NCBI GenBank assembly: GCA_037965595.1
Contig: CP150183.1
Location: 1,550,001 to 1,614,000 of the forward strand
Length of the DNA: 64,000 nt
From: Alkalihalobacillus sp. FSL W8-0930
GTDB lineage: Bacteria > Bacillota > Bacilli > Bacillales > Bacillaceae_D
Direction of reading: 5' to 3'
Shown here: positions 1 through 64,000 of the stretch, piece after piece
Layout: every line of letters begins with the position of its first letter
Position numbering within the stretch: the stretch's first letter is position 1
Program-made: the position numbers and the translations under genes
Notes under the pieces: generated by a model
Seen by the model: the letters and a program-made list of their open reading frames with translations, nothing else
Told to the model about the DNA's origin: nothing
Database searches by the model: none

Positions 1-438
1 TTGATTGGAGACGATACCAATTTCACTAATGTTGATAATACTTGTAGCATTAAAGGGTGCATTCGTTAGTTTAGTGGAGTCCTTGTTTCTAGCAATAAAC
101 TCTACAATATTGCCAGCTGGATCCGTGAAATAAAGAGCATGAGCATCCCAATTCTTAAAATAGACCTCATCACTTTCATCATGCTTATTTAAGGTAACAA
201 GTGACTGGATCCATCGCTTAGCTTCGGGAAATTGATCTCGTGGAATATTCATTGCAAAATGGTAGAATGGCTTGCTTCTTTTAGTAGATGACTGATTAAA
301 CTCTAGGATTGTGTAGCCGATCTTTACTTGAAAGGATGAGGTATTTTCTTTAAGTAATGGGAATTGTAAAGTCTCTGAGTAGAATAATTTTAGCTGGTGC
401 AAGTGGTCTGTTAGTAAAATTAAGTGGGTTATTTTCAT
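1..438 (-). CDS. VOC (glyoxalase/dioxygenase-fold) protein, 3' end cut off
   Basis: The first 146 residues can be read; the C-terminus lies beyond the window. The start ATG is at 436-438 on the minus strand, preceded by an AAGGAG site. The N-terminus (MKITHLILL), the strand-like IGYTILEF and the late block DPAGNIVEFIA are typical of the vicinal-oxygen-chelate fold. Candidate metal ligands are H5, E46, H60 and E113, which is the usual spacing for a metal-binding VOC domain. The family includes glyoxalases, dioxygenases and antibiotic-binding proteins, so the substrate is unknown. It appears to be a single gene with no partner in the window. Confidence 0.8.
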   Translation of the reverse strand, partial: MKITHLILLTDHLHQLKLFYSETLQFPLLKENTSSFQVKIGYTILEFNQSSTKRSKPFYHFAMNIPRDQFPEAKRWIQSLVTLNKHDESDEVYFKNWDAHALYFTDPAGNIVEFIARNKDSTKLTNAPFNATSIINISEIGIVSNQ

Positions 439-530
439 ATGTAAAAACTCCTTATGGTTGATAGCTCTTACTTTATACGTGAAATCGGATACAGCCATCG
501 GTCATCCTAAGGAAAATATCTACAACTTTA

Positions 531-556
531 GTCTTAAAAAAGGAAAGACCTTCCTC
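531..556 (-). terminator. Possible weak minus-strand terminator
   Basis: AGGAA (541-545) can pair with TTCCT (551-555); read on the minus strand the hairpin is followed by a run of five or more T. The stem is short and an alternative pairing (GTCTT with AAGAC) exists. If real, it would end a minus-strand transcript crossing the tRNA-like locus. Confidence 0.3.
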
Positions 557-586
557 TGCATTTGTAGTAAAATGTAAGTCATACAG

Positions 587-781
587 GCCTCTGTAGCTCT
601 AGAAGGGAAGAGCGCCGGAAAACAATGTGCAACCGGGTCGCAAGGTAAGGGTTTCAGAAGCACCGAAAAGCAAATCAGCTGAGGCAGGTGAAATTCCTAG
701 CCGGTGAAAGTCCGTAGGGAAGCGTGTTCCCCCTAGCCTATGCTTACGAAAGGAGTGCGGGTTCGAATCCCGCCAGAGGCA
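587..781 (+). ncRNA. tRNA-like structured RNA with about 120 extra bases between D-arm and T-arm
   Basis: The two ends fold as a tRNA: a perfect 7-bp acceptor stem (587-593 with 774-780), TA at positions 8-9, a 4-bp D stem (596-599 with 610-613) with GG in its loop, and a perfect 5-bp T stem (757-761 with 769-773) closing the canonical loop TTCGAAT. A781 would be the discriminator base and CCA is not encoded. Instead of a normal anticodon arm, 614-756 holds a longer structured insert: CCGG (615-618) can pair with CCGG (633-636), GGCAGG (683-688) with CCTAGCC (696-702), and TAGGGAA (715-721) with TTCCCCCTA (727-735). The motif GGTGAAANTCC occurs twice (687-697, 703-713). I could not match the insert to group I or group II intron cores. 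It may be an interrupted tRNA gene, a tRNA remnant or a new structured RNA. Confidence 0.55.
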
Positions 782-900
782 TCGATATCTGTTAAGCAAA
801 ACTTTTAAAGCGCCTTTATATGTAATGATCTTTTTATTTTGAAAAACTCAAATGTATTAAATTAATGTTTTTTTCTTGTTTATATATCTGAAAAATGGAA

Positions 901-925
901 TAAAAAAAGAGCCATTAAAGGCTCT
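901..925 (-). terminator. Rho-independent terminator of the lipoprotein gene
   Basis: A 6-bp stem, AGAGCC (908-913) with GGCTCT (920-925), followed on the minus strand by seven T (902-908 on the plus strand are A). It lies directly after the lipoprotein stop codon. Confidence 0.85.
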
Positions 926-932
926 AATAAAA

Positions 933-1496
933 TTAAAATTCAACTGCTACTTCAACATCTTCTACAGTTTCATATGTTTCCATATCAAATACATGTAGCA
1001 ACATTTCGAAATCACTTTCAAATAATGGTAAGTCTCCACCTTCGTAATCTTGGATAGATAATTCTGCATCTGCAATTTTGCCACCAGATACGTCTTGGCT
1101 CATGGTTAACAGCGTTTCATCTACCATTTTTCCATCTACTGAAACCTCTCGAGCTTGGAAAGTAAGCGTGGAATCAGTTTTATTCTCAACTTCAAAGTTT
1201 ACTGTAATAGTTTCTTCGTCCCAAAAATCATCATATGCCTTTTCAATACTAACTAAAGTAGCTTTGAAATTATCGTTATCAGTTACAGCTTCATTTAAAT
1301 CTTTAACAAAACCATCTTCATTACCGTCTTCAGTTGATTCTTCATCAGTAGAAGAATCAATTGAAGTCTCAGTGGCTTCTGTTGTTTCTGTATTTTCAGT
1401 ATCGTTAGTTGAATTTGAATTTGTATTTTCTGTCTCTCCACAAGCAGCTAATCCAAGCACGCTTATAATTCCAGCAGATAAAAATAATTTTTTCAT
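933..1496 (-). CDS. Secreted lipoprotein, possibly with a DUF4352-like domain
   Basis: 187 residues. A lipoprotein signal peptide is clear: positive MKK, a hydrophobic stretch and the lipobox LAAC with the lipidated cysteine at C19. Residues 21-66 are a low-complexity acidic Thr/Ser/Glu/Asn linker. The C-terminal part (about 67-187) alternates polar and hydrophobic residues and contains ITVNFEVENKTDSTL, resembling the immunoglobulin-like DUF4352 domain common in Bacillus lipoproteins. It would sit on the outer face of the membrane. Function is unknown. It is a single gene with its own terminator; the very acidic linker would suit a halotolerant or alkaliphilic host (inference). Confidence 0.8.
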   Translation of the reverse strand: MKKLFLSAGIISVLGLAACGETENTNSNSTNDTENTETTEATETSIDSSTDEESTEDGNEDGFVKDLNEAVTDNDNFKATLVSIEKAYDDFWDEETITVNFEVENKTDSTLTFQAREVSVDGKMVDETLLTMSQDVSGGKIADAELSIQDYEGGDLPLFESDFEMLLHVFDMETYETVEDVEVAVEF

Positions 1497-1660
1497 AATA
1501 GTACCCCTTTTATTTATGTATTAATTACAGTAGTACATTATAACTAGGATAATACTTTAGTCATAGTCATTCGACAAAACTAGACAAAAAATATTTAGAA
1601 ATTCAAAATTAATCTGAATGGGGAGAAAGTAAATAAGAAGCCACTTCTATAGTAAGCTTA

Positions 1661-2176
1661 TTAAACTCTCACCACAAAAGTTCTCGTCAGGAGATCATAA
1701 ATCGATTGCTTCTTCTTTGTGAATAGAGCGGTACCAATATAAAGAAACATTAGTGCATAGATCAGAATTCCCATTAGGGTATAAGGTACTGGTACTAAAC
1801 CCTCCTCAAGATATACAAGTCGATACACAAGATAATGCGAAAGCTCCCATGGTAGGAACTTTAAGATTGTACGCATGGTTAGTCTTAAAACAGAGACGGA
1901 TTTTCCGTGTTGATCCACCACACGAATGTTTGCTTTCTTTTTTCCAAATGATTGTCCAAAGAGGGTTGAATCACTTAGAATAAAGTAAAGTGAGATTGGT
2001 AGAGTCACCATTAGAAAACCAGTTACTTGCGCAACCACTAAAGAGCCTGCAAAAAAGGTTTGTAGCGAAGGGAAAACAAGTAGATTAACGAAAGCAAGTA
2101 GGGCGAGGTAGCAAATGATCAGAATATAATCGTACATAAATGCTTTAAGCCGAATGAGAAAAGAAGCATAGGTCAC
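1661..2176 (-). CDS. RDD family membrane protein
   Basis: 171 residues with about three to four hydrophobic segments. The N-terminus carries the family signature R9-x2-A12-x3-D16 just before the first membrane span, and a conserved-looking loop with GQSFGKKKANIRVVD around residues 75-90 matches the usual RDD 'G-x2-G-K' region. RDD proteins are poorly characterised; some relatives have been linked to Na+ transport. It stands alone, divergent from the DMT exporter. No clear partner or regulatory site was seen. Confidence 0.75.
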   Translation of the reverse strand: MTYASFLIRLKAFMYDYILIICYLALLAFVNLLVFPSLQTFFAGSLVVAQVTGFLMVTLPISLYFILSDSTLFGQSFGKKKANIRVVDQHGKSVSVLRLTMRTILKFLPWELSHYLVYRLVYLEEGLVPVPYTLMGILIYALMFLYIGTALFTKKKQSIYDLLTRTFVVRV

Positions 2177-2280
2177 TCACACCACCACCATTCTATTTTC
2201 TAATTTTATCAATTAAGATTATTTGTTTATCATACCAAATGAATCCCCTAATGAATCTACTTAAAAATGCAGGAGGAACT

Positions 2281-3183
2281 ATGTCTACACTGAAAGCTTA
2301 TCTCTATACGATTTTGGGAGCTTCCTGCTGGGGGCTGATCGGACTATTTGTCGATCCGCTATACCAAGAAGGATTTACTCCTTGGGAAGTGGTAGCAATA
2401 CGTGGAATCTTCACGTTTGTCATTCTGTTTCTTTTTATGAGCATATGGTTTAGAAATCAGTTAAGAACAAGAGCACGGGACCATTTAATCTTCGCTGCTT
2501 CAGGTATTTGCAGCATCGCGTTTTTTAATTACTTTTATTTTGAGGTCTTTGCACAATCAAATCTGTCACTCGCTGTAACGCTTTTATATACAGGACCTAT
2601 GTTTGTAGCACTGCTATCAAGAGTTTTCTTTAAAGAGATGCTAACGCCTAACAAGGTGCTAGCTCTCATATTGTCATTAATCGGATGTGCGTTTGTTGTG
2701 CAGCTGCTGCCATTTGGTACATCAAGTATTCCTGGATCAGTCATTATCATGGGAGTCCTGTCAGGTTTTTTCTATGCGCTGTATAGTATTTTTACCAAAC
2801 CGATCACGAGTAGGTACTCACCCTTAACGATTACGACGTACACTTTTTTATATACGAGTGTATTTATGCTCGTGGCCAGTCCCATTACTGAAAAGGCATC
2901 TTTGTTCACATCATCGTCTGTTTTAGTACCGGCTTTGTTATTGGCACTTGTTTCAACAGTAGGAGGCTATGTTTTCTATACTACAGGTTTAAAACATTTA
3001 GAGGCGAGTAAGGCCTCGATTCTTGCAACGATTGAACCCGTTGTTGCAGTGATATCCAGTGTATTGTTTTTAAATGATGCCTTAAATATCTGGCAGCTTA
3101 TAGGTATTCTTGCTGTACTGTATTCTGCTGTGCTTGTATCAAAGCGAGGACGTATTAAAAGGCGAACAAGACATGTTGCCTAG
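2281..3183 (+). CDS. EamA/DMT superfamily transporter
   Basis: 300 residues with ten predicted membrane helices arranged as two EamA repeats (about 5-135 and 150-285). An in-frame ATG exists 42 bases earlier, but AGGAGG at 2271-2276 lies just before ATG 2281, so MSTLKAYLYT is taken as the start. The repeat ends with the typical GLKHLEASKASILATIEPVVAVI segment, where the family has a conserved Glu-Pro. Such proteins export metabolites or amino acids across the plasma membrane; the substrate cannot be told from sequence. The next gene follows after 20 bases and may be co-transcribed. Confidence 0.85.
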   Translation: MSTLKAYLYTILGASCWGLIGLFVDPLYQEGFTPWEVVAIRGIFTFVILFLFMSIWFRNQLRTRARDHLIFAASGICSIAFFNYFYFEVFAQSNLSLAVTLLYTGPMFVALLSRVFFKEMLTPNKVLALILSLIGCAFVVQLLPFGTSSIPGSVIIMGVLSGFFYALYSIFTKPITSRYSPLTITTYTFLYTSVFMLVASPITEKASLFTSSSVLVPALLLALVSTVGGYVFYTTGLKHLEASKASILATIEPVVAVISSVLFLNDALNIWQLIGILAVLYSAVLVSKRGRIKRRTRHVA

Positions 3184-3203
3184 AAAAAGGAAGGTTATTT
3201 AAT

Positions 3204-3656
3204 ATGAATGAATTGACAGATCTTCATGAACATATTTTGAGGGGGAATGTTTCGGAGGCTTTACAGTTCTATCGAAACATGGACTTTAAAACGTTTTATG
3301 ATTCAATACTATTTGAAGCATTTGAACAACCGTCTCTCAGTTATTATACTTTTGTCTTGTGCTTACTTTCAGAAGACGAAACTGAATCCCTTCATTCCCT
3401 AGCTACTAAGCTTCTTATTCATCCGCTTTGTCATATAGAAGGGGCTTACTTTTCAGCTCTTTACCACGTTAGAAGAGCTCTAGAATTAACTTCTTATCAA
3501 AGTATCGAAGACTTAGAGATGTTGCTTTTCTTATCGGAAGTTCCAGATCAGGTTGTCTCTATTGAAGAAGCAACTGATGCTGCTTATAAGATCATAGCGC
3601 TCGAACCTACAAACCAAATTGCTAAAGAATTCATTAAAAAATCAAGAAGTGAATGA
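3204..3656 (+). CDS. Hypothetical helical protein
   Basis: 150 residues, no signal peptide or membrane span. It looks all-helical: repeated Leu/Ala-rich amphipathic stretches and a C-terminal segment (AYKIIALEPTNQIAKEFIKK) that resembles one TPR helix pair. I do not recognise the family. The spacing of 20 bases after the DMT exporter and 46 before the isomerase-like gene suggests one transcript. Start at 3204 follows a weak AAAGGAAGG site. Confidence 0.6.
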   Translation: MNELTDLHEHILRGNVSEALQFYRNMDFKTFYDSILFEAFEQPSLSYYTFVLCLLSEDETESLHSLATKLLIHPLCHIEGAYFSALYHVRRALELTSYQSIEDLEMLLFLSEVPDQVVSIEEATDAAYKIIALEPTNQIAKEFIKKSRSE

Positions 3657-3702
3657 GGATCTCGCGTAAGGAAATGAATCTTTTGGATAAAGGAGCGATA
3701 CC

Positions 3703-4476
3703 ATGATTAAAACAGGAATGTGTTCGGTCACATTTCGAGAGGAATCAGTGGATCAGGTGATCAAATGGACAAAAGAGTCAGGTCTTAATGGAATTGAATG
3801 GGGAGCAGATATTCATGTGATTCCGAGAGACCTTGAACAGGCAGAAGACATTGCACTAAAAACTCAGAAGGCAGGTCTAGAAGTGTTGTCCTATGGATCT
3901 TATTATAGGGCAGGGGCTACGCAACATGACTATCCCTTTACTTCCATACTTCAAACTGCCAAAAAGCTCGGTGCACCTTCTATTCGAATTTGGGCTGGTG
4001 AAGCGGGGTCTGACGAAGTAACGAAGACTGAACGAAAGCAGGTAGTGGAAGACATTCAAGCCGTGGCAACACTTGCTAGTGAGGTTGGTATTGAGGTTCA
4101 TCTTGAATATCATGGAGGTACGTTAACAGACACGAGCGACAGTGCAAAAAGGTTAATGGAAGAAATTAATCATTCCAATGTCGCGCTCTACTGGCAACCA
4201 GCAGTCGGTCTTACTGTAGAGGAACGTTTAGCAACCATTCAAGAAGTCAAACCTTTTATAAGACATGTGCATGTGTTCAACTGGCAGGAGTATAATCGAT
4301 TGGCACTGGCTGAAGGTGTTGACGTTTGGCAACTTTATCTTGATCAGCTTTTACTAGTGGATCAACAGATTGATCAACATTTTTTACTGGAATTTGTGAA
4401 GGATGAGGATCCGGCGCAATTTAAAAAGGATGCTCAGGTTTTGATTGATCTAATTAAAGAATCAAAAAAGAAGTGA
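3703..4476 (+). CDS. Sugar phosphate isomerase/epimerase-like TIM-barrel protein
   Basis: 257 residues. The sequence follows the xylose-isomerase-like TIM barrel (AP_endonuc_2 family): GMCSVTFRE at strand 1, LNGIEWGAD at strand 2, GLEVLSYGSYY at strand 3, GAPSIRIWAG at strand 4, VEVHLEYHGGTLTDT around residue 135 (the conserved Glu with the His) and IRHVHVFNW near 195-203. These carry the expected acidic and His ligands for a divalent metal. Cytosolic; the sugar substrate is unknown. It ends the run that starts with the DMT exporter and is followed at once by a strong terminator. Confidence 0.8.
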   Translation: MIKTGMCSVTFREESVDQVIKWTKESGLNGIEWGADIHVIPRDLEQAEDIALKTQKAGLEVLSYGSYYRAGATQHDYPFTSILQTAKKLGAPSIRIWAGEAGSDEVTKTERKQVVEDIQAVATLASEVGIEVHLEYHGGTLTDTSDSAKRLMEEINHSNVALYWQPAVGLTVEERLATIQEVKPFIRHVHVFNWQEYNRLALAEGVDVWQLYLDQLLLVDQQIDQHFLLEFVKDEDPAQFKKDAQVLIDLIKESKKK

Positions 4477-4495
4477 GCCTCGCTCACTTCTTTTT
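4471..4495. terminator. Bidirectional terminator between the isomerase-like gene and ydaT
   Basis: 7-bp stem AAGTGAG (4471-4477) with CTCACTT (4483-4489), followed by CTTTTT on the plus strand and preceded by a run of A that serves the minus strand. It overlaps the end of the isomerase-like gene and abuts the end of ydaT. Confidence 0.85.
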
Positions 4496-4946
4496 ATTGT
4501 TCATATTGAATTTTCTCATCTATACTGCCATCCTGCTTATGAATGATAAGCTGTGTTCCTTTGTTTTTGGCGATTTCCTTTCCTCGCTTAACGGCTTCAG
4601 CTTTTGTATCCATCACATCAGAAGGTCGGTCTGCGCCCTCAGATTGAACGGCCCAACCACCATCTGGATGAGGAGTAACAAATTGTGGCTTTTCATTTAG
4701 TTCAGGTCGCGAGGAGCTCGATCGATTGTTTGAAGGTTTCACTTGTCCGTTTTCTAAAAACGATTGAATTTCTTTTTCACTTGAATTTGAATGCCATTCC
4801 TTTGCTTGTTTTGTTGCAATGGGGATGGCATCTTTTTCTTTATACCCATCATCAACCATACTGTTTGCAATCTCAATTGCTTTTTTTCTTGTCGCTTTGT
4901 TTAGATTCTTTAATGAATCCGGATAATCATTCAGTGTCCAAGGCAT
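4494..4946 (-). CDS. ydaT: YdaT-like protein with C-terminal DUF2188 domain
   Basis: 150 residues. The N-terminal half (MPWTLNDYPDSLKNL... ATKQAKEWHS, about 1-53) resembles ChaB-like helical domains and matches the known start of Bacillus subtilis YdaT. A Ser/Asn-rich linker (68-82) leads to a DUF2188 domain (about 88-145: HPDGGWAVQSEGADRP, TKAEAVKRGKEIAKNKGTQLIIHKQDGSI). In B. subtilis ydaT belongs to the sigma-B general stress regulon; its biochemical role is unknown. No convincing sigma-B promoter was found here. A short ORF with a strong ribosome site overlaps its start. Confidence 0.8.
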   Translation of the reverse strand: MPWTLNDYPDSLKNLNKATRKKAIEIANSMVDDGYKEKDAIPIATKQAKEWHSNSSEKEIQSFLENGQVKPSNNRSSSSRPELNEKPQFVTPHPDGGWAVQSEGADRPSDVMDTKAEAVKRGKEIAKNKGTQLIIHKQDGSIDEKIQYEQ

Positions 4947-4996
4947 TGTGATCTCCTACTTTCATGTTTTAGATCTATTTCCACATTATCCATCAT
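4931..4996 (-). CDS. Possible 21-residue leader peptide overlapping the ydaT start
   Basis: ATGATG at 4996-4991 (minus) is preceded by AGGAGGT at optimal distance. The ORF reads about 21 residues and stops at 4931, 16 bases inside ydaT in another frame, as in translationally coupled leader peptides. Sequence content gives no function and it may be a chance ORF. Confidence 0.3.
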   Translation of the reverse strand: MMDNVEIDLKHESRRSQCLGH

Positions 4997-5070
4997 TCAA
5001 ACCTCCTGACTCCCTTTATCCATGTAACGCACCAAAACAATACGATTATCGCAGATTTGGATAAAAACTA

Positions 5071-5087
5071 TGTCACGTTTTATCACA
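5071..5087 (+). promoter_or_regulatory. TnrA/GlnR box
   Basis: TGTCA-CGTTTTA-TCACA matches the consensus TGTNAN7TNACA exactly. Its centre (5079) is 50 bases upstream of the start point expected from the -10 element at 5117-5122. That is the spacing known for TnrA-activated promoters in B. subtilis, so nitrogen-limitation activation of nasBCA is likely. Confidence 0.75.
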
Positions 5088-5116
5088 TAAATCACCAAGT
5101 ATGAAAAAAGGCTCGT

Positions 5117-5122
5117 TATGAT
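5117..5122 (+). promoter_or_regulatory. Likely -10 element of the nas promoter
   Basis: TATGAT with no recognisable -35 hexamer 17 bases upstream, as expected for a promoter that depends on an activator (here the TnrA box). The nasB start codon follows 44 bases later after an AAGGGG ribosome site. Confidence 0.5.
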
Positions 5123-5165
5123 AATAGAAGATTAAATGAATTCTGAAAAATTAAGGGGTTTGTAG

Positions 5166-7508
5166 ATGTCACAGGAGAAAAGAAGACAACGTCTCGTTTG
5201 GATAGGAAATGGTATGGCCGGGATGCGCTCAGTAGAAGATGTTCTTGCTCTTGAGCCTAATTCCTTTGAACTTACGATTATCGGGAGTGAGCCAGTTAGA
5301 AGTTATAACCGGATATTACTCTCGTCTGCTCTTCAAGGGGAGGCTACGGTCGACTCCATTTACTCACAGACCGAAACATGGTTTTCAGATCATCAGGTTA
5401 CATTGTTTCTAGGTGAATCGGTTGAATGGATTGATTCAGATGAAAAAGTCATTCTAACGGATCATCATCGCACGATTCCTTATGATAAGTTAATTATCGC
5501 TACGGGCTCCAGTCCATTTGTGCTACCAATACCTGGTCATGATAAAGAAGGTGTGTATACATTTCGGACGATGGATGATTGTCACCAGTTACTTAAGGCA
5601 TCAACTATGTTTAGGCGAGCAACGGTGATTGGCGGTGGTCTTCTTGGCCTTGAGGCTGCAAAAGGGTTTCTTCGTATGGGCATGAGCGTAGATGTTGTTC
5701 ATCGGGCCAGTTCTTTAATGGAGCGTCAACTCGATGAGACAGCTGCAGGTCTGCTTCAGCAAGAACTTGAAGCCCAAGGAATGCGATTTCATCTTAATAA
5801 GGAAACGACAAGTATAACTGGTCGTGATCGCGTGGAAAGAGTGAACTTCTCTGATGGTGGCTTCATTGATACAGACATTGTAGTCATGTCGGCTGGTGTT
5901 AGACCAAACATCGCTCTTGCAGAAAAAAATGGGATCAAAACGAATCGTGGCATTGTTGTTGATGATCGGATGTGTACATCGACACCAGACATATACGCAG
6001 TTGGCGAATGTGTGGAACATCGAGAATTGATTTATGGCATGGTTAAACCTCTCTACGAACAAAGTAAAGTACTTGCGCAAGAGCTATGCGGGTTAGATGG
6101 TGCGCTTTTTAGGGGAACGATTCTCTCTACTCAGTTGAAGATTCCTGGTGTGGATCTTTTCTCAGTTGGTGAGGTTACATCTAGTGATACAACAAACTCG
6201 ATCATGTATATGGATGAAGCCAACAACCATTATAAACGTTTATTTTTTAAGGGAGACTGCCTGTCAGGAGCCATTCTCTATGGACAGACACACGGTAGTA
6301 CAGGACTTGTCGATTTGGTATCAAAACAAACAGAATTGTCTGCTACTGAAAAGAATCAGCTTTTATATACAGAAGGTGACCGTGACTCCCTTATTGCCGA
6401 TATGTCTTCAAGTGAACTCGTTTGTCAATGCAATGCAGTTTCAAAAAAAGAAATTATCCAAGCGGTACAAAAAGAAGGCTTAGCGACAGTTGATGAGGTC
6501 AAATCCTGTACAAAAGCAGCAAGCTCATGTGGTGGATGTAAACCACTTGTTGGTACCCTTTTAACCTACATTCAAAGTGATCAGTTTGAAGAGATCGAGG
6601 AGAGTGTCCCTGTGTTATGTGGCTGCACAACATATACGGAATCCGAGATTGTAGAAGGAATGTATAAACACCAACTCACTTCTAAAGAAGCGATTCACAC
6701 TTTTTATGCTTGGAGAAAAGCTGACGGCTGTGATACATGTGATGAAACACTCGCTTATCATTTAAGCATGTTGGAACCACTATACATTCCATCTCTTCTA
6801 CAAGAAAATGTAGTGAAGCAAGCAGATGGACATTATGCGGTTTCCCTTCCTTTTAACCAAGGAACAAACGATGCAAAAAGGTTTCAGCAGGTCGCACAAT
6901 TTCTTGAATTATACCCTCAAGTTCAAGCAAATCTAACTGGTTATTCTGAGTTACAGCTGACAGGTATAAAGAAGAGCGAGCTCCAAAACGTATGGAAAAT
7001 CTTTTCGATTCCGAGTAAGGCTCCTTTAGAAAATCGATTGCTCATGGCTCACTCACATAATCAGTGCACATGTGATCAATCGGCTGCACGTACCATTTCA
7101 AAGCAGGTGAGTGACTCGTTTGCATGGATTCCAATGCCACGCGTAACAACATTGGCTGTGCAAAGCTGTTCACATGGAGTATTGCATGGTGATATTCAAA
7201 TTTCAAAAACGGTTGTTGGCTGGGAGATTCAAGTTGGTGAAGGGGGAGAGAAGCAATTATTTTACGTTCTACAAACAGAAGCGGAAGTGATTGAATGTCT
7301 ACCAGTCTTTATCCAGTATTATCGGCAAACCGCTTATTATGAGGAGTCAATTGGGAGCTGGATAAACAGAATAGGGCTGATTCATGTAAGGGAAATGCTT
7401 TATGACACAGGCTTTGCCATAGATCGAATGGATGACCTTAACAAAACACGAATGTATGTGAAAAATCATTTAAACCTCGATATGAAGGATATGAAGGAAT
7501 TGGTTTAA
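5166..7508 (+). CDS. nasB: Assimilatory nitrate reductase electron-transfer subunit
   Basis: 780 residues, close to B. subtilis NasB (about 770). Residues 8-300 form an FAD/NAD(P)H disulfide-oxidoreductase domain with a nucleotide-binding loop (IGNGMAGMRS), ATGSSPFVLPIPG, and a second NAD loop GGGLLGLEAAKGF. Two BFD-like [2Fe-2S] segments follow: C-x-C near 420 with SSCGGC near 455-460, and CGC near 485 with DGCDTC near 525. The C-terminal part contains one ferredoxin-like sulfite/nitrite-reductase half domain (ELQLTGIKKSEL) but lacks the four-cysteine siroheme/4Fe-4S motif, which separates it from nitrite reductase NasD. It passes electrons from NAD(P)H to NasC. First gene of a nasBCA unit, with a TnrA box upstream. 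Confidence 0.85.
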   Translation: MSQEKRRQRLVWIGNGMAGMRSVEDVLALEPNSFELTIIGSEPVRSYNRILLSSALQGEATVDSIYSQTETWFSDHQVTLFLGESVEWIDSDEKVILTDHHRTIPYDKLIIATGSSPFVLPIPGHDKEGVYTFRTMDDCHQLLKASTMFRRATVIGGGLLGLEAAKGFLRMGMSVDVVHRASSLMERQLDETAAGLLQQELEAQGMRFHLNKETTSITGRDRVERVNFSDGGFIDTDIVVMSAGVRPNIALAEKNGIKTNRGIVVDDRMCTSTPDIYAVGECVEHRELIYGMVKPLYEQSKVLAQELCGLDGALFRGTILSTQLKIPGVDLFSVGEVTSSDTTNSIMYMDEANNHYKRLFFKGDCLSGAILYGQTHGSTGLVDLVSKQTELSATEKNQLLYTEGDRDSLIADMSSSELVCQCNAVSKKEIIQAVQKEGLATVDEVKSCTKAASSCGGCKPLVGTLLTYIQSDQFEEIEESVPVLCGCTTYTESEIVEGMYKHQLTSKEAIHTFYAWRKADGCDTCDETLAYHLSMLEPLYIPSLLQENVVKQADGHYAVSLPFNQGTNDAKRFQQVAQFLELYPQVQANLTGYSELQLTGIKKSELQNVWKIFSIPSKAPLENRLLMAHSHNQCTCDQSAARTISKQVSDSFAWIPMPRVTTLAVQSCSHGVLHGDIQISKTVVGWEIQVGEGGEKQLFYVLQTEAEVIECLPVFIQYYRQTAYYEESIGSWINRIGLIHVREMLYDTGFAIDRMDDLNKTRMYVKNHLNLDMKDMKELV

Positions 7509-7532
7509 CCAAGATGGGTGGGAGTGTTTAGA

Positions 7533-9671
7533 GTGGCAGATATGCTATTAAGCTACTTTCGAGAGAAACAAAAGCAAACTCAAAAGGAAAAGGTGTATCC
7601 TACACAATGCCCCTTTTGTAGTGTTCAGTGCAAAATGCAATTAGTTGAACAAACAAGTGTGACGAGAAAGTCTTATCGTACGGTTGGTTTAATGAATCCC
7701 ACGTCAAAAGGGAGACTTTGTATAAAAGGGTTACATGCTCATCAGCATACCTTACATGCGGATCGAATTACCCAGCCTTTACTTAAAAAAGATGGTGAGT
7801 TTGTTGAGGTAAGCTGGGATGAGGCACTTCACTATATTGCGCAAAACATCCAGGATATTCAAGACAACCATGGAAAGAACGCAATGTCTGTATATGGCAG
7901 TGCTTCAATCACAAATGAAGAAGCTTATTTAATGGGAAAGTTCGCAAGGGTGGCACTCCAGACAAAATACATTGATTACAACGGACGATTATGTATGTCT
8001 GCGGCTGCCTCAGCAGGTGCGCAAACATTTGGGATGGACCGAGGCTTAACCAATCGATTGGAAGAAATTATGTATGCAGAGTGTATCATCTTAGCTGGAA
8101 CCAATATAGCTGAATGTCAGCCGACAATCATGCCGTATTTTGAGCAGGCAAAGGAAAATGGAGCCTTTATTATAGCCATTGATCCACGCGAAACAGCAAC
8201 AACAAAACTCGCTGACCTACATTTAAAGCTTAAACCCGGAACAGACGCAGCTCTTGCAAATGGGTTACTAAAGATCATCGTTGAGGAGCAGATGATCGAC
8301 GAGGCCTTTATTGAAAGTAGATCTAATGGATTTGCGGATGTGCAGCTACATTTAAAAAGCCTATCATTAGACGATATTTGTGAAAGGACAGGAATTGCAC
8401 ACAAAGATATTTATCGTGCCGCCGTAACATTTGCGCAAAAAACAACAGGTATGATTTTAACCGCAAGAGGAGTAGAGCAACAAACAGATGGATCTCTTGC
8501 AGTGCGTAATTTTCTTAACATTCTGATTGCGACAGGCAAGATTGGAAAACAAGGCTGTGGCTACGGTGCAGTAACAGGACAGAGCAATGGTCAGGGCGCA
8601 AGGGAGCATGGTCAAAAAGCTGATCAATTGCCAGGGTACCGCTCCATTGAAAATGATGAACACCGAGCCTATGTTGCGGACGTATGGGGAGTGGAAGCGC
8701 ATGATCTTCCGAGAAAAGGAGTATCAGCCTTTGAGATGATTCAAAAGATGGATCAAGGCGAGATTAAAGGGTTATTTCTTTTATGCTCGAATCCAATTGT
8801 CTCCAACCCAAATGCCAGGTTCGTCAAAAAGGCATTAAAAAAACTAGACTTTCTTGTAGCGGTTGATCTGTTTATGTCGGAAACGGCTAAGCTTGCAGAT
8901 GTGATCTTACCAACTACATCTTATCTTGAAGATGAAGGAACAATGACCAACCTAGAAGGAAGAGTTACGTTACGCGAAGCAGCAAAACCAGCACCTGGAG
9001 AAGCGAGGCATGATTGGCAGATCATCTGTGATGTAGCTAAAGCTTTGGGCAAGGAGCGTTTCTTCTCGTATTCCTGTGCCGAGGATATTTTTAATGAGCT
9101 AAGGCAAGCAAGCAAAGGAGGTATTGCGGATTACTTTGGAATTACGTATGACAAATTACGTGGTAACGAGGGAATTTTGTGGCCCTGCCCTTCTGAAGAC
9201 CATCCTGGAACAGGTCGATTGTTTGAAGAGTCATTTGCTCACCCGGATGGAAAAGCCATGATGGTGGCTGTACCAAATGAACCGAAGATCGAGAAGGAGA
9301 AGCCTTGTAAAGAATATCCACTTTATTTAACCACGGGAAGAGTGATGGCTCATTATTTGACGGGTGTCCAGACAAGAAAAAGCTCGTCGCTTTCCGCAAG
9401 ACATTTTGAATCGTTTATGGAAATTCACCCAGAAACGGCGAAGCAAATGGATATTACCGATCAGACGCTTGTACGAATCACTTCAAGGCGTGGCTCCATT
9501 GTCGTTAGAAGTAAATGGACCGCAACCATTCGTAAAGATACGGTCTTTGTTCCATTTCATTGGGATGAAAAGCAAAACGTCAATCGACTTGTAGAAGACA
9601 AGCTCGATCCTACATGCCGCATGCCAGGATTTAAAGTGAGTGCTGTTCAAGTCGAACCTCTAGATCGTTAA
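7533..9671 (+). CDS. nasC: Assimilatory nitrate reductase catalytic subunit
   Basis: 712 residues from GTG 7533, chosen because GGGAG lies 8 bases before it; GTG 7518 is also in frame. The N-terminus binds one [4Fe-4S] cluster through C26-x2-C29-x3-C33 and C63 (GRLCIKG). The body is a molybdopterin oxidoreductase of the bis-MGD type, with [17 protein letters not shown], the substrate-region [22 protein letters not shown] and the C-terminal molydopterin-dinucleotide binding domain (about 590-710, [14 protein letters not shown]). It reduces nitrate to nitrite in the cytosol using electrons from NasB. B. subtilis NasC has a similar length (about 710). It lies 24 bases after nasB and 31 before nasA. 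Confidence 0.9.
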
Positions 9672-9702
9672 GGCTAACTATATTAGGAGTGGAGTGAGAG
9701 AG

Positions 9703-10917
9703 ATGAAACTATCAGACTTAAAAAAGAGTGGCCATGCCCCATCATTGTTTTCTGCTTTTTTATACTTTGATGTCAGCTTTATGATTTGGGTTATGCTTGG
9801 CGCGTTGGGTGTGTACATTACAAATGACTTTGGGTTAAGTGCTTCTCAATTAGGATTAATCGTTGCTATTCCTATTCTTACAGGGTCTGTGTTCCGTATC
9901 GTAATGGGGGTATTAACTGACCGATTTGGTCCTAAAAAAACCAGCATCGGTGGAATGATTGTAACGATGATTCCCTTACTTTGGGGATGGCTACTTGGCA
10001 CGTCCATTGCTGAGCTTTATCTCATTGGAATTCTATTAGGTGTAGCCGGTGCCAGTTTCTCAGCTTCACTACCAATGGCAAGTCGTTGGTACCCTCCAGA
10101 ATTACAAGGGCTTGCCATGGGGATTGCTGGAGCAGGTAATAGTGGAACCTTACTTGCCACACTATTTGGTCCTAGACTTGCAGAGATTGTTGGATGGAAT
10201 GGAGTAATGGGGCTGGCATTAATTCCACTCTCACTCGTTTTACTTTCATACACGCTTATGGCAAAGGAACCACCGAATCAACCAAAACCAAAGCCCTTAA
10301 AAGAATACTTTGTGGTCTTTAAGGAACGTGATACGTGGTTTTTCTGTTTACTCTATAGCGTCACCTTTGGTGGATTCGTTGGATTGTCGAGTTTTCTTAG
10401 CTACTTCTTTGTCAGTCAATACACTCTATCTCCTGTAAGAGCAGGTGAATTCGTGACCATTGTTGTCGCAGCAGGTAGTTTTCTAAGGCCAGTAGGAGGA
10501 TTTATTGCGGACAAGATCGGCGGAGCAAAATTACTTTATTTCTTATTTGTTGGGATGACAATCTGTATGCTGACTGTCAGTACGTTGCCACCGCTTCTTT
10601 TTGTAACGATTGCTCTATTTATTGGCATGGGTTGCCTTGGTATGGGAAATGGGGCAGTGTTCCAGCTAGTCCCTCAACGCTTTCAAAAAGAGATCGGTAT
10701 GGTCACGGGAATTGTTGGAGCAGCAGGAGGGATCGGTGGTTTCTTCCTTCCGAATATTCTTGGGATTTTAAGAGATTTGACGGGTACGTATGCAAGTGGA
10801 TTTATCGTTTTTGCGATGGTCACTCTGCTAGCTGTAGGTATTTTAGCCTTTGCGCAGGCATCGTGGAGAAAGCAGTGGAAGGTTGCAAAGGCGAATAAGA
10901 AGGCGATTCAAGTATAA
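9703..10917 (+). CDS. nasA: MFS nitrate transporter (NasA/NarK family)
   Basis: 404 residues with twelve membrane spans. ATG 9703 is chosen because GGAG at 9691-9694 is 8 bases upstream; GTG 9694 is an alternative. The MFS signature [11 protein letters not shown] follows span 2, and the nitrate-signature glycine-rich segments AGAGNSGT (span 5) and [10 protein letters not shown] (span 11) are present. It imports nitrate for NasBC in the same operon. The B. subtilis protein is of the same size (about 400). No nitrite reductase gene follows. Confidence 0.85.
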
Positions 10918-11136
10918 CCAATAAGAGAGTCTAGAGTAAGGAATGGTGAAGAATGGTTGCCATTTAAAAGGGTTTAAGAGAGGTCTTGTAGAAGATCTTC
11001 TCTAAATCTAAGCTCTAGACTCATCTTTTAGTTATAGAAAGAAAGGTTGTTTCCTATGAAATACAAACCAAAAAAAATTTATGGTATGGTCTTATGTTAT
11101 TACCGATAAGATAAAGGATATGTAAGGAGTGTCAGG
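10918..11136 (+). repeat. Intergenic region with nested inverted repeats after nasA
   Basis: A perfect 10-bp inverted repeat, GAGTCTAGAG (10927-10936) and CTCTAGACTC (11013-11022), encloses a second stem-loop in which AGAGAGG plus TCTT (about 10977-10988) pairs with AAGATCTTCTCT (10992-11003). No long T run follows, so it is not a standard terminator. The remainder is A/T-rich sequence leading to a good ribosome site for the next gene. Confidence 0.5.
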
Positions 11137-11340
11137 ATGAAGAGTTTTCTTTTAATGATTGCATTTATGTTTTTTGGCGTAGTAGGAGGATATTTAGTTC
11201 CTTTATTTTTGCATGATATTGTTGGTTTTCCTATTGAACTCCCAATATGTGTGTTACTTGGTCTAGTATTATCAATGCAAGTCTTAAATTACATGACTCA
11301 AACTGGCTTGTTAGAAAAGATAGCAAAGAGAATAACATGA
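11137..11340 (+). CDS. Small membrane protein
   Basis: 67 residues with two hydrophobic spans (about 3-25 and 33-50) and a short basic tail (EKIAKRIT). AAGGAG lies 9-10 bases before the ATG. No family recognised. It is convergent with the next minus-strand gene, only 19 bases between the stops. Confidence 0.6.
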   Translation: MKSFLLMIAFMFFGVVGGYLVPLFLHDIVGFPIELPICVLLGLVLSMQVLNYMTQTGLLEKIAKRIT

Positions 11341-11359
11341 ACATAAAGATATTCTTATG

Positions 11360-11737
11360 TTATAGAAGTCGTTCATTCTTCTTTCTTTTACTCATAATAA
11401 AAAAGAAAATGCTCCAAACAAGTGTTGTTAATATAAGAGGAGAAATCAAAAAAGCAAATAGTAAAAGTGTAGAGCCATGCCCCGACATTGTATCTGGTAC
11501 CTCACCATATCTTGATAACTCATCGGTATATTTAGCAAACTTGGACCTTCCATTTGCCTCCATCACAAAGTAAAGAACAAAAAGAATGACTGGAGGAGCA
11601 AAAAGATATATTTTGTCTTTAGCCATCTTATAAATAAGGTAGATTACCGGAAAAGAAATGGCTATATAAATGAAAAAATAAACTGTAATAACTCCATTAA
11701 ATCCACTCTTTCCATAATGAATCATCACTTCTAGCAT
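11360..11737 (-). CDS. Hypothetical membrane protein
   Basis: 125 residues with three hydrophobic segments (about 17-38, 45-60 and 92-115), a polar loop between the last two (GRSKFAKYTDELSRYGE) and a basic C-terminus (SKRKKNERLL). A GAGGAG site lies upstream of ATG 11737. Family not recognised; it could be a small inner-membrane stress or immunity-type protein but nothing nearby shows this. Confidence 0.6.
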   Translation of the reverse strand: MLEVMIHYGKSGFNGVITVYFFIYIAISFPVIYLIYKMAKDKIYLFAPPVILFVLYFVMEANGRSKFAKYTDELSRYGEVPDTMSGHGSTLLLFAFLISPLILTTLVWSIFFFIMSKRKKNERLL

Positions 11738-11862
11738 GAACTCATTTCTCCTCTACTAACAAAGTGTAATCCTTCAATTAATATCATCTGTGCTACTTCC
11801 CATAAGAGACTGTATAAATGGTAATATATAGATTATACATAATAGTTGTGGAGGAGATACAG

Positions 11863-12447
11863 ATGAAGGTCATTTTTTTATTCGGCCCACAAGCTGTTGG
11901 TAAGATGACAATTGGTGAAATTCTATCAAAGGAACTGGATTTACCATTATTATTCAATCACATGACTTTAGATGCCATAGCTCCTTTTTTAGGATGGACG
12001 AAAAAAACATTTGAACTGTCCAATCAATTACGGAAAGATATCTTTCGTGAAATGGTTGCTCAGCAAGATAACAAGGGATTAATCTTCACATTTGTATGGG
12101 CGCTCGATCATAAGGAAGATTCTAAAGAAGTAGAGCGATTCAAACGTATTTTTACGGATTCTGGAGTTGACGTTTTGTTTGTAGAGCTTGAAACGACACT
12201 TGAGGAACGCTTACGACGAAACCAATCAGAGAACCGTCTGGCTAAAAAGCCTTCAAAAAGAGATCTGAAGCAAAGTGAAGAGGAGCTTTTAACAAGTAAT
12301 CAAAAGCACCGGCTGAACTCATTACCGGGCGAAATAAAAGAACCCTATTATTTTCGCTTGGATGTGACAAATATTAGTGCGGAAGAGGCTGCTAGAAAGA
12401 TCATTTCGGAGAATCAACTGTATTTAAAAACAGGGTGTTCCGAATGA
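11863..12447 (+). CDS. P-loop kinase-like protein
   Basis: 194 residues from ATG 11863, chosen because GAGGAG lies 6 bases upstream; a longer reading from 11818 has no ribosome site. The Walker A loop is G8-PQAV-G13-K14-M-T16. The fold and length resemble small nucleoside, shikimate or gluconate kinases: FTFVWALDHKED after strand 3, and a lid-like stretch with ERLRRNQSENRLAKKP. Phosphate acceptor unknown. Its stop overlaps the next start (ATGA), so it leads a tightly packed run of small-molecule enzymes to 14951. Confidence 0.75.
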   Translation: MKVIFLFGPQAVGKMTIGEILSKELDLPLLFNHMTLDAIAPFLGWTKKTFELSNQLRKDIFREMVAQQDNKGLIFTFVWALDHKEDSKEVERFKRIFTDSGVDVLFVELETTLEERLRRNQSENRLAKKPSKRDLKQSEEELLTSNQKHRLNSLPGEIKEPYYFRLDVTNISAEEAARKIISENQLYLKTGCSE

Positions 12448-12866
12448 ACTGTTTAGGCTGTCGATTAGCAAATAAAAAAGAACCTATTCACTTAATTTAT
12501 GAGAACGATTTAATTAGTTGTTTCTTAGATCATGACCCATTCAACGCAGGTCACACATTAATTCTTCCAAAAAATCATGTGGAAGATCTAGACGAACTAG
12601 ATGAAGCGACTGCTCAATCGATTTTAAAAGCGTCTATGAACATTTCTAAGATTCTAAAATTGTTATACAAACCTGATGGAATAACTATTTGTCAAAATGG
12701 AGGCGTGTTTAGTGAATTAACACATTTTCATTTGCATGTTGTTCCGCGCTTTATAGATCAATCGTTTGCTACGTTTTATTCTGATGAGCCGTTTGATAAT
12801 GAGCATCTTAAGCAGCAATTTGTAACGATTAAAAACCAATTAAAGAAAGCATTAAGTGAGATGTAA
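12444..12866 (+). CDS. HIT family hydrolase/transferase
   Basis: 140 residues from ATG 12444, which overlaps the preceding stop by 4 bases (GTG 12435 is in frame but less well placed). The histidine triad H94-F-H96-L-H98-VVP is intact. The N-terminus MNCLGC, the segment NAGHTLILPKNH and the FNAGH helix match HIT proteins such as Hit/HinT that cleave nucleotide phosphoramidates or dinucleoside polyphosphates. Substrate unknown. Member of the run 11863-14951. Confidence 0.85.
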   Translation: MNCLGCRLANKKEPIHLIYENDLISCFLDHDPFNAGHTLILPKNHVEDLDELDEATAQSILKASMNISKILKLLYKPDGITICQNGGVFSELTHFHLHVVPRFIDQSFATFYSDEPFDNEHLKQQFVTIKNQLKKALSEM

Positions 12867-12882
12867 GTTTGGAGGTAAGAAC

Positions 12883-13293
12883 ATGAATATTGAAGAGCAA
12901 CTTTATCATGCTGCGAATGAACTACTTAACACTCGTTATCCAACAGGTTGGGGAGGAGCTGCTGCTTTGGCACTGGAGGATGGAACGATCCTAACAAGTG
13001 TAGCCCCTGAAGTAATTAATGCAAGTACAGAATTATGTATAGAAACGGGTGCTATTCTTGAGGCTCATAAATGGAATAAGCGCGTAACACATTCTATTTG
13101 CTTAGCTCGAGAAGATGAGAGCGCGAAACCAAAGGTTCTAACTCCCTGTGGCGTCTGCCAGGAAAGACTCTTTTATTGGGGAGATGAGGTGCGAGTGGCG
13201 GTTACAAAGCCTGAGTTGGACTTAGAGTTTAAAGCTCTCTCCATCGTTCAACCTTATCACTGGAGAAAAGCTTATACAGGAGATCAGGTATGA
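12883..13293 (+). CDS. Cytidine/blasticidin-type deaminase
   Basis: 136 residues from ATG 12883, with GGAGGT 7 bases upstream. Zinc-site residues are visible: C52-x-E54 (LCIETGAI) and P88-C89-GV-C92 (TPCGVCQE), the pattern of the cytidine deaminase superfamily branch that includes blasticidin-S deaminase. It would hydrolyse an amino group from a cytidine-like base; the natural substrate is unknown. The next gene overlaps its stop by 4 bases. Confidence 0.85.
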   Translation: MNIEEQLYHAANELLNTRYPTGWGGAAALALEDGTILTSVAPEVINASTELCIETGAILEAHKWNKRVTHSICLAREDESAKPKVLTPCGVCQERLFYWGDEVRVAVTKPELDLEFKALSIVQPYHWRKAYTGDQV

Positions 13294-13733
13294 ATCTAGT
13301 AAATGGCTCAAATGACATGTTAGAAGAAATCCTATCTCGCCCTCTTTTTGCACATTTATCCACGGTAGAGAAGAACGAACCACGTGATTCACCAGTATGG
13401 TTTTTGTGGGAGAATGAAAGGATATGGATTCTGGGAAGCTACCAATCTAATTCATTTACAAGACGTATTGAAAAGGAACCTAATTGCGCAGTAGGTATTG
13501 TAGATTTTAATCGAGAGACTGGACTTGTTCATCACGTAGGGTTACGTGGAAAAGCCGAGCTCCAATCTCATCAAGAGGATAGAGCAAAGAGGTTATTTAA
13601 AAAATACATGGGACACGAAAAACACTGGGATCCTAGATTTAAAGCGGTTTTAGGTGACTCTGACTGGTTACTCATTTGTTTTACCCCAAATTCAGTTGTC
13701 GTAAGAGATCAGTCGTATCAACTTATTAAATAA
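13290..13733 (+). CDS. Pyridoxamine 5'-phosphate oxidase-like flavoprotein
   Basis: 147 residues. The split-barrel pattern is visible: LFAHLSTVEKNEPRDSPVWFLWENERIWILG at 16-50, SFTRRIEKEPNCAVGIVDF at 55-72, and HHVGLRGKAELQ for the third strand. Such proteins bind FMN, F420 or heme and reduce or oxidise small molecules. Starts with ATGA overlapping the deaminase gene, so the two are probably translated together. Confidence 0.8.
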   Translation: MNLVNGSNDMLEEILSRPLFAHLSTVEKNEPRDSPVWFLWENERIWILGSYQSNSFTRRIEKEPNCAVGIVDFNRETGLVHHVGLRGKAELQSHQEDRAKRLFKKYMGHEKHWDPRFKAVLGDSDWLLICFTPNSVVVRDQSYQLIK

Positions 13734-13774
13734 TTTCATGTACCGCATTTGAATCTTTCATCTGAGGAGGCCAT

Positions 13775-14527
13775 ATGAATTTAGGAAAACCGATCGCTAA
13801 AGGAAACACTGCAACCATGTATAAAGTTAATGGGCAAATGGTTAAGGTGTTTAATCAAAATCTGGATGCAAAATATGTTAAATATGAAGCGACTAAGCAA
13901 AGAATCGTTTTCCAGACAAGTCTCTATGTCCCTGAAGTAATCGAACTGAGTGAGGTAGAAGGAAAACAAGCGATAATCATGGAATACATAGAAGGGACGA
14001 CACTCGGTGAGCTTTTTCAAGAGAATGATGAACAGGTAAGAAGTTATCTTGAACAATCTATAGACGTTCAAAGGGCTATTCACCAGATTACAAGCACTAA
14101 GTCGTTAGAAAAAATGAGTGATAAGTTAACAAGACAAATTTACGAGGCTCCTTTACTAAGTACAGCACAGAAAAAAGATTGTCTTTTACTCATGAACTCT
14201 GTTTTTAATGGAGATACGCTCTGTCATGGGGATTTTCATTTGTTTAATCTAATAAAAACCTCTACTAAAGAAATTGCAATTATTGATTGGATTGATGCTT
14301 CCATGGGAGATTCACGCGCCGATGTATGTCGTTCGTATCTTTTGTATACACAGCATTCAATAGAGCTAGCTGAGTTATACCTAGAGATTTATTGTGACCG
14401 AAGTGGTAAGACTAAAGAGGAAATTTTGCAATGGTTGCCAATCATTGCGGCAGCTCGCTTATCTGAACATGTTCAGACAGAGGATTCAAAGCGATTGGTG
14501 CAATATGTAGAGTCATTTCTTTCGTGA
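13775..14527 (+). CDS. Aminoglycoside phosphotransferase (APH) family kinase
   Basis: 250 residues. Kinase-like features are visible: an N-terminal nucleotide loop (KPIAKGNTATMYKV), the catalytic block CHGDFHLFN (H about 150, D about 152, N about 157) and IIDWIDA (D about 171) matching the Brenner and metal motifs of APH/choline kinases. An AGGAGG lies upstream of the ATG. The family phosphorylates aminoglycosides, choline, homoserine and other alcohols, so a role in drug resistance is possible but not shown. Part of the run 11863-14951. Confidence 0.8.
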   Translation: MNLGKPIAKGNTATMYKVNGQMVKVFNQNLDAKYVKYEATKQRIVFQTSLYVPEVIELSEVEGKQAIIMEYIEGTTLGELFQENDEQVRSYLEQSIDVQRAIHQITSTKSLEKMSDKLTRQIYEAPLLSTAQKKDCLLLMNSVFNGDTLCHGDFHLFNLIKTSTKEIAIIDWIDASMGDSRADVCRSYLLYTQHSIELAELYLEIYCDRSGKTKEEILQWLPIIAAARLSEHVQTEDSKRLVQYVESFLS

Positions 14528-14543
14528 AAAGGAGAGCAAGTAT

Positions 14544-14951
14544 ATGTCAAGCGACCAACCAGGGATTTCATTCATCTATCCAAACGATTGTGGGAATTCA
14601 CCTAAAACAGTAAGATTGAAGGAGATTTTTCAGTCGTTAATTGAGGGGAATCTGGAGATTTTTATTGAAAGCATCGAAGAAGAAGTACAATGGAATCTGA
14701 TAGGCGATAGGCAGATAAAAGGAAAAGAAAACGTTGTACATAAGATTAAATCGTTCTCGTTAGAACAACTTAACACGCTGACTCTAAAAACAATTATTAC
14801 ACATGGGAAATTAGGATCTGTCAGTGGAACAGTTAAGCTGGAAGATACTAATGAAATCGATTTTTCAACAACCTTTCTCTTTAAAAGTGCTGGTTCAAAG
14901 TCAAAGATAATTGAAATCGACTCTTATATTATTGGAATAAACCGCTCTTAA
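14544..14951 (+). CDS. SnoaL/NTF2-like protein
   Basis: 135 residues. It has the cone-shaped NTF2-like pattern: a helix around LKEIFQSLIEGNLEIFIESIEEEVQWNLIGD (25-55), then KGKENVVHKIKSF and alternating strands to the C-terminus (VSGTVKLEDTNEIDFSTTFLF). AAAAGGAG precedes the ATG. The fold serves small-molecule isomerases, ketosteroid-type enzymes and binding proteins; function unknown. Last gene of the run, followed by a terminator. Confidence 0.65.
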   Translation: MSSDQPGISFIYPNDCGNSPKTVRLKEIFQSLIEGNLEIFIESIEEEVQWNLIGDRQIKGKENVVHKIKSFSLEQLNTLTLKTIITHGKLGSVSGTVKLEDTNEIDFSTTFLFKSAGSKSKIIEIDSYIIGINRS

Positions 14952-14964
14952 TCATTTGGCATGT

Positions 14965-15015
14965 AAAAAAAGTAGCTAGTCGATTGATTTGCTTCAATCA
15001 TCCAGCTACTTTTTT
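14965..15015. terminator. Bidirectional terminator with long stem
   Basis: AAAAAAAGTAGCT at the left pairs with AGCTACTTTTTT at the right (15004-15015), with an inner GATTGA/TCAATC stem. T runs on both strands; serves the SnoaL-like gene (+) and the small membrane protein gene (-). Confidence 0.85.
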
Positions 15016-15297
15016 GTGTGTTCTTATGTAAACAAATACGGCAAGAAGGAGTAAAAAGAAAGCCATTAGACTTGCACTAGCAAATAAGAAAGGGTAGGGG
15101 AAAAAGTGCCGATCAAATGCGTAGTGAATGTATTCCAGATGTGAAACGTCACTTGGGGCAATGATCTTGTCAAATCTTTGTAAACTAAAACGTAATTCCG
15201 TCCCTACATACCAAGTCATAATAAGCGAAAAAGTTGCGAGCATCAAACATAAGCCGATTGGTATGGAAAATTTATAAAAGATACGGTTCACCTCCAT
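14998..15297 (-). CDS. Hypothetical small membrane protein
   Basis: 99 residues with two hydrophobic spans (about 10-30 and 68-90) and an extracellular-looking loop with many His and Tyr (SHLEYIHYAFDRHFFPYP). Family not recognised. The upstream ribosome site is weak; a GGAGG actually lies at codons 2-3, so the exact start is uncertain. The C-terminus runs into the bidirectional terminator. Confidence 0.55.
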   Translation of the reverse strand: MEVNRIFYKFSIPIGLCLMLATFSLIMTWYVGTELRFSLQRFDKIIAPSDVSHLEYIHYAFDRHFFPYPFLFASASLMAFFLLLLAVFVYIRTHKKVAG

Positions 15298-15415
15298 ATA
15301 CTATTCCATTTATTATAATGGAAGGATTGATGTAATGTTTGTCGAAAAGTGAGAAATAAGAAAAAATGCCAAAAGAGAGTAGGGTAGTGTAAATCTTTAG
15401 GAAGGATGTGGTTGA

Positions 15416-15973
15416 ATGACACATGCTCTAAGCATTGGTGGAACTGGAATGCTAACAGTAGCAACGAGTTGGCTGGATGGGCATTTTGAACACTTGAGTG
15501 TTATTGGACGAGATAAAAGAAAGGCTCATGAATTAATTAAAAACCACAAGTCCCAATTTACTTTTCATGAAGTAGATTACCAAGACACGGAGAAACTTAT
15601 AAATACCATTGAACAGATTCATACAAGAGCGCCCTTTGACTACATCATTGCCTGGGTACATAGTGGAACAGCTCCTGATGCACTTCCATCTGTTTTAACT
15701 ACAATCGAACAACATCAGCATATTCCTTATCGTTTATTTCATATAAAAGGAAGCACTCATGCATTAAAAAATAACCCCTTGCCTGTGCCTGCAAATTGTT
15801 TATACCGCGAAGTCATCTTAGGTTTTCAATATAACGGGGCACACTCAAGATGGCTGACTCACTCAGAAATCTCTAAAGGAGTTATTGCAGCAATTCAAGA
15901 GGATGCAGAATCAACAATCATTGGAGTTCTATCCCCATGGGAAAAGCGTCCGCATTATAGAAAAAATCATTAA
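15416..15973 (+). CDS. Short-chain dehydrogenase-like Rossmann protein
   Basis: 185 residues, shorter than classical SDRs (about 250). The dinucleotide loop G8-G-T-G-M-L13 and the segment LSVIGRDKRKAHEL (first acidic/basic cofactor-selecting position replaced by Arg, hinting at NADP) are visible, then a D-rich VDYQD near 60. The catalytic YxxxK of SDRs is not evident. Enzymatic role unknown. AGGAAGGATG precedes the ATG; a hairpin covers its stop codon. Confidence 0.65.
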   Translation: MTHALSIGGTGMLTVATSWLDGHFEHLSVIGRDKRKAHELIKNHKSQFTFHEVDYQDTEKLINTIEQIHTRAPFDYIIAWVHSGTAPDALPSVLTTIEQHQHIPYRLFHIKGSTHALKNNPLPVPANCLYREVILGFQYNGAHSRWLTHSEISKGVIAAIQEDAESTIIGVLSPWEKRPHYRKNH

Positions 15974-15989
15974 AGCAAATGCTTTAATG
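15968..15989. terminator. Terminator hairpin between convergent genes
   Basis: Perfect 9-bp stem CATTAAAGC (15968-15976) with GCTTTAATG (15981-15989), loop AAAT. On the minus strand it is followed by ATTTTTTC, a good U tract for the acetyltransferase gene; the plus-strand tail is weaker. Confidence 0.75.
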
Positions 15990-15991
15990 AT

Positions 15992-17212
15992 TTAAAAATA
16001 GTCCGAGAACCAAGGCTCATTATTTGGAATAATCTGTTCTAAGAACTGAATGGCTTCCTCTGAAGCAGAAAGACGCCCAACCTCTTTTAAATGGGATGCT
16101 TTTTTATAGTTGAGTAGCATCGTACACAACGTTTGAATATCTGTCTTGATCACATGCTCCTGTTGCTCTTTTGATTCGGTTAGTTTGTTTTTGTTGTCCC
16201 ACTCAAATGAGAACGTTCCATTGTTCCATTCAAGTATCGGATCGGTTAATTCAAGTGTGAAGCCGGATTTAGGTTGATTTGTAAACGGAAATTCCAATAA
16301 GAACTCCTTCGCATCAACGATTCTCGCCATATAGTAAGGAGAAATCTTTTCTTCTATCTCGCCATCCTCTAAAAAAAAGGACAATGGTTCATTTTGGAAG
16401 ATTTTCCCTTCAACATAATAAACCATAGAGAAGTGCGCTCCAATAAAGTTCCACAATCCTCTTCTTGCATCTTCATTATTAAAGATCATTTCACGTACAT
16501 AGAAGGTTTCATTCTCCACTTTGTAATACATGTATCCGGTCGGTTCATGATGTTCGTTGTAGTAGACACAAGCGGAGAGCTCCTCGCGTTCCCAACGGAA
16601 ATGCTCATCCCAGGCTAAATCGTTCCGAATCATCGCTGCATTTTCTTTTCGCGAGAATTGATCATATGCTTGTTTGATATCTGGGTGATCCCACTTCACG
16701 CGTTCCATTCGCCCAGCGACTTCATAAGGCTTCGGAATTTGTGTATCTCTTACTTTATAGGTGATGACATCAGAGATAATTTCCCAGCCTTTTTTTCTGT
16801 AGTAAGGAATGGAGTAAGGGAAGAGATACGAAATGTGTTGCCCGGCATCTCTCATGTTTTTAAGACCTTGTTTCATTAAGTCATTCATGAGTCCAAGTCC
16901 TGCGTACTCAGGATACGTTCCAACTCCTGTTACGCCGCCCATCTTAAATGCTTTCCCATGAATATTCACATCGAAAGGATAAATAACTAATTGTGAGACT
17001 AGCTTCTCCCCAGCAAACCATCCAAGACCATCACACTGTTCAAGCACAGGTTTTTTCCATTGCATTGGATGTTGTCCTTGAATTTGAGCAAGATCCTGAT
17101 TTGTTACTTGAAAAACATAGGTTAATAATTCGGCAGATTGGTCCACGTGTTGAACATTCAATGATCGAATATCCAACGAACGCTTTATCTCCTGCTTTGA
17201 CATACATTTCAC
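15992..17212 (-). CDS. Eis-like GNAT acetyltransferase
   Basis: 406 residues, typical for the Eis family, which joins two GNAT domains and a C-terminal sterol-carrier-like domain. The acetyl-CoA loop is seen as VGTYPEYAGLGLMNDLM (about 95-110), and the tail has a carboxylate-rich region ending in WFSDYF. Eis proteins acetylate many lysines or amines, including aminoglycosides; B. subtilis-type homologues have unknown targets. AAGGA lies 7 bases before ATG 17212. An AT-rich direct repeat (AATGTAACA twice) lies just upstream. Confidence 0.8.
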   Translation of the reverse strand: MKCMSKQEIKRSLDIRSLNVQHVDQSAELLTYVFQVTNQDLAQIQGQHPMQWKKPVLEQCDGLGWFAGEKLVSQLVIYPFDVNIHGKAFKMGGVTGVGTYPEYAGLGLMNDLMKQGLKNMRDAGQHISYLFPYSIPYYRKKGWEIISDVITYKVRDTQIPKPYEVAGRMERVKWDHPDIKQAYDQFSRKENAAMIRNDLAWDEHFRWEREELSACVYYNEHHEPTGYMYYKVENETFYVREMIFNNEDARRGLWNFIGAHFSMVYYVEGKIFQNEPLSFFLEDGEIEEKISPYYMARIVDAKEFLLEFPFTNQPKSGFTLELTDPILEWNNGTFSFEWDNKNKLTESKEQQEHVIKTDIQTLCTMLLNYKKASHLKEVGRLSASEEAIQFLEQIIPNNEPWFSDYF

Positions 17213-17390
17213 TGTCCTTTTTTATCCGTTTCATTTAATGTAACATAAAATGTAACAAAAATCCTTTTGAATGGATGGAATATAGAAACAACATTATGAG
17301 ACGAGGTTCCAAGGACAAGAAGGAATAACAGAGAATTTGTCGAATGTTTAATACTGATGATCTCTCGACTAACTAGGAGATGAGAAGCCT

Positions 17391-17894
17391 ATGATTCTTA
17401 GACCAATGGCTGTAGCCTTTCTTATAAATGAATATCAAGAGGTTTTGTTCTTAAGAAAAAAAGATAACGCCACATTTTTACCAGGCTACTTAGTACCTGT
17501 AGGAGGCCATATGGAACCGGTTGAAATAAATGAGCCTCTACGTAGCTGTTATCGTGAGATTGATGAAGAAACAGGCTTACATAAAGATCAAATTGAACAT
17601 CTTCATTTGAGATATATCATTCATAGAATCAAAGGGTTACATGATGTAAGAGTTCAGTACGTCTTTTTTGGAAAAGTTTCTACCCATTCGCCTCTAGTAA
17701 GTAGCGAAGAGGGAACAGTGGAATGGGTGTCTTTTTCTAATCTCAATCTAAACGAGGTATCTGAGACTACAAGGGAGCTGATTGCTCATTACAAATCGCA
17801 CCAGCAGTCAGAGTCTATTTACGTTGGATCTATGTGTAAGGAGAATGGTCAGCCTGCAATGAATTGGAGTATTCTAGAAGACTGGGAACATTAA
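17391..17894 (+). CDS. Nudix hydrolase with a slightly altered Nudix box
   Basis: 167 residues. The second half of the Nudix box (REIDEETGL) is intact, but counting back from it the loop holds two extra residues, so the expected G-x5-E-x7 spacing is broken and the first Glu would be Asn. GGHMEPVEINEPLRSCY precedes it. Nudix enzymes hydrolyse nucleotide diphosphates linked to another group; here either a weak or changed activity is possible. The next Nudix gene follows after 37 bases. GGAGATGAGAAGCC precedes the ATG. Confidence 0.8.
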   Translation: MILRPMAVAFLINEYQEVLFLRKKDNATFLPGYLVPVGGHMEPVEINEPLRSCYREIDEETGLHKDQIEHLHLRYIIHRIKGLHDVRVQYVFFGKVSTHSPLVSSEEGTVEWVSFSNLNLNEVSETTRELIAHYKSHQQSESIYVGSMCKENGQPAMNWSILEDWEH

Positions 17895-17931
17895 CATCAT
17901 AAAAACATAACGTTAAAAGTAAGGTGATCTA

Positions 17932-18402
17932 ATGTCAGACGTAAAGCTCTATACATTATGTATTGTTCAAAATGAAAAAAAGGAAATTCTTCTTATCAAT
18001 CGCCCAGATAAGCTGGGCTTTCCGGGCTACATTGGTCCAGGTGGGAAAGTAGATTTCCCAGAAAGTTTAACCGAGGGAGCTATTCGTGAGGTTTGGGAAG
18101 AAACTGGGTTGCACGTTCGTGATTTAGAATACAAAGGTCTTGAGGAGCATTCAGATCCTGATAAAGGAACGCGGTATATGGTCTTTAATTATCTCTCCAC
18201 ATCCTTTGAAGGTGAGTTATTAGAAAATCCACCTGAAGGAGACTTGCACTGGGTTTCAATAGAAGAAGCCTTCAACTTACCGATGCAAGATTGGTTTAAG
18301 CGAAGGCTGGAATTGTTCTTTAAGCCCGGCACATTTGAAATCCATTCCATTTATAATGAAGAGAAGGATGAATTAATAAAAGAAACAATTAAAGCTCTAT
18401 AA
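17932..18402 (+). CDS. Nudix hydrolase, MutT-like
   Basis: 156 residues. The Nudix box is complete: G-KVDFP-E-SLTEGAI-RE-V-W-EE-T-G-L (about residues 41-62). Likely a nucleotide-sanitising pyrophosphatase (8-oxo-dGTPase type), though the exact substrate needs assay. It lies close behind the first Nudix gene, and the pair probably form one transcript. No terminator is seen; it converges with the SDR gene 18 bases away. Confidence 0.85.
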   Translation: MSDVKLYTLCIVQNEKKEILLINRPDKLGFPGYIGPGGKVDFPESLTEGAIREVWEETGLHVRDLEYKGLEEHSDPDKGTRYMVFNYLSTSFEGELLENPPEGDLHWVSIEEAFNLPMQDWFKRRLELFFKPGTFEIHSIYNEEKDELIKETIKAL

Positions 18403-18420
18403 AAAATATACATTTAAAAA

Positions 18421-19413
18421 CTACGAATGAGTTGATTCACCAGCATCCACATGTAGCACTTGAGCTGTCACAAGCCTTGAATCATCGGAGGCTAAGTAAA
18501 CATAAGTGGGTGCAAGCTCAAACGGCTGGCCGACTCGATCAAACAGGTTTCCACCATGTAATGCGTTTTGATCTGCTGAGAAACTCGCGGGAATAAGAGG
18601 GGTCCATATTCTTCCTGGGGCTACGGCATTTACTCGAATGCGTTTATCAGCGAGATTCTTCGCAAGAGAACGAGTCCAGCCGACCATGGCTCCCTTTGTG
18701 GCAGTATAATCGATTAGCTGTGGCTGTCCCGCATACGTTACAACGGAGGCGGTACCAATAATAGAACTTCCCGCTTTCAGATGGGGGAGTGCTGCTCGTG
18801 TAGTGTAAAAATGAGAGTAGATATTTACTTTAAACGTATCATCAAACTGTTCATCCGTTATATCCATTAAGTCTAGTTGCTGAAACTGGATGCCTACATT
18901 ATTCACCAGTATATCTAGCTGCCCAAACTTCGCTACGGTATCCTCAACGATTTTGGCACAGTGCGCCTTATCACGTACATCTCCAGGGAGCAAAAGACAT
19001 TCTTGATTAAAGTGCTCAATTCGCTTCTTGGTTCTTTGGGCATCTTCCTCTTCATCTAAGTACGAAATGGCAACATTTGCGCCTTCCTTTGCAAAGGCAA
19101 TCGCTGCTGCAGCGCCAATCCCACTGTCTCCACCAGTAATAAGCGCAACTTTTCCTTTCAACTTTCCACTTCCTACATAGTTAGGGTTTTCAATGATTGG
19201 CTTAGGAACCATTAGCCCCTCAAGCCCAGGCTGCCTGAGTTGACGCTGCTCTGGATTACTTAATGGAACCTCTTCGTAGCGCGTAATGGTTCCATACTGA
19301 GGATAGATGGGGTAAGGATCTGTTTGCTTATGCTCTTCAAACCAGTCTTGCATTCTTTTAATATAATCCAGCTCTTCTGGTGTTGGTTGTTCTGGCATTT
19401 CTCTTTTACTCAT
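18421..19413 (-). CDS. SDR oxidoreductase, stress-type with N-terminal extension
   Basis: 330 residues. An 85-residue hydrophilic N-terminal extension ([26 protein letters not shown]...) precedes a classical SDR domain: TGGDSGIG (cofactor loop), NNVG, catalytic Ser in the [10 protein letters not shown] block and YTATK (Tyr-x3-Lys). This layout is that of B. subtilis YdaD/YhxC/YhdF general stress dehydrogenases. The substrate is unknown. AGGAGG precedes the ATG. A sigma-B promoter was looked for and not found convincingly. Confidence 0.85.
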
Positions 19414-19504
19414 AGATAAACCTCCTACTCATTTTACTCCTTTCAGCGTATGTAAGGGCGGATGTACCCGTGCATTTTTTGTTTTGAAAAAAAGGACAGT
19501 CTCT

Positions 19505-19530
19505 GTTGTGACGATACATGAATAGGGTAT
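19505..19530 (+). promoter_or_regulatory. Candidate sigma-B promoter for the 55-residue protein
   Basis: GTTGTG (19505-19510), 14-base spacer, GGGTAT (19525-19530). The -10 matches the sigma-B consensus exactly and the -35 has the strong GTT. An AGGGGG ribosome site follows. Confidence 0.5.
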
Positions 19531-19548
19531 TAAAAAGGGGGACATGTG

Positions 19549-19716
19549 ATGAATCCAGTTGTCATCTATCCAGACATAACACTTTTACTCATTAACCAAT
19601 CAGATGAGGAGGTTCAAGTACAATTTGCAGAATCGACATTCAGCTTACCGAAAATTGGCCCAAGACCTCCTTATTATGCAAATCCGCGTATTGAGCCTGA
19701 ATATCCTGTTGTATGA
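19549..19716 (+). CDS. Small hypothetical protein (55 residues)
   Basis: Reads MNPVVIYPDITLLLINQSDE..., ending YANPRIEPEYPVV. It starts at ATG 19549 behind an AGGGGG site and stops at TGA 19714-19716. The C-terminus is rich in Pro, Tyr and Arg. It does not match a family I know; the tail reminds of CotJA-like spore coat proteins but the resemblance is weak. A strong terminator follows. It sits just ahead of the manganese catalase and may share its stress control. Confidence 0.6.
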   Translation: MNPVVIYPDITLLLINQSDEEVQVQFAESTFSLPKIGPRPPYYANPRIEPEYPVV

Positions 19717-19724
19717 GGGATAAG

Positions 19725-19758
19725 AGAAGAATGTCGAATAAGACATTCTTCTTTTTTT
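19725..19758 (+). terminator. Terminator after the 55-residue gene
   Basis: 11-bp stem AGAAGAATGTC (19725-19735) with GACATTCTTCT (19742-19752), then seven T. This separates the small gene from the catalase gene. Confidence 0.9.
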
Positions 19759-19779
19759 GTGAATTCACTGAACATTCAT

Positions 19780-19804
19780 GTTTTAAGTGGGGAATAACGG
19801 GAAG
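19780..19804 (+). promoter_or_regulatory. Candidate sigma-B promoter for the Mn catalase gene
   Basis: GTTTTA (19780-19785), 13-base spacer, GGGAAG (19799-19804): five and four matches of six to the sigma-B hexamers GTTTAA and GGGTAT. The TTG start follows 36 bases later. Confidence 0.4.
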
Positions 19805-19839
19805 AGGAGGAGAGATTCTATTTTATAGGAGGTTTTTAT

Positions 19840-20748
19840 TTGTTTAAACGGATTGACAAACTTCAGATTGATTTACCGAAACTGGATCAGCCGGACCCAG
19901 AATCAGCAGGGGTTGTACAAGAACTGTTAGGTGGAAGATTTGGTGAGATGTCGACGCTGAACAATTACATGTTTCAATCGTTTAACTTTAGAAGTAAGAA
20001 GAAACTAAGACCTTTCTATGAATTAATTGCGAGTATCACGGCAGAGGAATTCGGCCATGTTGAGCTCGTATCCAATACGATCAATCTTTGTCTTGATGGG
20101 TCTGTTGGAAACGGAAGTACAAATCCTGACGATACCCCACTCGGAGCCGCACTTGGACTTGGAAACAAGTTTAACTTTGTACTCGGTGGACAGAATGCCA
20201 TTCCAGCAGATTCTACTGGGAAGCCTTGGACAGGCGACAACGTTTTTTCAAGTGGAAACCTTGTAAATGATCTGTTGCACAATTTTTACTTAGAGTGTGG
20301 AGCACGAACACATAAGATGCGTGTCTATCAAATGACAGAGAATGAAACAGCAAGAGAACTAGTTGGATACTTATTGGTTCGAGGAAGTGTACATGCTGTA
20401 GCCTATGCGAGAGCCCTTGAAGAGGTCACAGGAGTCAACATGATGAAAATGCTCCCTGTCCCAAATCTGGATAATAGTAAGTTTGATCATGCAAGAAAAT
20501 ATGAGGCATTAGGTGAACACCGTAAGCTGTATCGCTTTAGTGACGATGATTATAAATTATTAGACCGAATTTGGACAGGTCCAACACCGATTGGTCCAGA
20601 GGGTCAATTGGAAGTTGTGGATGGAACTCCGGAAGGCGCTGAGATACCAGATCTGGATCAGGTACCCGAAGAGTTCGCACCAGGATTTGATGAAGAGCAA
20701 TTCAGAGAATTATCAAAACGACTGCAATATGAAGCAGGCATCAGGTAA
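19840..20748 (+). CDS. Manganese (non-heme) catalase
   Basis: 302 residues; the TTG start at 19840 is set by AGGAGG 7 bases upstream. The ferritin-like four-helix core holds the binuclear manganese ligands: EEFGHVELV (Glu and His near 66-72), YLECGARTHKMR (Glu near 150) and HAVAYARALEE (His near 187). A loop GNKFNFVLGGQNAIPADSTG between them is typical of the family. It decomposes H2O2 in the cytosol or spore coat. Length agrees with full-length Mn catalases such as B. subtilis YdbD (about 270), and longer than CotJC (about 190). It has a possible sigma-B promoter. Confidence 0.88.
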   Translation: MFKRIDKLQIDLPKLDQPDPESAGVVQELLGGRFGEMSTLNNYMFQSFNFRSKKKLRPFYELIASITAEEFGHVELVSNTINLCLDGSVGNGSTNPDDTPLGAALGLGNKFNFVLGGQNAIPADSTGKPWTGDNVFSSGNLVNDLLHNFYLECGARTHKMRVYQMTENETARELVGYLLVRGSVHAVAYARALEEVTGVNMMKMLPVPNLDNSKFDHARKYEALGEHRKLYRFSDDDYKLLDRIWTGPTPIGPEGQLEVVDGTPEGAEIPDLDQVPEEFAPGFDEEQFRELSKRLQYEAGIR

Positions 20749-20794
20749 GGGTTTACATTGTTTTTGCTGAAAAATAAATAAAAAAAGATTCAAC

Positions 20795-20846
20795 ACACGA
20801 AACCCGTATGATTCTCACATGAGGACATCCGGGTTTCGTGTTTTTT
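20795..20846 (+). terminator. Terminator of the Mn catalase gene
   Basis: 12-bp stem ACACGAAACCCG (20795-20806) with CGGGTTTCGTGT (20830-20841), long loop, followed by six T. Confidence 0.9.
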
Positions 20847-21073
20847 GTGAGAGTTAGAAACGAACAATTCATGGTACGAGAGAGTTTATCGTAATTAGCT
20901 CCGTCACTCATTCATTTAAATGTTCGTGTTTAACTAGATCTAGATTTATTGTATAAAATCTTAAACTTGTTGGAAACTTTTTAAATGTAGCAATTAGTCT
21001 GAATTTCTTTTATACTGATTGGCGGACAAACTTACGAAGATTGTCGAATAGCATAAGATTAGGAGTTTTTTTG

Positions 21074-22411
21074 GTGTCTAATAAAGTTCCATTTTCATTT
21101 ACGATTGTCATTGGTTTAATGTTATTTGCATTATTTTTCGGTGCAGGAAATTTGATTTTTCCAGCCATGCTTGGTCAGTCAGCTGGTGAGTCTTTATGGA
21201 CGGCAAATGCAGGCTTTTTAGTTACAGGTGTAGGGTTGCCACTATTGGGTGTTTTAGCGTTTGGATTTTCTGGTAAGGAAGATCTTCAGGCTTTAGCAAG
21301 TCGAATTCATCCAACGTTTGCATTGATTTTTACGACCATTCTTTACTTATCCATAGGACCATTTTTTGCGATACCGAGAACCGGTGGGGTTTCATTTGAA
21401 GTGGGTGTCAAACCTTATTTGCCCGAGAGTATGGCAAGTGTTGGTTTAATCATCTTTACCCTGTTATTCTTTGCTTTAACTTGTTTGATTTCTCTGAATC
21501 CAGATAAAATTATTGATATAGTCGGAAAAATACTAACTCCTATTAAATTAGTTTTTATCGGAATCTTAGTGGTTGTTGCCATTGTTAATCCACTCGGAAG
21601 CTTTCAAGCTCCCGTAGGACCTTATATTACACAACCTTTCTTCAAAGGGTTCCAAGAAGGATATTTGACAATGGATACGCTCGCTTCATTCGTATTCGGA
21701 ATTATGATTATCCAAGCGATTAAACAAAAAGGTGCAAGTACAAAGAAACAAATGATGGCTGTTTGTTTAAAAGCAGCAGGAATTGCGGCAGTGATCTTAA
21801 TTGTACTCTATACTTCTTTTTCATTCCTTGGTGCTTCAAGCGTAGAGAGAATTGGATATGCGGATAATGGGGGAACTGTTTTAGCGCAGGTCTCAGCGAT
21901 TTATTTTGGTGAATATGGAGCGATTCTACTTGGCTTGATGATAACTGTTGCTTGTTTGACAACAAGTGTTGGTCTGATCACGTCATGCTCCACCTATTTT
22001 AATAAGCTATTCCCATCTATTTCATATAAGAAATTTGCGGTGATTTTATCTGCTTTTAGTATGGTTGTAGCGAACGTAGGTCTAACGCAATTAATTGCGA
22101 TCTCAGTACCGGTAATGACTGTGATTTATCCTGTTGCCATTGTGCTTATCTTTTTAACCTTTTTACATCCATTATTTAAAGGTAGTCGCTTGGTCTATCA
22201 AGGAACCATTCTCTTTACGTTAATTGTGAGTATATTTGACGGCTTAGAGCAGGCCGGATTATCGATCTCATTCATTCATCGATTTTTTGAGAGCTTCCTT
22301 CCATTTTATAGTCTAGGTTTAGGTTGGGTAATACCTGCTATTGTTGGAGGAATTGTTGGATACGTATTGAGCTTCCTTGCAGGTGGTAAAAGACAGTTTG
22401 TTGAAAATTAA
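21074..22411 (+). CDS. brnQ: Branched-chain amino acid transporter BrnQ
   Basis: 445 residues from GTG 21074, chosen because AGGAG lies 8 bases upstream; TTG 21071 and 21041 are also in frame. About twelve membrane spans. Early FALFFGAGNLIFPAMLGQSAG and the later GLITSCSTYF segment match LIVCS/BrnQ carriers. It imports leucine, isoleucine and valine with Na+ or H+. A TATACT -10-like box lies 58 bases upstream. The following AzlC/AzlD pair (minus strand) exports such amino acids, so uptake and export genes are neighbours. Confidence 0.88.
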   Translation: MSNKVPFSFTIVIGLMLFALFFGAGNLIFPAMLGQSAGESLWTANAGFLVTGVGLPLLGVLAFGFSGKEDLQALASRIHPTFALIFTTILYLSIGPFFAIPRTGGVSFEVGVKPYLPESMASVGLIIFTLLFFALTCLISLNPDKIIDIVGKILTPIKLVFIGILVVVAIVNPLGSFQAPVGPYITQPFFKGFQEGYLTMDTLASFVFGIMIIQAIKQKGASTKKQMMAVCLKAAGIAAVILIVLYTSFSFLGASSVERIGYADNGGTVLAQVSAIYFGEYGAILLGLMITVACLTTSVGLITSCSTYFNKLFPSISYKKFAVILSAFSMVVANVGLTQLIAISVPVMTVIYPVAIVLIFLTFLHPLFKGSRLVYQGTILFTLIVSIFDGLEQAGLSISFIHRFFESFLPFYSLGLGWVIPAIVGGIVGYVLSFLAGGKRQFVEN

Positions 22412-22419
22412 GTTAGAGA

Positions 22420-22453
22420 AGAACCATTCCAGATAAGGAATGGTTCTTTTTTT
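22420..22453. terminator. Terminator after brnQ
   Basis: 11-bp stem AGAACCATTCC (22420-22430) with GGAATGGTTCT (22437-22447), then six or more T. Confidence 0.9.
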
Positions 22454-22462
22454 ATATAACTA

Positions 22463-22783
22463 CTATACAAATAACCGAATAACCGCCATAGCTATCACAC
22501 CTGTAAGTACGGTAAAAGATAAACTTTTTGTAGTAAGAGCAACAATAAGCGTAGGAACAATTGCCATAACTGCTGTTGCGTTGATATGGACAGCGCCAAA
22601 TTCACTGTCTAAAAGGAGTTCATCCATAACTAATGCAGTTAAGATACATACAGGGATATAGGTAAGCCACCGTAAAAAAGGGTCAGGTAATTCAAACTGT
22701 CGCACGAAAATAAACGGAAGGATTCTAGGTAGTAGTGTGACGAGTGCACAACCGATAATGATCCAGAAAAAGTAAGCATTCAT
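22463..22783 (-). CDS. azlD: AzlD family branched-chain amino acid export subunit
   Basis: 106 residues with four hydrophobic spans (YFFWIIIGCALVTLLPRILPF at the start, and PFLRWLTYIPVCILTALVMDELL). This matches AzlD, the small partner of AzlC. Its start overlaps the azlC stop by 4 bases, so they are coupled. The complex exports branched-chain amino acids and analogues such as 4-azaleucine. Confidence 0.88.
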   Translation of the reverse strand: MNAYFFWIIIGCALVTLLPRILPFIFVRQFELPDPFLRWLTYIPVCILTALVMDELLLDSEFGAVHINATAVMAIVPTLIVALTTKSLSFTVLTGVIAMAVIRLFV

Positions 22784-23505
22784 GATGGTTCAGTCACCAC
22801 CCCAATTGTAGCTGCAATTACTGTCGATAAAAGCACAGCAATGTGTGAAGGAATAAACAGACTAAGCCCAATCATTAAAATCGCCACACATAGTACGATC
22901 TTTAAATAATGTGTGAACTTAGATTGTGTCACTGCGTTAAGTTGTAAAATAAGAAGCGCTACAAACATGGCAGCTAGTGCGAAATCTAATCCGAGCGCTT
23001 CGGGGTTTGTAATCCACTGGCCAAACAGCGCTCCGATAATCGTGACGAGCGTCCAGCATAAATAAGCTGTAATATTTAGTCCATTCATCCACTTATCTTG
23101 CAAAGAGTGATCTTTGGCAGCTTTTGTTGATGCAACTCCAAACGTTTCATCTGTAATTAATGCACCAATCCCAATATTTTTTAGCAATGAGTGCTTCCTG
23201 AATTGAGGAGCTAATGTTAAACATAATAGTAAGTGCCTTAAATTTACGATGAAGGTTGTAAGAATAATGGCGGAGATTGGAGCTTGCGCAACAATTAGAG
23301 CACAGATGATGAATTGGGCTGCCCCAGCATAAACAAAAATAGATAAAAGGGCGAGCTGCCAAACACTTAAGCCAGAAGCTGTGCCGACAATTCCAAAAGC
23401 CAGGCCAACACTCATGTAACCAAACAAAGTAGGAATACAGTCTTTAACACCTTGTACATACGTGTTTGACTCAAGTACATAAGGAGATGCTTTTTCAATA
23501 GCCAT
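22780..23505 (-). CDS. azlC: AzlC family branched-chain amino acid exporter
   Basis: 241 residues from ATG 23505, behind AAGGAAG; a longer reading to 23547 lacks a ribosome site. Hydrophobic helices begin with CIPTLFGYMSVGLAFGIVG and continue with FIVNLRHLLLCLTLAPQFRKHSLL, a signature of AzlC. Forms an exporter with AzlD downstream. Divergent from an XRE-cupin regulator gene, a common arrangement in which the regulator controls the exporter. Confidence 0.9.
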   Translation of the reverse strand: MAIEKASPYVLESNTYVQGVKDCIPTLFGYMSVGLAFGIVGTASGLSVWQLALLSIFVYAGAAQFIICALIVAQAPISAIILTTFIVNLRHLLLCLTLAPQFRKHSLLKNIGIGALITDETFGVASTKAAKDHSLQDKWMNGLNITAYLCWTLVTIIGALFGQWITNPEALGLDFALAAMFVALLILQLNAVTQSKFTHYLKIVLCVAILMIGLSLFIPSHIAVLLSTVIAATIGVVTEPS

Positions 23506-23578
23506 TTCTACTTCCTTTCCAACGATCTTAGGTGTGAAATTGAACATTCGTGTAGTATAATGATCATAAAGGGTAAGA

Positions 23579-23622
23579 TAACGACCGTTCTATATATAAT
23601 ACACAATGAACGTTATATTGTA
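23579..23622 (+). promoter_or_regulatory. Candidate operators between azlC and its divergent regulator
   Basis: AACG-AC-CGTT (23580-23589) and CAATG-AACGTT-ATATTG (23604-23620) are near-palindromic. A TATAAT (23595-23600 area) and another TATAAT near 23560 suggest two divergent promoters. Probably bound by the XRE-cupin protein (inference). Confidence 0.35.
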
Positions 23623-23641
23623 TAGATTGAAAGGAGAAAAA

Positions 23642-24199
23642 ATGGAGGAAATCCAATTCATTCTTGCTAGAAACTTAAAGACAATTAGGGAAAAAGAAAA
23701 ATTAAGCCTAGAAAAACTCTCGCAGTTAAGTGGAGTTAGTAAAACAATGATTGGTCAAATTGAACGTGGAGATTCAAGTCCAACCATAACAACGATCTGG
23801 AAAATTGCGAACGGACTTAAAGTATCCTTTTCTTCATTAATTGATAATCCGCAGCCTGAAAGCAAAGTGATCCTACGAGAAGACGTAAGAGCTGCTACGG
23901 AGGATGAAGGACGATATCGTGTGTTTCCGATTTTTCCTTTTCATGAGGAAAAGCGATTTGAAGTGTATCGCCTAGAAATTGATAAAGGCGGGAAAAACGT
24001 ATCCTCTGCTCACAAGGATGGAACAGAGGAATATATCACCGTTTATGAAGGCGAAACAACCATTACTGTGAATGAACAGACGTATGTTTTACGGACAGGT
24101 GATTCCATTCGTTTTAGAGCAGATCGCCCTCATACATATCTTAATACTGGTAAAGTGATGGCTAAATTAAGTGTAACGATCTATTATCCTAGTATGTAG
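23642..24199 (+). CDS. XRE-family regulator with C-terminal cupin domain
   Basis: 185 residues from ATG 23642 (AAGGAG 5 bases upstream). N-terminal HTH about 9-63 with LSLEKLSQLSGVSKTMIGQIERGDSSPTI (XRE signature); C-terminal cupin about 108-180 with HKDGTEEYITVYEGE and RADRPHTYLN, whose His residues would hold a ligand or metal. It is divergent from azlCD and probably controls them, as similar regulators do in other Firmicutes. Effector unknown. A strong terminator follows. Confidence 0.85.
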   Translation: MEEIQFILARNLKTIREKEKLSLEKLSQLSGVSKTMIGQIERGDSSPTITTIWKIANGLKVSFSSLIDNPQPESKVILREDVRAATEDEGRYRVFPIFPFHEEKRFEVYRLEIDKGGKNVSSAHKDGTEEYITVYEGETTITVNEQTYVLRTGDSIRFRADRPHTYLNTGKVMAKLSVTIYYPSM

Positions 24200-24203
24200 G
24201 AAG

Positions 24204-24237
24204 AAAACTCTGCTCAAAGGATAAGCAGAGTTTTTTT
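24204..24237 (+). terminator. Terminator after the XRE-cupin gene
   Basis: 11-bp stem AAAACTCTGCT (24204-24214) with AGCAGAGTTTT (24224-24234) and a T run of seven. Confidence 0.9.
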
Positions 24238-24259
24238 GATTATATCTTAAAATACTACT

Positions 24260-24365
24260 TGCTCATCATTTCACAATGTGATAATCTATATACAGAAACA
24301 CAGAGAAGAGCATAATAAAAACTCTTTTGTGAAATACTGAACAATTATATGCTCATTATTTCACA
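24260..24365. promoter_or_regulatory. Paired 16-bp direct repeats upstream of the NADH oxidase gene
   Basis: TGCTCATCATTTCACA (24260-24275) and TGCTCATTATTTCACA (24350-24365) differ at one base and lie 90 bases apart. Between them lies an inverted copy of the TTTCACA core (TTGTGAAA, 24327-24334), and the first repeat runs into TTTCACAATGTGATAA, a palindrome-like site. The TTGTGAA core resembles Rex-type redox operators but the match is imperfect. Confidence 0.5.
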
Positions 24366-24391
24366 TACTAATTTTATTGGAGGAATGGAAC

Positions 24392-25753
24392 ATGAGAGTA
24401 CTTGTTATTGGATGCACACATGCTGGAACAGCAGCTGTTACAAATATGAAGAAGCTTCACCCGGACGCTGAGGTTATTGTATATGAACGAAATGATAATG
24501 TTTCATTTTTATCATGCGGAATTGCACTTCATGTTGGTGGTGTTGTAAAACAAGCGGACGATCTTTTCTATTCTTCACCGGAAGAGCTTGAAAAAATTGG
24601 AGTAACAATGAAAATGAAGCATGAGGTTCTCAGCATTGATACAGAGGCGAAGAAAGTAAGGGTTCGTGATATCGAATCGGATCGTATGGTAGAGGATCAT
24701 TTTGATAAACTGGTCATGGCTACAGGCTCATCTCCAATTATCCCGCCTATCACTGGAGTAGGCCTACAAAATATTCAGCTTGCAAAAAATTATCATCAAG
24801 CAAAAGAAATCATAAAAAAAGCTGAAAATGCGACAAATATTGCAGTCATTGGTGCTGGATATATCGGTGTTGAATTAGTAGAAGCGTTTGAAGCATTCGG
24901 GAAACACGTAACTTTTATTGAAGGCGCAGATCGAGTACTAAATAAATATTTGGACGCCGAATTCACTGAGGTTATTGAGCAAGAACTTAGTGAACATGGA
25001 GTAAACCTAGCTCTTAATGAAACTGTAGAGCAATTTGTAGGAGACGCGGAAGGAAAAGTCCAGTCAGTCATTACCTCAGAAGGCACATACGAGGCAGATC
25101 TAGTGTTACTGTGTGTTGGATTTAAGCCGAAAACGGATCTATTAAAAGGTAAAGTAGATATGTTACCAAATGGCGCTTTAATTGTGAATGATTATATGCA
25201 AACAAGCCATCCGGATATCTATGGAGCAGGGGATAGTTGTGCCGTGTATTATAATCCTGCAAAGACACATGCTTACATTCCGCTTGCTACAAATGCCGTG
25301 CGGATGGGTACGTTAGTTGCACATAATATATCAGGTCCAACGATTAAGTATCGAGGAACGCAAGGAACTTCAGGGTTAAAGCTTTATGATTTGAATATGG
25401 CTTCAACGGGAGTGACTGAAGCTAATGCTTTCTTTTTCGGATTGAATGTGAAAACAATCACAATTGATGAAGCGTATCGCCCTGATTTTATGCCTACAGC
25501 TGAGGATGTAAAATTAAAATTAGTATATGGGGCTGAAACACTTCGTTTAGTGGGAGCGCAAATTATGTCCAAAGTGGATTTAACCCAAGCGATGAACACA
25601 TTATCCGCTTGCATCCAGCAGAATATGACAATTGAAGACCTGGCCTTTGTTGATTTCTTTTTCCAGCCTCATTACAATCAGCCTTGGAATTATCTTAACA
25701 AAGCGGCTTTACAAGCACTAGATCAAGAGCGACAGGCAGCGGTTTTCGTTTAA
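24392..25753 (+). CDS. NADH oxidase / CoA-disulfide reductase family enzyme
   Basis: 453 residues from ATG 24392 (GGAGG 8 bases upstream; ATG 24377 also in frame). FAD-binding loop VIGCTHAGTAAV, redox cysteine C42 (SFLSCGIAL, as in H2O-forming NADH oxidases), NAD loop GAGYIGVELVEA (about 158-170), and the C-terminal dimer domain. The family reduces O2 to water with NADH, or CoA disulfides; one catalytic Cys is shared by both. Cytosolic. Single gene under the direct-repeat region; the first repeat element of this window follows its stop. Confidence 0.85.
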   Translation: MRVLVIGCTHAGTAAVTNMKKLHPDAEVIVYERNDNVSFLSCGIALHVGGVVKQADDLFYSSPEELEKIGVTMKMKHEVLSIDTEAKKVRVRDIESDRMVEDHFDKLVMATGSSPIIPPITGVGLQNIQLAKNYHQAKEIIKKAENATNIAVIGAGYIGVELVEAFEAFGKHVTFIEGADRVLNKYLDAEFTEVIEQELSEHGVNLALNETVEQFVGDAEGKVQSVITSEGTYEADLVLLCVGFKPKTDLLKGKVDMLPNGALIVNDYMQTSHPDIYGAGDSCAVYYNPAKTHAYIPLATNAVRMGTLVAHNISGPTIKYRGTQGTSGLKLYDLNMASTGVTEANAFFFGLNVKTITIDEAYRPDFMPTAEDVKLKLVYGAETLRLVGAQIMSKVDLTQAMNTLSACIQQNMTIEDLAFVDFFFQPHYNQPWNYLNKAALQALDQERQAAVFV

Positions 25754-25795
25754 CTGCTCCATAAGAAACTGGGAGAAAGAAATAAACTAGAAATT

Positions 25796-25894
25796 GGCGA
25801 ATGATTCGAGTGCAGAATCATTCGCCTTTCGTGATTTTAATTGAACGAGCGGAGGGATTCTCCTGTAGCGGATTATTTGCTATATTCGTGTTTT
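25796..25894 (+). repeat. Intergenic repeat element, copy A (internally deleted)
   Basis: First of three copies. Starts 42 bases after the oxidase stop with a 12-bp hairpin: GGCGAATGATTC (25796-25807) with GAATCATTCGCC (25815-25826), loop of seven. Then TTCGTG, ACGAGCGGAGGGATTCTCC and TGTAGCGGAT, ending in TTCGTGTTTT (25885-25894). Relative to the other two copies about 105 bases of the inner module are missing between GAGCGGA and GGGATTCTCC. The hairpin may also serve as a terminator. Confidence 0.7.
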
Positions 25895-26036
25895 ACTCGC
25901 TACATTAATAATATATCCCGCCCAATTTTTTATTTAAAGTATGTCAAAAGGAATTTAAATCATATTTATGATAGGATTAAATTTGTCTCATACTACCTAG
26001 TGTGATGATTGTTCTTAAGTGAAGGGTTGGATTGAA

Positions 26037-28061
26037 ATGGATGTCATGTTTACGGTCTTATTGTTATTTTTTATTATTGGATTATCGAATGTTATTCAAC
26101 GGTTTGTTCCGGCGGTTCCACTTCCTCTGGTTCAAATAGCAATTGGTGTCATCATATCGATTAGTCCTTCGGGATTGCATATACCGCTTGAGCCCGAATT
26201 ATTTTTTGTATTATTTATTGCGCCATTATTATTTAACGATGGAAAAGTAACGCCACGAGATGAACTGTGGAAGTTAAGAAGACCCATTCTTTTGTTGGCT
26301 CTTGGACTGGTGTTTGCAACAGTTGTTGTTGGAGGAACCTTTATCCACTTTTTAATTCCTTCGATTCCGCTACCAGCTGCTTTTGCCCTTGCCGCAATTC
26401 TTTCACCAACAGATGTTGTAGCCGTTGGTTCAATTGCCAGTCGTATGCATATGCCTAAAGGAATTATGAGGCTGCTTGAAGGCGAAGGTCTTATGAATGA
26501 TGCGTCTGGATTAGTTGCTTTTAAATTTGCAGTAGCAGCTACGGTGACAGGCTTCTTTTCTATTTACCAAGCTACAGGAAGCTTCCTTCTTATCTCGCTA
26601 GGAGGACTTGTCTCAGGTGCGGTTTTTGCGCTGTTTATCATTTGGATCAAAGTATTATTGCGGAGATTTGGTCTGGAGGATATTACAGTTCATATGCTCA
26701 TCCAAATCATGACACCTTTTATTATTTATATTTTAGCTGAAGAGTTAGGCTTTTCAGGGATTTTAGCTGTTGTGGCAGCTGGTGTCATTCATGCCATTGA
26801 AAGAGAGAGGTCTGAATCACGTACGCTTGAACTTCAAAAGGTATCGGATAATACATGGTCCGTTATTCTGTATATTTTAAATGGGCTTGTCTTTGTTCTG
26901 CTTGGACTCCAGGTTCCTGATGCGAGCCGTGTGATAATTGAGGATCCGAATTTAGCAAATGGACAAGTTTTAGGTTACATATTCGCTATAACGGTTGTTC
27001 TGTTAGCTCTGCGATTTGTTTGGTTAACGGCTTTCTGGAAGAAGATTAAGCCACTACTCACGTTTAAAGAAAGTGATTTGCCGAAGTATCGTGCGATTGC
27101 CACACTTACCGTTTCAGGTGTTCGTGGTGCAGTTACATTAGCTGGTGCATTTTCTATACCTTTTGTGATTTCAGGTGGGGCACCTTTTCCAGAAAGAGAT
27201 CTCATTATCTTTTTAGCTGCAGGAACCATTTTACTTACGCTAATCATTGCAAGTGTTTTTCTACCGATACTTTCCAAGCAAACATCAGGAAATAATGTAG
27301 ATCAAAAACAATTAAGCTTCGAGGATGCTGCTAACCGTGCATGGGAAGAAGGAAAAGCATACCTTCAAAAGCTTCGTACAAGTGAAAATCGTTTAGCTGT
27401 CCGTAGATTATCTAAGGAATACTCAGTGACTTCTGGTGATATGATGTATGGCGGATTAGGGGCTAGAGAATTTAGCCGAAATAAAAAAGAGCATCAAATT
27501 CGCTTAAAAGCTTTCCAAATTGAGCGTAATTTGCTTGTAAAAGAACTTAAGAAAAATGAAGAGTTAAGCGAACCAGTAGTAGAGTACCTGCAACTGCGCC
27601 TGCAAATGGTTGAAGAACTACTTCGAAACAAGTCAGGACTCTCATTATTTGCGATTCGGTTGAAGGGCTTGGCTCAGCGAGTATTTCCTGGAACAAAACG
27701 AAATAATTTAGGTCAGAATGATACGAAACAAGTTCGAGCGATTATGAGTGAGATCTATGCGGAAATCATATTTGAATTACAAAAAGGATTAAAATCTGAT
27801 GATAGTTATATCGCTTCATCAAGGTTGATCCCCCTTTACGAAAAAGTGTTAATTCGAATGAGTGAGACGGATCTTGATCCAGTCTTAGAACATCAAGTAT
27901 TAGACCTTCATTATCAAGTGATGGAAGAGATGCGTCGCTTCACACAAGAGTTATTTCAAGAAAACAGCACATCTAGGGAAACCACACAACAGCTAAGAAA
28001 ATACTTGAATTACGTAGAAGCTGCTGTTGCTGAAAACGCACAGACACCAGCCAATCATTAA
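26037..28061 (+). CDS. CPA1-family Na+/H+ antiporter
   Basis: 674 residues from ATG 26037. About twelve membrane spans; the ion-binding block ALAAILSPTDVVAVGSIA (TDVVA, with the Asp) and EGLMNDASGLVAFK (the ND motif) are the signature of NhaP/NhaK-type CPA1 antiporters. A cytoplasmic C-terminal region of about 270 residues (from about 405) is rich in charged helices. B. subtilis NhaK has a similar length (about 670). It exports Na+ (or K+) in exchange for protons, fitting an alkali- or salt-tolerant host. Weak AAGGG site upstream. Confidence 0.85.
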   Translation: MDVMFTVLLLFFIIGLSNVIQRFVPAVPLPLVQIAIGVIISISPSGLHIPLEPELFFVLFIAPLLFNDGKVTPRDELWKLRRPILLLALGLVFATVVVGGTFIHFLIPSIPLPAAFALAAILSPTDVVAVGSIASRMHMPKGIMRLLEGEGLMNDASGLVAFKFAVAATVTGFFSIYQATGSFLLISLGGLVSGAVFALFIIWIKVLLRRFGLEDITVHMLIQIMTPFIIYILAEELGFSGILAVVAAGVIHAIERERSESRTLELQKVSDNTWSVILYILNGLVFVLLGLQVPDASRVIIEDPNLANGQVLGYIFAITVVLLALRFVWLTAFWKKIKPLLTFKESDLPKYRAIATLTVSGVRGAVTLAGAFSIPFVISGGAPFPERDLIIFLAAGTILLTLIIASVFLPILSKQTSGNNVDQKQLSFEDAANRAWEEGKAYLQKLRTSENRLAVRRLSKEYSVTSGDMMYGGLGAREFSRNKKEHQIRLKAFQIERNLLVKELKKNEELSEPVVEYLQLRLQMVEELLRNKSGLSLFAIRLKGLAQRVFPGTKRNNLGQNDTKQVRAIMSEIYAEIIFELQKGLKSDDSYIASSRLIPLYEKVLIRMSETDLDPVLEHQVLDLHYQVMEEMRRFTQELFQENSTSRETTQQLRKYLNYVEAAVAENAQTPANH

Positions 28062-28131
28062 ACACATGCTTGATTTTAAATGAATCGGGAATAGTATACG
28101 TAGTTCGTTTGTTAAAGGAGTGTTTTCATTT

Positions 28132-29067
28132 ATGAAAGCTGTTGTCATTAATGAGTATGGAAGTAAGGACAAGCTCGTTGAACAGGAAGTACAAAAGCCT
28201 ATTCCTGAAGGGAATCAAGTGGTGGTCGAACTAAAAGCTACATCCATTAATCCAATTGATTGGAAGCTTAGAGAAGGTTATTTAAAAGAAATGTTTGATT
28301 GGGAGTTCCCAATCATTTTAGGCTGGGATGCAGCAGGCGTTATCACAGAGGTAGGAGAACACGTAACAAAATGGAAGGCTGGAGACAAGGTCTTTGCTAG
28401 ACCGGATACAACGCGTTTTGGTACCTATGCCGAGTACACTGCTGTGGATGAACATCTACTTGCAGCCATTCCGGATTCCATCTCTTTTGAGGAGGCTGCG
28501 GCCGTCCCTTTAGCAGGATTAACCGCGTGGCAAGCGTTGTTTACGCATGGTTCGTTGTCAGAGGGTGAAACGGTCCTAATTCATGCTGGTGCCGGTGGGG
28601 TAGGGATTTACGCCATTCAACTAGCTAAACAAGCTGGAGCAAAAGTAATCACGACTGCAAGTGAGAAGAATCATGAGCTCCTTTACTCATTAGGTGCCGA
28701 TCAAGTCATTGATTACAAAAAAGAAAATTTTGAAGAAGTCGTGTCAGATGTAGACCTTGTTTTTGATACAATGGGCGGAGAAGTAGCTGATAAAAGCTAC
28801 AAAGTCCTTAAACCAAACACGGGGAAACTCATTACGATTGTAGGAGAACCAGATCATGACGCAGCTTCAGCTCATAACGTAACAGCAAAGGGCATTTGGC
28901 TTCAGCCGGACGGAGAGCAGCTGCAAAAAATAGCTGACTTACTAGATGAGAAAAAAGTGAAGTCTATTGTAGGATCTACATTCCTGTTTGGTAGACAAGG
29001 TATATACGATGCCCATGCATTAAGCGAAACGCACCATGCTGTCGGTAAGATTGTCATTACGTTTTAA
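28132..29067 (+). CDS. NADP-dependent zinc-free alcohol dehydrogenase/quinone oxidoreductase
   Basis: 311 residues from ATG 28132 (AAAGGAG upstream; GTG 28120 also in frame). MDR fold: N-terminal GroES-like catalytic domain (SINPIDWKLREGYL, FPIILGWDAAGVITEVG), nucleotide loop HAGAGGVGIYAIQLAK (about 150-165), and a C-terminal zinc-binding-like segment without the four-cysteine cluster. Length and motifs match quinone-reductase/enone-reductase members. Cytosolic; substrate unknown. A very strong terminator follows. Confidence 0.85.
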   Translation: MKAVVINEYGSKDKLVEQEVQKPIPEGNQVVVELKATSINPIDWKLREGYLKEMFDWEFPIILGWDAAGVITEVGEHVTKWKAGDKVFARPDTTRFGTYAEYTAVDEHLLAAIPDSISFEEAAAVPLAGLTAWQALFTHGSLSEGETVLIHAGAGGVGIYAIQLAKQAGAKVITTASEKNHELLYSLGADQVIDYKKENFEEVVSDVDLVFDTMGGEVADKSYKVLKPNTGKLITIVGEPDHDAASAHNVTAKGIWLQPDGEQLQKIADLLDEKKVKSIVGSTFLFGRQGIYDAHALSETHHAVGKIVITF

Positions 29068-29072
29068 CTAAG

Positions 29073-29110
29073 AAAAAAGGTAGAGCGCAACGATGCGCTC
29101 TACCTTTTTT
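29073..29110. terminator. Bidirectional terminator
   Basis: Perfect 16-bp stem (29073-29088 with 29095-29110), loop AACGAT, with A and T runs on both sides. It serves the oxidoreductase gene and the Gate-domain gene. Confidence 0.92.
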
Positions 29111-30068
29111 AATGTGCAAACGATTCTTCATGCTGCTTTGATCTTTTTTTATCGTAGGAGTTCCAGATACGAGAAATCGCAATGGTTAACACTAATGCTG
29201 CAGTTAATCGAATCACAAGAAGCGGCCAAACAGGGATACCTAAAATTAGAAAGACTAATGTATCCTCTACAACCGCATGACAAGCGACTAAAAAGATAAA
29301 GACAATATAAAGGTCCTTTTTCTTCACTTTATCTTCTTTCACCGCGTCAATCATCACACCAGCACCGTACGCAAGACCGATAGACAAACCGGATGCTAAC
29401 GTAACAGATGTGTTCTTATCAACTCCAATTAGTTTAGTAAGAGGAGCAAGACCGTTCGCAATCAACTTCAGCCAATTTTTCTCGCGCATAATTTGAACAA
29501 TAAGCATAAGTGGGATCACAATGAGCGCAAGCTGTGCAATTCCAGTTACACCAGCAAGAATACCTTCGCCCAGGATCGCAAGCCAGCCGGATGGTTCAGC
29601 TGCTACAGATGCTTCAGTTGCCCCAGTGGAACCAAATCCATAGACAGCCTGTTCACCACCACCTTGCCAGACAAGATTGATAACAAAAGCTGACACTAAG
29701 GCAAGCCCAACTCTGACGGCGAGAATGATTGGAATTCTTAACCCAACCTTTGCAGCTACTGCGGATTCCACAAATAAATTGTGAGAAAATGAAAGCATAA
29801 TGGCTAAAATAAACACTTCTTTTACAGTTAAATCTAAACTAAGAATGGCACCGATCCCAGCATAGAGATTGAGGGCGTTCCCGATCACTAAAGGAATGGC
29901 AGCTTCACCAGTTAGTCCAATCAAGCTCATGAGTGGGGAGATAAGAGAAGCAAGCCAATGGAGAACTGGTGTGTAACTTAGAATTGTAATAAATAAAGTG
30001 ATCGGAAAAATAACCTTACTCAATGTCCAAGTAGTCGACAGGCCAGACATAAGCCCTCTTTTTAACAT
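29109..30068 (-). CDS. Gate-domain (nucleoside recognition) membrane protein
   Basis: 319 residues with about eight hydrophobic spans. Contains FPITLFITILSYTPVLHWL and the Gate-type segments GNALNLYAGIGAILSLDLTVKEVFILAIMLSFSHNLFVESAV and GLAYGAGVMID. The family includes spore maturation proteins and YvoD-like membrane proteins; function mostly unknown. Starts as ATG 30068 with a weak AGGAT-like site. Single gene, divergent from the heme-oxygenase-like gene. Confidence 0.75.
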   Translation of the reverse strand: MLKRGLMSGLSTTWTLSKVIFPITLFITILSYTPVLHWLASLISPLMSLIGLTGEAAIPLVIGNALNLYAGIGAILSLDLTVKEVFILAIMLSFSHNLFVESAVAAKVGLRIPIILAVRVGLALVSAFVINLVWQGGGEQAVYGFGSTGATEASVAAEPSGWLAILGEGILAGVTGIAQLALIVIPLMLIVQIMREKNWLKLIANGLAPLTKLIGVDKNTSVTLASGLSIGLAYGAGVMIDAVKEDKVKKKDLYIVFIFLVACHAVVEDTLVFLILGIPVWPLLVIRLTAALVLTIAISRIWNSYDKKRSKQHEESFAH

Positions 30069-30209
30069 AAAAATCCTATCCTTCCGTACGTTAATTTACC
30101 AAACTCATTATACATGATATAAGTTAAATAAATCACAAAATAATCACTTTTCTTTTTAGGACAAACCTGTTTATAGTTAAGGTAGTAAAAGTTGAAAGGG
30201 TGAGTCAGG

Positions 30210-30530
30210 ATGTACGTTGTTATGAATGAGCTACATGTCCCAAGTGAACGAAAAGCGATGCTGACAGAACGATTTGGTAAGTCTGCAGAAAATATGAAGC
30301 GTGTACCAGGGTGTTTGGAATTTCTGTTCTTAGACAATGAAAAGGATGATGGAAAACAAGTAGTCTTTACAAAATGGGAATCAAAAAAAGACTACGAAAA
30401 TTGGCTAGAGAGTGACGCATTTAAACGAGCCCATCAGCAAAAGGGAAGTAGCGACAAGCCTGCTGCACCTTCAAATGAACTACAAGCCTATACGGTGGCT
30501 CACTCAAGTCATTCTGAAAATGAATCATGA
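30210..30530 (+). CDS. Antibiotic-biosynthesis monooxygenase fold protein, HmoA/IsdG-like
   Basis: 106 residues. The ABM fold is visible: MYVVMNELHVPSERKAML, RFGKSAENMKRVPGCLEFLFLDNE and VVFTKWESKKDYENWLES. Bacillus HmoA (YetG)/HmoB and staphylococcal IsdG degrade heme with this fold; the catalytic Asn/Trp/His triad appears as N6, W57 and H69, of which W57 and H69 agree with HmoA-like spacing (H69 in KRAHQQK). A role in heme use or redox stress is likely. RBS AAGGGTGAGTCAGG; followed by a terminator. Confidence 0.75.
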   Translation: MYVVMNELHVPSERKAMLTERFGKSAENMKRVPGCLEFLFLDNEKDDGKQVVFTKWESKKDYENWLESDAFKRAHQQKGSSDKPAAPSNELQAYTVAHSSHSENES

Positions 30531-30534
30531 AATA

Positions 30535-30565
30535 AATCCAGAAGCTATCAAGCTTCTGGATTTTT
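30535..30565 (+). terminator. Terminator after the heme-monooxygenase-like gene
   Basis: 12-bp stem AATCCAGAAGCT (30535-30546) with AGCTTCTGGATT (30551-30562), then T run. Confidence 0.9.
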
Positions 30566-30658
30566 GCTTATATGCATGCTATAATAAATGGTTGTTACGA
30601 TGATATGTAGTGATCCTTTAAATAAATGTGTAAATGAGAACTGAAATGAGGGTATAAA

Positions 30659-31729
30659 ATGAATAAACCATCCATCTATGGATTAACATTAGATCAATTA
30701 ACGGCTTGGTTACTGGAACATGGTCACAAGAAATTCCGTGCGTCTCAAGTGTGGGATTGGTTATACAGAAAGCGTGTCACTCAATTTTCTGAGATGAACA
30801 ATGTCAATAAAGAGTGTATTGATGTTCTTGAAGAGAACTTCTCCATCCAAACACTTACAGAACACGTGCGTCAAGAATCCAAAGACGGCACAATCAAGTT
30901 CTTATTCCGTTTACAGGACGGAAATTTAATTGAAACAGTCTTAATGAGACACAAATACGGTCTGTCTGTTTGTGTAACAACTCAAGTAGGCTGTAACATT
31001 GGATGTAGCTTCTGTGCAAGTGGACTTCTAACGAAAAACCGTGATTTAACAAGTGGGGAAATCGTAGAACAAATTATGAATGTACAGCTGCACCTTGATA
31101 CGAAAGGGCAGGATGAACGTGTAAGCCATATCGTTGTAATGGGAATTGGTGAGCCATTCGATAACTTCCAAAACACGGTAGACTTCCTTGAAGTAGTAAA
31201 AGACCATAAAGGACTTGCGATCGGTGCTCGTCACATTACGGTTTCAACTAGTGGACTTGCAAACAAGATTTATGAATTTGCAGATCTTAAACTTCAAGTG
31301 AATTTAGCTGTATCACTTCATGCACCGAACAATGAACTACGTACAAAAATCATGAAGATCAATAAAGCCTTCCCAATTGAGAAGCTTATGGATTCGATTG
31401 ATTACTACCTTGAAAAAACAAATCGTCGCGTCACCTATGAGTATATCTTAATTCGTGATGTGAACGACCATAAAGCAGAGGCTCTTCAATTAGCTGAGTT
31501 GATTGGTGATAAGCGTCACCTGTCCTATGTGAATTTGATTCCTTACAACCCAGTAGATGAGCATGGAGATTATCAACGCAGTACTCCAGAAGCGATCTCT
31601 GAATTCTTTGATACATTAAAGAAAAAAGGAATCAACTGTGGTGTTCGTCTTGAACAAGGGGCAGATATTGACGCTGCATGTGGTCAGTTAAGAAGTAAGC
31701 AAGAAAAGAAAAAAGAAAAAGTAAAGTAA
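30659..31729 (+). CDS. rlmN: 23S rRNA (adenine2503-C2)-methyltransferase RlmN
   Basis: 356 residues. Radical-SAM cysteines C112-x3-C116-x2-C119 ([12 protein letters not shown]), SAM-region [21 protein letters not shown], and a C-terminal [18 protein letters not shown] with the second catalytic cysteine at about C341. RlmN/Cfr methylate A2503 of 23S rRNA (and tRNA A37) by forming a methyl-Cys intermediate. Radical SAM catalysis and length agree with RlmN. The basic lysine-rich tail (QEKKKEKVK) is unremarkable. Second repeat element (copy B) follows its stop. Confidence 0.93.
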
Positions 31730-31776
31730 GTATATAGAAAATGAGCCTGAAACAAAACTAATAATTAACAAAAAAT

Positions 31777-31974
31777 GGCGAATGATTAGACGGTCTAATC
31801 ATTCGCCATTCGTGTTTTTATGAAAAAATGAGCGGAAGGAGAACCCGAGACTCCTACGGAACAGAACGCGGTGAAGACACTGTAGCGGTGCCCTTTCCGC
31901 GGAAGTGGCTGAGGCCGTTCCCGCAGGTGCGAGGGATTCTCCTGTAGCGGATTTGTTGCTATGTTCTTGTTTTA
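31777..31974 (+). repeat. Intergenic repeat element, copy B
   Basis: Second of three copies, 47 bases after the rlmN stop. Hairpin GGCGAATGATTAGA (31777-31790) with TCTAATCATTCGCC (31794-31807), loop CGG. Then ATTCGTGTTTTTATG, the inner module GAGCGGAAGGAGAACC (31830) to CCTGTAGCGG (31950), and a closing TTCTTGTTTT (31964-31973). The inner module has its own complementary ends: GGAGAA with TTCTCC. Confidence 0.75.
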
Positions 31975-32012
31975 ATCCTCAATTTAAAGTGATGTTCCGC
32001 TCTCATTTTGTA

Positions 32013-33506
32013 TTAATGTACACCTTGCATGAATTTACGAATAAATGGAGTAAGAAGATAAAGGATAACACCAAGCACAATGGCTAGGCCCCCAATGACC
32101 CCAAAATAAACAACCTCTGTTTCAATGCGATAGAACTGAACAATTTGTGCATTTACTGCTTGTCCTGCCGCGTTTGATAGAAACCATAGGCTCATTGTTT
32201 GAGCAGAGAATGCAGCTGGTGCAAGCTTTGTTGTGGCAGATAGTCCTACTGGAGATAAGCATAACTCACCTAAAACAACGATAAAGTAGCTGAGTACAAG
32301 CCAAAGTGGGCTTACAAGTCCTGTTCCACCGGATAGGTAGGCTGGAATGAGCATCACGAGAAAAGAGAGACCTGCAAAGAAAAGTCCAAATGAAAACTTT
32401 CTTGGAATGGATGGCTGTTTCGCTCCAAGCTTAACCCATAGCCAAGCAAATACAGGTGCCAGCAAAATAACAAAGAGTGGATTTAAAGATTGGAATAGGG
32501 CTGGCGAAAGCGATATTCCAGCAATACTTAACTCTGTTCGTTTGTCTGCATAGCTTGCAAGTATCGTTGAGCCCTGCTCCTGAATCGCCCAGAACATCAC
32601 TGCCGCAAGGAATAATGGAATATATGCCAGAATTCTTGATTTCTCTTTTGATGATGTTTTATTGCTGCGATACATCACAACAAAGTAAATAGTCGGAATC
32701 ATAAATCCGAGGATTCCAATAAGTCCAATGAAAACGGGTAGCGTAAGAATATTTGTATAGAGACCAAATGCTACGAATAGTGCAATAATTATAGCCGCAA
32801 TAGTAAAGATGACACTAACACGTTTCTTCTCATTTGGATTTAAGGGATTAAGTGGATACGTCCCAGCGAGCCCAAGATTCTTTTTACGAGTCAGTAAAAA
32901 TGTAACAAGACCAATAAACATCCCGATAGCTGCTAAAGAGAACCCAAGATGAAAGTCTACTTCAGTACCGACAGTACCAACTATTAATGGTGAAATTAGA
33001 CCACCAAGGTTAATTCCCATATAGAAAATACTGAATCCAGCATCGCGACGGTTGTCTGTTTCGCTATATAGATCACCAACTACACTGGACACGTTTGGTT
33101 TAAGAAGACCCGTACCGAGGACAATCAAAACCATGGAAATAAAGAACAATGGAACATTACCTGGAATGGCAAGTACAATATGTCCCAGCATGATAAAGAC
33201 CCCGCCGTAGAAAACAGCTTTTGACGTACCGAAAACCCGGTCAGCTAGCCAGCCTCCGATGATCCCTGACATATAAACAAGTGACCCATAGATAGACATT
33301 ATCGCAAGCGCTAAATTTTCAGGTAAGCCTAAACCGCCTTTGGAAACCTCATAATACATATAAAATAAAAGAATAGCTCGCATTCCATAATATGAGAACC
33401 GTTCCCAAAATTCGGTGAAGAATAAGGTGAATAATCCTTTAGGATGACCAAAGAAACCTCTTTGAGGTACACTTTCGATCACTTTTTGTTTATCCAATTG
33501 TGACAT
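32013..33506 (-). CDS. POT family peptide:proton symporter
   Basis: 497 residues from ATG 33506 (AAAGGAG upstream; GTG start 9 bases earlier possible). About 12-14 membrane spans. Family signs: FTEFWERFSYYGMRAILLFYMYYE (PTR2 N-terminal block with ExxER), GGWLADRVFGT (proton-coupling loop) and FYMGINLGGLISPLI. Close in layout to DtpT/YclF proteins. It imports di- and tripeptides with protons. Single gene, divergent from the histidine kinase operon. Confidence 0.88.
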   Translation of the reverse strand: MSQLDKQKVIESVPQRGFFGHPKGLFTLFFTEFWERFSYYGMRAILLFYMYYEVSKGGLGLPENLALAIMSIYGSLVYMSGIIGGWLADRVFGTSKAVFYGGVFIMLGHIVLAIPGNVPLFFISMVLIVLGTGLLKPNVSSVVGDLYSETDNRRDAGFSIFYMGINLGGLISPLIVGTVGTEVDFHLGFSLAAIGMFIGLVTFLLTRKKNLGLAGTYPLNPLNPNEKKRVSVIFTIAAIIIALFVAFGLYTNILTLPVFIGLIGILGFMIPTIYFVVMYRSNKTSSKEKSRILAYIPLFLAAVMFWAIQEQGSTILASYADKRTELSIAGISLSPALFQSLNPLFVILLAPVFAWLWVKLGAKQPSIPRKFSFGLFFAGLSFLVMLIPAYLSGGTGLVSPLWLVLSYFIVVLGELCLSPVGLSATTKLAPAAFSAQTMSLWFLSNAAGQAVNAQIVQFYRIETEVVYFGVIGGLAIVLGVILYLLTPFIRKFMQGVH

Positions 33507-33677
33507 GTTACACACTCCTTTAGTATTTTGAAATAATACTCCTTTTAAGAGCAGTTTGTCAAAAGTAATAATAGTCAGTAAAAAGCAAACGCAATCATTA
33601 TGTAAAAGATATACCTGAATAATAAAATTTTATGAAATAAACGCTAATAAATGACTTTAAATGTAGAAAAGATAAGG

Positions 33678-33683
33678 TATAAT
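33678..33683 (+). promoter_or_regulatory. -10 element of the sensor-kinase operon
   Basis: TATAAT at 33678-33683, five bases before a cre-like site. No good -35 hexamer at 17 bases; TTTAAA at 33656-33661 (16-base spacing) is the best candidate. Confidence 0.4.
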
Positions 33684-33687
33684 AATA

Positions 33688-33701
33688 TGAAAACGCTTTC
33701 T
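33688..33701 (+). promoter_or_regulatory. Candidate cre (CcpA) site
   Basis: TGAAAACGCTTTCT matches 13 of 14 positions of TGWAANCGNTNWCA. It starts five bases after the -10 element, in the position where CcpA would block transcription initiation. Suggests carbon-catabolite repression of the kinase/regulator and importer genes. Confidence 0.6.
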
Positions 33702-33720
33702 TATAAAAGGGGGAGCTGTC

Positions 33721-35502
33721 TTGCTACGAACGAGGTTTCTCAACTGGATGAATCATCTGAAGTTAAGAGAGAAACTCATGCTAACCTTTATCGTTGTTGT
33801 CTTGATCCCCATAACATTGGTTGGGGTCTTATTAACGCAAGAACTGCGCTCCATTGCCTTAGACGATATGATGGAGCAATCAAAGTCAAACTCAGAGCGT
33901 GTAAAAGAACGAACCTACGAGCTACTAAAAATCCCGACCTTTATCTCAAATAGTCTTGAGCTTGATAGGGAATTAGAAGAGCTTGTCACAACAAACTACA
34001 CATCAACGTTTGATGTATTTTCTCGTTATTATCAGTATCAGAATTTTCAATCATACCTTTATACTCAACGTGAAATTAAATCAGTCCGGTTTTATTATGA
34101 CAATCCAACATTAATTAATAACTGGGAGTTCATTCCTGTAGATCAGAAAATTCGTAATGAAGAGTGGTACCAGCAAGTAGAAGCGGATGTTGGATACAAT
34201 CGATGGAGACTATTACCTGATGAAACAAATAACGAACAAATTTTTTTAAGTCTAGTCAAACGAATTAACTTTATAGAGGATCAAACATTTGGAGTTGTTG
34301 TCATTACCATTGAACCAAGTCAGTTGGATGCGATTTTAAAGCAGGAATCCTTGCTGACGTTTCTAACAGATGAAGAAGGTCAGGTGATCTCATCAAATCA
34401 GCCTGAATATAAGGGGGTTTCATTAACGGAGCAAGTTGATCGTGAGTTACTATGGTCGCCTGGTACCTATGAACTCTCTTTAAATGGTGAGCCTGCCCAA
34501 GTAACTGTGGACTTGCTTAATCCAATGATGAGCCAAAGTGATTTATCAATTGTAACCGTTACATTAAACAATCAAGTCATTAAACGAGCGAACCGCCTGG
34601 GGTTAACAGGTATCTTCATTACATGTATTGGTGTGACATTGGCTGTTATTCTCATTACAATCTTTTCAAAAATGTTATCAAATAGACTATCGAATTTAAG
34701 TCGAAAAATTGAAAGAGTTGCAGCAGGAGATTTAACAACAAAAGTTAATATTGATGGGACGGACGAAATTGGTCAGCTTTCCAATCAATTTAATGAAATG
34801 GTTGATAATTTAAGAGGAATGATTGATCAGGTAATTGAAACCAATCGACAAAAAAATCAAATTGAAGTCAATCAAAATGAAATGAAATTTAAAATGCTAG
34901 CTAGTCAGATCAATCCTCACTTTTTATTTAATACGCTTGAATCGATTCGGATGAAAGCACATATAGAAGGAGAGAAAGAGATTGCAAATGTAGTGAAGCA
35001 GCTTGGGCAAATTATACGTAAAAGTCTTGATACACAAGGAAAGCCTGTCCCATTGAAAGATGAAATGGAGCTTGTTCGGACGTATCTCGATATTCAGACT
35101 TTTCGTTATGGCGATCGACTTAACTACCAGTTAAATATAGCTCCTGACACAAAAGAGATGCTCATCCAGCCATTAACCATACAGCCTATCGTCGAAAATG
35201 CTGTGTATCATGGTCTAGAAGCCAAGGATACCGGAGGGGAAGTTATTATTTCATCTTATCTTGAACATAATCGAGTGATTCTTTCAGTCCTTGACAATGG
35301 AGTCGGAATAACTGATGAACGATTAAAGCAGATTGACGCAATGCTTGAAGAAAAGGAAACGAATGGACAAAACAGGATCGGATTGAGGAACGTACATCAA
35401 CGTTTGAAACTTATGTATGGCGCGGATGCAGGACTCAATATTAGCAGTCAGGAAGGGAAGGGGACACATATCCAATTTAGTATACCTTGGGAGGGGAAAT
35501 GA
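33721..35502 (+). CDS. YesM-like sensor histidine kinase
   Basis: 593 residues; TTG 33721 follows GGGGGAG. A first membrane span (about 20-42), a large extracellular sensory region (45-290), a second span (about 294-315), HAMP (318-370: LSRKIERVAAGDLTTKV), a His_kinase domain with H400 in QINPHFLFNTLESIR, and HATPase (490-590: NAVYHGLE, DNGVGITDE, GIGLRNVH-like block). This is the LytS/YesM-type kinase partner of the YesN-type regulator behind it; the ATG of that gene overlaps its stop. Probably senses a sugar or oligosaccharide. Confidence 0.88.
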   Translation: MLRTRFLNWMNHLKLREKLMLTFIVVVLIPITLVGVLLTQELRSIALDDMMEQSKSNSERVKERTYELLKIPTFISNSLELDRELEELVTTNYTSTFDVFSRYYQYQNFQSYLYTQREIKSVRFYYDNPTLINNWEFIPVDQKIRNEEWYQQVEADVGYNRWRLLPDETNNEQIFLSLVKRINFIEDQTFGVVVITIEPSQLDAILKQESLLTFLTDEEGQVISSNQPEYKGVSLTEQVDRELLWSPGTYELSLNGEPAQVTVDLLNPMMSQSDLSIVTVTLNNQVIKRANRLGLTGIFITCIGVTLAVILITIFSKMLSNRLSNLSRKIERVAAGDLTTKVNIDGTDEIGQLSNQFNEMVDNLRGMIDQVIETNRQKNQIEVNQNEMKFKMLASQINPHFLFNTLESIRMKAHIEGEKEIANVVKQLGQIIRKSLDTQGKPVPLKDEMELVRTYLDIQTFRYGDRLNYQLNIAPDTKEMLIQPLTIQPIVENAVYHGLEAKDTGGEVIISSYLEHNRVILSVLDNGVGITDERLKQIDAMLEEKETNGQNRIGLRNVHQRLKLMYGADAGLNISSQEGKGTHIQFSIPWEGK

Positions 35503-37034
35503 TGTATCAGGTTTTAATAGCAGATGATGAGCCAATGATTCGGGAGGGGTTATGTTCATTAATACCTTGGCATCAATATGGATTTCATGTTTTGGGGACC
35601 GCGCAAAATGGGAAAGAAGCACTTCACATGTATCAGCGATTGAAACCGGATGTCATGGTTGTAGATGTTCGGATGCCGGAGATGGGCGGGTTAGAATTAA
35701 TTCATACGATCAGACAAACGGACTCTACCACACGATTTATTATCTTAACGGGTCACGCTGACTTTACGTATGCAAAGGAAGCATTGACTTATAGAGTTGA
35801 CGGGTACTTATTAAAACCGTTAGATGAGGAAGAGCTCATTCCGTTGCTTAAGCAAATACAAGCAGAGCTGCTTCAACAACATACGTTAAACGAGATGTTA
35901 GAAAAAGACTTTCTGAAAAAGAAAGATCATTTCCTTGCACAAACTCTCACGCGTCCCGAAGACATAAATAAGGATCAATTCCATGAGCAATGTAAGCAGT
36001 TTGGTTTGTTGGCTAAAAGCTACCGTGTTTTACTTCTTAAACTGCACCAACGGAACGAATCTACCGAAAGAGAATTAAAGCATATAGAACGAACAGTAAC
36101 GAGTAATCTTGTTTTCTCAAGCCCTAAAGTAGGAGTAATACTATTAGATGAAGCAAGGGACGCGGAGAAACATCTGACCTCCTATATCCAAGTGAAATCG
36201 GGCTACGCAGCCATCGGAGAAGCTGTGACAGACCCACTTGACCTGATGCGATCATATTCAAATGCAAAGGAGTTACTTTCCTATTCATTTTTATTTAGAG
36301 AATCAACTTGTTTGACAAATGATCATTTAAATAAAACCCACTGTGCACAAACGGATAAAGATTTTAATCTAGATGATTACGTTAAAAACCTTTCCATCAT
36401 GATTACACTTGGACTAGCAGCTTCATGCAGAGATCTGATCCAAGAATTAACAGATGAGTTGATAGAACGGAGATCTCAGCCAGAGAGTGTCCAAAAAACA
36501 ATGATACATCTGTATTCACTGGTGGTGAACCGATTAGTGCTCCATGACTCTAAAAAGTTAACACTGATTGAATCGTTACCTTTTAACCCCTCCATCATTT
36601 ATGAACAATTTAATATTTATGAGGTTGAGGATATTATGGCAAACCGATTTATCGAGATCATGAATCTAGTGTATGCGGAAAGTAAAACGAGTACAGTGGA
36701 ACGAATGATGGAGTTAATTGAGAAGCAATTTGCTGATAATTTAAAACTCGAAGGAATCGCTGAATTGCTTAATTATAATGCGGCTTATTTAGGAAAGGTC
36801 TTTCGTGAACAAACAGGAGAGTACTTTAACACCTATCTTGATAAAAGTCGGATCAAGTATGGAAAAATGTATCTGGAGCAAGGATTTAAAGTCTATGAAG
36901 TATCTGAAAAAATTGGCTATAAAGATGTTGACTATTTTCACCGCAAATTCAAAAAGTATGTGGGTATTTCGCCAAGAGTGTATCAAAAACAACAGCTAAC
37001 TCTCGAAAATCTAAAGCAAAGTAGGATTCAATAA
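35502..37034 (+). CDS. YesN-like response regulator with AraC DNA-binding domain
   Basis: 510 residues from ATG 35502, which overlaps the kinase stop; ATG 35499 is less well spaced from GGAGG. REC domain 1-120 with acidic pocket DDE and D54 (VVDVRMPEMGG), a linker of about 270 residues with mixed helices, and a C-terminal AraC/XylS domain (about 405-500: LKLEGIAELLNYNAAYLGKVFREQTGEYFNTYL... KVYEVSEKIGYKDVDYFHRKFKKYVGISPRVYQ). It likely activates the ABC importer genes next to it. A terminator follows the stop. Confidence 0.88.
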   Translation: MYQVLIADDEPMIREGLCSLIPWHQYGFHVLGTAQNGKEALHMYQRLKPDVMVVDVRMPEMGGLELIHTIRQTDSTTRFIILTGHADFTYAKEALTYRVDGYLLKPLDEEELIPLLKQIQAELLQQHTLNEMLEKDFLKKKDHFLAQTLTRPEDINKDQFHEQCKQFGLLAKSYRVLLLKLHQRNESTERELKHIERTVTSNLVFSSPKVGVILLDEARDAEKHLTSYIQVKSGYAAIGEAVTDPLDLMRSYSNAKELLSYSFLFRESTCLTNDHLNKTHCAQTDKDFNLDDYVKNLSIMITLGLAASCRDLIQELTDELIERRSQPESVQKTMIHLYSLVVNRLVLHDSKKLTLIESLPFNPSIIYEQFNIYEVEDIMANRFIEIMNLVYAESKTSTVERMMELIEKQFADNLKLEGIAELLNYNAAYLGKVFREQTGEYFNTYLDKSRIKYGKMYLEQGFKVYEVSEKIGYKDVDYFHRKFKKYVGISPRVYQKQQLTLENLKQSRIQ

Positions 37035-37070
37035 AGCGATAGGTCCATTATTGACCTATCGCTTTTCTTT
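37033..37070 (+). terminator. Terminator after the regulator gene
   Basis: 13-bp stem AAAGCGATAGGTC (37033-37045) with GACCTATCGCTTT (37053-37065), then TCTTT. Confidence 0.85.
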
Positions 37071-37172
37071 GTACATTTGTACCACTAATTTTTATCTGAT
37101 TTTCGGTGAAATGTATCATGTATTTTCCTCTTCACATTCCGTATATGATAATTCATAGGAAGGAGAGAAAAG

Positions 37173-38132
37173 ATGAAAACAAAAATGAAAACGCATTCAA
37201 AACCAGGCGTTTCTTTGCAGAAAAAAAGTTTCTGGACTATATTCAAGCAACAAAAAATCCTTTATTTAATGTCGCTTCCGTTTGTCGCTTGGGTGTTTGT
37301 TTTTAATTACCTACCTCTTGGAGGCTGGGTGATGGCATTCCAAAATTACCGACCGGGTCTTGGTTTTTTTGAACAAGAATGGGTAGGCTTTCAGCAATTT
37401 ATCGAACTCTTTCAAGATGAACGATTTTATCTTGTGTTACGAAACACTATAGTAATGAGCGTTATGGGTTTAACTGTAGGATTTACCGTTCCCATTATGT
37501 TTGCGGTACTCCTAAATGAAATTCGGTTAAAAGCATTTAAACGTACGGTGCAAACCGTTTCTTACCTTCCCCATTTTGTGTCGTGGGTAATCGTGGCAGG
37601 TATTGTGACAAAGATGCTCTCTGTCGATGGTGGAGTTATTAATGATTTACTTGTAGCTGTTGGTCTTCTTGATCAACCCGTTCAATTTATGACGAAAGGC
37701 GAATATTTCTGGGTAATCGTTACGTTAGCTGATTTGTGGAAGGAAATGGGTTGGAACTCTATTATCTTTTTAGCAGCGATTGCCGGAATTGATCCGCAAT
37801 TGTATGAAGCGGCAAAAGTAGATGGGGCCAGTCGTTTTAGACAAATTTGGCATATTACCTTAACCGGTATTCGTCCAACTATTTTAGTTGTGTTAATTCT
37901 TTCAATTGGAAACTTAATCACGATTGGGTTTGAGAAGCAATTCCTTTTGGGGAATCCAACTGTTGTTAACTTTTCTGAAGTGTTAGAGCTATATGCCTTG
38001 AATTATGGGATTGGACTTGGACGATTCTCTTATGGAACGGCCATTGGAATCTTTAATTCACTTGTAAGTATTATGCTTTTATTTATAGCCAATGGCATCT
38101 TTAAGCGTTATGCGAATCAAAGTGTCATGTAG
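37173..38132 (+). CDS. ABC importer permease, LplB/YtcP family
   Basis: 319 residues with six membrane spans starting at YLMSLPFVAWVFVFNYLPLGG. The EAA loop that contacts the ATPase reads AAKVDGASRFRQIWHITLTGIRP (about 210-232). RBS AGGAAGGAG. Belongs to the carbohydrate-type family whose members use a shared ATPase such as MsmX; none is encoded here. A cre-like site (37186-37199) lies inside its first codons. Confidence 0.9.
   Translation: MKTKMKTHSKPGVSLQKKSFWTIFKQQKILYLMSLPFVAWVFVFNYLPLGGWVMAFQNYRPGLGFFEQEWVGFQQFIELFQDERFYLVLRNTIVMSVMGLTVGFTVPIMFAVLLNEIRLKAFKRTVQTVSYLPHFVSWVIVAGIVTKMLSVDGGVINDLLVAVGLLDQPVQFMTKGEYFWVIVTLADLWKEMGWNSIIFLAAIAGIDPQLYEAAKVDGASRFRQIWHITLTGIRPTILVVLILSIGNLITIGFEKQFLLGNPTVVNFSEVLELYALNYGIGLGRFSYGTAIGIFNSLVSIMLLFIANGIFKRYANQSVM
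37186..37199 (+). promoter_or_regulatory. Second cre-like site, inside the permease gene start
   Basis: TGAAAACGCATTCA matches 13 of 14 positions of the cre consensus. It lies within codons 5-9 of the permease, a place where CcpA can act as a roadblock. Confidence 0.45.
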
Positions 38133-38149
38133 AGGGGAGGGCAGGATGT

Positions 38150-39061
38150 ATGAGTAAGTTAGGCCGAAACCGGTTAACAAAAGGCGATCGGATCTTTGAT
38201 TTTGTAAACTATACGTTTCTTATCCTAGTATTTGTTGTCACCTTGTATCCTTTTTTAAATGTATTAGCGATTTCGTTGAATGACTCTACAGATACCGTAC
38301 GTGGAGGCATTCATATTTGGCCAAGAGAATTCACATTAGAAAACTATAAGACTATTTTTGAGTATGACAATCTCGTAACGGGGTTAATTAACTCTATTCT
38401 TCGAACGGTGCTTGGCACAGTACTAGGTGTGTTCTCGTCAGCAATGGTTGCATTTACATTGAGCCGATCTGATTTTCAGGGGAGAAAATTTGTTTCCATC
38501 TTTATCGTCCTTACGTTGTACTTTTCAGGTGGTTTGATTCCTGGCTACATGCTAATGAGAGAACTTAACCTTATTAACACGTTCTGGGTCTATATCTTAC
38601 CTGGAATGGTGAATGCGTTTAATATCATTATCGTTCGTTCCTTTATGGACGGTCTACCATATGCGCTTCAAGAATCTGCAAAAATGGATGGGGCGAGTGA
38701 TTTTACGATATTCTGGAGAATTGTTATGCCTCTTTGTATGCCAGTACTTGCAACCATTGCCTTGTTTGTTGCTGTAGGGCAGTGGAATGCTTGGTTTGAC
38801 ACGTATTTATACAACAGCTCAAATCCATCACTGACGACGTTGCAATATGAGCTAATGAAAATCCTACAAAATACAAACATGGGGGCATCGGATGCAAACT
38901 CTTTTAGAGGGGTTGCTGGAGAAGAAGCTGCCAAGCAGGTATCACCAGAGTCGATTAAGATGGCGATATCAATGGTCACCATTATTCCGATCCTATTAGT
39001 TTATCCATTTCTTCAAAAATACTTTGTACAGGGAATGACGTTAGGCGCAGTGAAAAGTTAA
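38150..39061 (+). CDS. ABC importer permease, YtcP family
   Basis: 303 residues, six spans. Second permease with EAA loop ESAKMDGASDFTIFWRIVMPLCMPV (about 172-196). GGAGG 9 bases upstream of ATG 38150. Pairs with the preceding permease and the two binding lipoproteins behind it. Confidence 0.9.
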   Translation: MSKLGRNRLTKGDRIFDFVNYTFLILVFVVTLYPFLNVLAISLNDSTDTVRGGIHIWPREFTLENYKTIFEYDNLVTGLINSILRTVLGTVLGVFSSAMVAFTLSRSDFQGRKFVSIFIVLTLYFSGGLIPGYMLMRELNLINTFWVYILPGMVNAFNIIIVRSFMDGLPYALQESAKMDGASDFTIFWRIVMPLCMPVLATIALFVAVGQWNAWFDTYLYNSSNPSLTTLQYELMKILQNTNMGASDANSFRGVAGEEAAKQVSPESIKMAISMVTIIPILLVYPFLQKYFVQGMTLGAVKS

Positions 39062-39079
39062 GGGGGGATTGATCAAGAG

Positions 39080-40744
39080 ATGCAGAACTTTTTAAAGAAA
39101 AGCCTTTTTACTCTTTCGTTGGTAAGTGTTAGTGGATTAATTGCGTGCAGTAATGATCCAGCGAGCATGGAAGACGCGGATCCTGAAGCAGAAATTACGT
39201 TAAGTCTATTTGGGGCAGATATGCATTCTCAGTGGGACAATATGCAGAGCCCTGTGAGTGAAGTAGTGAAGGAAGAAACGGGTGTAACCATTAATGCAGA
39301 ATTTGATGTAAATGGAGGAGATCAGAAAATCTCATTGATGGCAGCGAGTGGCGACTACCCGGATCTCATTATGCCAAAAGGAAATGCAAGTACACTTGTT
39401 GACTCAGGTGCACTGCTTGACTTAACGGATTTAATTGAAGAGCATGCTCCCAATCTTAAGAAGATCTATGGAGATTATTTTGATCGGCTTAAGTGGAGCA
39501 ATGAAGATGAAGCCATTTACATTCTCGCAACACCTCCTGTGGACCAAACATATTGGCAGCCAGCTACGGGATTTATGCTGCAGCACGATGTCGTACAGGA
39601 GCTCGGTTATCCTGATATTCGGACAGTAGACGATTTTGAAGAGGCCATTCGCTCGTATAAGGAAATGTATCCTGAGATTGATGGTCAACCGACAATTGGG
39701 TTATCGTTACTGGCAGATGATTGGAGAATTTTGATATCGACAACAGACCCTGCTGCTTTTGCTACAGGATCAACTGGGGACGGAGAGTTTTATGTAGATC
39801 CAGATACGTATGAAGCCAAGCTCCATTATCGGAGAGGTGAGGAAAAAGACTATTTCCGCTGGTTGAATCACATGAATGACGAAGGCTTACTTGATCCCGA
39901 GAGTTTTGTACAAAAATATGATCAATATTTGGCTAAGATTTCTTCTGGACGAATTTTGGGGCTGATTGATTCTGACTGGCAGGTAGGAGAAGCGCAGCGG
40001 GCGCTCCGTGAAGCCGGGATGCAAGAGCGGATGCATGGAATGTATCCTGTGACACTAAACGAAGACTTTAAACACCCCAACTTTCAGGAAACTGGTTATC
40101 TAGGTGGATGGGGAATTGGTATCTCTGTTGATTGTGAGAACCCGGTTCGAGCGATTAAATTTCTAGATTTTCTCGCATCGGATGAAGGGCAAATCCTGCA
40201 AAATTGGGGGATCGAAGGAGAGCATTTTACGATTGAAGATGGAAAACGAGTCATTAGTGAGGAAGAGATGGCGGAACGAGATAATAATGCTAATTACCAG
40301 AAGGATACGGGCATTGGTGTAATGAAGGGATTTGCGCCAGCGTATGGAGATGGCGTAGAGGATTCAACAGGACAGACTTACACGATCGCAAGTCCAGAAC
40401 AAATTAAGGATTCGTATACGGATACAGAACGAGATGTTCTTGCAGCTTATGATGCAGAACTATGGAAGGACTTGTATCCACAAGAAGATGAGTTTACGCC
40501 AAAACCTTGGGGCGCTGCTTATAACATTTCAGTTCCATCTGGATCGAATCTTGAGTTGATTCTGCAACGATGCCTAGATATAACGAAACGAAAAGTACCA
40601 GAGGCTATTTTAGCGAATCCCGAAGACTTTGATCGTGTGTGGGATGAATTTATGAGTGAGCTAGAAAGTGCTGGTGTCGAAGAAGCGGAGACAGAATACA
40701 CAGAGCTAATCAAAAATAGAGTAGAGCTTTGGGGCGGAAGTTAA
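39080..40744 (+). CDS. Substrate-binding lipoprotein of the sugar importer, copy 1
   Basis: 554 residues. Lipoprotein signal with lipobox LIAC (C at about 23, SGLIACSND) and an extracellular solute-binding domain of the LplA/YtcQ class: ITLSLFGADMHSQWDNM, DQKISLMAASGDYPDLIMPKG and GYLGGWGIGISVDCENPVRAIKFLDF. It would bind an oligosaccharide (for example aldouronate- or glucan-like) and hand it to the two permeases. Nearly four-fifths identical to the next gene. Confidence 0.88.
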   Translation: MQNFLKKSLFTLSLVSVSGLIACSNDPASMEDADPEAEITLSLFGADMHSQWDNMQSPVSEVVKEETGVTINAEFDVNGGDQKISLMAASGDYPDLIMPKGNASTLVDSGALLDLTDLIEEHAPNLKKIYGDYFDRLKWSNEDEAIYILATPPVDQTYWQPATGFMLQHDVVQELGYPDIRTVDDFEEAIRSYKEMYPEIDGQPTIGLSLLADDWRILISTTDPAAFATGSTGDGEFYVDPDTYEAKLHYRRGEEKDYFRWLNHMNDEGLLDPESFVQKYDQYLAKISSGRILGLIDSDWQVGEAQRALREAGMQERMHGMYPVTLNEDFKHPNFQETGYLGGWGIGISVDCENPVRAIKFLDFLASDEGQILQNWGIEGEHFTIEDGKRVISEEEMAERDNNANYQKDTGIGVMKGFAPAYGDGVEDSTGQTYTIASPEQIKDSYTDTERDVLAAYDAELWKDLYPQEDEFTPKPWGAAYNISVPSGSNLELILQRCLDITKRKVPEAILANPEDFDRVWDEFMSELESAGVEEAETEYTELIKNRVELWGGS

Positions 40745-40780
40745 ACGCTACACATTAAAACACGTTAAGGGGGATGTTAA

Positions 40781-42442
40781 ATGAGTAAGCATTGGAAAAC
40801 AGGAATGTTTTTAACCTCAGTTGTTTTGGTAAGCGGTTTAATTGGATGTAGTAAAGATACAGCGAACTTGGAAGATGAAGATCCAGAAGGTGATATTACG
40901 CTCTCGCTATTTAGTGGAGATTTGCACTCTCAATGGGATAACATGGAAAGTCCAGTCAGTCAGGTTGTGAAAGAAAAAACTGGTGTTACGATTAATGGTG
41001 AATTTGATGTAAACGGAGGCGATCAGAAAATCGCTTTAATGGCTGCTAGCGGAGACTATCCCGACTTAATTTGGCCAAAAGGAAACGCAGGTACACTTGT
41101 TGATGCAGGAGCGTTTCTTGATCTAACTGATTTAATAGAAGAACACGCTCCAAATTTAAAAGAGATTTATGGAGATTATTTTGATCGACTCAAATGGAGT
41201 AATGAGGATGAATCCATTTATATCCTACCAACCTCAGAAGTGGATCATACGTATTGGGAGCCAGGAACTGGTTTCATGTTGCAGCATGCTGTTGTAGAGG
41301 AACTAGGTTATCCGGAAATTCGAACGGTAGATGATTTTGAGAACGCAATCAGAGAGTACAAAGAAAAGAATCCAACTATTGATGGTCAGCCTACCGTTGG
41401 GTTATCTTTACTAGCGGATGATTGGCGCATCATGATTTCAACAACAAATCCGGCCTTTTTTGCGACAGGTGCACCAGATGATGGTGAATTTTATATTGAT
41501 CCAGATACGTATGAGGCGAAGTTCCATTACAGACGTGCTGAGGAAAAGGAGTATTTCCGTTGGTTGAACCACATGAATGATGAAGGGTTACTTGATCCAG
41601 AGAGCTTTGTACAGAAGTACGATCAATATCTAGCTAAGATCTCATCTGGTCGTGTGCTCGGTTTGATTGATGCAGATTGGCAAGTGGATCAGGCACAAAA
41701 TGCATTAAGAGAAGCAGGGAAAACGGAACGCATGCACGGAATGTACCCAGTTACCTTAACGGACGAATTTAAGCATCCAAACTTCCAGCAAACCGGTTAT
41801 TTAGGTGGATGGGGAATTGGAATCTCAGTAGATTGTGAGAATCCTGTTCGTGCCATTAAATTCCTTGATTTTCTCGCTTCAGAGGAAGGACAGATTCTTC
41901 AAAACTGGGGAATCGAGGGAGAACATTATACAATGGAAGATGGCAAGCGAGTGATCAGTGAAGAACAGATGGAAGAGCGTAATAATAACGCAAACTTCTC
42001 TAAGCAGACAGGTATTGGCGTATTAAAAGGATTTAGCCCGGTTTATGGTAATGGTGCCGAAGACTCAACAGGTCAAACATATACAATCGCAAGTCCTGAA
42101 CAAATTAAGGATTCGTATACGGATAAAGAAAAAGAAGTGCTCGAAGCGTATGATGCTGAACTTTGGAAGGATCTCTATCCTCAAGAGGATGAGTTCCCGG
42201 TAAAGCCTTGGGGAGCCGCTTATAACATGGCTGTACCTGCTGGATCAAATCTAGAACTTGTCATGCAAAGATGCCTTGACATTATGAAACGTAAGATACC
42301 AGAGGCCATCCTCGCCGATCCTGAGAAATTTGATGCAGTTTGGGATGAGTTCCAAGATGAATTACTCGCAGCAGGTGCAGAAGAAGCAGAGAAGGAATAT
42401 ACAGAATTGATTAAAAACCGCATCGAGCTCTGGGGAGAATAA
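40781..42442 (+). CDS. Substrate-binding lipoprotein of the sugar importer, copy 2
   Basis: 553 residues, lipobox LIGC (SGLIGCSKD). Tandem duplicate of the preceding gene with the same domain order and very few gaps; differences cluster in the N-terminus and in the acidic end loops. Two binding proteins for one permease pair suggest two related substrates or dosage. GGGGGA lies upstream of the ATG. The third repeat element follows its stop. Confidence 0.88.
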   Translation: MSKHWKTGMFLTSVVLVSGLIGCSKDTANLEDEDPEGDITLSLFSGDLHSQWDNMESPVSQVVKEKTGVTINGEFDVNGGDQKIALMAASGDYPDLIWPKGNAGTLVDAGAFLDLTDLIEEHAPNLKEIYGDYFDRLKWSNEDESIYILPTSEVDHTYWEPGTGFMLQHAVVEELGYPEIRTVDDFENAIREYKEKNPTIDGQPTVGLSLLADDWRIMISTTNPAFFATGAPDDGEFYIDPDTYEAKFHYRRAEEKEYFRWLNHMNDEGLLDPESFVQKYDQYLAKISSGRVLGLIDADWQVDQAQNALREAGKTERMHGMYPVTLTDEFKHPNFQQTGYLGGWGIGISVDCENPVRAIKFLDFLASEEGQILQNWGIEGEHYTMEDGKRVISEEQMEERNNNANFSKQTGIGVLKGFSPVYGNGAEDSTGQTYTIASPEQIKDSYTDKEKEVLEAYDAELWKDLYPQEDEFPVKPWGAAYNMAVPAGSNLELVMQRCLDIMKRKIPEAILADPEKFDAVWDEFQDELLAAGAEEAEKEYTELIKNRIELWGE

Positions 42443-42486
42443 GGTTAAAGAGATGGTAGGACATCACTCAAAATAAACGAGAAAAT

Positions 42487-42683
42487 GGCGAATGATTCAA
42501 TGAGTGAATCATTCGCCATTCGTGTTTTTATGAAACGAGCGGAAGGAGAACCTGAGACTCCTACGGAACAGAACGCGGTGAAGACACTGTAGCGGCGGTT
42601 TTACCGCGGAAGGGGCTGAGGCCGTTCCCGTGGAAAGCGAGGGATTCTCCTGTAGCGGATATATTGCTAAGTTCGTGTTTTCG
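42487..42683 (+). repeat. Intergenic repeat element, copy C
   Basis: Third copy, 44 bases after the lipoprotein stop. Hairpin GGCGAATGATTCA (42487-42499) with TGAATCATTCGCC (42505-42517), loop of five. First TTCGTGTTTTT at 42519-42529, inner module GAGCGGAAGGAGAACC (42537) to CTCCTGTAGCGG (42658), second TTCGTGTTTT at 42672-42681. Nearly the same module as copy B; copy A is a deleted form. Confidence 0.75.
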
Positions 42684-42720
42684 TGAGTCATTTACTGTTA
42701 TGTCCCAGTCCCTTATTACT

Positions 42721-43149
42721 TTAATATTTTGGTGTAATGGTAATGAAGTTAGAACTCTTTGTTACAGTCCAACTACCTTGAATGAGTTCATGCAATAGTA
42801 TCTCTTCTGATGAAGAGAGATGAATTCCAACTAATTTATGATCTTGTTGACTATAATCAACTCCATCGCTTTTGTTAAAGCGGAGCGCAAGAAGTTTCTT
42901 TAAGCCATTAAGATGTAAAAATTTAAAACTGTATCCTTCTTTGATCGCTTCTTCCCAGGGTTCGCTAAGCTCTTCTGCCGTTTGAATTCGTTCATCGAAA
43001 TTCATCGTGGAATCAACAACTTGATCTACAATGAACTTGAACTCAAGGTTCTTTATGATCTGAATCAGCTTATCATCAGACACACCGCTTGTTCGAAGGT
43101 TTTCAATTAAAAAAGCAATCGGCATTGAAAGTCTCACTGGTTTTGTCAT
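42721..43149 (-). CDS. Hypothetical protein
   Basis: 142 residues, no signal or membrane span. I do not recognise it. It starts 4 bases inside the stop of the peptide-binding protein gene (overlap ATGA), so it is in one transcript with it and the GntR-type regulator. Composition is ordinary, mostly helical, with a Leu-rich middle (FLHLNGLKKLLALRFN). Confidence 0.55.
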   Translation of the reverse strand: MTKPVRLSMPIAFLIENLRTSGVSDDKLIQIIKNLEFKFIVDQVVDSTMNFDERIQTAEELSEPWEEAIKEGYSFKFLHLNGLKKLLALRFNKSDGVDYSQQDHKLVGIHLSSSEEILLHELIQGSWTVTKSSNFITITPKY

Positions 43150-44720
43150 TGTTGTACCACTTCAACATCTTTTAGTAACACGATACCAGATGGTAGAGTT
43201 TTTACGCCACTAATTTGATTAGAAACACCTAGTAGATCCACAGGGTAATATAGAAAATCAAACGGGACATCATTCGCTACGATTTGTTGCGCTTCTTCAA
43301 ACAAATCGTTACGCTCATCCTCATCCGTGGTCTGTATGGATTGATCAACAAGCTCATCAAATGACGGATTCGCGTACGTATATCTTAATTGATTACTGCT
43401 TTGTTTATTAGAATGAAGAATGGTAAACAGTGCATTATATCCATCGCCTGTTGGGCTTGAACGGCCAAGTAGGAACAAATCTGCTTCACCCTGTCCGGTA
43501 TATTCTACGAAAGATGCAAACTCCATTTGACTGATTGTAACGTTCACGCCTATGTCTTGTAGGGCTTGTTGGATATAAGTAGCAATGTCTACACGTGTCC
43601 GATCATCATTCACGGATAATTCTAGTGATAAATCGCTTTGACCTGCTTCATTAAGTAACTCTTTTGCTTCATCTGGATCATATGGCAATGCCTCAACGTC
43701 AGCAAATCCAAAGTCATAAGGTGAAAGTGGGCTGTTTGCTATTGTACCAACGCCATTTAAAATAGAATCAACAATCACTTCCTTATCGATTGCCATGCTA
43801 ATGGCCTGTCTAACACGCACATCATCAAACGGTTCTTTATTAGTGTTAAATCCAAGGAAATTCACGTAAGTTGAGTCTGTTTCTACGATCTCGGCAGCAT
43901 CACTATTTTCGATTTGTTCCATGCTATTAGGATTTACTGAATCAATAATATCTGATGCCTGTGTTTCAAGATCTGCCACTCGTGTTAATTCTTCTGGAAC
44001 AATTTTGTACGTAACCCCTTCGATATTAGGTGCTCCGCCCCAATAATCCTCGTTTCGAACCAATTTAATTTCTGAACCTGGATTCCATGATTCAAACTTA
44101 AAAGGACCTGTACCAATTGGTTTATTTGCGACAACACTACCAGGATCCTCTCCATTTGCTACTGCTTCGTTATCTTCTTCAATAACGGCAGGACTCAGCA
44201 TAGAACCACCATATTGAGCAAGGTGTGCAGGTAAAGAGGCAAACGGTTCAGATAAATGAAACCGAACCGTATAAGGATCTACAACTTCTATATCTTCAAT
44301 GCGATCGTATAAGTAAGCAGTAGGTGAGATCGTTTCCTCGGCAAGACTGCGATCTAGATTTGCTTTTACTGCTTCAGCATTAAATTTAGTACCATCGTGA
44401 AAGGTTACATCCTCTTTTAACTTAAATTCCCATGTAGTAGGATCAATTGATTCCCACTCAGTAGCAAGTCCAGGCTCCAGGTCCATCGATTCATTTTGGG
44501 TAACTAGCCGATCATATACATTAAAGCCAACTTTCCAATTAACAACTACATTTTCTGTATGTGGATCAAGCTTCTGAATATCTGTGGCTAGTGAGTAAGT
44601 TATCTCCCTTCCAACTTCATCAATCGTGGATGTATCGTTTGAAGGCTCGGTTAAATCACTTGAGCATGCTGTAAGCAAAAGTACTCCAGCAAGTAAAGAA
44701 ACAGTAAATAGGTTTTTCAA
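43146..44720 (-). CDS. ABC transporter substrate-binding lipoprotein (oligopeptide/SBP_bac_5)
   Basis: 524 residues. Start TTG 44720 is preferred: AAGGA lies about 7 bases upstream, giving a tidy lipoprotein signal MKNLFTVSLLAGVLLLTAC (lipobox LTAC). ATG 44750 is in frame but overlaps the regulator. SBP_bac_5 features follow: ITYSLATDIQKLDPH, VGFNVYDRLV, TWEFKLKEDVTFHDGTKFNAEAVK and the domain-closing segments. It would bind peptides or similar solutes (nickel, glutathione, opines). No permease or ATPase is nearby, so it may serve a distant transporter or as a sensor. Confidence 0.85.
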   Translation of the reverse strand: MKNLFTVSLLAGVLLLTACSSDLTEPSNDTSTIDEVGREITYSLATDIQKLDPHTENVVVNWKVGFNVYDRLVTQNESMDLEPGLATEWESIDPTTWEFKLKEDVTFHDGTKFNAEAVKANLDRSLAEETISPTAYLYDRIEDIEVVDPYTVRFHLSEPFASLPAHLAQYGGSMLSPAVIEEDNEAVANGEDPGSVVANKPIGTGPFKFESWNPGSEIKLVRNEDYWGGAPNIEGVTYKIVPEELTRVADLETQASDIIDSVNPNSMEQIENSDAAEIVETDSTYVNFLGFNTNKEPFDDVRVRQAISMAIDKEVIVDSILNGVGTIANSPLSPYDFGFADVEALPYDPDEAKELLNEAGQSDLSLELSVNDDRTRVDIATYIQQALQDIGVNVTISQMEFASFVEYTGQGEADLFLLGRSSPTGDGYNALFTILHSNKQSSNQLRYTYANPSFDELVDQSIQTTDEDERNDLFEEAQQIVANDVPFDFLYYPVDLLGVSNQISGVKTLPSGIVLLKDVEVVQQ

Positions 44721-44739
44721 TATAATTCCTTCTTTCCTC

Positions 44740-45450
44740 TTATGTCTCATCGTTGGTGATGGAATGTTTCGAAAATTGATTAGAAATAGCTTTAGTGCTC
44801 CCTTTTATATGATTAAACATCATTTCTTTCGTAAGGTTTGAGTTTCTCTCATGAAGAGCGGCAAGCAAATGCTTGTGGTCGGTGATTGTTTTCGTTTTAA
44901 CCTCATGGCTATATGGCATCAAGTCAAGGGCTGGATTAATGCGTGTGCGTATTTTACGAATGGCGCCATCAAGAAAAGGATTACCTGAAGCTCTACCTAA
45001 TAAAAGGTGAAACTTTACATCAAGAGATCGAAACTCTTCACGTTCAATCAACTGATGTTGACTTTGATCCAGTATAAGTTGAAGGGAATCTAATTCTTCG
45101 TCCGTTATTCTCAAAGCAGCGAGTCTTGCTGCTTCAGGCTCAATAATGGAACGATATTCAAAAACGTCTATTAAATCTTTCCATGAAGATTCAATGTCTG
45201 AACTCGAACGATGATTTGATCGTTTTGTGGTGGGGAGGACAAATGTTCCACCTTTAGCACCTAATCTTTTTTCGATTAATCCTTGTTTTTCAAGTGCAGC
45301 CAATGCTTCTCTTAGTGCTAGGCGACTACAGTTAAATAATGTAGAAAGCTCTCTCTCAGAGGGTAGCTGCTCATTTGAAAGGAATTCTTTTAAAATAATG
45401 GCTTCTTCAAGCTGTTCATAGATGAAATCGCTCACTTTTTTTGATTGCAC
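44740..45450 (-). CDS. GntR/FadR-family transcriptional regulator
   Basis: 236 residues. N-terminal winged HTH (about 8-72: LPSERELSTLFNCSRLALREALAALEKQGLIEKRLGAKGGTFV) and C-terminal all-helical FCD domain (about 90-225). First gene of the minus-strand unit regulator - binding protein - unknown protein. A strong palindrome lies 45 bases upstream. Effector unknown; likely a sugar acid, fatty acid or amino acid derivative, which the downstream binding protein would import. Confidence 0.87.
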   Translation of the reverse strand: MQSKKVSDFIYEQLEEAIILKEFLSNEQLPSERELSTLFNCSRLALREALAALEKQGLIEKRLGAKGGTFVLPTTKRSNHRSSSDIESSWKDLIDVFEYRSIIEPEAARLAALRITDEELDSLQLILDQSQHQLIEREEFRSLDVKFHLLLGRASGNPFLDGAIRKIRTRINPALDLMPYSHEVKTKTITDHKHLLAALHERNSNLTKEMMFNHIKGSTKAISNQFSKHSITNDET

Positions 45451-45494
45451 TTGTTTTAGAGAACGTTTGTAAATAAAGATTCCCCCTTTTTAGT

Positions 45495-45518
45495 GGAATA
45501 AGGTTTAAACCTTATACC
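45495..45518. promoter_or_regulatory. Palindromic operator upstream of the GntR-type regulator
   Basis: ATAAGGTTTAAACCTTAT (45498-45515) is a perfect 18-bp palindrome; adding the outer GG/CC with one mismatch gives a 24-bp site. It overlaps the region where the minus-strand promoter of the regulator gene should lie (-35-like TTGTTA upstream of it). Typical of autoregulation by FadR-type proteins. Confidence 0.6.
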
Positions 45519-45754
45519 ATTAACAATATCATTTCAATAATTCGTACAGGAATACACGGCTTTAATAAGAAGATCCTAGCACAGAGAGATTTTGCTGTCA
45601 ATTTTAAGTTTTTGTTTCTCTCCCTCAATATATTGACAAATCTATCTTAAGCAAATTCATGATTTCTTAATTAAAATTTACTATAATAGATTGAGAATGT
45701 TGGATATTCCATCCAACCACTAGTTCTTGAGCAATGGTTAGAAGGGAGTTAACC

Positions 45755-47335
45755 ATGAAAAAATATCAAATCAAATTACAAGAGAAGATCGTAAAAACTT
45801 TAGATAATTGGGAGGCCCAACACACCGTCTCCTATGATGAGTTGTATCGATTTCTACATTCAATAGCAGGTACAGGCTCTTCCATTGGATTACCACAACA
45901 TTCAGCAGAAGCGAGAGGTAAGCTTGAATTGCTTCCCTCTGATAAAGAAAGCTGGTCCTACGCTGAAATTGTCGACTATTTAAATGAGACCGTATTAATG
46001 GAACGAGAGAACAAAGAAGCTCTGAGTACGCATGTAGAACCTTCTTTAGTTCTAATTATCTCTGAAGATGGACGATATCTTGCACAACTTAAAGGAAATC
46101 TGGAAGAGCAGGGATTTATGGTGTCCGGAGCAATCAGTCTGGAAAAAGGAAATCAATTCTTAAACGACCAGAATCCTGAGTGTGTGATATTAGTTGAACC
46201 GAGAAAGTTATCCATTACATCTTCAGATTTACGTTCTCTATCTCAAAAATTATGGTCTGAGATTGTTCCCGTAATGGTTTTAAGTGATGAAAGCTCTTTA
46301 GAGGCTCAAAACCAAGCCTATCAAAATGGAGTAACTGATTATTTTGTAAGGCCAGTCCATATGTCTGAATTAACAGTTCGTATCCAAAATAGAATAAAGC
46401 TGAGAAGTAATTTTGAGCGGTCTTTGATGTATGATGACCTAACTGGTGTGTTTAACAGAAGATACTTAAGACTTGAAGGGACAAGACAGCTTGAATTGTT
46501 CCATCGATATGACACAACCTTCACCCTTGTGCTGCTTGATTTAGATTTCTTTAAGAAAATTAATGATACTTATGGACACCTAGCAGGAGACGACGTGTTA
46601 AAAGGATTTGCGGACTTCTTAACTAGCAAAAAAAGAGAAGGTGACCTCGTCATTCGTCTCGGTGGGGAAGAGTTTGTGCTCTTGCTTCCAAATACAAATA
46701 AATATCAAGCACTTCAAATGGTTGATCGTTTCAGAGTGGAATTTCAAGAATTATTATTTACAAGCAATGATAGTACATTCCATGTAACGACCTCAGCAGG
46801 GATCTCTGAAGTAGGTAAGGACATCCGTAAAATTGAAGAATTAAGCGATCAGTCCGATAAAGCCCTGTATGCAGCAAAACGCGCTGGTCGTAACAGAGCA
46901 TTAATTTATAATCCAAATGAAGTATATGAAGCAGAACAAGTTGTAACAATTTGTATCGTTGATGATGATCATGTTCTTAGAGAAGTTGTAGAAGAACAGC
47001 TTCAAATGATTGTTGTTCCAGGTTCCATCTTTAGGATTTTAACATTTAAAAGCGGGGAAGATTTTATCAAATCGGACTGGTATCAGCCTAGACAGAAATT
47101 TCTTATTGTCTTAGATCGAATGATGCCTGAATTGGATGGGTTAGACGTACTTACTTACATTCGCACACATTATCCTGAGTTAGATATTCTTGTTGTTATG
47201 TTAACAGGAAAAACAAATGAAGAGGAAATTGTACAAGCATTAAACGCAGGAGCCGATGATTATATTACAAAGCCGTTTCTGGCAGATGAGCTACGTGCGC
47301 GTATTCAACGGTTGCTGCAGCGGACATTATTATAG
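45755..47335 (+). CDS. HPt-REC-GGDEF-REC signalling protein (diguanylate cyclase)
   Basis: 526 residues from ATG 45755 (GGGAG 6 bases upstream). Residues about 1-80 resemble an HPt bundle with candidate phospho-His H35 (HSIAGTGSSIGL). A first REC-like domain (about 98-215) lacks the phospho-Asp; ILVEP replaces it. The GGDEF domain (about 230-395) has a catalytic GGEEF and an RxxD product-inhibition site five residues before it. A second REC domain (about 400-526) keeps D454 (VLDRMMPELDG) and a TKP end. Makes c-di-GMP in the cytoplasm under phosphorelay control. TATAAT at 45682-45687 may be its promoter. Confidence 0.85.
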   Translation: MKKYQIKLQEKIVKTLDNWEAQHTVSYDELYRFLHSIAGTGSSIGLPQHSAEARGKLELLPSDKESWSYAEIVDYLNETVLMERENKEALSTHVEPSLVLIISEDGRYLAQLKGNLEEQGFMVSGAISLEKGNQFLNDQNPECVILVEPRKLSITSSDLRSLSQKLWSEIVPVMVLSDESSLEAQNQAYQNGVTDYFVRPVHMSELTVRIQNRIKLRSNFERSLMYDDLTGVFNRRYLRLEGTRQLELFHRYDTTFTLVLLDLDFFKKINDTYGHLAGDDVLKGFADFLTSKKREGDLVIRLGGEEFVLLLPNTNKYQALQMVDRFRVEFQELLFTSNDSTFHVTTSAGISEVGKDIRKIEELSDQSDKALYAAKRAGRNRALIYNPNEVYEAEQVVTICIVDDDHVLREVVEEQLQMIVVPGSIFRILTFKSGEDFIKSDWYQPRQKFLIVLDRMMPELDGLDVLTYIRTHYPELDILVVMLTGKTNEEEIVQALNAGADDYITKPFLADELRARIQRLLQRTLL

Positions 47336-47357
47336 TGAAAAGGAAAGAGGAATTCAT

Positions 47358-47720
47358 ATGAAAAAAGTGTTGGTTGCTGATGATGAAGAAGTACTAAGAA
47401 TGTTAATTACCGATACACTAGAGGATTTAGAGCTTGATGTACATGAGGCGAGTGATGGTCAAGAAGCGTTAGATTTAATCTATCAACATGACTTTGACCT
47501 TCTCGTATTAGATTATATGATGCCAGAACTAACTGGACTTGAGGTTATTGAACACGTTCGATCACTGGAAGACAAAAAGGATGTATTAATTCTAATGTTG
47601 ACTGCCAAAAGTCAGCAGGCCGATCAAGATACAATTATGAAAAAAGGGGCTAATTTCTTCTTAGCCAAGCCATTTAGTCCTAATGCATTAGTTGATCGTG
47701 TACAGGAGATTTTAGGATGA
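47358..47720 (+). CDS. Single-domain response regulator
   Basis: 120 residues from ATG 47358 with a GAGG site. A bare REC domain with acidic pocket (DDEE), D52 (VLDYMMPEL) and KP near 101-102. No output domain: it either shuttles phosphate (Spo0F-like) between the cyclase and the hybrid kinase, or binds a partner protein. Its stop overlaps the hybrid kinase start (ATGA). Confidence 0.88.
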   Translation: MKKVLVADDEEVLRMLITDTLEDLELDVHEASDGQEALDLIYQHDFDLLVLDYMMPELTGLEVIEHVRSLEDKKDVLILMLTAKSQQADQDTIMKKGANFFLAKPFSPNALVDRVQEILG

Positions 47721-50572
47721 ACGACTATTTCAAAAAGAGTTTAAATCGTCAACTTGTTTCATTTATGGCGATCATTATGCTGATTATCACCATTATTGGG
47801 TCGGCTTTTGTTTATTATGTTAGCGTGATTCAAAGTAACTATATTGCAGAAAGAGAAGTTCTTGTTCACAAGCAGGGACTCGCGTTTCAAATTGATAACA
47901 ATGCAAATCAGATGTTTATTCACTTGAGAGGTTATTTTGCCTTTCAATCAACGTCAGAATATTCCTCATTACTGGCACGAATTGAATCCGTTAATGAAAC
48001 AATAGATGAGTATAACCAGCTAACACTCGAACCTGATGAATCTCAATTTATAAATTCTGTTGACGAGTTAATAAGTCAGGTTGAAGCCTATATACCACAA
48101 GCAGTTGAGTTAATTGATAATGGTAATGTTGGCGAAGTTCAAGAGACAGGTGTAGCTGATGGAGGAGCGCTTGTTAATGAATTAACAAGTCTAACTGCGT
48201 CCAATCTAGAGCAGACAAATGACAAACTTGCTAACCTCAGTTCAGACTATACAGTAGCAAACAGTACGATTCTTTGGTTAATCTTTGGGTTAATCATTGC
48301 TTTTATCGCTACTTTGTTTCTGATTCTAAGACGGATTTTCACTAAGATTGGGAATCCTCTTCAGGATCTCACATTAGCGAGTGAACAATTAGCTGCCGGG
48401 AAGGAAGTCCATTTAATTGAGTCCAATCGAAACGATGAGGTTGGAATCCTTTCACGAACGTTTAATGGAATGGTCTTAACCTTACAGGAAAAAGAAGAAG
48501 AGCTTGTTGCGCAAAATGAAGAATTAATTAGTCAGCAGGAAGAACTAGAAGAGCAACAAGATAAACTGAGGTCTGCTTTTGAGGAAACACAGATGGTTCG
48601 TCTTGTACTTGAAAAATACAATCGGTTTAATCATACCATTTCCGTTACATTAAATGAGCAAGAACTTTTTGATCAAATTATTGACCATATGGGCGAACTG
48701 TACCCAGTTGAACGAATGGGATTTGTCTCCTTACAAGGCAGAAAACGATCTGCAAAACGGGGGATTAGTGACAAAGTAGTAGAGGATTTATCGGCGAATT
48801 TCCAAGATGGACTCGGAGTTTTGTTAAAAGAGAAAAAGTCTTGCCATCAGGTAAAACGGAAATCCTCAAAATATGAGCAAGGCATCGCCGAAGAACCTGT
48901 TGACGTTTTTGACTTATATGTGCCAGTTTTTTCATCCACAAAGGAGCTCATGGCTGTGTTCTGTTGTACCCGCATTGGTTCTGGTTTTTCATTGGTAGAA
49001 CGCGAAGAACTTGAAGGAGTGATGGGGCATATCTCCATTGCGATTGAGCGAGTCATGTTATATGAACAAACTGAAAATGATCGACAATTGAATCAAGATA
49101 TGATTGATAATGTAAATGAAGGCATTCAATTTATTGATCGAGACGGCTCTTTGTTACGATCAAATAAGTTGTTCCGTAAAATGTTTCAATTTAATCTAGA
49201 TGTAGAAGCAACATGTTATAGCTATGATCTATGGAAAGAAGAATGTCTGAAAAATGTTGACCAAACAGAGGAACTGGCCTCCTTCTTTGACCAAGTATTG
49301 TGTGCAAAAACAAATGAGAGCTTAACTACTAGATACAAGTTATCAGACGGTGTCACAATGATTGAAGTCTATGCAGAACCTGTATATAAAGATGATACAA
49401 GAAAAGGAACCATCATTGTTCATCGTGACATTACAAAAGAGTATGAAGTGGATCAAATGAAGTCTGAATTGGTGAGTACAGTAAGCCACGAACTTCGTAC
49501 ACCACTTTCTAGTATCTTAGGCTTCACTGAACTAATGATTGATCGAGAGTTAAAACCAGCAAGACAAGAAAAATACTTACGCACGATTCATAAAGAGACC
49601 AATCGTTTAACGAATTTGATTAACGATTTCCTTGATCTGCAGCGGATGGAATCAAATGTACAATCCTATAACAAATCTTCCTTTAATGTTAAAGAATTAG
49701 TGATTGAAGTCATTGCTAAATACGAACCAATGTATAAAGAACATCAGTTTATGATTCGCGATTTAGCCAATCAAACGTTTGTATGGGCAGATCCAAATCG
49801 AATTGAGCAAGTTCTAGTTAACTTAGTAAGTAATGCAGTTAAATTTTCTCCGAATGGTGGCCATGTTGAAGTGGTCATGGTCAATAAAGGAACAGAGCTT
49901 CACATTCACATTAATGACGAAGGACTTGGCATACCTGAATCTGAGATTGATAAATTGTTTACAAAGTTTCACCGGATTGACAACAGTGATCGAAGAAAGA
50001 TCGGCGGCACAGGCTTAGGTCTACCAATTGTTAAAGAAATTATGGAAGCTCATGGTGGAAGTGTGTCTGTTAAATCTACATTAGGCGCGGGGAGTACATT
50101 TATTCTGTCTTTTCCTTACGACAGTCAGGAGTCACTTTTACCTATATCCTCAATAAATGATGATCAGGAAGACCGATACAGAGTAGCTATTTTAGAGGAT
50201 GATCAAAGTCTTGCTTTATTATTAGCGGAAGAACTTAAGCAAAGTGGTTTTGAAGTTCATCATTATTTGAGTCCAACCGTTGCTCTAGAGAGAATAAGAG
50301 TACAGCAAATAGATGCGGTTGTTGTTGATTTGATGCTCGGTGAAGGAATGGATGGGTGGGACTTTATTAAAGCCCTAAAGCAATTTGATGAAACCCAAAA
50401 TGTGCCTGTATTTATTTCATCTGCATTGAATGAAGTAAGGGAAAAAGCAAAAGAATTTGGAGTAAGTAAATACCTCACAAAGCCTTATCCACCGCAGGAA
50501 TTGTCACATATCATTAAAAAAACCTTATCAAGTGATAAAAAAATAGGCCAAATTGTTATGCCAGAGGAGTAA
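47717..50572 (+). CDS. Hybrid sensor histidine kinase with GAF, PAS and C-terminal receiver
   Basis: 951 residues. Two membrane spans (about 14-37 and 185-208) enclose an extracytoplasmic four-helix (CHASE3-like) sensory region; then HAMP (about 210-265), a Gln/Glu-rich coiled coil (about 265-300), GAF (about 310-450), PAS (about 455-575), HisKA with H591 (SHELRTPLSSILGF), HATPase (about 695-810, NAVKFSP and GGTGLGLPIVKE) and REC (about 825-945, D870 in VVDLMLGE). No DNA-binding output. With the two preceding genes it forms a phosphorelay that could set c-di-GMP level. Sensory input unknown. Confidence 0.88.
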   Translation: MNDYFKKSLNRQLVSFMAIIMLIITIIGSAFVYYVSVIQSNYIAEREVLVHKQGLAFQIDNNANQMFIHLRGYFAFQSTSEYSSLLARIESVNETIDEYNQLTLEPDESQFINSVDELISQVEAYIPQAVELIDNGNVGEVQETGVADGGALVNELTSLTASNLEQTNDKLANLSSDYTVANSTILWLIFGLIIAFIATLFLILRRIFTKIGNPLQDLTLASEQLAAGKEVHLIESNRNDEVGILSRTFNGMVLTLQEKEEELVAQNEELISQQEELEEQQDKLRSAFEETQMVRLVLEKYNRFNHTISVTLNEQELFDQIIDHMGELYPVERMGFVSLQGRKRSAKRGISDKVVEDLSANFQDGLGVLLKEKKSCHQVKRKSSKYEQGIAEEPVDVFDLYVPVFSSTKELMAVFCCTRIGSGFSLVEREELEGVMGHISIAIERVMLYEQTENDRQLNQDMIDNVNEGIQFIDRDGSLLRSNKLFRKMFQFNLDVEATCYSYDLWKEECLKNVDQTEELASFFDQVLCAKTNESLTTRYKLSDGVTMIEVYAEPVYKDDTRKGTIIVHRDITKEYEVDQMKSELVSTVSHELRTPLSSILGFTELMIDRELKPARQEKYLRTIHKETNRLTNLINDFLDLQRMESNVQSYNKSSFNVKELVIEVIAKYEPMYKEHQFMIRDLANQTFVWADPNRIEQVLVNLVSNAVKFSPNGGHVEVVMVNKGTELHIHINDEGLGIPESEIDKLFTKFHRIDNSDRRKIGGTGLGLPIVKEIMEAHGGSVSVKSTLGAGSTFILSFPYDSQESLLPISSINDDQEDRYRVAILEDDQSLALLLAEELKQSGFEVHHYLSPTVALERIRVQQIDAVVVDLMLGEGMDGWDFIKALKQFDETQNVPVFISSALNEVREKAKEFGVSKYLTKPYPPQELSHIIKKTLSSDKKIGQIVMPEE

Positions 50573-50606
50573 AAAGGTTTATTATATAGAATAAGAGGGA
50601 ATTTTG

Positions 50607-50632
50607 AAGGCATGCTCTTGCATGTCTTTTTA
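50607..50632 (+). terminator. Likely terminator after the hybrid kinase
   Basis: 8-bp stem AAGGCATG (50607-50614) with CATGTCTT (50621-50628) including one G-U pair, loop CTCTTG, then TTTATAT. Confidence 0.6.
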
Positions 50633-50678
50633 TATAACTAAATCTAAATCACTAATCAATGGACAGGGTGAACTCTAA

Positions 50679-52175
50679 ATGGCAAAACATATAGCAATAG
50701 TCGGCGCAGGTCCAGGTGGATTAGCTTGTGCCATGCTTCTCTCTGGTAGAGGATACAAAGTAGATGTGTATGAGAAACATCCTTACGTGGGTGGGCGTAC
50801 ATCTGCATTAAAGAAAGATGGCTTTACTTTCGACCGGGGACCAACATTTTTAAGCATGCCTTACATACTTGAAGAGTTGTTTGATTTTGTCGGACGCAAG
50901 CTGGATGATTACCTTGATTTGCTAAAGGTTGAGCCGATGTATGAGTTACAATTTGAAGATTTGGTCTTCAGTCCCTCTCAAGATCCTAAGGAGACATTTA
51001 ATCAAATTAAAAAACTCTTCCCAGGAGATGAAGAAGGCTATGAGCGGTTTATGACAGATACGAGAAGAAAGATGGCAGCACTTCTCCCTGTTTTACAGAA
51101 CCGACACGGATCGCTCCTTGACTATGCGAGGTGGCGTACATTAAAAGCACTTCCTGAGTTATCTCTTAATCAATCATTATACGAAGTACTAGATTCATAT
51201 TTTAACGATGAGCGGTTAAAGCTATCCTTTACGTTTCAGTCTAAGTATCTAGGGATGTCTCCATGGGAATGCCCAGGTGCTTTTAGTATTCTTTCGTTTA
51301 TGGAGCATGAATATGGTGTTTGGCATCCACGTGGTGGTTTAAATCAAATCTCTGAAGCGATGGCGACAGTGATTAGGGAGCACGGAGGGACGATCCATTT
51401 GGATACTCCGATTCAGCAAATACTTACGAAGAATAAAAAGGTCTACGGACTTCAATTACCTAACGGAGAAGAACGTCACTATGATGAAGTTGTGATTAAT
51501 GCGGATTTTGCCTATGCAATGACTGAACTATTAAATAAATCTAATCTTAAATCGTACTCAAAAGAAAAACTAGATAAAAAGAAATACTCTTGTTCATCCT
51601 TTATGATTTATGTGGGATTAGACAAACAATACGATCAGGCGCACCATACAATTGTGTTCTCAAAGGATTATAAGAAGAATGTAGAAGAAATTACAAAAAC
51701 AAAGACTTTGTCGGCTGACCCTTCGATTTATATTCAGAATCCAGTTGTGACGGATTCAAGCTTAGCTCCTGAGGGGCAGTCCGGTCTCTACATCCTGGCA
51801 CCCGTACCAAATAACTTTAGTTTATTAGACTGGGAAAACCACAAGATTGAATTTAGAGATTTAATCTATTCAATTATCGAAGAACGTACGGAATTTAAAA
51901 ACCTTCGTGATCATATTGTGTTTGAAGAACTCTTAACTCCGGATGATTGGCAGAAAGAGCATCACATCTACCAGGGAGCTACGTTTAATTTGGCTCATAA
52001 CTTAGGTCAGATGATGTACTTTAGACCACATAACAAGTTCCAGAGTTTAAAGAACTGCTGGTTAGTTGGTGGAGGTACTCACCCCGGAAGTGGGCTGCCG
52101 ACTATTTTTGAGTCTGCTAGAATTACAGCCAACTCAATTATGGAACATGATAAAAAGGGGTTGGTTCAACGATGA
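50679..52175 (+). CDS. CrtN-like carotenoid desaturase, paralogue 1
   Basis: 498 residues. FAD loop IVGAGPGGLACAML, then YEKHPYVGGRTSALKKDGFTFDRGPTFL, and the C-terminal FAD/carotenoid block GGGTHPGSGLPTIFESARI. Phytoene desaturase family of the C30 (diapophytoene) type; sections such as YSCSSFMIYVGLDK and LAPEGQSGLYILAPVP are close to S. aureus CrtN. In Bacillus-type clusters one of two such desaturases makes 4,4'-diapolycopene from diapophytoene and the other (CrtNc class) may oxidise further. Which copy does which cannot be told here. Overlaps the next gene by 4 bases (ATGA). Confidence 0.82.
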   Translation: MAKHIAIVGAGPGGLACAMLLSGRGYKVDVYEKHPYVGGRTSALKKDGFTFDRGPTFLSMPYILEELFDFVGRKLDDYLDLLKVEPMYELQFEDLVFSPSQDPKETFNQIKKLFPGDEEGYERFMTDTRRKMAALLPVLQNRHGSLLDYARWRTLKALPELSLNQSLYEVLDSYFNDERLKLSFTFQSKYLGMSPWECPGAFSILSFMEHEYGVWHPRGGLNQISEAMATVIREHGGTIHLDTPIQQILTKNKKVYGLQLPNGEERHYDEVVINADFAYAMTELLNKSNLKSYSKEKLDKKKYSCSSFMIYVGLDKQYDQAHHTIVFSKDYKKNVEEITKTKTLSADPSIYIQNPVVTDSSLAPEGQSGLYILAPVPNNFSLLDWENHKIEFRDLIYSIIEERTEFKNLRDHIVFEELLTPDDWQKEHHIYQGATFNLAHNLGQMMYFRPHNKFQSLKNCWLVGGGTHPGSGLPTIFESARITANSIMEHDKKGLVQR

Positions 52176-53641
52176 AAACCATCATTGTTGGAGGAGGTAT
52201 TGGTGGTCTAATCACAGCTCTTTACTTATCTAATCGTGGTGAAGAGGTCGTCATCCTTGAAAAGGATACGAAGCTTGGAGGACGTCTAGCGCTAATTGAA
52301 CGAGATGGATTTAAAGTTGATAAGGGTCCCACCATTGTGTTATTACCAGATATTATTCGTACAATTTTAGAGGAAGTGGGAGTGGATCCTAATCAAGTTG
52401 AAATGGTCCGCGTTGATCCTCTCTACTCGTTAACTTATTCAGACAACACGACTTTCTTAAAGTGGAGTGACAAGCAAAAACAATTAGCTGAGATTAACCG
52501 CGTATTTCCAGGTGAGGAACAATCGTTTATCCATTACCTTGAAACGATGAATGATCGATTTAATTTAGGTAAATCCGTCTTTTTGGATCGACATTTTATG
52601 AATAAACGTGAATTTTTTAGTCTTACGTCCCTATCTGCTTTACTGAAATTAAAAGCGTATCAGTCAGTAGAGAAGCAAACGGCCCAGTTTTTTAAGGATA
52701 AAAGATTGCAAGAGGCATTTTCTTTACAAACCCTGTATATAGGAGGAGCACCTTCCACATCACCAGCACTGTATTCACTTGTTTCATTTAGTGAGCATTA
52801 TCATGGCATCTGGTACATTAAAGGTGGATATGGCAGTCTTGTTCCGATTCTTGAACAGGAACTTCGAAAACGTGGAGTGGAAATTCATCTGAATACTGCG
52901 GTAGATCGAATAGAAGAAAGTAACAATCACGTTCAAGCAGTTTATTCAAAGGATACACGCTATAATGCTGACCGGTTTGTCTTGAACGGGGAAGTACCAC
53001 TGATGCAAACATTGTTTCCTGAAAAGAAAGCAAAAAAACAGTCCTATGTATCATCTTCTTCATGCCTTTTGCTTTATTTTGGCTTAGATACGATTTATGA
53101 CGATGCAAATGTACATCAGTTTTACATGTCTCGGGATTTTAATCAGAACATGAAAGAGATTTTTGTTGATAAAAAGATCCCTTCAAATCCATCTTTGTAT
53201 GCCTTTCACCCATCTAAAATTGATGAGTCTCTAGCGCCTGCAGGGAAAGGTGTACTGTATGTGTTGGTACCCGTTCCATCTGGCTCATCTGTTAATTGGG
53301 AGCAGATTGATGAATTTGTGGACATGTGCGTTGATACGCTGGAATCATGGCATTTCCCGAACTTGCGAGAACATATTGAGTGGATGGACGTGCGTACACC
53401 AAAACACGCTGAAGCAGAGGGGCTTTACCTTGGTGGTAGCTTTGGCTTAGCTCCTGTTCTAAAGCAGTCTGGAGTCTTCAGGCCACAGATTAAACCTTTT
53501 GGTCGACACAATGTTTACGCCGTTGGTGCTTCCATTCATCCTGGGGGAGGAATCCCTATTGTGATGCAAGGAGCAAAACTGTTATCTGATTATCTGGAGG
53601 AAGAAACAGATTCAGTTACTAGGAAGGAGAATTCAATTTGA
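52172..53641 (+). CDS. CrtN-like carotenoid desaturase, paralogue 2
   Basis: 489 residues. FAD loop IVGGGIGGLITAL, LEKDTKLGGRLALIERDGFKVDKGPTIV and the C-terminal GASIHPGGGIPIVMQGAKL. More similar to S. aureus CrtN than the first copy in the SLQTLYIGG and FLDRHFMNKREFFSLTSL regions. Likely the dehydrogenation enzyme acting on 4,4'-diapophytoene. Starts inside the stop of the preceding gene and ends inside the TTG start of crtM, so the three genes are one translated unit. Confidence 0.82.
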   Translation: MKTIIVGGGIGGLITALYLSNRGEEVVILEKDTKLGGRLALIERDGFKVDKGPTIVLLPDIIRTILEEVGVDPNQVEMVRVDPLYSLTYSDNTTFLKWSDKQKQLAEINRVFPGEEQSFIHYLETMNDRFNLGKSVFLDRHFMNKREFFSLTSLSALLKLKAYQSVEKQTAQFFKDKRLQEAFSLQTLYIGGAPSTSPALYSLVSFSEHYHGIWYIKGGYGSLVPILEQELRKRGVEIHLNTAVDRIEESNNHVQAVYSKDTRYNADRFVLNGEVPLMQTLFPEKKAKKQSYVSSSSCLLLYFGLDTIYDDANVHQFYMSRDFNQNMKEIFVDKKIPSNPSLYAFHPSKIDESLAPAGKGVLYVLVPVPSGSSVNWEQIDEFVDMCVDTLESWHFPNLREHIEWMDVRTPKHAEAEGLYLGGSFGLAPVLKQSGVFRPQIKPFGRHNVYAVGASIHPGGGIPIVMQGAKLLSDYLEEETDSVTRKENSI

Positions 53642-54471
53642 GAAAGCTAGAAGAAGCCTATGAGGATTGTCATCGTATCATTAATCGCCACTCTAAAACC
53701 TTTGCAAAGGCATTTAGCTTACTGCCTGCTTCTAAGAGAAAAGCGGTCTGGGCCATCTATGCTTATTGTCGCAGTGTAGATGATATTGTAGACGAGGGAG
53801 CTAATCCTCACATGGAATTAGCACAATTCGAGGACCATTTTCACTTATTCTTACGCAATGAATTACCACTTCAGGATTCAATGTGGTTAGCTCTAGATGA
53901 TGTGTTTAAACGGTTTGAGATCAATCAACAAGCATTTGAAGATATGATTAAAGGTCAAAAGATGGATCTTTTTAAAAATCGTTATCAAACGATGGACGAA
54001 GTAGAAGAATACTCCTATTATGTTGCTGGAACGGTTGGTCTTATGCTGCTTCCTGTATTAGCTCCGAACAACCATACACGTCTTGTAGAAGGTGGAAAAG
54101 CTTTGGGAACGGCTATGCAAATCACGAACATTTTACGTGACATTGGAGAGGATATCGAGCGGAATCGAATCTATCTACCGAGTGATCTAATGATGCAATA
54201 CGGAGTAACAGTAGAACAAATTAAAATGGGTCACGTAACGGAAGGATTTATTCAGCTATGGGAGCATATGGCGACACGCGCTGAAGAGTTATACAGTATT
54301 GCCCTTGAAAGTATTGAGCATTATCCTTTAGACTCCAGGCTACCAGTTAAAGGTGCGGCGTTTATGTACCGAGCCATCTTAAATTCAGTTAGACGCAATC
54401 ATTATCAGGTTTTTACTACTCGGTCTTTTATTACTCAAGAAGAGAAAAAAGAAATATTAGCGCAATTATAA
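53638..54471 (+). CDS. crtM: 4,4'-diapophytoene synthase (squalene/phytoene synthase family)
   Basis: 277 residues; TTG start at 53638 (AAGGAG 8 bases upstream) overlaps the previous stop. Aspartate motifs of the isoprenyl-condensing fold: AYCRSVDDIVDE (about 42-53) and NILRDIGEDIERNRIYLP (about 163-180). Sequence and length match CrtM, which joins two farnesyl diphosphates to make 4,4'-diapophytoene, the first step of C30 carotenoids. Ends the left half of the carotenoid cluster and runs into a bidirectional terminator. Confidence 0.9.
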   Translation: MRKLEEAYEDCHRIINRHSKTFAKAFSLLPASKRKAVWAIYAYCRSVDDIVDEGANPHMELAQFEDHFHLFLRNELPLQDSMWLALDDVFKRFEINQQAFEDMIKGQKMDLFKNRYQTMDEVEEYSYYVAGTVGLMLLPVLAPNNHTRLVEGGKALGTAMQITNILRDIGEDIERNRIYLPSDLMMQYGVTVEQIKMGHVTEGFIQLWEHMATRAEELYSIALESIEHYPLDSRLPVKGAAFMYRAILNSVRRNHYQVFTTRSFITQEEKKEILAQL

Positions 54472-54474
54472 AGG

Positions 54475-54509
54475 AAAAACGATTGAGCGGAGGCGCTCAA
54501 TCGTTTTTT
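54475..54509. terminator. Bidirectional terminator between crtM and the TetR gene
   Basis: 15-bp stem (54475-54489 with 54494-54508), loop GAGG, A run on the left and T run on the right; it overlaps the stop codon of the TetR gene. Confidence 0.9.
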
Positions 54510-55176
54510 AGTCGTTGGGAGATAAAGAATCGATATTCAATACAATTTGCCGGATATATCTCATTGTTGTTTCCGTCGCTTCATTCATTGTCAGTTCCTG
54601 TCTCTTATTTAAAAGGTTTGTGAGCATTCCTTGCCAGACGAGTGTTGTTAATTCATTAATCGTTTCGATTTGGTGTTCCAAGATTAATCCTTCATCTGTT
54701 GCCATTTCTAATAAGGAGACTCCTCGTTTTACCATACTTCTTTGGAATAACACCGGCTTTAAATCTTCTGGAAAATCAATGATATCGCTAGAATACATTG
54801 AATAGTATTCCTCAAAAAGAGTATCAGGCTTATTGCCAATATCCATTAAGAAAATGGCGTGAAAGAGTTGGGGTTGATTGTAAGAATGCTTGCATAAGCA
54901 TTCCCAAGCTAAAATATATTTCTCAATGGATGTATCACCTTTTTCTAGATAGTTCACGACGTCATTCGTATATGGTTTGAGGAATCTCATAGATGCAAAG
55001 AAAATAACATGAGATAACTCGTTAAAATAATTATAGAGCGTTGCGCTATTATAACCTGCCTTATCCGCAATTTTACGAATTGTAATTGAATCGAATCCTT
55101 CTTCATTAATAATGTCTGCGGCCGCTTCAATAAAGTATTTCCACATTCGCTGACGTTTAATTGTACGCTTCTCCAT
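54508..55176 (-). CDS. TetR/AcrR-family transcriptional regulator
   Basis: 222 residues from ATG 55176 (55179 is equally possible; both follow AAAGGAG). N-terminal HTH about 18-60 with AADIINEEGFDSITIRKIADKAGYNSATLYNYF; the remainder is an all-helical ligand domain. Divergent from the BCCT-hydrolase pair. Paired palindromes by the BCCT promoter are its likely targets, so it probably represses those genes until an effector binds. Confidence 0.85.
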   Translation of the reverse strand: MEKRTIKRQRMWKYFIEAAADIINEEGFDSITIRKIADKAGYNSATLYNYFNELSHVIFFASMRFLKPYTNDVVNYLEKGDTSIEKYILAWECLCKHSYNQPQLFHAIFLMDIGNKPDTLFEEYYSMYSSDIIDFPEDLKPVLFQRSMVKRGVSLLEMATDEGLILEHQIETINELTTLVWQGMLTNLLNKRQELTMNEATETTMRYIRQIVLNIDSLSPND

Positions 55177-55298
55177 CATTTGTCTCCTTTCCTTCAAAGA
55201 GCATGTTTATCTATTATAGTACTGATTTAGTGAAAGATAAACGCTGATCCCGTTTGTCACACTATACATAGTATGATAACATAATCACGTTCATAAAA

Positions 55299-55325
55299 TA
55301 ATCATGATTACTTTATAATCATGAT
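55299..55325. promoter_or_regulatory. Paired TetR-type operators over the BCCT promoter
   Basis: TAATCATGATTA (55299-55310) is a perfect 12-bp palindrome; a second ATCATGAT core (55318-55325) lies 17 bases on. A TATAAT -10 element (55314-55319) lies between and partly inside them. Repression by the divergent TetR protein is the simplest reading. Confidence 0.6.
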
Positions 55326-55343
55326 CACAAGAAAGGTGATTAT

Positions 55344-56846
55344 ATGAAAAACGCAAAAGTAGACCCTTATATCTTTTGGTCTTCCATTCTTGTCATTGCT
55401 GTGTCGTCCGTTTTACTCGTTGTAAATCGCGAAATTGCAGAACCCTTTTTAGATGGAGTCATGACAGGGATTACCTTTAACCTTGATTGGTTGTTTCAAG
55501 CTTTAACATTTGGATTGTTTATCCTTTTAGCTTGGCTGGCATTCGGTCGATTCGGCAAAATTAAACTAGGTGAAGGTCGGCCGGAGTTTTCTACATTCAG
55601 TTGGGGAGCTATGTTATTTTGTGCTGGTATGGGTACTAGTATCATGTTTTGGTCAATACTCGAACCTATTTATTATTATATGGATCCGCCCTTTGGTTTA
55701 GAGTCAAGTGGAAATGATGCGGCAGATTGGGCAGTGACGTATGGGTTATTTCACTGGGGGCTCTCTGCATGGGCGTTATATGCACTTCCCACTGTAGTTA
55801 TTGCCTACTCCTTTTTTATAAAGAAACAAAAATCGCTTAAAATTAGTTCAGCTTGCCGTGGAGTTCTAGGTAAGCACGCTGATGGTTTTCTTGGTAAGGC
55901 CATTGATGTGTTAGTTATTTGGAGCCTTGTTGGTGGATTAGGTACATCTCTTGGATTAGGTGTTCCAATGGTATCAGCTGTTATAAGTGAGTTATTAACA
56001 ATAGAAGAGTCGATCGGTTTAAGTATTAGTATTATTTTAATTTGGACAGTGATTTATTGTACAAGTGCTTATTTTGGGTTATATAAAGGAATTAAAAAGC
56101 TTAGTGATATCAACGTATATATGGCGTTAGCACTAGCAATATTTGTTCTGGTGTGTGGTCCTACTTTATATATCCTTTCAAACTTTACAAATAGCTTTGG
56201 ACTAATGATGCAAAACTTTTTACAGATGAGTTTCTATACTGATCCAAATGGGAAAAGTGGATTTCCTCAAACATGGACTGTATTTTATTGGGCATGGTTT
56301 GCAGCAACTGCTCCATTTATTGGGCTTTTTGTTGCAAGAATTTCAAAAGGACGTACGATAAGAGAATTAATATGTTCTATTTTATTATGGGGCTCCGTTG
56401 GAAGCTGGTTATATTTTGCTGTATTTGGAGGATACGCTCTTCATTTAGAGACGAACGGGCTCATCTCCTTAACGAATGTATTAACTGATAGTGATGAGAC
56501 AGCTGTTATTGTAGAAGTCTTAAGATCATTACCTTTCAGTACAATTGTTCTGGTCTTTTTCTTAATTTTGGCTTTCATTTTTTTATCTACTTCTCTTGAT
56601 TCAGCCACATATGTTCTCTCATCTATCGCCACAAAAGAACTAAAGGATGGGGAAGAACCAGCACGCTGGCATCGACTGGTTTGGGGCTTCACGCTTGCTG
56701 CTTTGGCCATATCCTTAATTAGTGTTGGAGGCTTAAAAGTGGTTCAGACTTCAGCTGTTATAGCAGCAGTGCCTATAGTTATTATCTATCTTCTATTAAC
56801 TTTGTCTCTTGTAAAGTGGCTAAAAGAAGATTTTCCTAAACAATAA
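55344..56846 (+). CDS. BCCT-family betaine/choline/carnitine transporter
   Basis: 500 residues with twelve membrane spans. The signature region GAMLFCAGMGTSIMFWSILEPIYYYMDPP (about 87-117) and FHWGLSAWALYALPT (about 133-147) match glycine-betaine/carnitine/choline carriers. Shorter C-terminus than osmosensing OpuD/BetP. It probably imports a trimethylammonium osmolyte or substrate coupled to Na+. Co-transcribed with the hydrolase (25-base gap), which may act on the imported compound. Confidence 0.87.
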   Translation: MKNAKVDPYIFWSSILVIAVSSVLLVVNREIAEPFLDGVMTGITFNLDWLFQALTFGLFILLAWLAFGRFGKIKLGEGRPEFSTFSWGAMLFCAGMGTSIMFWSILEPIYYYMDPPFGLESSGNDAADWAVTYGLFHWGLSAWALYALPTVVIAYSFFIKKQKSLKISSACRGVLGKHADGFLGKAIDVLVIWSLVGGLGTSLGLGVPMVSAVISELLTIEESIGLSISIILIWTVIYCTSAYFGLYKGIKKLSDINVYMALALAIFVLVCGPTLYILSNFTNSFGLMMQNFLQMSFYTDPNGKSGFPQTWTVFYWAWFAATAPFIGLFVARISKGRTIRELICSILLWGSVGSWLYFAVFGGYALHLETNGLISLTNVLTDSDETAVIVEVLRSLPFSTIVLVFFLILAFIFLSTSLDSATYVLSSIATKELKDGEEPARWHRLVWGFTLAALAISLISVGGLKVVQTSAVIAAVPIVIIYLLLTLSLVKWLKEDFPKQ

Positions 56847-56871
56847 GAAACGATTACTTGGAGGGATTACA

Positions 56872-58920
56872 TTGGTTTTTAACGTACGTGATTCGAAGTT
56901 ACACATCAAAAAGGATTTTCCGAATAATGTTCATGAAATAGAGAATATATGGATTCCAATGAAAGATGGTACTAAATTATCGGCAAAGATTTGGTTACCT
57001 AAAGGAGCAGAAGAAACTCCAGTACCAGCGATTCTTGAATATTTACCCTATCGAAAAAATGATTTTACGTTCCTAAGAGATTCAATTAGACATCCCTACT
57101 TTGCAGGTCATGGGTATGCAAGTATTCGAGTTGACATGAGGGGAAGTGGAGATTCGGATGGGATTTTGTATGATGAGTACTTGCCTCAAGAACAAGAAGA
57201 CGCATTAGAGATACTAGAGTGGATCGAAGCTCAACCTTGGTCAACCGGAAAAGTGGGAATGATCGGAAAATCTTGGGGAGGATTTAACGGATTACAAGTT
57301 GCTTCTCATCAACCAAAGCAATTAAAAGCAGTGATTACATTATGCTCCACCGATGATCGTTATGCTGATGATGTGCATTATATGGGCGGCAATATTCTGG
57401 CTTCCGATATGCTGTGGTGGTCATCAACTATGCTAGCATACAATGCAAGACCAGCAGACCCAGCATACGTCGGCGATGAGTGGAAGGACAAGTGGCTTGA
57501 TCGACTTGAAAAAACACCTCCTTTTGTAGAAGAATGGTTAAGTCATCAACGACGAGATCATTACTGGAAACAGGGGTCTGTGTGTGAAGATTATAGCGCA
57601 ATGACCGTTCCAGTGTTTGCAGTAGGTGGCTGGGCTGATGGGTATACCAACGCAATTTTTCGTTTACTAGAGAATCTTAAAGGACCTAAAAAAGGATTAA
57701 TTGGTCCATGGGCACATGAATATCCTGAGGTGGCTGTGCCTGGTCCGGCCATTGGGTTTCTACAGGAGTGCTTACGCTGGTGGGATCATTGGTTAAAGGA
57801 TAAAGACACTGGAATGATGGATGAACCCGTTTTGCGTGCTTGGATGCAGGATTATGCACCTCCAGAGGTGGATTATGAAGAGCGGCCTGGAAGATGGATT
57901 GAAGAACAGTCTTGGCCTGCTACATCCATTGAAACCAGAAGATACTTTCTAGATAAAGCGAATCTACTAGATCATTATAATGAAGAAACTGAAGTGAACA
58001 TTTCAAGCGTACAGCAACATGGCTTATATAGTGGAGTTTGGTGTCCTTTTGGTCAACCAGGAGACCTTGCGTCAGATCAGCGAATGGAAGATGGACTAGC
58101 TGTTACTTTTACCTCAGAAGCGTTGAAAGAAGAGATGGAGATTCTAGGATTTCCAGAAATGAAGGTTACGGTTTCCTCTGATCAAAAAGAAGCGATGATA
58201 GCTGTTCGTTTATGTGATATCGCACCAGATGGGGCGTCCACGCTAATTAGCTGGGGAATGATGAATTTAAATCATCTTAAAGGACACGAGCATCCAGAAG
58301 ATTTAGTTCCTGGTGAAAAGTTTGAAGTGGATGTACAGTTAAATGCAGTGGGACAAAAAATCCCGTCGGGTCATAAGCTGCAGGTATGTGTATCACCTAC
58401 GTATTGGCCGCATGCGTGGCCATCCAAAAAACCAGTCACTCTTACACTCTTTACTGATGAGAATACAAAACTCGAATTACCTACCCGAACTAGAGCAGAC
58501 AATGAAGAGGAGAGCTGGCCATTTCAGGCACCAGAAGCAGCTGCTGTTGCAAAAAAAGAGGTCTTACGCAAAGAGAAAAGAGAGCGTGTGATTCAGTATA
58601 ACTTGCTCAGTAAAGAATGGGTACTGGATGACTTTTCTGATGAGGGCGCTAGAAAGATTATTGAAAATGGAGTTGAATATGGTAGCACGAATCGTAATGT
58701 TTATACCATAAAAGAAGGCGATCCATTATCGGCTAAGGCGACATGTGAGTGGAGTTTAACTGTAGGAAGAGGAGAGTGGCAAACAAGACTTGAGACATTC
58801 AGTCAAATGGAATCAGACCAAGAGTATTTTTATCTGAAGAATGTTGTCACAGCATTTGAATCTGATCAAGAAATTTTCACTAAAACGTGGAACAAAAAAA
58901 TACGAAGAGACTATCAATAG
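56872..58920 (+). CDS. CocE/NonD-family hydrolase (X-Pro dipeptidyl-peptidase fold)
   Basis: 682 residues; TTG start at 56872 set by GGAGGG 7 bases upstream. Alpha/beta-hydrolase core with nucleophile elbow GKSWGG (Ser near 141), a helical cap, and a C-terminal jelly-roll domain (about 420-600) typical of CocE and S15 peptidases. These enzymes cleave esters or N-terminal peptides; cocaine esterase, glutaryl-7-ACA acylase and X-Pro peptidase are relatives, so the substrate is open. The BCCT gene in the same operon points to a quaternary-ammonium ester or amide (inference). Confidence 0.82.
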   Translation: MVFNVRDSKLHIKKDFPNNVHEIENIWIPMKDGTKLSAKIWLPKGAEETPVPAILEYLPYRKNDFTFLRDSIRHPYFAGHGYASIRVDMRGSGDSDGILYDEYLPQEQEDALEILEWIEAQPWSTGKVGMIGKSWGGFNGLQVASHQPKQLKAVITLCSTDDRYADDVHYMGGNILASDMLWWSSTMLAYNARPADPAYVGDEWKDKWLDRLEKTPPFVEEWLSHQRRDHYWKQGSVCEDYSAMTVPVFAVGGWADGYTNAIFRLLENLKGPKKGLIGPWAHEYPEVAVPGPAIGFLQECLRWWDHWLKDKDTGMMDEPVLRAWMQDYAPPEVDYEERPGRWIEEQSWPATSIETRRYFLDKANLLDHYNEETEVNISSVQQHGLYSGVWCPFGQPGDLASDQRMEDGLAVTFTSEALKEEMEILGFPEMKVTVSSDQKEAMIAVRLCDIAPDGASTLISWGMMNLNHLKGHEHPEDLVPGEKFEVDVQLNAVGQKIPSGHKLQVCVSPTYWPHAWPSKKPVTLTLFTDENTKLELPTRTRADNEEESWPFQAPEAAAVAKKEVLRKEKRERVIQYNLLSKEWVLDDFSDEGARKIIENGVEYGSTNRNVYTIKEGDPLSAKATCEWSLTVGRGEWQTRLETFSQMESDQEYFYLKNVVTAFESDQEIFTKTWNKKIRRDYQ

Positions 58921-58929
58921 TACATTTGT

Positions 58930-58970
58930 AAAAATGGCGGGGATTCTTTATCGAATCTCTCGCCATTTTT
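58930..58970. terminator. Bidirectional terminator between the hydrolase gene and the right crt half
   Basis: AAAAATGGCG (58930-58939) with CGCCATTTTT (58961-58970), plus an inner GATTC/GAATC stem, so both strands have a T run. Confidence 0.88.
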
Positions 58971-58973
58971 ACA

Positions 58974-60440
58974 TTACGTTTCATTAATCAAATCAGCCAC
59001 ATTTAACCCACTTAACACAACCATCGGCGACCCTCCACCGGGGTGAGTAGACCCACCAACAAAATACAGATTAATTACATCTTTCGCACGGTTAGCAGGG
59101 CGTAAGAATGCATTCTTTTTTGTGTTAGCAGAGACCCCATATAATGCACCTTTGTAGGCATTGTAATCCCCTTGAATGTGCTTGGGTGATATAACTTGAT
59201 CCTGGGCAATATGGGGGGCAAGATCAAGACCATATACGGTTTTTAACACATGATATATATGCTGCTTGTACTCTTCTACATCTCTCGCTGTTCCATGACT
59301 TTGTAGGGCAGGTGCATTCACAAGGATAAATAAGTTATCTCCATCAGGGGAGGCACTGTGGTCCGTATAAGATGAGTTACAGATATAAATAGTAGGTTGA
59401 TCACTATACATTCGTTTCTCAAACAAATCCTTAAACTCTTGTTGATAATCTTCACTAAAATATACTTGATGATGGATCAGGCTCGGTAATCGTTTGTTTA
59501 AGGCAGCTAAAATGACAAATGCAGAAATGGAAGGTTCAAGCTTGTCTCGTTTTTGATTAGAGAACGACGGGCGATCTTTTTCAGCAACTAGCTCAGGATA
59601 TACTTGTAGCAAATCGCCATTCATAATCAATTGATCACATGAAACATGCGAGCCGTTTGCCAATTCTACACCCGTTGCTTTCTTGTTAGATACTTGAATG
59701 CGGACCACTTCTGTGTTGGTGTAAAGCTCTACACCTAATTCTTTTGCCCTTGTTACAAATCCCTCGGCAATACCTGGATTTCCACCTTTAACATAGTAGA
59801 CCCCTTGAATCAACTCCAGATACGCAATCATTGAGAAGGTTGCTGGTGATAAGTAAGGAGAGGAACCAATATACGTTGCATAACGATTAAACATTTGCAC
59901 AACCTTCTCATTTGTAAAATACCGGCGATGAAACGTATCTAATGAAGTGAATGGATGCACCTGTAATAGAGCCTTTGTTAAGGAAGGTGAAAGATAATCC
60001 TTCCAGCTTGCAAATGTACGTGGAAAGAAATGCTCTTTTGACAGTGCATAAAGGGTTGAAATGTCTTTTAAATAACGATCATACGATTCTCTAGGGATGC
60101 TGAATGAAGCTAGATTTTGTTTCATCACATCTTGATCTGCCGTCATATCAAGATATGTGCCATCAGTAAAATAATTGCGAGTATGAGTATCAAGACGCTT
60201 GAACGTGAAATAATCTTTAGGCTCAGCCCCTGATTCCCGAATGACTCGATTAAATACTTCGGGCATCGTGATCGTATTTGGTCCGAAATCAAAAGAAGCG
60301 GTTCCTAGTTGATATCTTCTCATTTTTCCACCAAAGTGCGCATTTTTCTCAAAAAGCTTCACCTGAAAGCCCTTATGAGCAAGTGAAATTGCTGAGCTTA
60401 ATCCTGCCAATCCTCCGCCAATAATGACAACTGTTTTCAT
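58974..60440 (-). CDS. CrtP-like 4,4'-diapolycopene oxygenase (carotenoid oxygenase)
   Basis: 488 residues from ATG 60440, which overlaps the glycosyltransferase stop (ATGA). FAD loop VIIGGGLAGLSSAI, NAHFGGKMRRY, FDFGPNTITMPEVF, and a C-terminus GGSTHPGGGSPMVVLSGLNVADLI. Close resemblance to S. aureus CrtP (VGGSVNPGGGMPMVTLSG; ALYGV with KKNAF). CrtP/CrtNb oxidise the terminal methyl group of diapocarotenes to aldehyde/acid. Third desaturase-family gene of the cluster. First of two genes to decorate the C30 backbone on this side. Confidence 0.82.
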   Translation of the reverse strand: MKTVVIIGGGLAGLSSAISLAHKGFQVKLFEKNAHFGGKMRRYQLGTASFDFGPNTITMPEVFNRVIRESGAEPKDYFTFKRLDTHTRNYFTDGTYLDMTADQDVMKQNLASFSIPRESYDRYLKDISTLYALSKEHFFPRTFASWKDYLSPSLTKALLQVHPFTSLDTFHRRYFTNEKVVQMFNRYATYIGSSPYLSPATFSMIAYLELIQGVYYVKGGNPGIAEGFVTRAKELGVELYTNTEVVRIQVSNKKATGVELANGSHVSCDQLIMNGDLLQVYPELVAEKDRPSFSNQKRDKLEPSISAFVILAALNKRLPSLIHHQVYFSEDYQQEFKDLFEKRMYSDQPTIYICNSSYTDHSASPDGDNLFILVNAPALQSHGTARDVEEYKQHIYHVLKTVYGLDLAPHIAQDQVISPKHIQGDYNAYKGALYGVSANTKKNAFLRPANRAKDVINLYFVGGSTHPGGGSPMVVLSGLNVADLINET

Positions 60441-61546
60441 GAATATGTACGTCCTTTCCAAGTGAAACCTGACTTACTCCAAGCGAGTGCCATAGACCTT
60501 ATAAGGATAAGAATAAAAGCGAGCGCCGAAAAAGGCATAAGCAGCCAAATCCAATTTCTTTGATTGGCTAACTGATCTATCAAAAGTCGAATGCCAAGAC
60601 TAATGAGTAAAGGGAGAGCATAGTACCATGCGGAAGTAAATGCGAACCCTGCAAGAAACAATGGGAAAATAAATAGAGCACTATATAAACAAATGATACA
60701 AATAGCTAACAAGTAAGAGCGCCCGATCCCCGGAAATGCATTTTTAGAAAAGCCTTGCCATACATCGCGGTTCTGATGATACATATAACAGGTTACATGG
60801 TCTGTCACATTGGCTAAGCACGCTTTAGCTCCCGACTTTTTAATGGCTCTTGCTAGATGAACATCTTCTACTAGAGATTGTTTGACAGATGTGTGTCCGC
60901 CGATTGAGCGGTAGGTCATGGTTTCAAACAGCATAAAGCTACCATGAGCCGCGCTCGCCGCCACATAAGACGTTCGGTTTGCGAGATACAATGGCAGGTG
61001 CAAGTAGATCAGCACGTGCTGCATAGGAACAAGAAGCTTAGCGAGAAGTCCAGTAACCGGGAATTTCGGGAAGCCCGTTAATAGGCCAGATCCTTGACTT
61101 TTCATTAGCGAAACGGCTTGTTCAATGGTATTAGGCGCAAGTCTTACATCGGCATCTAAAAAGAGTAAATAAGCACCAGTAGCTTGCTGACTGAGCTGGT
61201 GACAGGCGTGTACCTTGCCAACCCAATCTGATGGAAGGTTCTTACCACTTATCAAGCTGGCATTTGCTAAACGATGTGCTTCTTGGCGGATAAGCTTGTT
61301 TGTTGAATCGGTAGACTGATCGTCTAAGAAGAGAAACTCAAGATTTGGGTATGTTAAGGCTGACAAATTCCGAATGAGCTCTACTACATTTGATTCTTCG
61401 TCTCTCATTGGGACTAAGATGCTAACCAATGGTTTCTCTTCTATCACTGATTGGTGTGAGAGCTTTGGCATAAAGAACTGGTTACAAAGAACCCAAATAA
61501 AGAGCAAGCTTAAAAGCGCGATGAAAATTAAGACAACTATAGTCAT
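60437..61546 (-). CDS. Family-2 glycosyltransferase for carotenoid glycosylation (CrtQ-like)
   Basis: 369 residues. An N-terminal membrane anchor (about 2-24) precedes a GT2 domain: LVSILVPMRDEE, FLDDQSTDST (DDxS), LFLDADVR (DxD), and QNRDVWQGFSKN (QxxRW-like). Four to five spans follow to the C-terminus. S. aureus CrtQ attaches glucose to the diaponeurosporenoate carboxyl group; the same role is likely here. Overlaps the neighbours by 4 bases on both sides, so the four genes 58974-63049 form one operon. Confidence 0.82.
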   Translation of the reverse strand: MTIVVLIFIALLSLLFIWVLCNQFFMPKLSHQSVIEEKPLVSILVPMRDEESNVVELIRNLSALTYPNLEFLFLDDQSTDSTNKLIRQEAHRLANASLISGKNLPSDWVGKVHACHQLSQQATGAYLLFLDADVRLAPNTIEQAVSLMKSQGSGLLTGFPKFPVTGLLAKLLVPMQHVLIYLHLPLYLANRTSYVAASAAHGSFMLFETMTYRSIGGHTSVKQSLVEDVHLARAIKKSGAKACLANVTDHVTCYMYHQNRDVWQGFSKNAFPGIGRSYLLAICIICLYSALFIFPLFLAGFAFTSAWYYALPLLISLGIRLLIDQLANQRNWIWLLMPFSALAFILILIRSMALAWSKSGFTWKGRTYS

Positions 61547-62262
61547 GATTTTGAACCTGACAATGTATTAAACCAATCACTAACGGAGCGATTACCTGAA
61601 AGGAGCACAGTATAATCGGACGCATCCTCACAGGAAATCTGATCTCGTTGTTGATTTAGTTGAGTAGTCATAGTTGTCTCGAGCAATGCTGTCACTTCCT
61701 GACGCGATTGATTATTGAATTGAATGGACTGGATTGGTGAACTGATCTCGATATAAAGACGTGGTTTTTGTTCATGTAACATCGTGTAATAATAGGTGAC
61801 GGTATAAATCGTCACCTTTTTGTCCCCTGTAGCTAAATGCGCTGAACCTGTTTTAAACTCAAGTGGTCTTTTTTCCAAAGGTTGCTCGGCTCCTTGTGGA
61901 AACATCCAAACAGCCTTTTGATCTTGCAAAAGCCCCTTTGCGTAGGCAAGTGTTTCTACAATGGCACGGGGCTTTTCTACATCAACGGAGAACGCACCAA
62001 TTCGTTTGAAGAAGGGGAATTCCTTCATCCCTTTTTCACTCATCATCGCATAGCTATGATACGGACAAACCGTTTGAGTTAAATAAAAGGTGATTAAGCC
62101 ATCCCACCAGCTCGAGTGATTGGCTAAGATGAGTACACCCGTATCTTCTTTATGAAATGCTCCCTTAATTAATACGCTAGAAAAAGAGCGTTTTAGCAGC
62201 CAATATGTGTTATACAAATGCAGTGCACGACTAAACCATGCACTTTTTTGTGCTTTGATCAT
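61543..62262 (-). CDS. Acyltransferase (PlsC-like) for carotenoid esterification (CrtO-like)
   Basis: 239 residues from ATG 62262 (AAGGA upstream; an in-frame TTG at 62295 is also possible). Acyltransferase motif NHSSWWDG (NHxxxxD) at about 45-52, and GAFHKEDTGVL / FPQGAEQPLEKR for motifs II-III. It would transfer a fatty acyl chain to the sugar of the carotenoid. Part of the right crt operon, overlapping the glycosyltransferase start by 4 bases. Confidence 0.75.
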   Translation of the reverse strand: MIKAQKSAWFSRALHLYNTYWLLKRSFSSVLIKGAFHKEDTGVLILANHSSWWDGLITFYLTQTVCPYHSYAMMSEKGMKEFPFFKRIGAFSVDVEKPRAIVETLAYAKGLLQDQKAVWMFPQGAEQPLEKRPLEFKTGSAHLATGDKKVTIYTVTYYYTMLHEQKPRLYIEISSPIQSIQFNNQSRQEVTALLETTMTTQLNQQRDQISCEDASDYTVLLSGNRSVSDWFNTLSGSKS

Positions 62263-62266
62263 GAGA

Positions 62267-63049
62267 TTATGATTCCTTCCACTTGATGTATCCAAATACT
62301 AACGGAACGCTTAGAACCATGGAAATAAGAACAGCTAACCATAGCTGATGAGTGATGGCTAAAATAACGAACATCACCACGACCATTAGATAGAGCCAAA
62401 CCATTCGAGGCTCCCAATATGTATCTTTGTAACCTGTCCATTTACCGGCCAATTGGAGTGTAAGATAAACAACCGAATGTAAAATGAAGGCTAGTACAAA
62501 CCAACCAAAGAAATTAGAGAAAGGAATATTGTAATAAAATCCCCCGGCTGTCCAGATCCAATACTCTTTCACCTGAAAAGCAACAGGGTCCAGCACAATA
62601 TCCATAATGACAGCGGCTGTCGAGCCAAGTAATGTGTATGTCAACCATTCCAACCATTTATTCGAGATTCTCCATGTATAGGCACGAGCGATCACATGAG
62701 TTGTAGCAATAACCATTAACCATGCTGCTCCAATCGTGAAGGGCACCTCGAACAAAATCAAACCAAAATCAGGATTATAAAAATAATCTCCAAAAAGGAT
62801 ACCGTAGTGTACACCAACACCCTCAACAATAAAGGTGATAATGACAATTAAAATGGATAAGACCGTTCCGAGCATTCTTCCGTATTGCTTAATAAGAAAG
62901 ATTGCACCGAGCACTCCGGTTAATACTAGAAATACGGTATTTGCCCATTCTAAGCTTGGTGGAAGGATATCAAACGTAAGAAGAATCACACCACATATGT
63001 ACCAAAAAACAAAAAAACGAAAAATGAACCGATCAAAGTTCTCTAACAT
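62267..63049 (-). CDS. Carotenoid biosynthesis membrane protein (CruF/DUF422-like)
   Basis: 260 residues from ATG 63049 (GGGAGG 8 bases upstream; a longer reading to 63211 has no ribosome site). Seven to eight hydrophobic spans with the family-type blocks FIVEGVGVHYGILFGDYFY, PFTIGAAWLMVIATTHVIA and DIVLDPVAFQVKEYWIW. CruF-type proteins hydrate carotenoid end groups (C1',2'-hydratase); in Bacillus clusters the homologue is kept next to the glycosyl- and acyltransferase. Its role in a C30 pathway is inferred. First gene of the right operon. Confidence 0.78.
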   Translation of the reverse strand: MLENFDRFIFRFFVFWYICGVILLTFDILPPSLEWANTVFLVLTGVLGAIFLIKQYGRMLGTVLSILIVIITFIVEGVGVHYGILFGDYFYNPDFGLILFEVPFTIGAAWLMVIATTHVIARAYTWRISNKWLEWLTYTLLGSTAAVIMDIVLDPVAFQVKEYWIWTAGGFYYNIPFSNFFGWFVLAFILHSVVYLTLQLAGKWTGYKDTYWEPRMVWLYLMVVVMFVILAITHQLWLAVLISMVLSVPLVFGYIKWKES

Positions 63050-63091
63050 GACAACCTCCCAGAAATTCTCTAAACTATATGTAGACACTAT

Positions 63092-63109
63092 GCTCATTGT
63101 ACAATGAGC
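63092..63109. promoter_or_regulatory. 18-bp perfect palindrome between the crt operon and the SDR gene
   Basis: GCTCATTGTACAATGAGC reads the same on both strands. It lies 43 bases upstream of the DUF422 start and 16 before the SDR start, overlapping the -35-like TTGTAC of a possible crt promoter (TTGTAC-N17-CATATA on the minus strand). Likely an operator controlling one or both genes. Confidence 0.55.
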
Positions 63110-63124
63110 GGAGGAGGAATGGCT

Positions 63125-63868
63125 ATGAATAAGCGTGTTGTACTCGTGACGGGTGCCGGAAATGGCATCGGTGCCGAAGTAGCTCTTGCTTTTGCAGAAC
63201 AAGGTGATCAAGTCATTGTTTCAGATGTGATTGCGGAAGATGCAGATCGTACTGTAAGTAAAATTCGTGAAGCTGGTGGGGAAGCGATTGCAATTGCCTG
63301 TGATGTCTCGAATAGTGACCAAGTGAAGGCAATGATCAATCAAATTGATCACACGTATGGACGTTTAGATGTATGCATTAACAATGCAGGCATTTCAAAG
63401 TGGAAGTCACCACTTGAGTTAGAGGAAGACGAATGGGATAAAGTGATGAATACAAATGCAAAAGGAACATTCTTATGTAGTAAAGAATCCGCTAAGCTGA
63501 TGGTGAAGGGCGCTCATGGTGGGTCGATTATTAATATGGCTTCAACAAGAGCAACGATGAGTGAGCCAAATTCCGAAGCATATGCTGCTTCAAAAGGAGC
63601 CATTGTCTCGCTTACGCACGCACTTGCTGCTTCCTTACAAGATCAGCATATCCAAGTGAACAGTATTAGTCCTGGTTGGATTCATACAGGTGACGTAAAT
63701 GAATTAAGAGATGTAGATCATACACAGCATTTCTCAAAAAGAGTTGGTGAGCCATCAGATATTGCACGTGTATGTTTATTTTTATCAGATCCGAGAAATA
63801 CATTTATAACAGGTGAAAATGTAACAATTGATGGTGGAATGACGAAAAAAATGATTTATGAGCACTAA
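63125..63868 (+). CDS. Short-chain dehydrogenase/reductase (SDR)
   Basis: 247 residues from ATG 63125, with AGGAGG 7 bases upstream (ATG 63119 is too close to it). Classical SDR: TGAGNGIG cofactor loop, NNAG, catalytic Ser in IINMASTRATMSE, YAASK (Tyr-x3-Lys) and ISPGWIHT. NAD(P)-dependent alcohol or ketone substrate unknown. It is divergent from the right crt operon; a carotenoid aldehyde/alcohol step is possible but not shown. Good candidate for co-regulation through the 18-bp palindrome. Confidence 0.8.
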   Translation: MNKRVVLVTGAGNGIGAEVALAFAEQGDQVIVSDVIAEDADRTVSKIREAGGEAIAIACDVSNSDQVKAMINQIDHTYGRLDVCINNAGISKWKSPLELEEDEWDKVMNTNAKGTFLCSKESAKLMVKGAHGGSIINMASTRATMSEPNSEAYAASKGAIVSLTHALAASLQDQHIQVNSISPGWIHTGDVNELRDVDHTQHFSKRVGEPSDIARVCLFLSDPRNTFITGENVTIDGGMTKKMIYEH

Positions 63869-63922
63869 AAAGAGGTTTCTTCTTACCTGCTAAGGGTATA
63901 GTAAAAGAGATGAGGTGTAAGG

Positions 63923-64000
63923 ATGAGTACAGAGCAAGAAAAGCAACAAACAAAAGATCAAGTAATGGGGCAGTTAGAACAAGTCATTGATCCAGAACTC
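63923..64000 (+). CDS. MIP18/DUF59-family iron-sulfur assembly factor, start only
   Basis: Only 26 residues are in the window (MSTEQEKQQTKDQVMGQLEQVIDPEL). The phrase VMGQLEQVIDPEL matches the DUF59 start in YitW/SufT proteins that mature [Fe-S] clusters. An AAGG site lies before the ATG. Function is tentative because the rest is outside the window. Confidence 0.5.
   Translation, partial: MSTEQEKQQTKDQVMGQLEQVIDPEL

Follow-up and report, generated by a model that had tools for sequence, protein, structure and literature searches.

The closest analogue that we found for the RNA described here is tRNA-Other, a pseudo-tRNA of B. cereus whose deletion alters antibiotic resistance and cell-wall traits (PMC3399842); the two are likened by description. 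As presented in the parts of that report available to us, tRNA-Other differs in that it has a Trp anticodon, forms part of a larger transcript and is described without a conserved insert or core (PMC3399842). tmRNA (RF00023) resembles our RNA in having tRNA-like ends and a large domain in place of the normal middle, but the RNA studied here keeps a D arm and matches the tmRNA model over the T arm alone. This match, at 15.8 bits against a cut-off of 47, was the tRNA-type match listed for window positions 1-3000. Phage tRNA-Arg(ACG) shares with the RNA family an A after the GG of the D loop (A20), the 3' half ACGRA of the loop (CTACGRA in the tRNA) and often the same tRNA arrays; most phage members of the family have instead the loop AAAACGRA, which lacks U33, and the family has a giant variable arm with a conserved core.

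GOLLD and ROOL RNAs are associated with tRNA arrays. Both are large, ornate bacterial RNAs (PMC12286853), and no Rfam family of their type matched the window up to E 10. Theta ribozymes, in turn, are structured RNAs of HDV-like fold found beside, and often downstream of, phage tRNA genes (PMC10879173); they adjoin tRNAs, whereas the domain of the present family sits inside a tRNA-like body. A transcriptome of Listeria plasmids lists, in its accessible part, other non-coding RNAs and not this one (PMC9484302). In the literature searched, which left aside preprints and most subscription papers, we found no description of the RNA, a result that is not proof of absence.

A tRNA-like RNA with a giant variable arm

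The window, a stretch of 64,000 nucleotides from contig CP150183.1 of Alkalihalobacillus sp. FSL W8-0930, holds a complete tRNA-like RNA of 195 nt at positions 587-781 of the plus strand, on which all its parts given below lie. Its acceptor, D and T arms are all present; about 120 nt precede the T arm, and a hairpin fills the position of the anticodon arm. The 5' strand of the acceptor stem (GCCTCTG; 587-593) forms seven base pairs with CAGAGGC (774-780), which is followed by the discriminator base A (781). The D arm (596-613) has a stem of four base pairs (GCTC/GAGC) and a loop that keeps the GG and, by eye, an A20-like A after the last GG, while the T arm (757-773) consists of the five-pair stem GCGGG/CCCGC and the loop TTCGAAT. 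These perfect stems, the T at position 14 and the lack of an encoded 3' CCA had been noted in the preliminary description, and all can be read directly in the sequence. The mature RNA is expected to comprise positions 587-781 and an added CCA.

The hairpin at the anticodon-arm position, P2 (615-636), has the stem CCGG/CCGG and a loop that starts with AAAAC. It is followed by the 5' strand of a long helix, P3 (640-651), whose partner lies at about 731-743; this helix covaries among Bacilli, and the P3 of phages was confirmed separately. Two conserved blocks form a core, C1 (GGTTTCAGAAGCACCGAAAAGC; 650-671) and C2 (GTAGGGAAGCGTGTT; 714-728), and between them stands a peripheral hairpin (GGCAGG/CCTAGCC; 684-702), which holds the first of two copies of GGTGAAANTCC. 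A small hairpin with a GNRA-type loop (744-755), seen by eye in the alignment, reads CGAAAG in the window RNA and has the loops GCAA, GAGA, GTGA and, in one case, CAAA in its relatives (by eye). The doubled GGTGAAANTCC motif is present in the window as first described, yet one copy is dispensable: L023 and L043, which have lost the peripheral hairpin or have it fused, contain a single copy. Likewise, both copies of CCTAGCC stand in the window, but the first occurs in only seven of the 20 rows of the Bacilli alignment, the others having CCTGCC, CCTGTC and similar sequences or lacking the stretch, and the alternative pairing of CCTAGCC with GGCAGG that had been suggested shows no conservation across these 20 sequences.

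Automated annotation passes over this RNA. ARAGORN called neither a tRNA nor a tmRNA at this place or anywhere else in the window, and none of the families of Rfam 15, riboswitches and ribozymes included, reached its cut-off in window positions 1-3000, the search against all Rfam models that had been proposed as a check. The family has no entry of its own in Rfam 15. The Rfam tRNA cut-off was passed by one of five phage members tested (that of locus L185), while the window RNA fell below it; the YrlA model (RF02553) matched neither the window nor the L185 member. Folding of the single window sequence was no better than chance (z of -1.03; 27 of 200 shuffled sequences equally good), and the case for an RNA therefore rests on conservation. 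The RNA is present in a single copy in its own genome, and it looks like a separate unit, since the nearest long open reading frames, at 1-498 (a VOC-type protein by eye) and 933-1496, lie on the minus strand.

Distribution among Bacilli chromosomes and plasmids

BLAST detected the RNA unit in 17 of 100 genomes, its own included (E<=3.3e-23; next match E 0.003), and in most relatives the homology stops at the ends of the RNA (587 to about 782) with unrelated flanks. An exact sequence pattern recovered 66 named genome stretches, which come from a wide range of genera in the Bacillaceae and related groups. In a plasmid collection, matches were found in 27 records, 16 with a query coverage of 80% or more, from Listeria, Cytobacillus, Priestia, Peribacillus and Bacillus. 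The 20 plasmid records displayed show no gene under the match, in a table that is without RNA genes and so does not bear on whether the RNA was annotated. No neighbouring gene is shared among the annotated plasmid regions except within two related pairs (L041 was without annotation in this comparison), and tRNA genes lie near the RNA in three of 59 mostly Bacilli loci.

The genus of the window is taken to be Alkalicoccobacillus. All five genomes of this genus that were searched contain the RNA at 97-99% identity; in three of them the downstream gene, a transporter by eye, is about 76% identical, and in a fourth the flanks are 87-88% identical against the 97-99% of the RNA. Here, the RNA occupies a shared chromosomal locus.

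We used two covariance models for wider searches, R1, built from the 20 Bacilli sequences, and R2, built from 22 diverse rows. The window RNA scores 239.6 bits to R1 and 147.8 bits to R2, values that are not independent because it is a training sequence of both. Presence is patchy: under strict filters and with the own genome included, ten of 398 Bacilli genomes contain a match above 50 bits to R1, and four of the 398 genomes of a phylum-wide sample contain one above 60 bits to R2. Most matches in these genome searches were short, of the size of a tRNA, and were left out of the member counts. No new member was found in 23 genomes around G235; the search around G100 took in one genome.

Two Listeria plasmids, L038 and L046, are 99.98% identical until position 6197, 2 nt past the 3' end of the RNA, beyond which there is no further long match; this suggests recombination at the RNA. 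In addition, 3' remnants of the RNA occur at L065:2646-2715, L087:2306-2376, L097:2173-2242 and L045:6001-6050, those in L065, L087 and L097 being about 70 nt long and situated about 2 kb upstream of full copies.

Members in phage tRNA arrays

The exact pattern also matched two viral contigs, one of them of prophage type with RecT- and DnaC-like open reading frames (names by eye). Model R1 found divergent members in L123, L124, the related phage contigs L161 and L162 and many further viral contigs. The L123 member stands in an array with tRNA-Glu, tRNA-Ile and tRNA-Trp, and its CCA is encoded. A pattern drawn from C1 picked out 21 viral stretches, all 21 of which are members, while one drawn from C2 picked out 58, of which 25 are members by inspection and by the models and the rest look like chance. 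Seventeen Streptomyces phage records matched at E<=0.01; no feature is annotated under the match in 16 of them, and the remaining one has a hypothetical protein there. In the phages Comrade, Kela, Quantum and Alone3 the RNA lies inside the tRNA array and is not annotated as an RNA.

We scanned 22 viral loci for tRNA genes, leaving out L187, L202 and L215. Each held at least two further tRNA genes (one call in L220 being the end of the RNA itself), and the member of L220 was the only one among those in the scanned loci to be called, in part, by the gene finder. L161 has one further tRNA gene; L162, L113 and L114 have none. Judged by sequence, the family thus has members in phage tRNA arrays, on plasmids, on a prophage-type contig and in the Alkalicoccobacillus chromosome.

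In the viral loci, members outside the training set of R2 score 53-102 bits to this model and other matches reach at most 39.7 bits. R2 separates less cleanly in whole genomes, where two adjoining ordinary tRNAs reach 52.2 bits. Six phylum-wide matches of about 155-190 nt and 46-52 bits were fetched as candidates and rejected, as each consists of two adjoining tRNA-Arg genes.

Candidate transcription signals and predicted processing

A possible -10 box, TAAAAT, lies at 568-573, 13 nt before the RNA; it is tentative and follows a trend of the family. Neither a full promoter nor a plus-strand terminator was found in the window itself. Removal of 17 near-duplicates reduced 75 upstream regions to 58, and in 31 of these a near-perfect -10 box has its end 6-13 nt upstream of the RNA, against a mean of 12.3 and a maximum of 23 in shuffled sequences. 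The next interval (16-23 nt upstream) contained such boxes in 21 of the 58 regions and more distant ones in 7-15, and a -10 box was combined with a -35 box in 12 of the 58 (shuffled mean 2.1, maximum 7). Downstream, 13 of 67 regions have a strict terminator, against a shuffled mean of 0.45. The Bacilli members would be processed from a short transcript of their own and the phage members from the transcript of the tRNA array, in both cases by the enzymes that trim tRNAs at their ends. Members without an encoded CCA would then receive it from the tRNA maturation enzymes.

Covariation and conservation of the structure

Compensatory changes were found in 9 of 48 predicted pairs of the 20-sequence Bacilli alignment, and these sit in the acceptor stem, the second hairpin, the long helix and the GGCAGG/CCTGCC hairpin. 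In the 22-row alignment, 91.7% of the cells are paired, compared with 72.7% in shuffled versions and at most 48.7% in slid ones; the structure was drawn from one of the aligned sequences, which favours it over the slid versions. Two-sided changes amount to 103 cells against 29.6 and affect 19 of 26 pairs. P3 is paired in 65.6% of the cells of this alignment because the Bacilli and the long phage forms fall outside its columns. When the ten short phage forms were aligned, 98.8% of the cells were paired (95% in P3) and 18 of 26 pairs changed on both sides. In the 22-row and short phage alignments, the acceptor stem, P2, P3 and the T stem all covary. The D stem hardly varies and is hence only consistent with the conservation of a tRNA stem. 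RNAalifold, unaided, returned the same five helices together with a nested pairing of the core blocks, pairs that are nearly invariant, so that covariation gives no test of them.

These data bear on what the sequence in the window is. The preliminary description had considered a new regulatory RNA, a tRNA remnant and an interrupted tRNA gene. A new RNA is borne out to the extent that the homologues looked for in other Bacillaceae form a conserved, covarying unit that has no family of its own in Rfam 15. A tRNA remnant is rejected, since the whole 195 nt are conserved and the stems change in compensation; such changes rule out a decaying remnant for the family, true remnants of which exist in L024, L045, L065, L087 and L097.

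Of 27 members, 24 have a completely paired acceptor stem, and 21 different 5' strands occur. C1 and C2, with mean column identities of 0.88 and 0.92, are the most conserved parts compared over the 22 rows, in which 9 of the 22 columns of C1 and 14 of the 18 columns of C2 are invariant. The P2 loop is AAAACGRA in 22 of 27 phage-type members, either AAAACGGA (18 members) or AAAACGAA (four members), and has no U33. An A.G combination frequently takes the place of the fifth P2 pair; seven of 26 members form all five. In the Bacilli, the loop consists of AAAAC and a variable tail, 13-17 nt in all. The P2 loop is conserved along with the core, although the tRNA bodies that carry them differ.

The sequences show a tRNA body with a U33-less loop at the anticodon-arm position and a giant variable arm that contains the two-block C1/C2 core. 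Acceptor, D and T arms with compensating stems, as in a decoding tRNA, are present, but neither the phage-type nor the Bacilli members have the 7-nt anticodon loop with U33. By the rules that hold for tRNAs, a loop that is altered and has no U33 speaks against decoding, and the window RNA probably does not read codons.

Arginine tRNA-like traits and possible function

A20 and C35 are determinants of arginyl-tRNA synthetase. A20 was found by script in 22 of 27 members, with a 23rd, L200, added by eye. All 22 Arg tRNAs of the same loci have it as well, as do 43 of the 226 other tRNA calls (one of which is the RNA end in L220). With 11 of 12 Ala tRNAs among its carriers, the trait is not specific for Arg. 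The assignment of C35 in the phage-type members varies with the register of the loop. When R2 was run against 398 genomes, 25 of the 26 best-ranked loci that are not members were, or overlapped, tRNA-Arg genes, the remaining one being an uncalled tRNA-like sequence; these cross-matches rest largely on A20 and CGGA, and none of 18 cross-matches examined for the Bacilli-only model R1 was a tRNA-Arg. Two further comparisons were not sustained: the nearest tRNAs of the body point to many isotypes rather than to a single-isotype origin, and position 37, which agrees well with that of the tRNA-Arg(ACG) encoded by the same phage in seven loci, disagrees in L191.

That the RNA resides on mobile elements and within tRNA arrays and has tRNA-Arg-like traits suggests a tRNA mimic. 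The explanation that we favour, tentatively and with somewhat less than even confidence, is that the window RNA belongs to a distinct family of non-decoding tRNA-like RNAs carried by mobile elements, which perhaps mimic tRNA-Arg and act in trans. Its tRNA body would descend from tRNA-Arg or imitate it, and the C1/C2 core would be the specific effector or protein-binding part. As a decoy, the RNA might engage proteins that otherwise bind or cleave tRNA-Arg, for example tRNases of defence systems or bacteriocins; alternatively, it might be an arginine-charged RNA used outside translation. In the Bacilli, the anticodon-like loop has drifted, with AAAAC kept and G36 lost, and for this reason core and elbow would there carry the function.

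It is also possible, at a lower degree of belief, that the RNA is a regulatory or catalytic one built on a tRNA scaffold, in which C1/C2 form a ribozyme, an aptamer or a base-pairing module, the tRNA body serves only to stabilise the RNA and to have it processed, with the Arg traits being incidental. The outstanding conservation of C1 and C2, the freely changing acceptor stems, the degenerate anticodon-like loop of the Bacilli and the fact that A20 is usual in Ala tRNAs as well all agree with this explanation. What speaks against it is that the window matches no riboswitch or ribozyme family of Rfam, that the annotated plasmid regions have no neighbour gene in common outside the two related pairs, and that most phage members keep both A20 and CGRA.

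The family is distributed over phages of Streptomyces, large uncultured phages, plasmids and Bacillus-type chromosomes. That such a structured RNA has apparently received no name may be due to gene finders, which recognise it as neither a tRNA nor a member of an established family. Through its position within tRNA arrays and its resemblance to tRNA-Arg, one can ask directly whether tRNA mimics serve phages as a means against the tRNases of the host or in something other than translation. The fullest version of the favoured explanation, namely an undescribed class of RNA of phages and mobile elements of Actinobacteria and Bacillota that mimics tRNA-Arg without decoding, has a catalytic or protein-binding core in its giant variable arm, serves in counter-defence as a decoy or inhibitor of tRNA-cutting systems and was domesticated as a chromosomal gene in some Bacilli, is one that we hold to be rather doubtful as a whole.

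Less likely alternatives: an interrupted tRNA gene or an attachment site

Were the insert a small intron of an unknown type, its removal would yield a working tRNA. The insert does lie between the arm at the anticodon position and the T arm, and an RNA ligase and a polynucleotide kinase are encoded nearby in the Streptomyces phage Comrade. A permutation test with 22 members, from which four near-identical relatives had been removed, gave a weak excess of complementarity between the 5' strand of P2 and the bases immediately upstream of the T stem (2.93 against 2.58 of 5; p 0.008). In L161 and L123, moreover, a fifth P2 pair is possible that would leave a 7-nt loop, AAACGGA (by eye), which is still without U33. 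Against this stand the local pairing and covariation of P2 and the joint conservation of P2 loop and core on unlike tRNA bodies. A full second anticodon strand is found in two of 26 phage-type members, compared with 2.5% in cross-pairings, and excision would produce a loop without U33 or, in the Bacilli, one of 13-17 nt. No intron family of Rfam matched window positions 1-3000 up to E 10, in keeping with the earlier failure to recognise a group I or group II core. With no intron family matched and the second anticodon strand mostly absent, the interrupted tRNA gene that had first been envisaged is improbable.

The RNA could also owe its preservation chiefly to use by mobile elements as a DNA attachment site, a role that tRNA genes can have. 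This would fit the junction 2 nt past the RNA in the Listeria plasmids and the 3' remnants upstream of full copies, but we consider it very improbable in view of the two-sided pair changes in the acceptor, P2, P3 and T helices, which point to selection on the RNA, of the locus shared within Alkalicoccobacillus and of the Listeria plasmids, for which no second copy of the RNA end is listed (one place per record).

Further unusual sequences

Several other unusual sequences were seen. The phage contig L198 contains a second, more divergent member of the family at 2160-2396 of the minus strand, which scores 56.5 bits to R2. Next after the RNA in L161 comes an unusual gene resembling tRNA-Leu (about 12441-12590, minus strand), which by eye has an insert of about 40 nt; it is also present in L162. 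The family member of L123 is adjoined by a 96-nt gene called as tRNA-Ile(tat) (1798-1893, minus strand), whose variable arm is unusually long.

Sub-threshold matches to YrlA (Y RNA-like), separate from the family member, were seen in the phage tRNA arrays of L164, L185 and L210. L185 also has a manA-like RNA between two tRNA-Lys genes of its array (6642-6874, minus strand; 47.8 bits against a cut-off of 55.2). The manA RNA, for which a cyanophage study was consulted (PMC9964418), was tried as a relative of the family on account of short look-alike stretches shared with this sub-threshold match, but it was rejected because its consensus differs. A manA search of eight viral records gave no match, controls included, and missed the sub-threshold match of L185 too, so that it carries little weight. 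Finally, L228 (G791) carries at 1501-1613 a tRNA-like sequence of 113 nt that ARAGORN does not call and that is without C1 and C2; it perhaps represents a further class.
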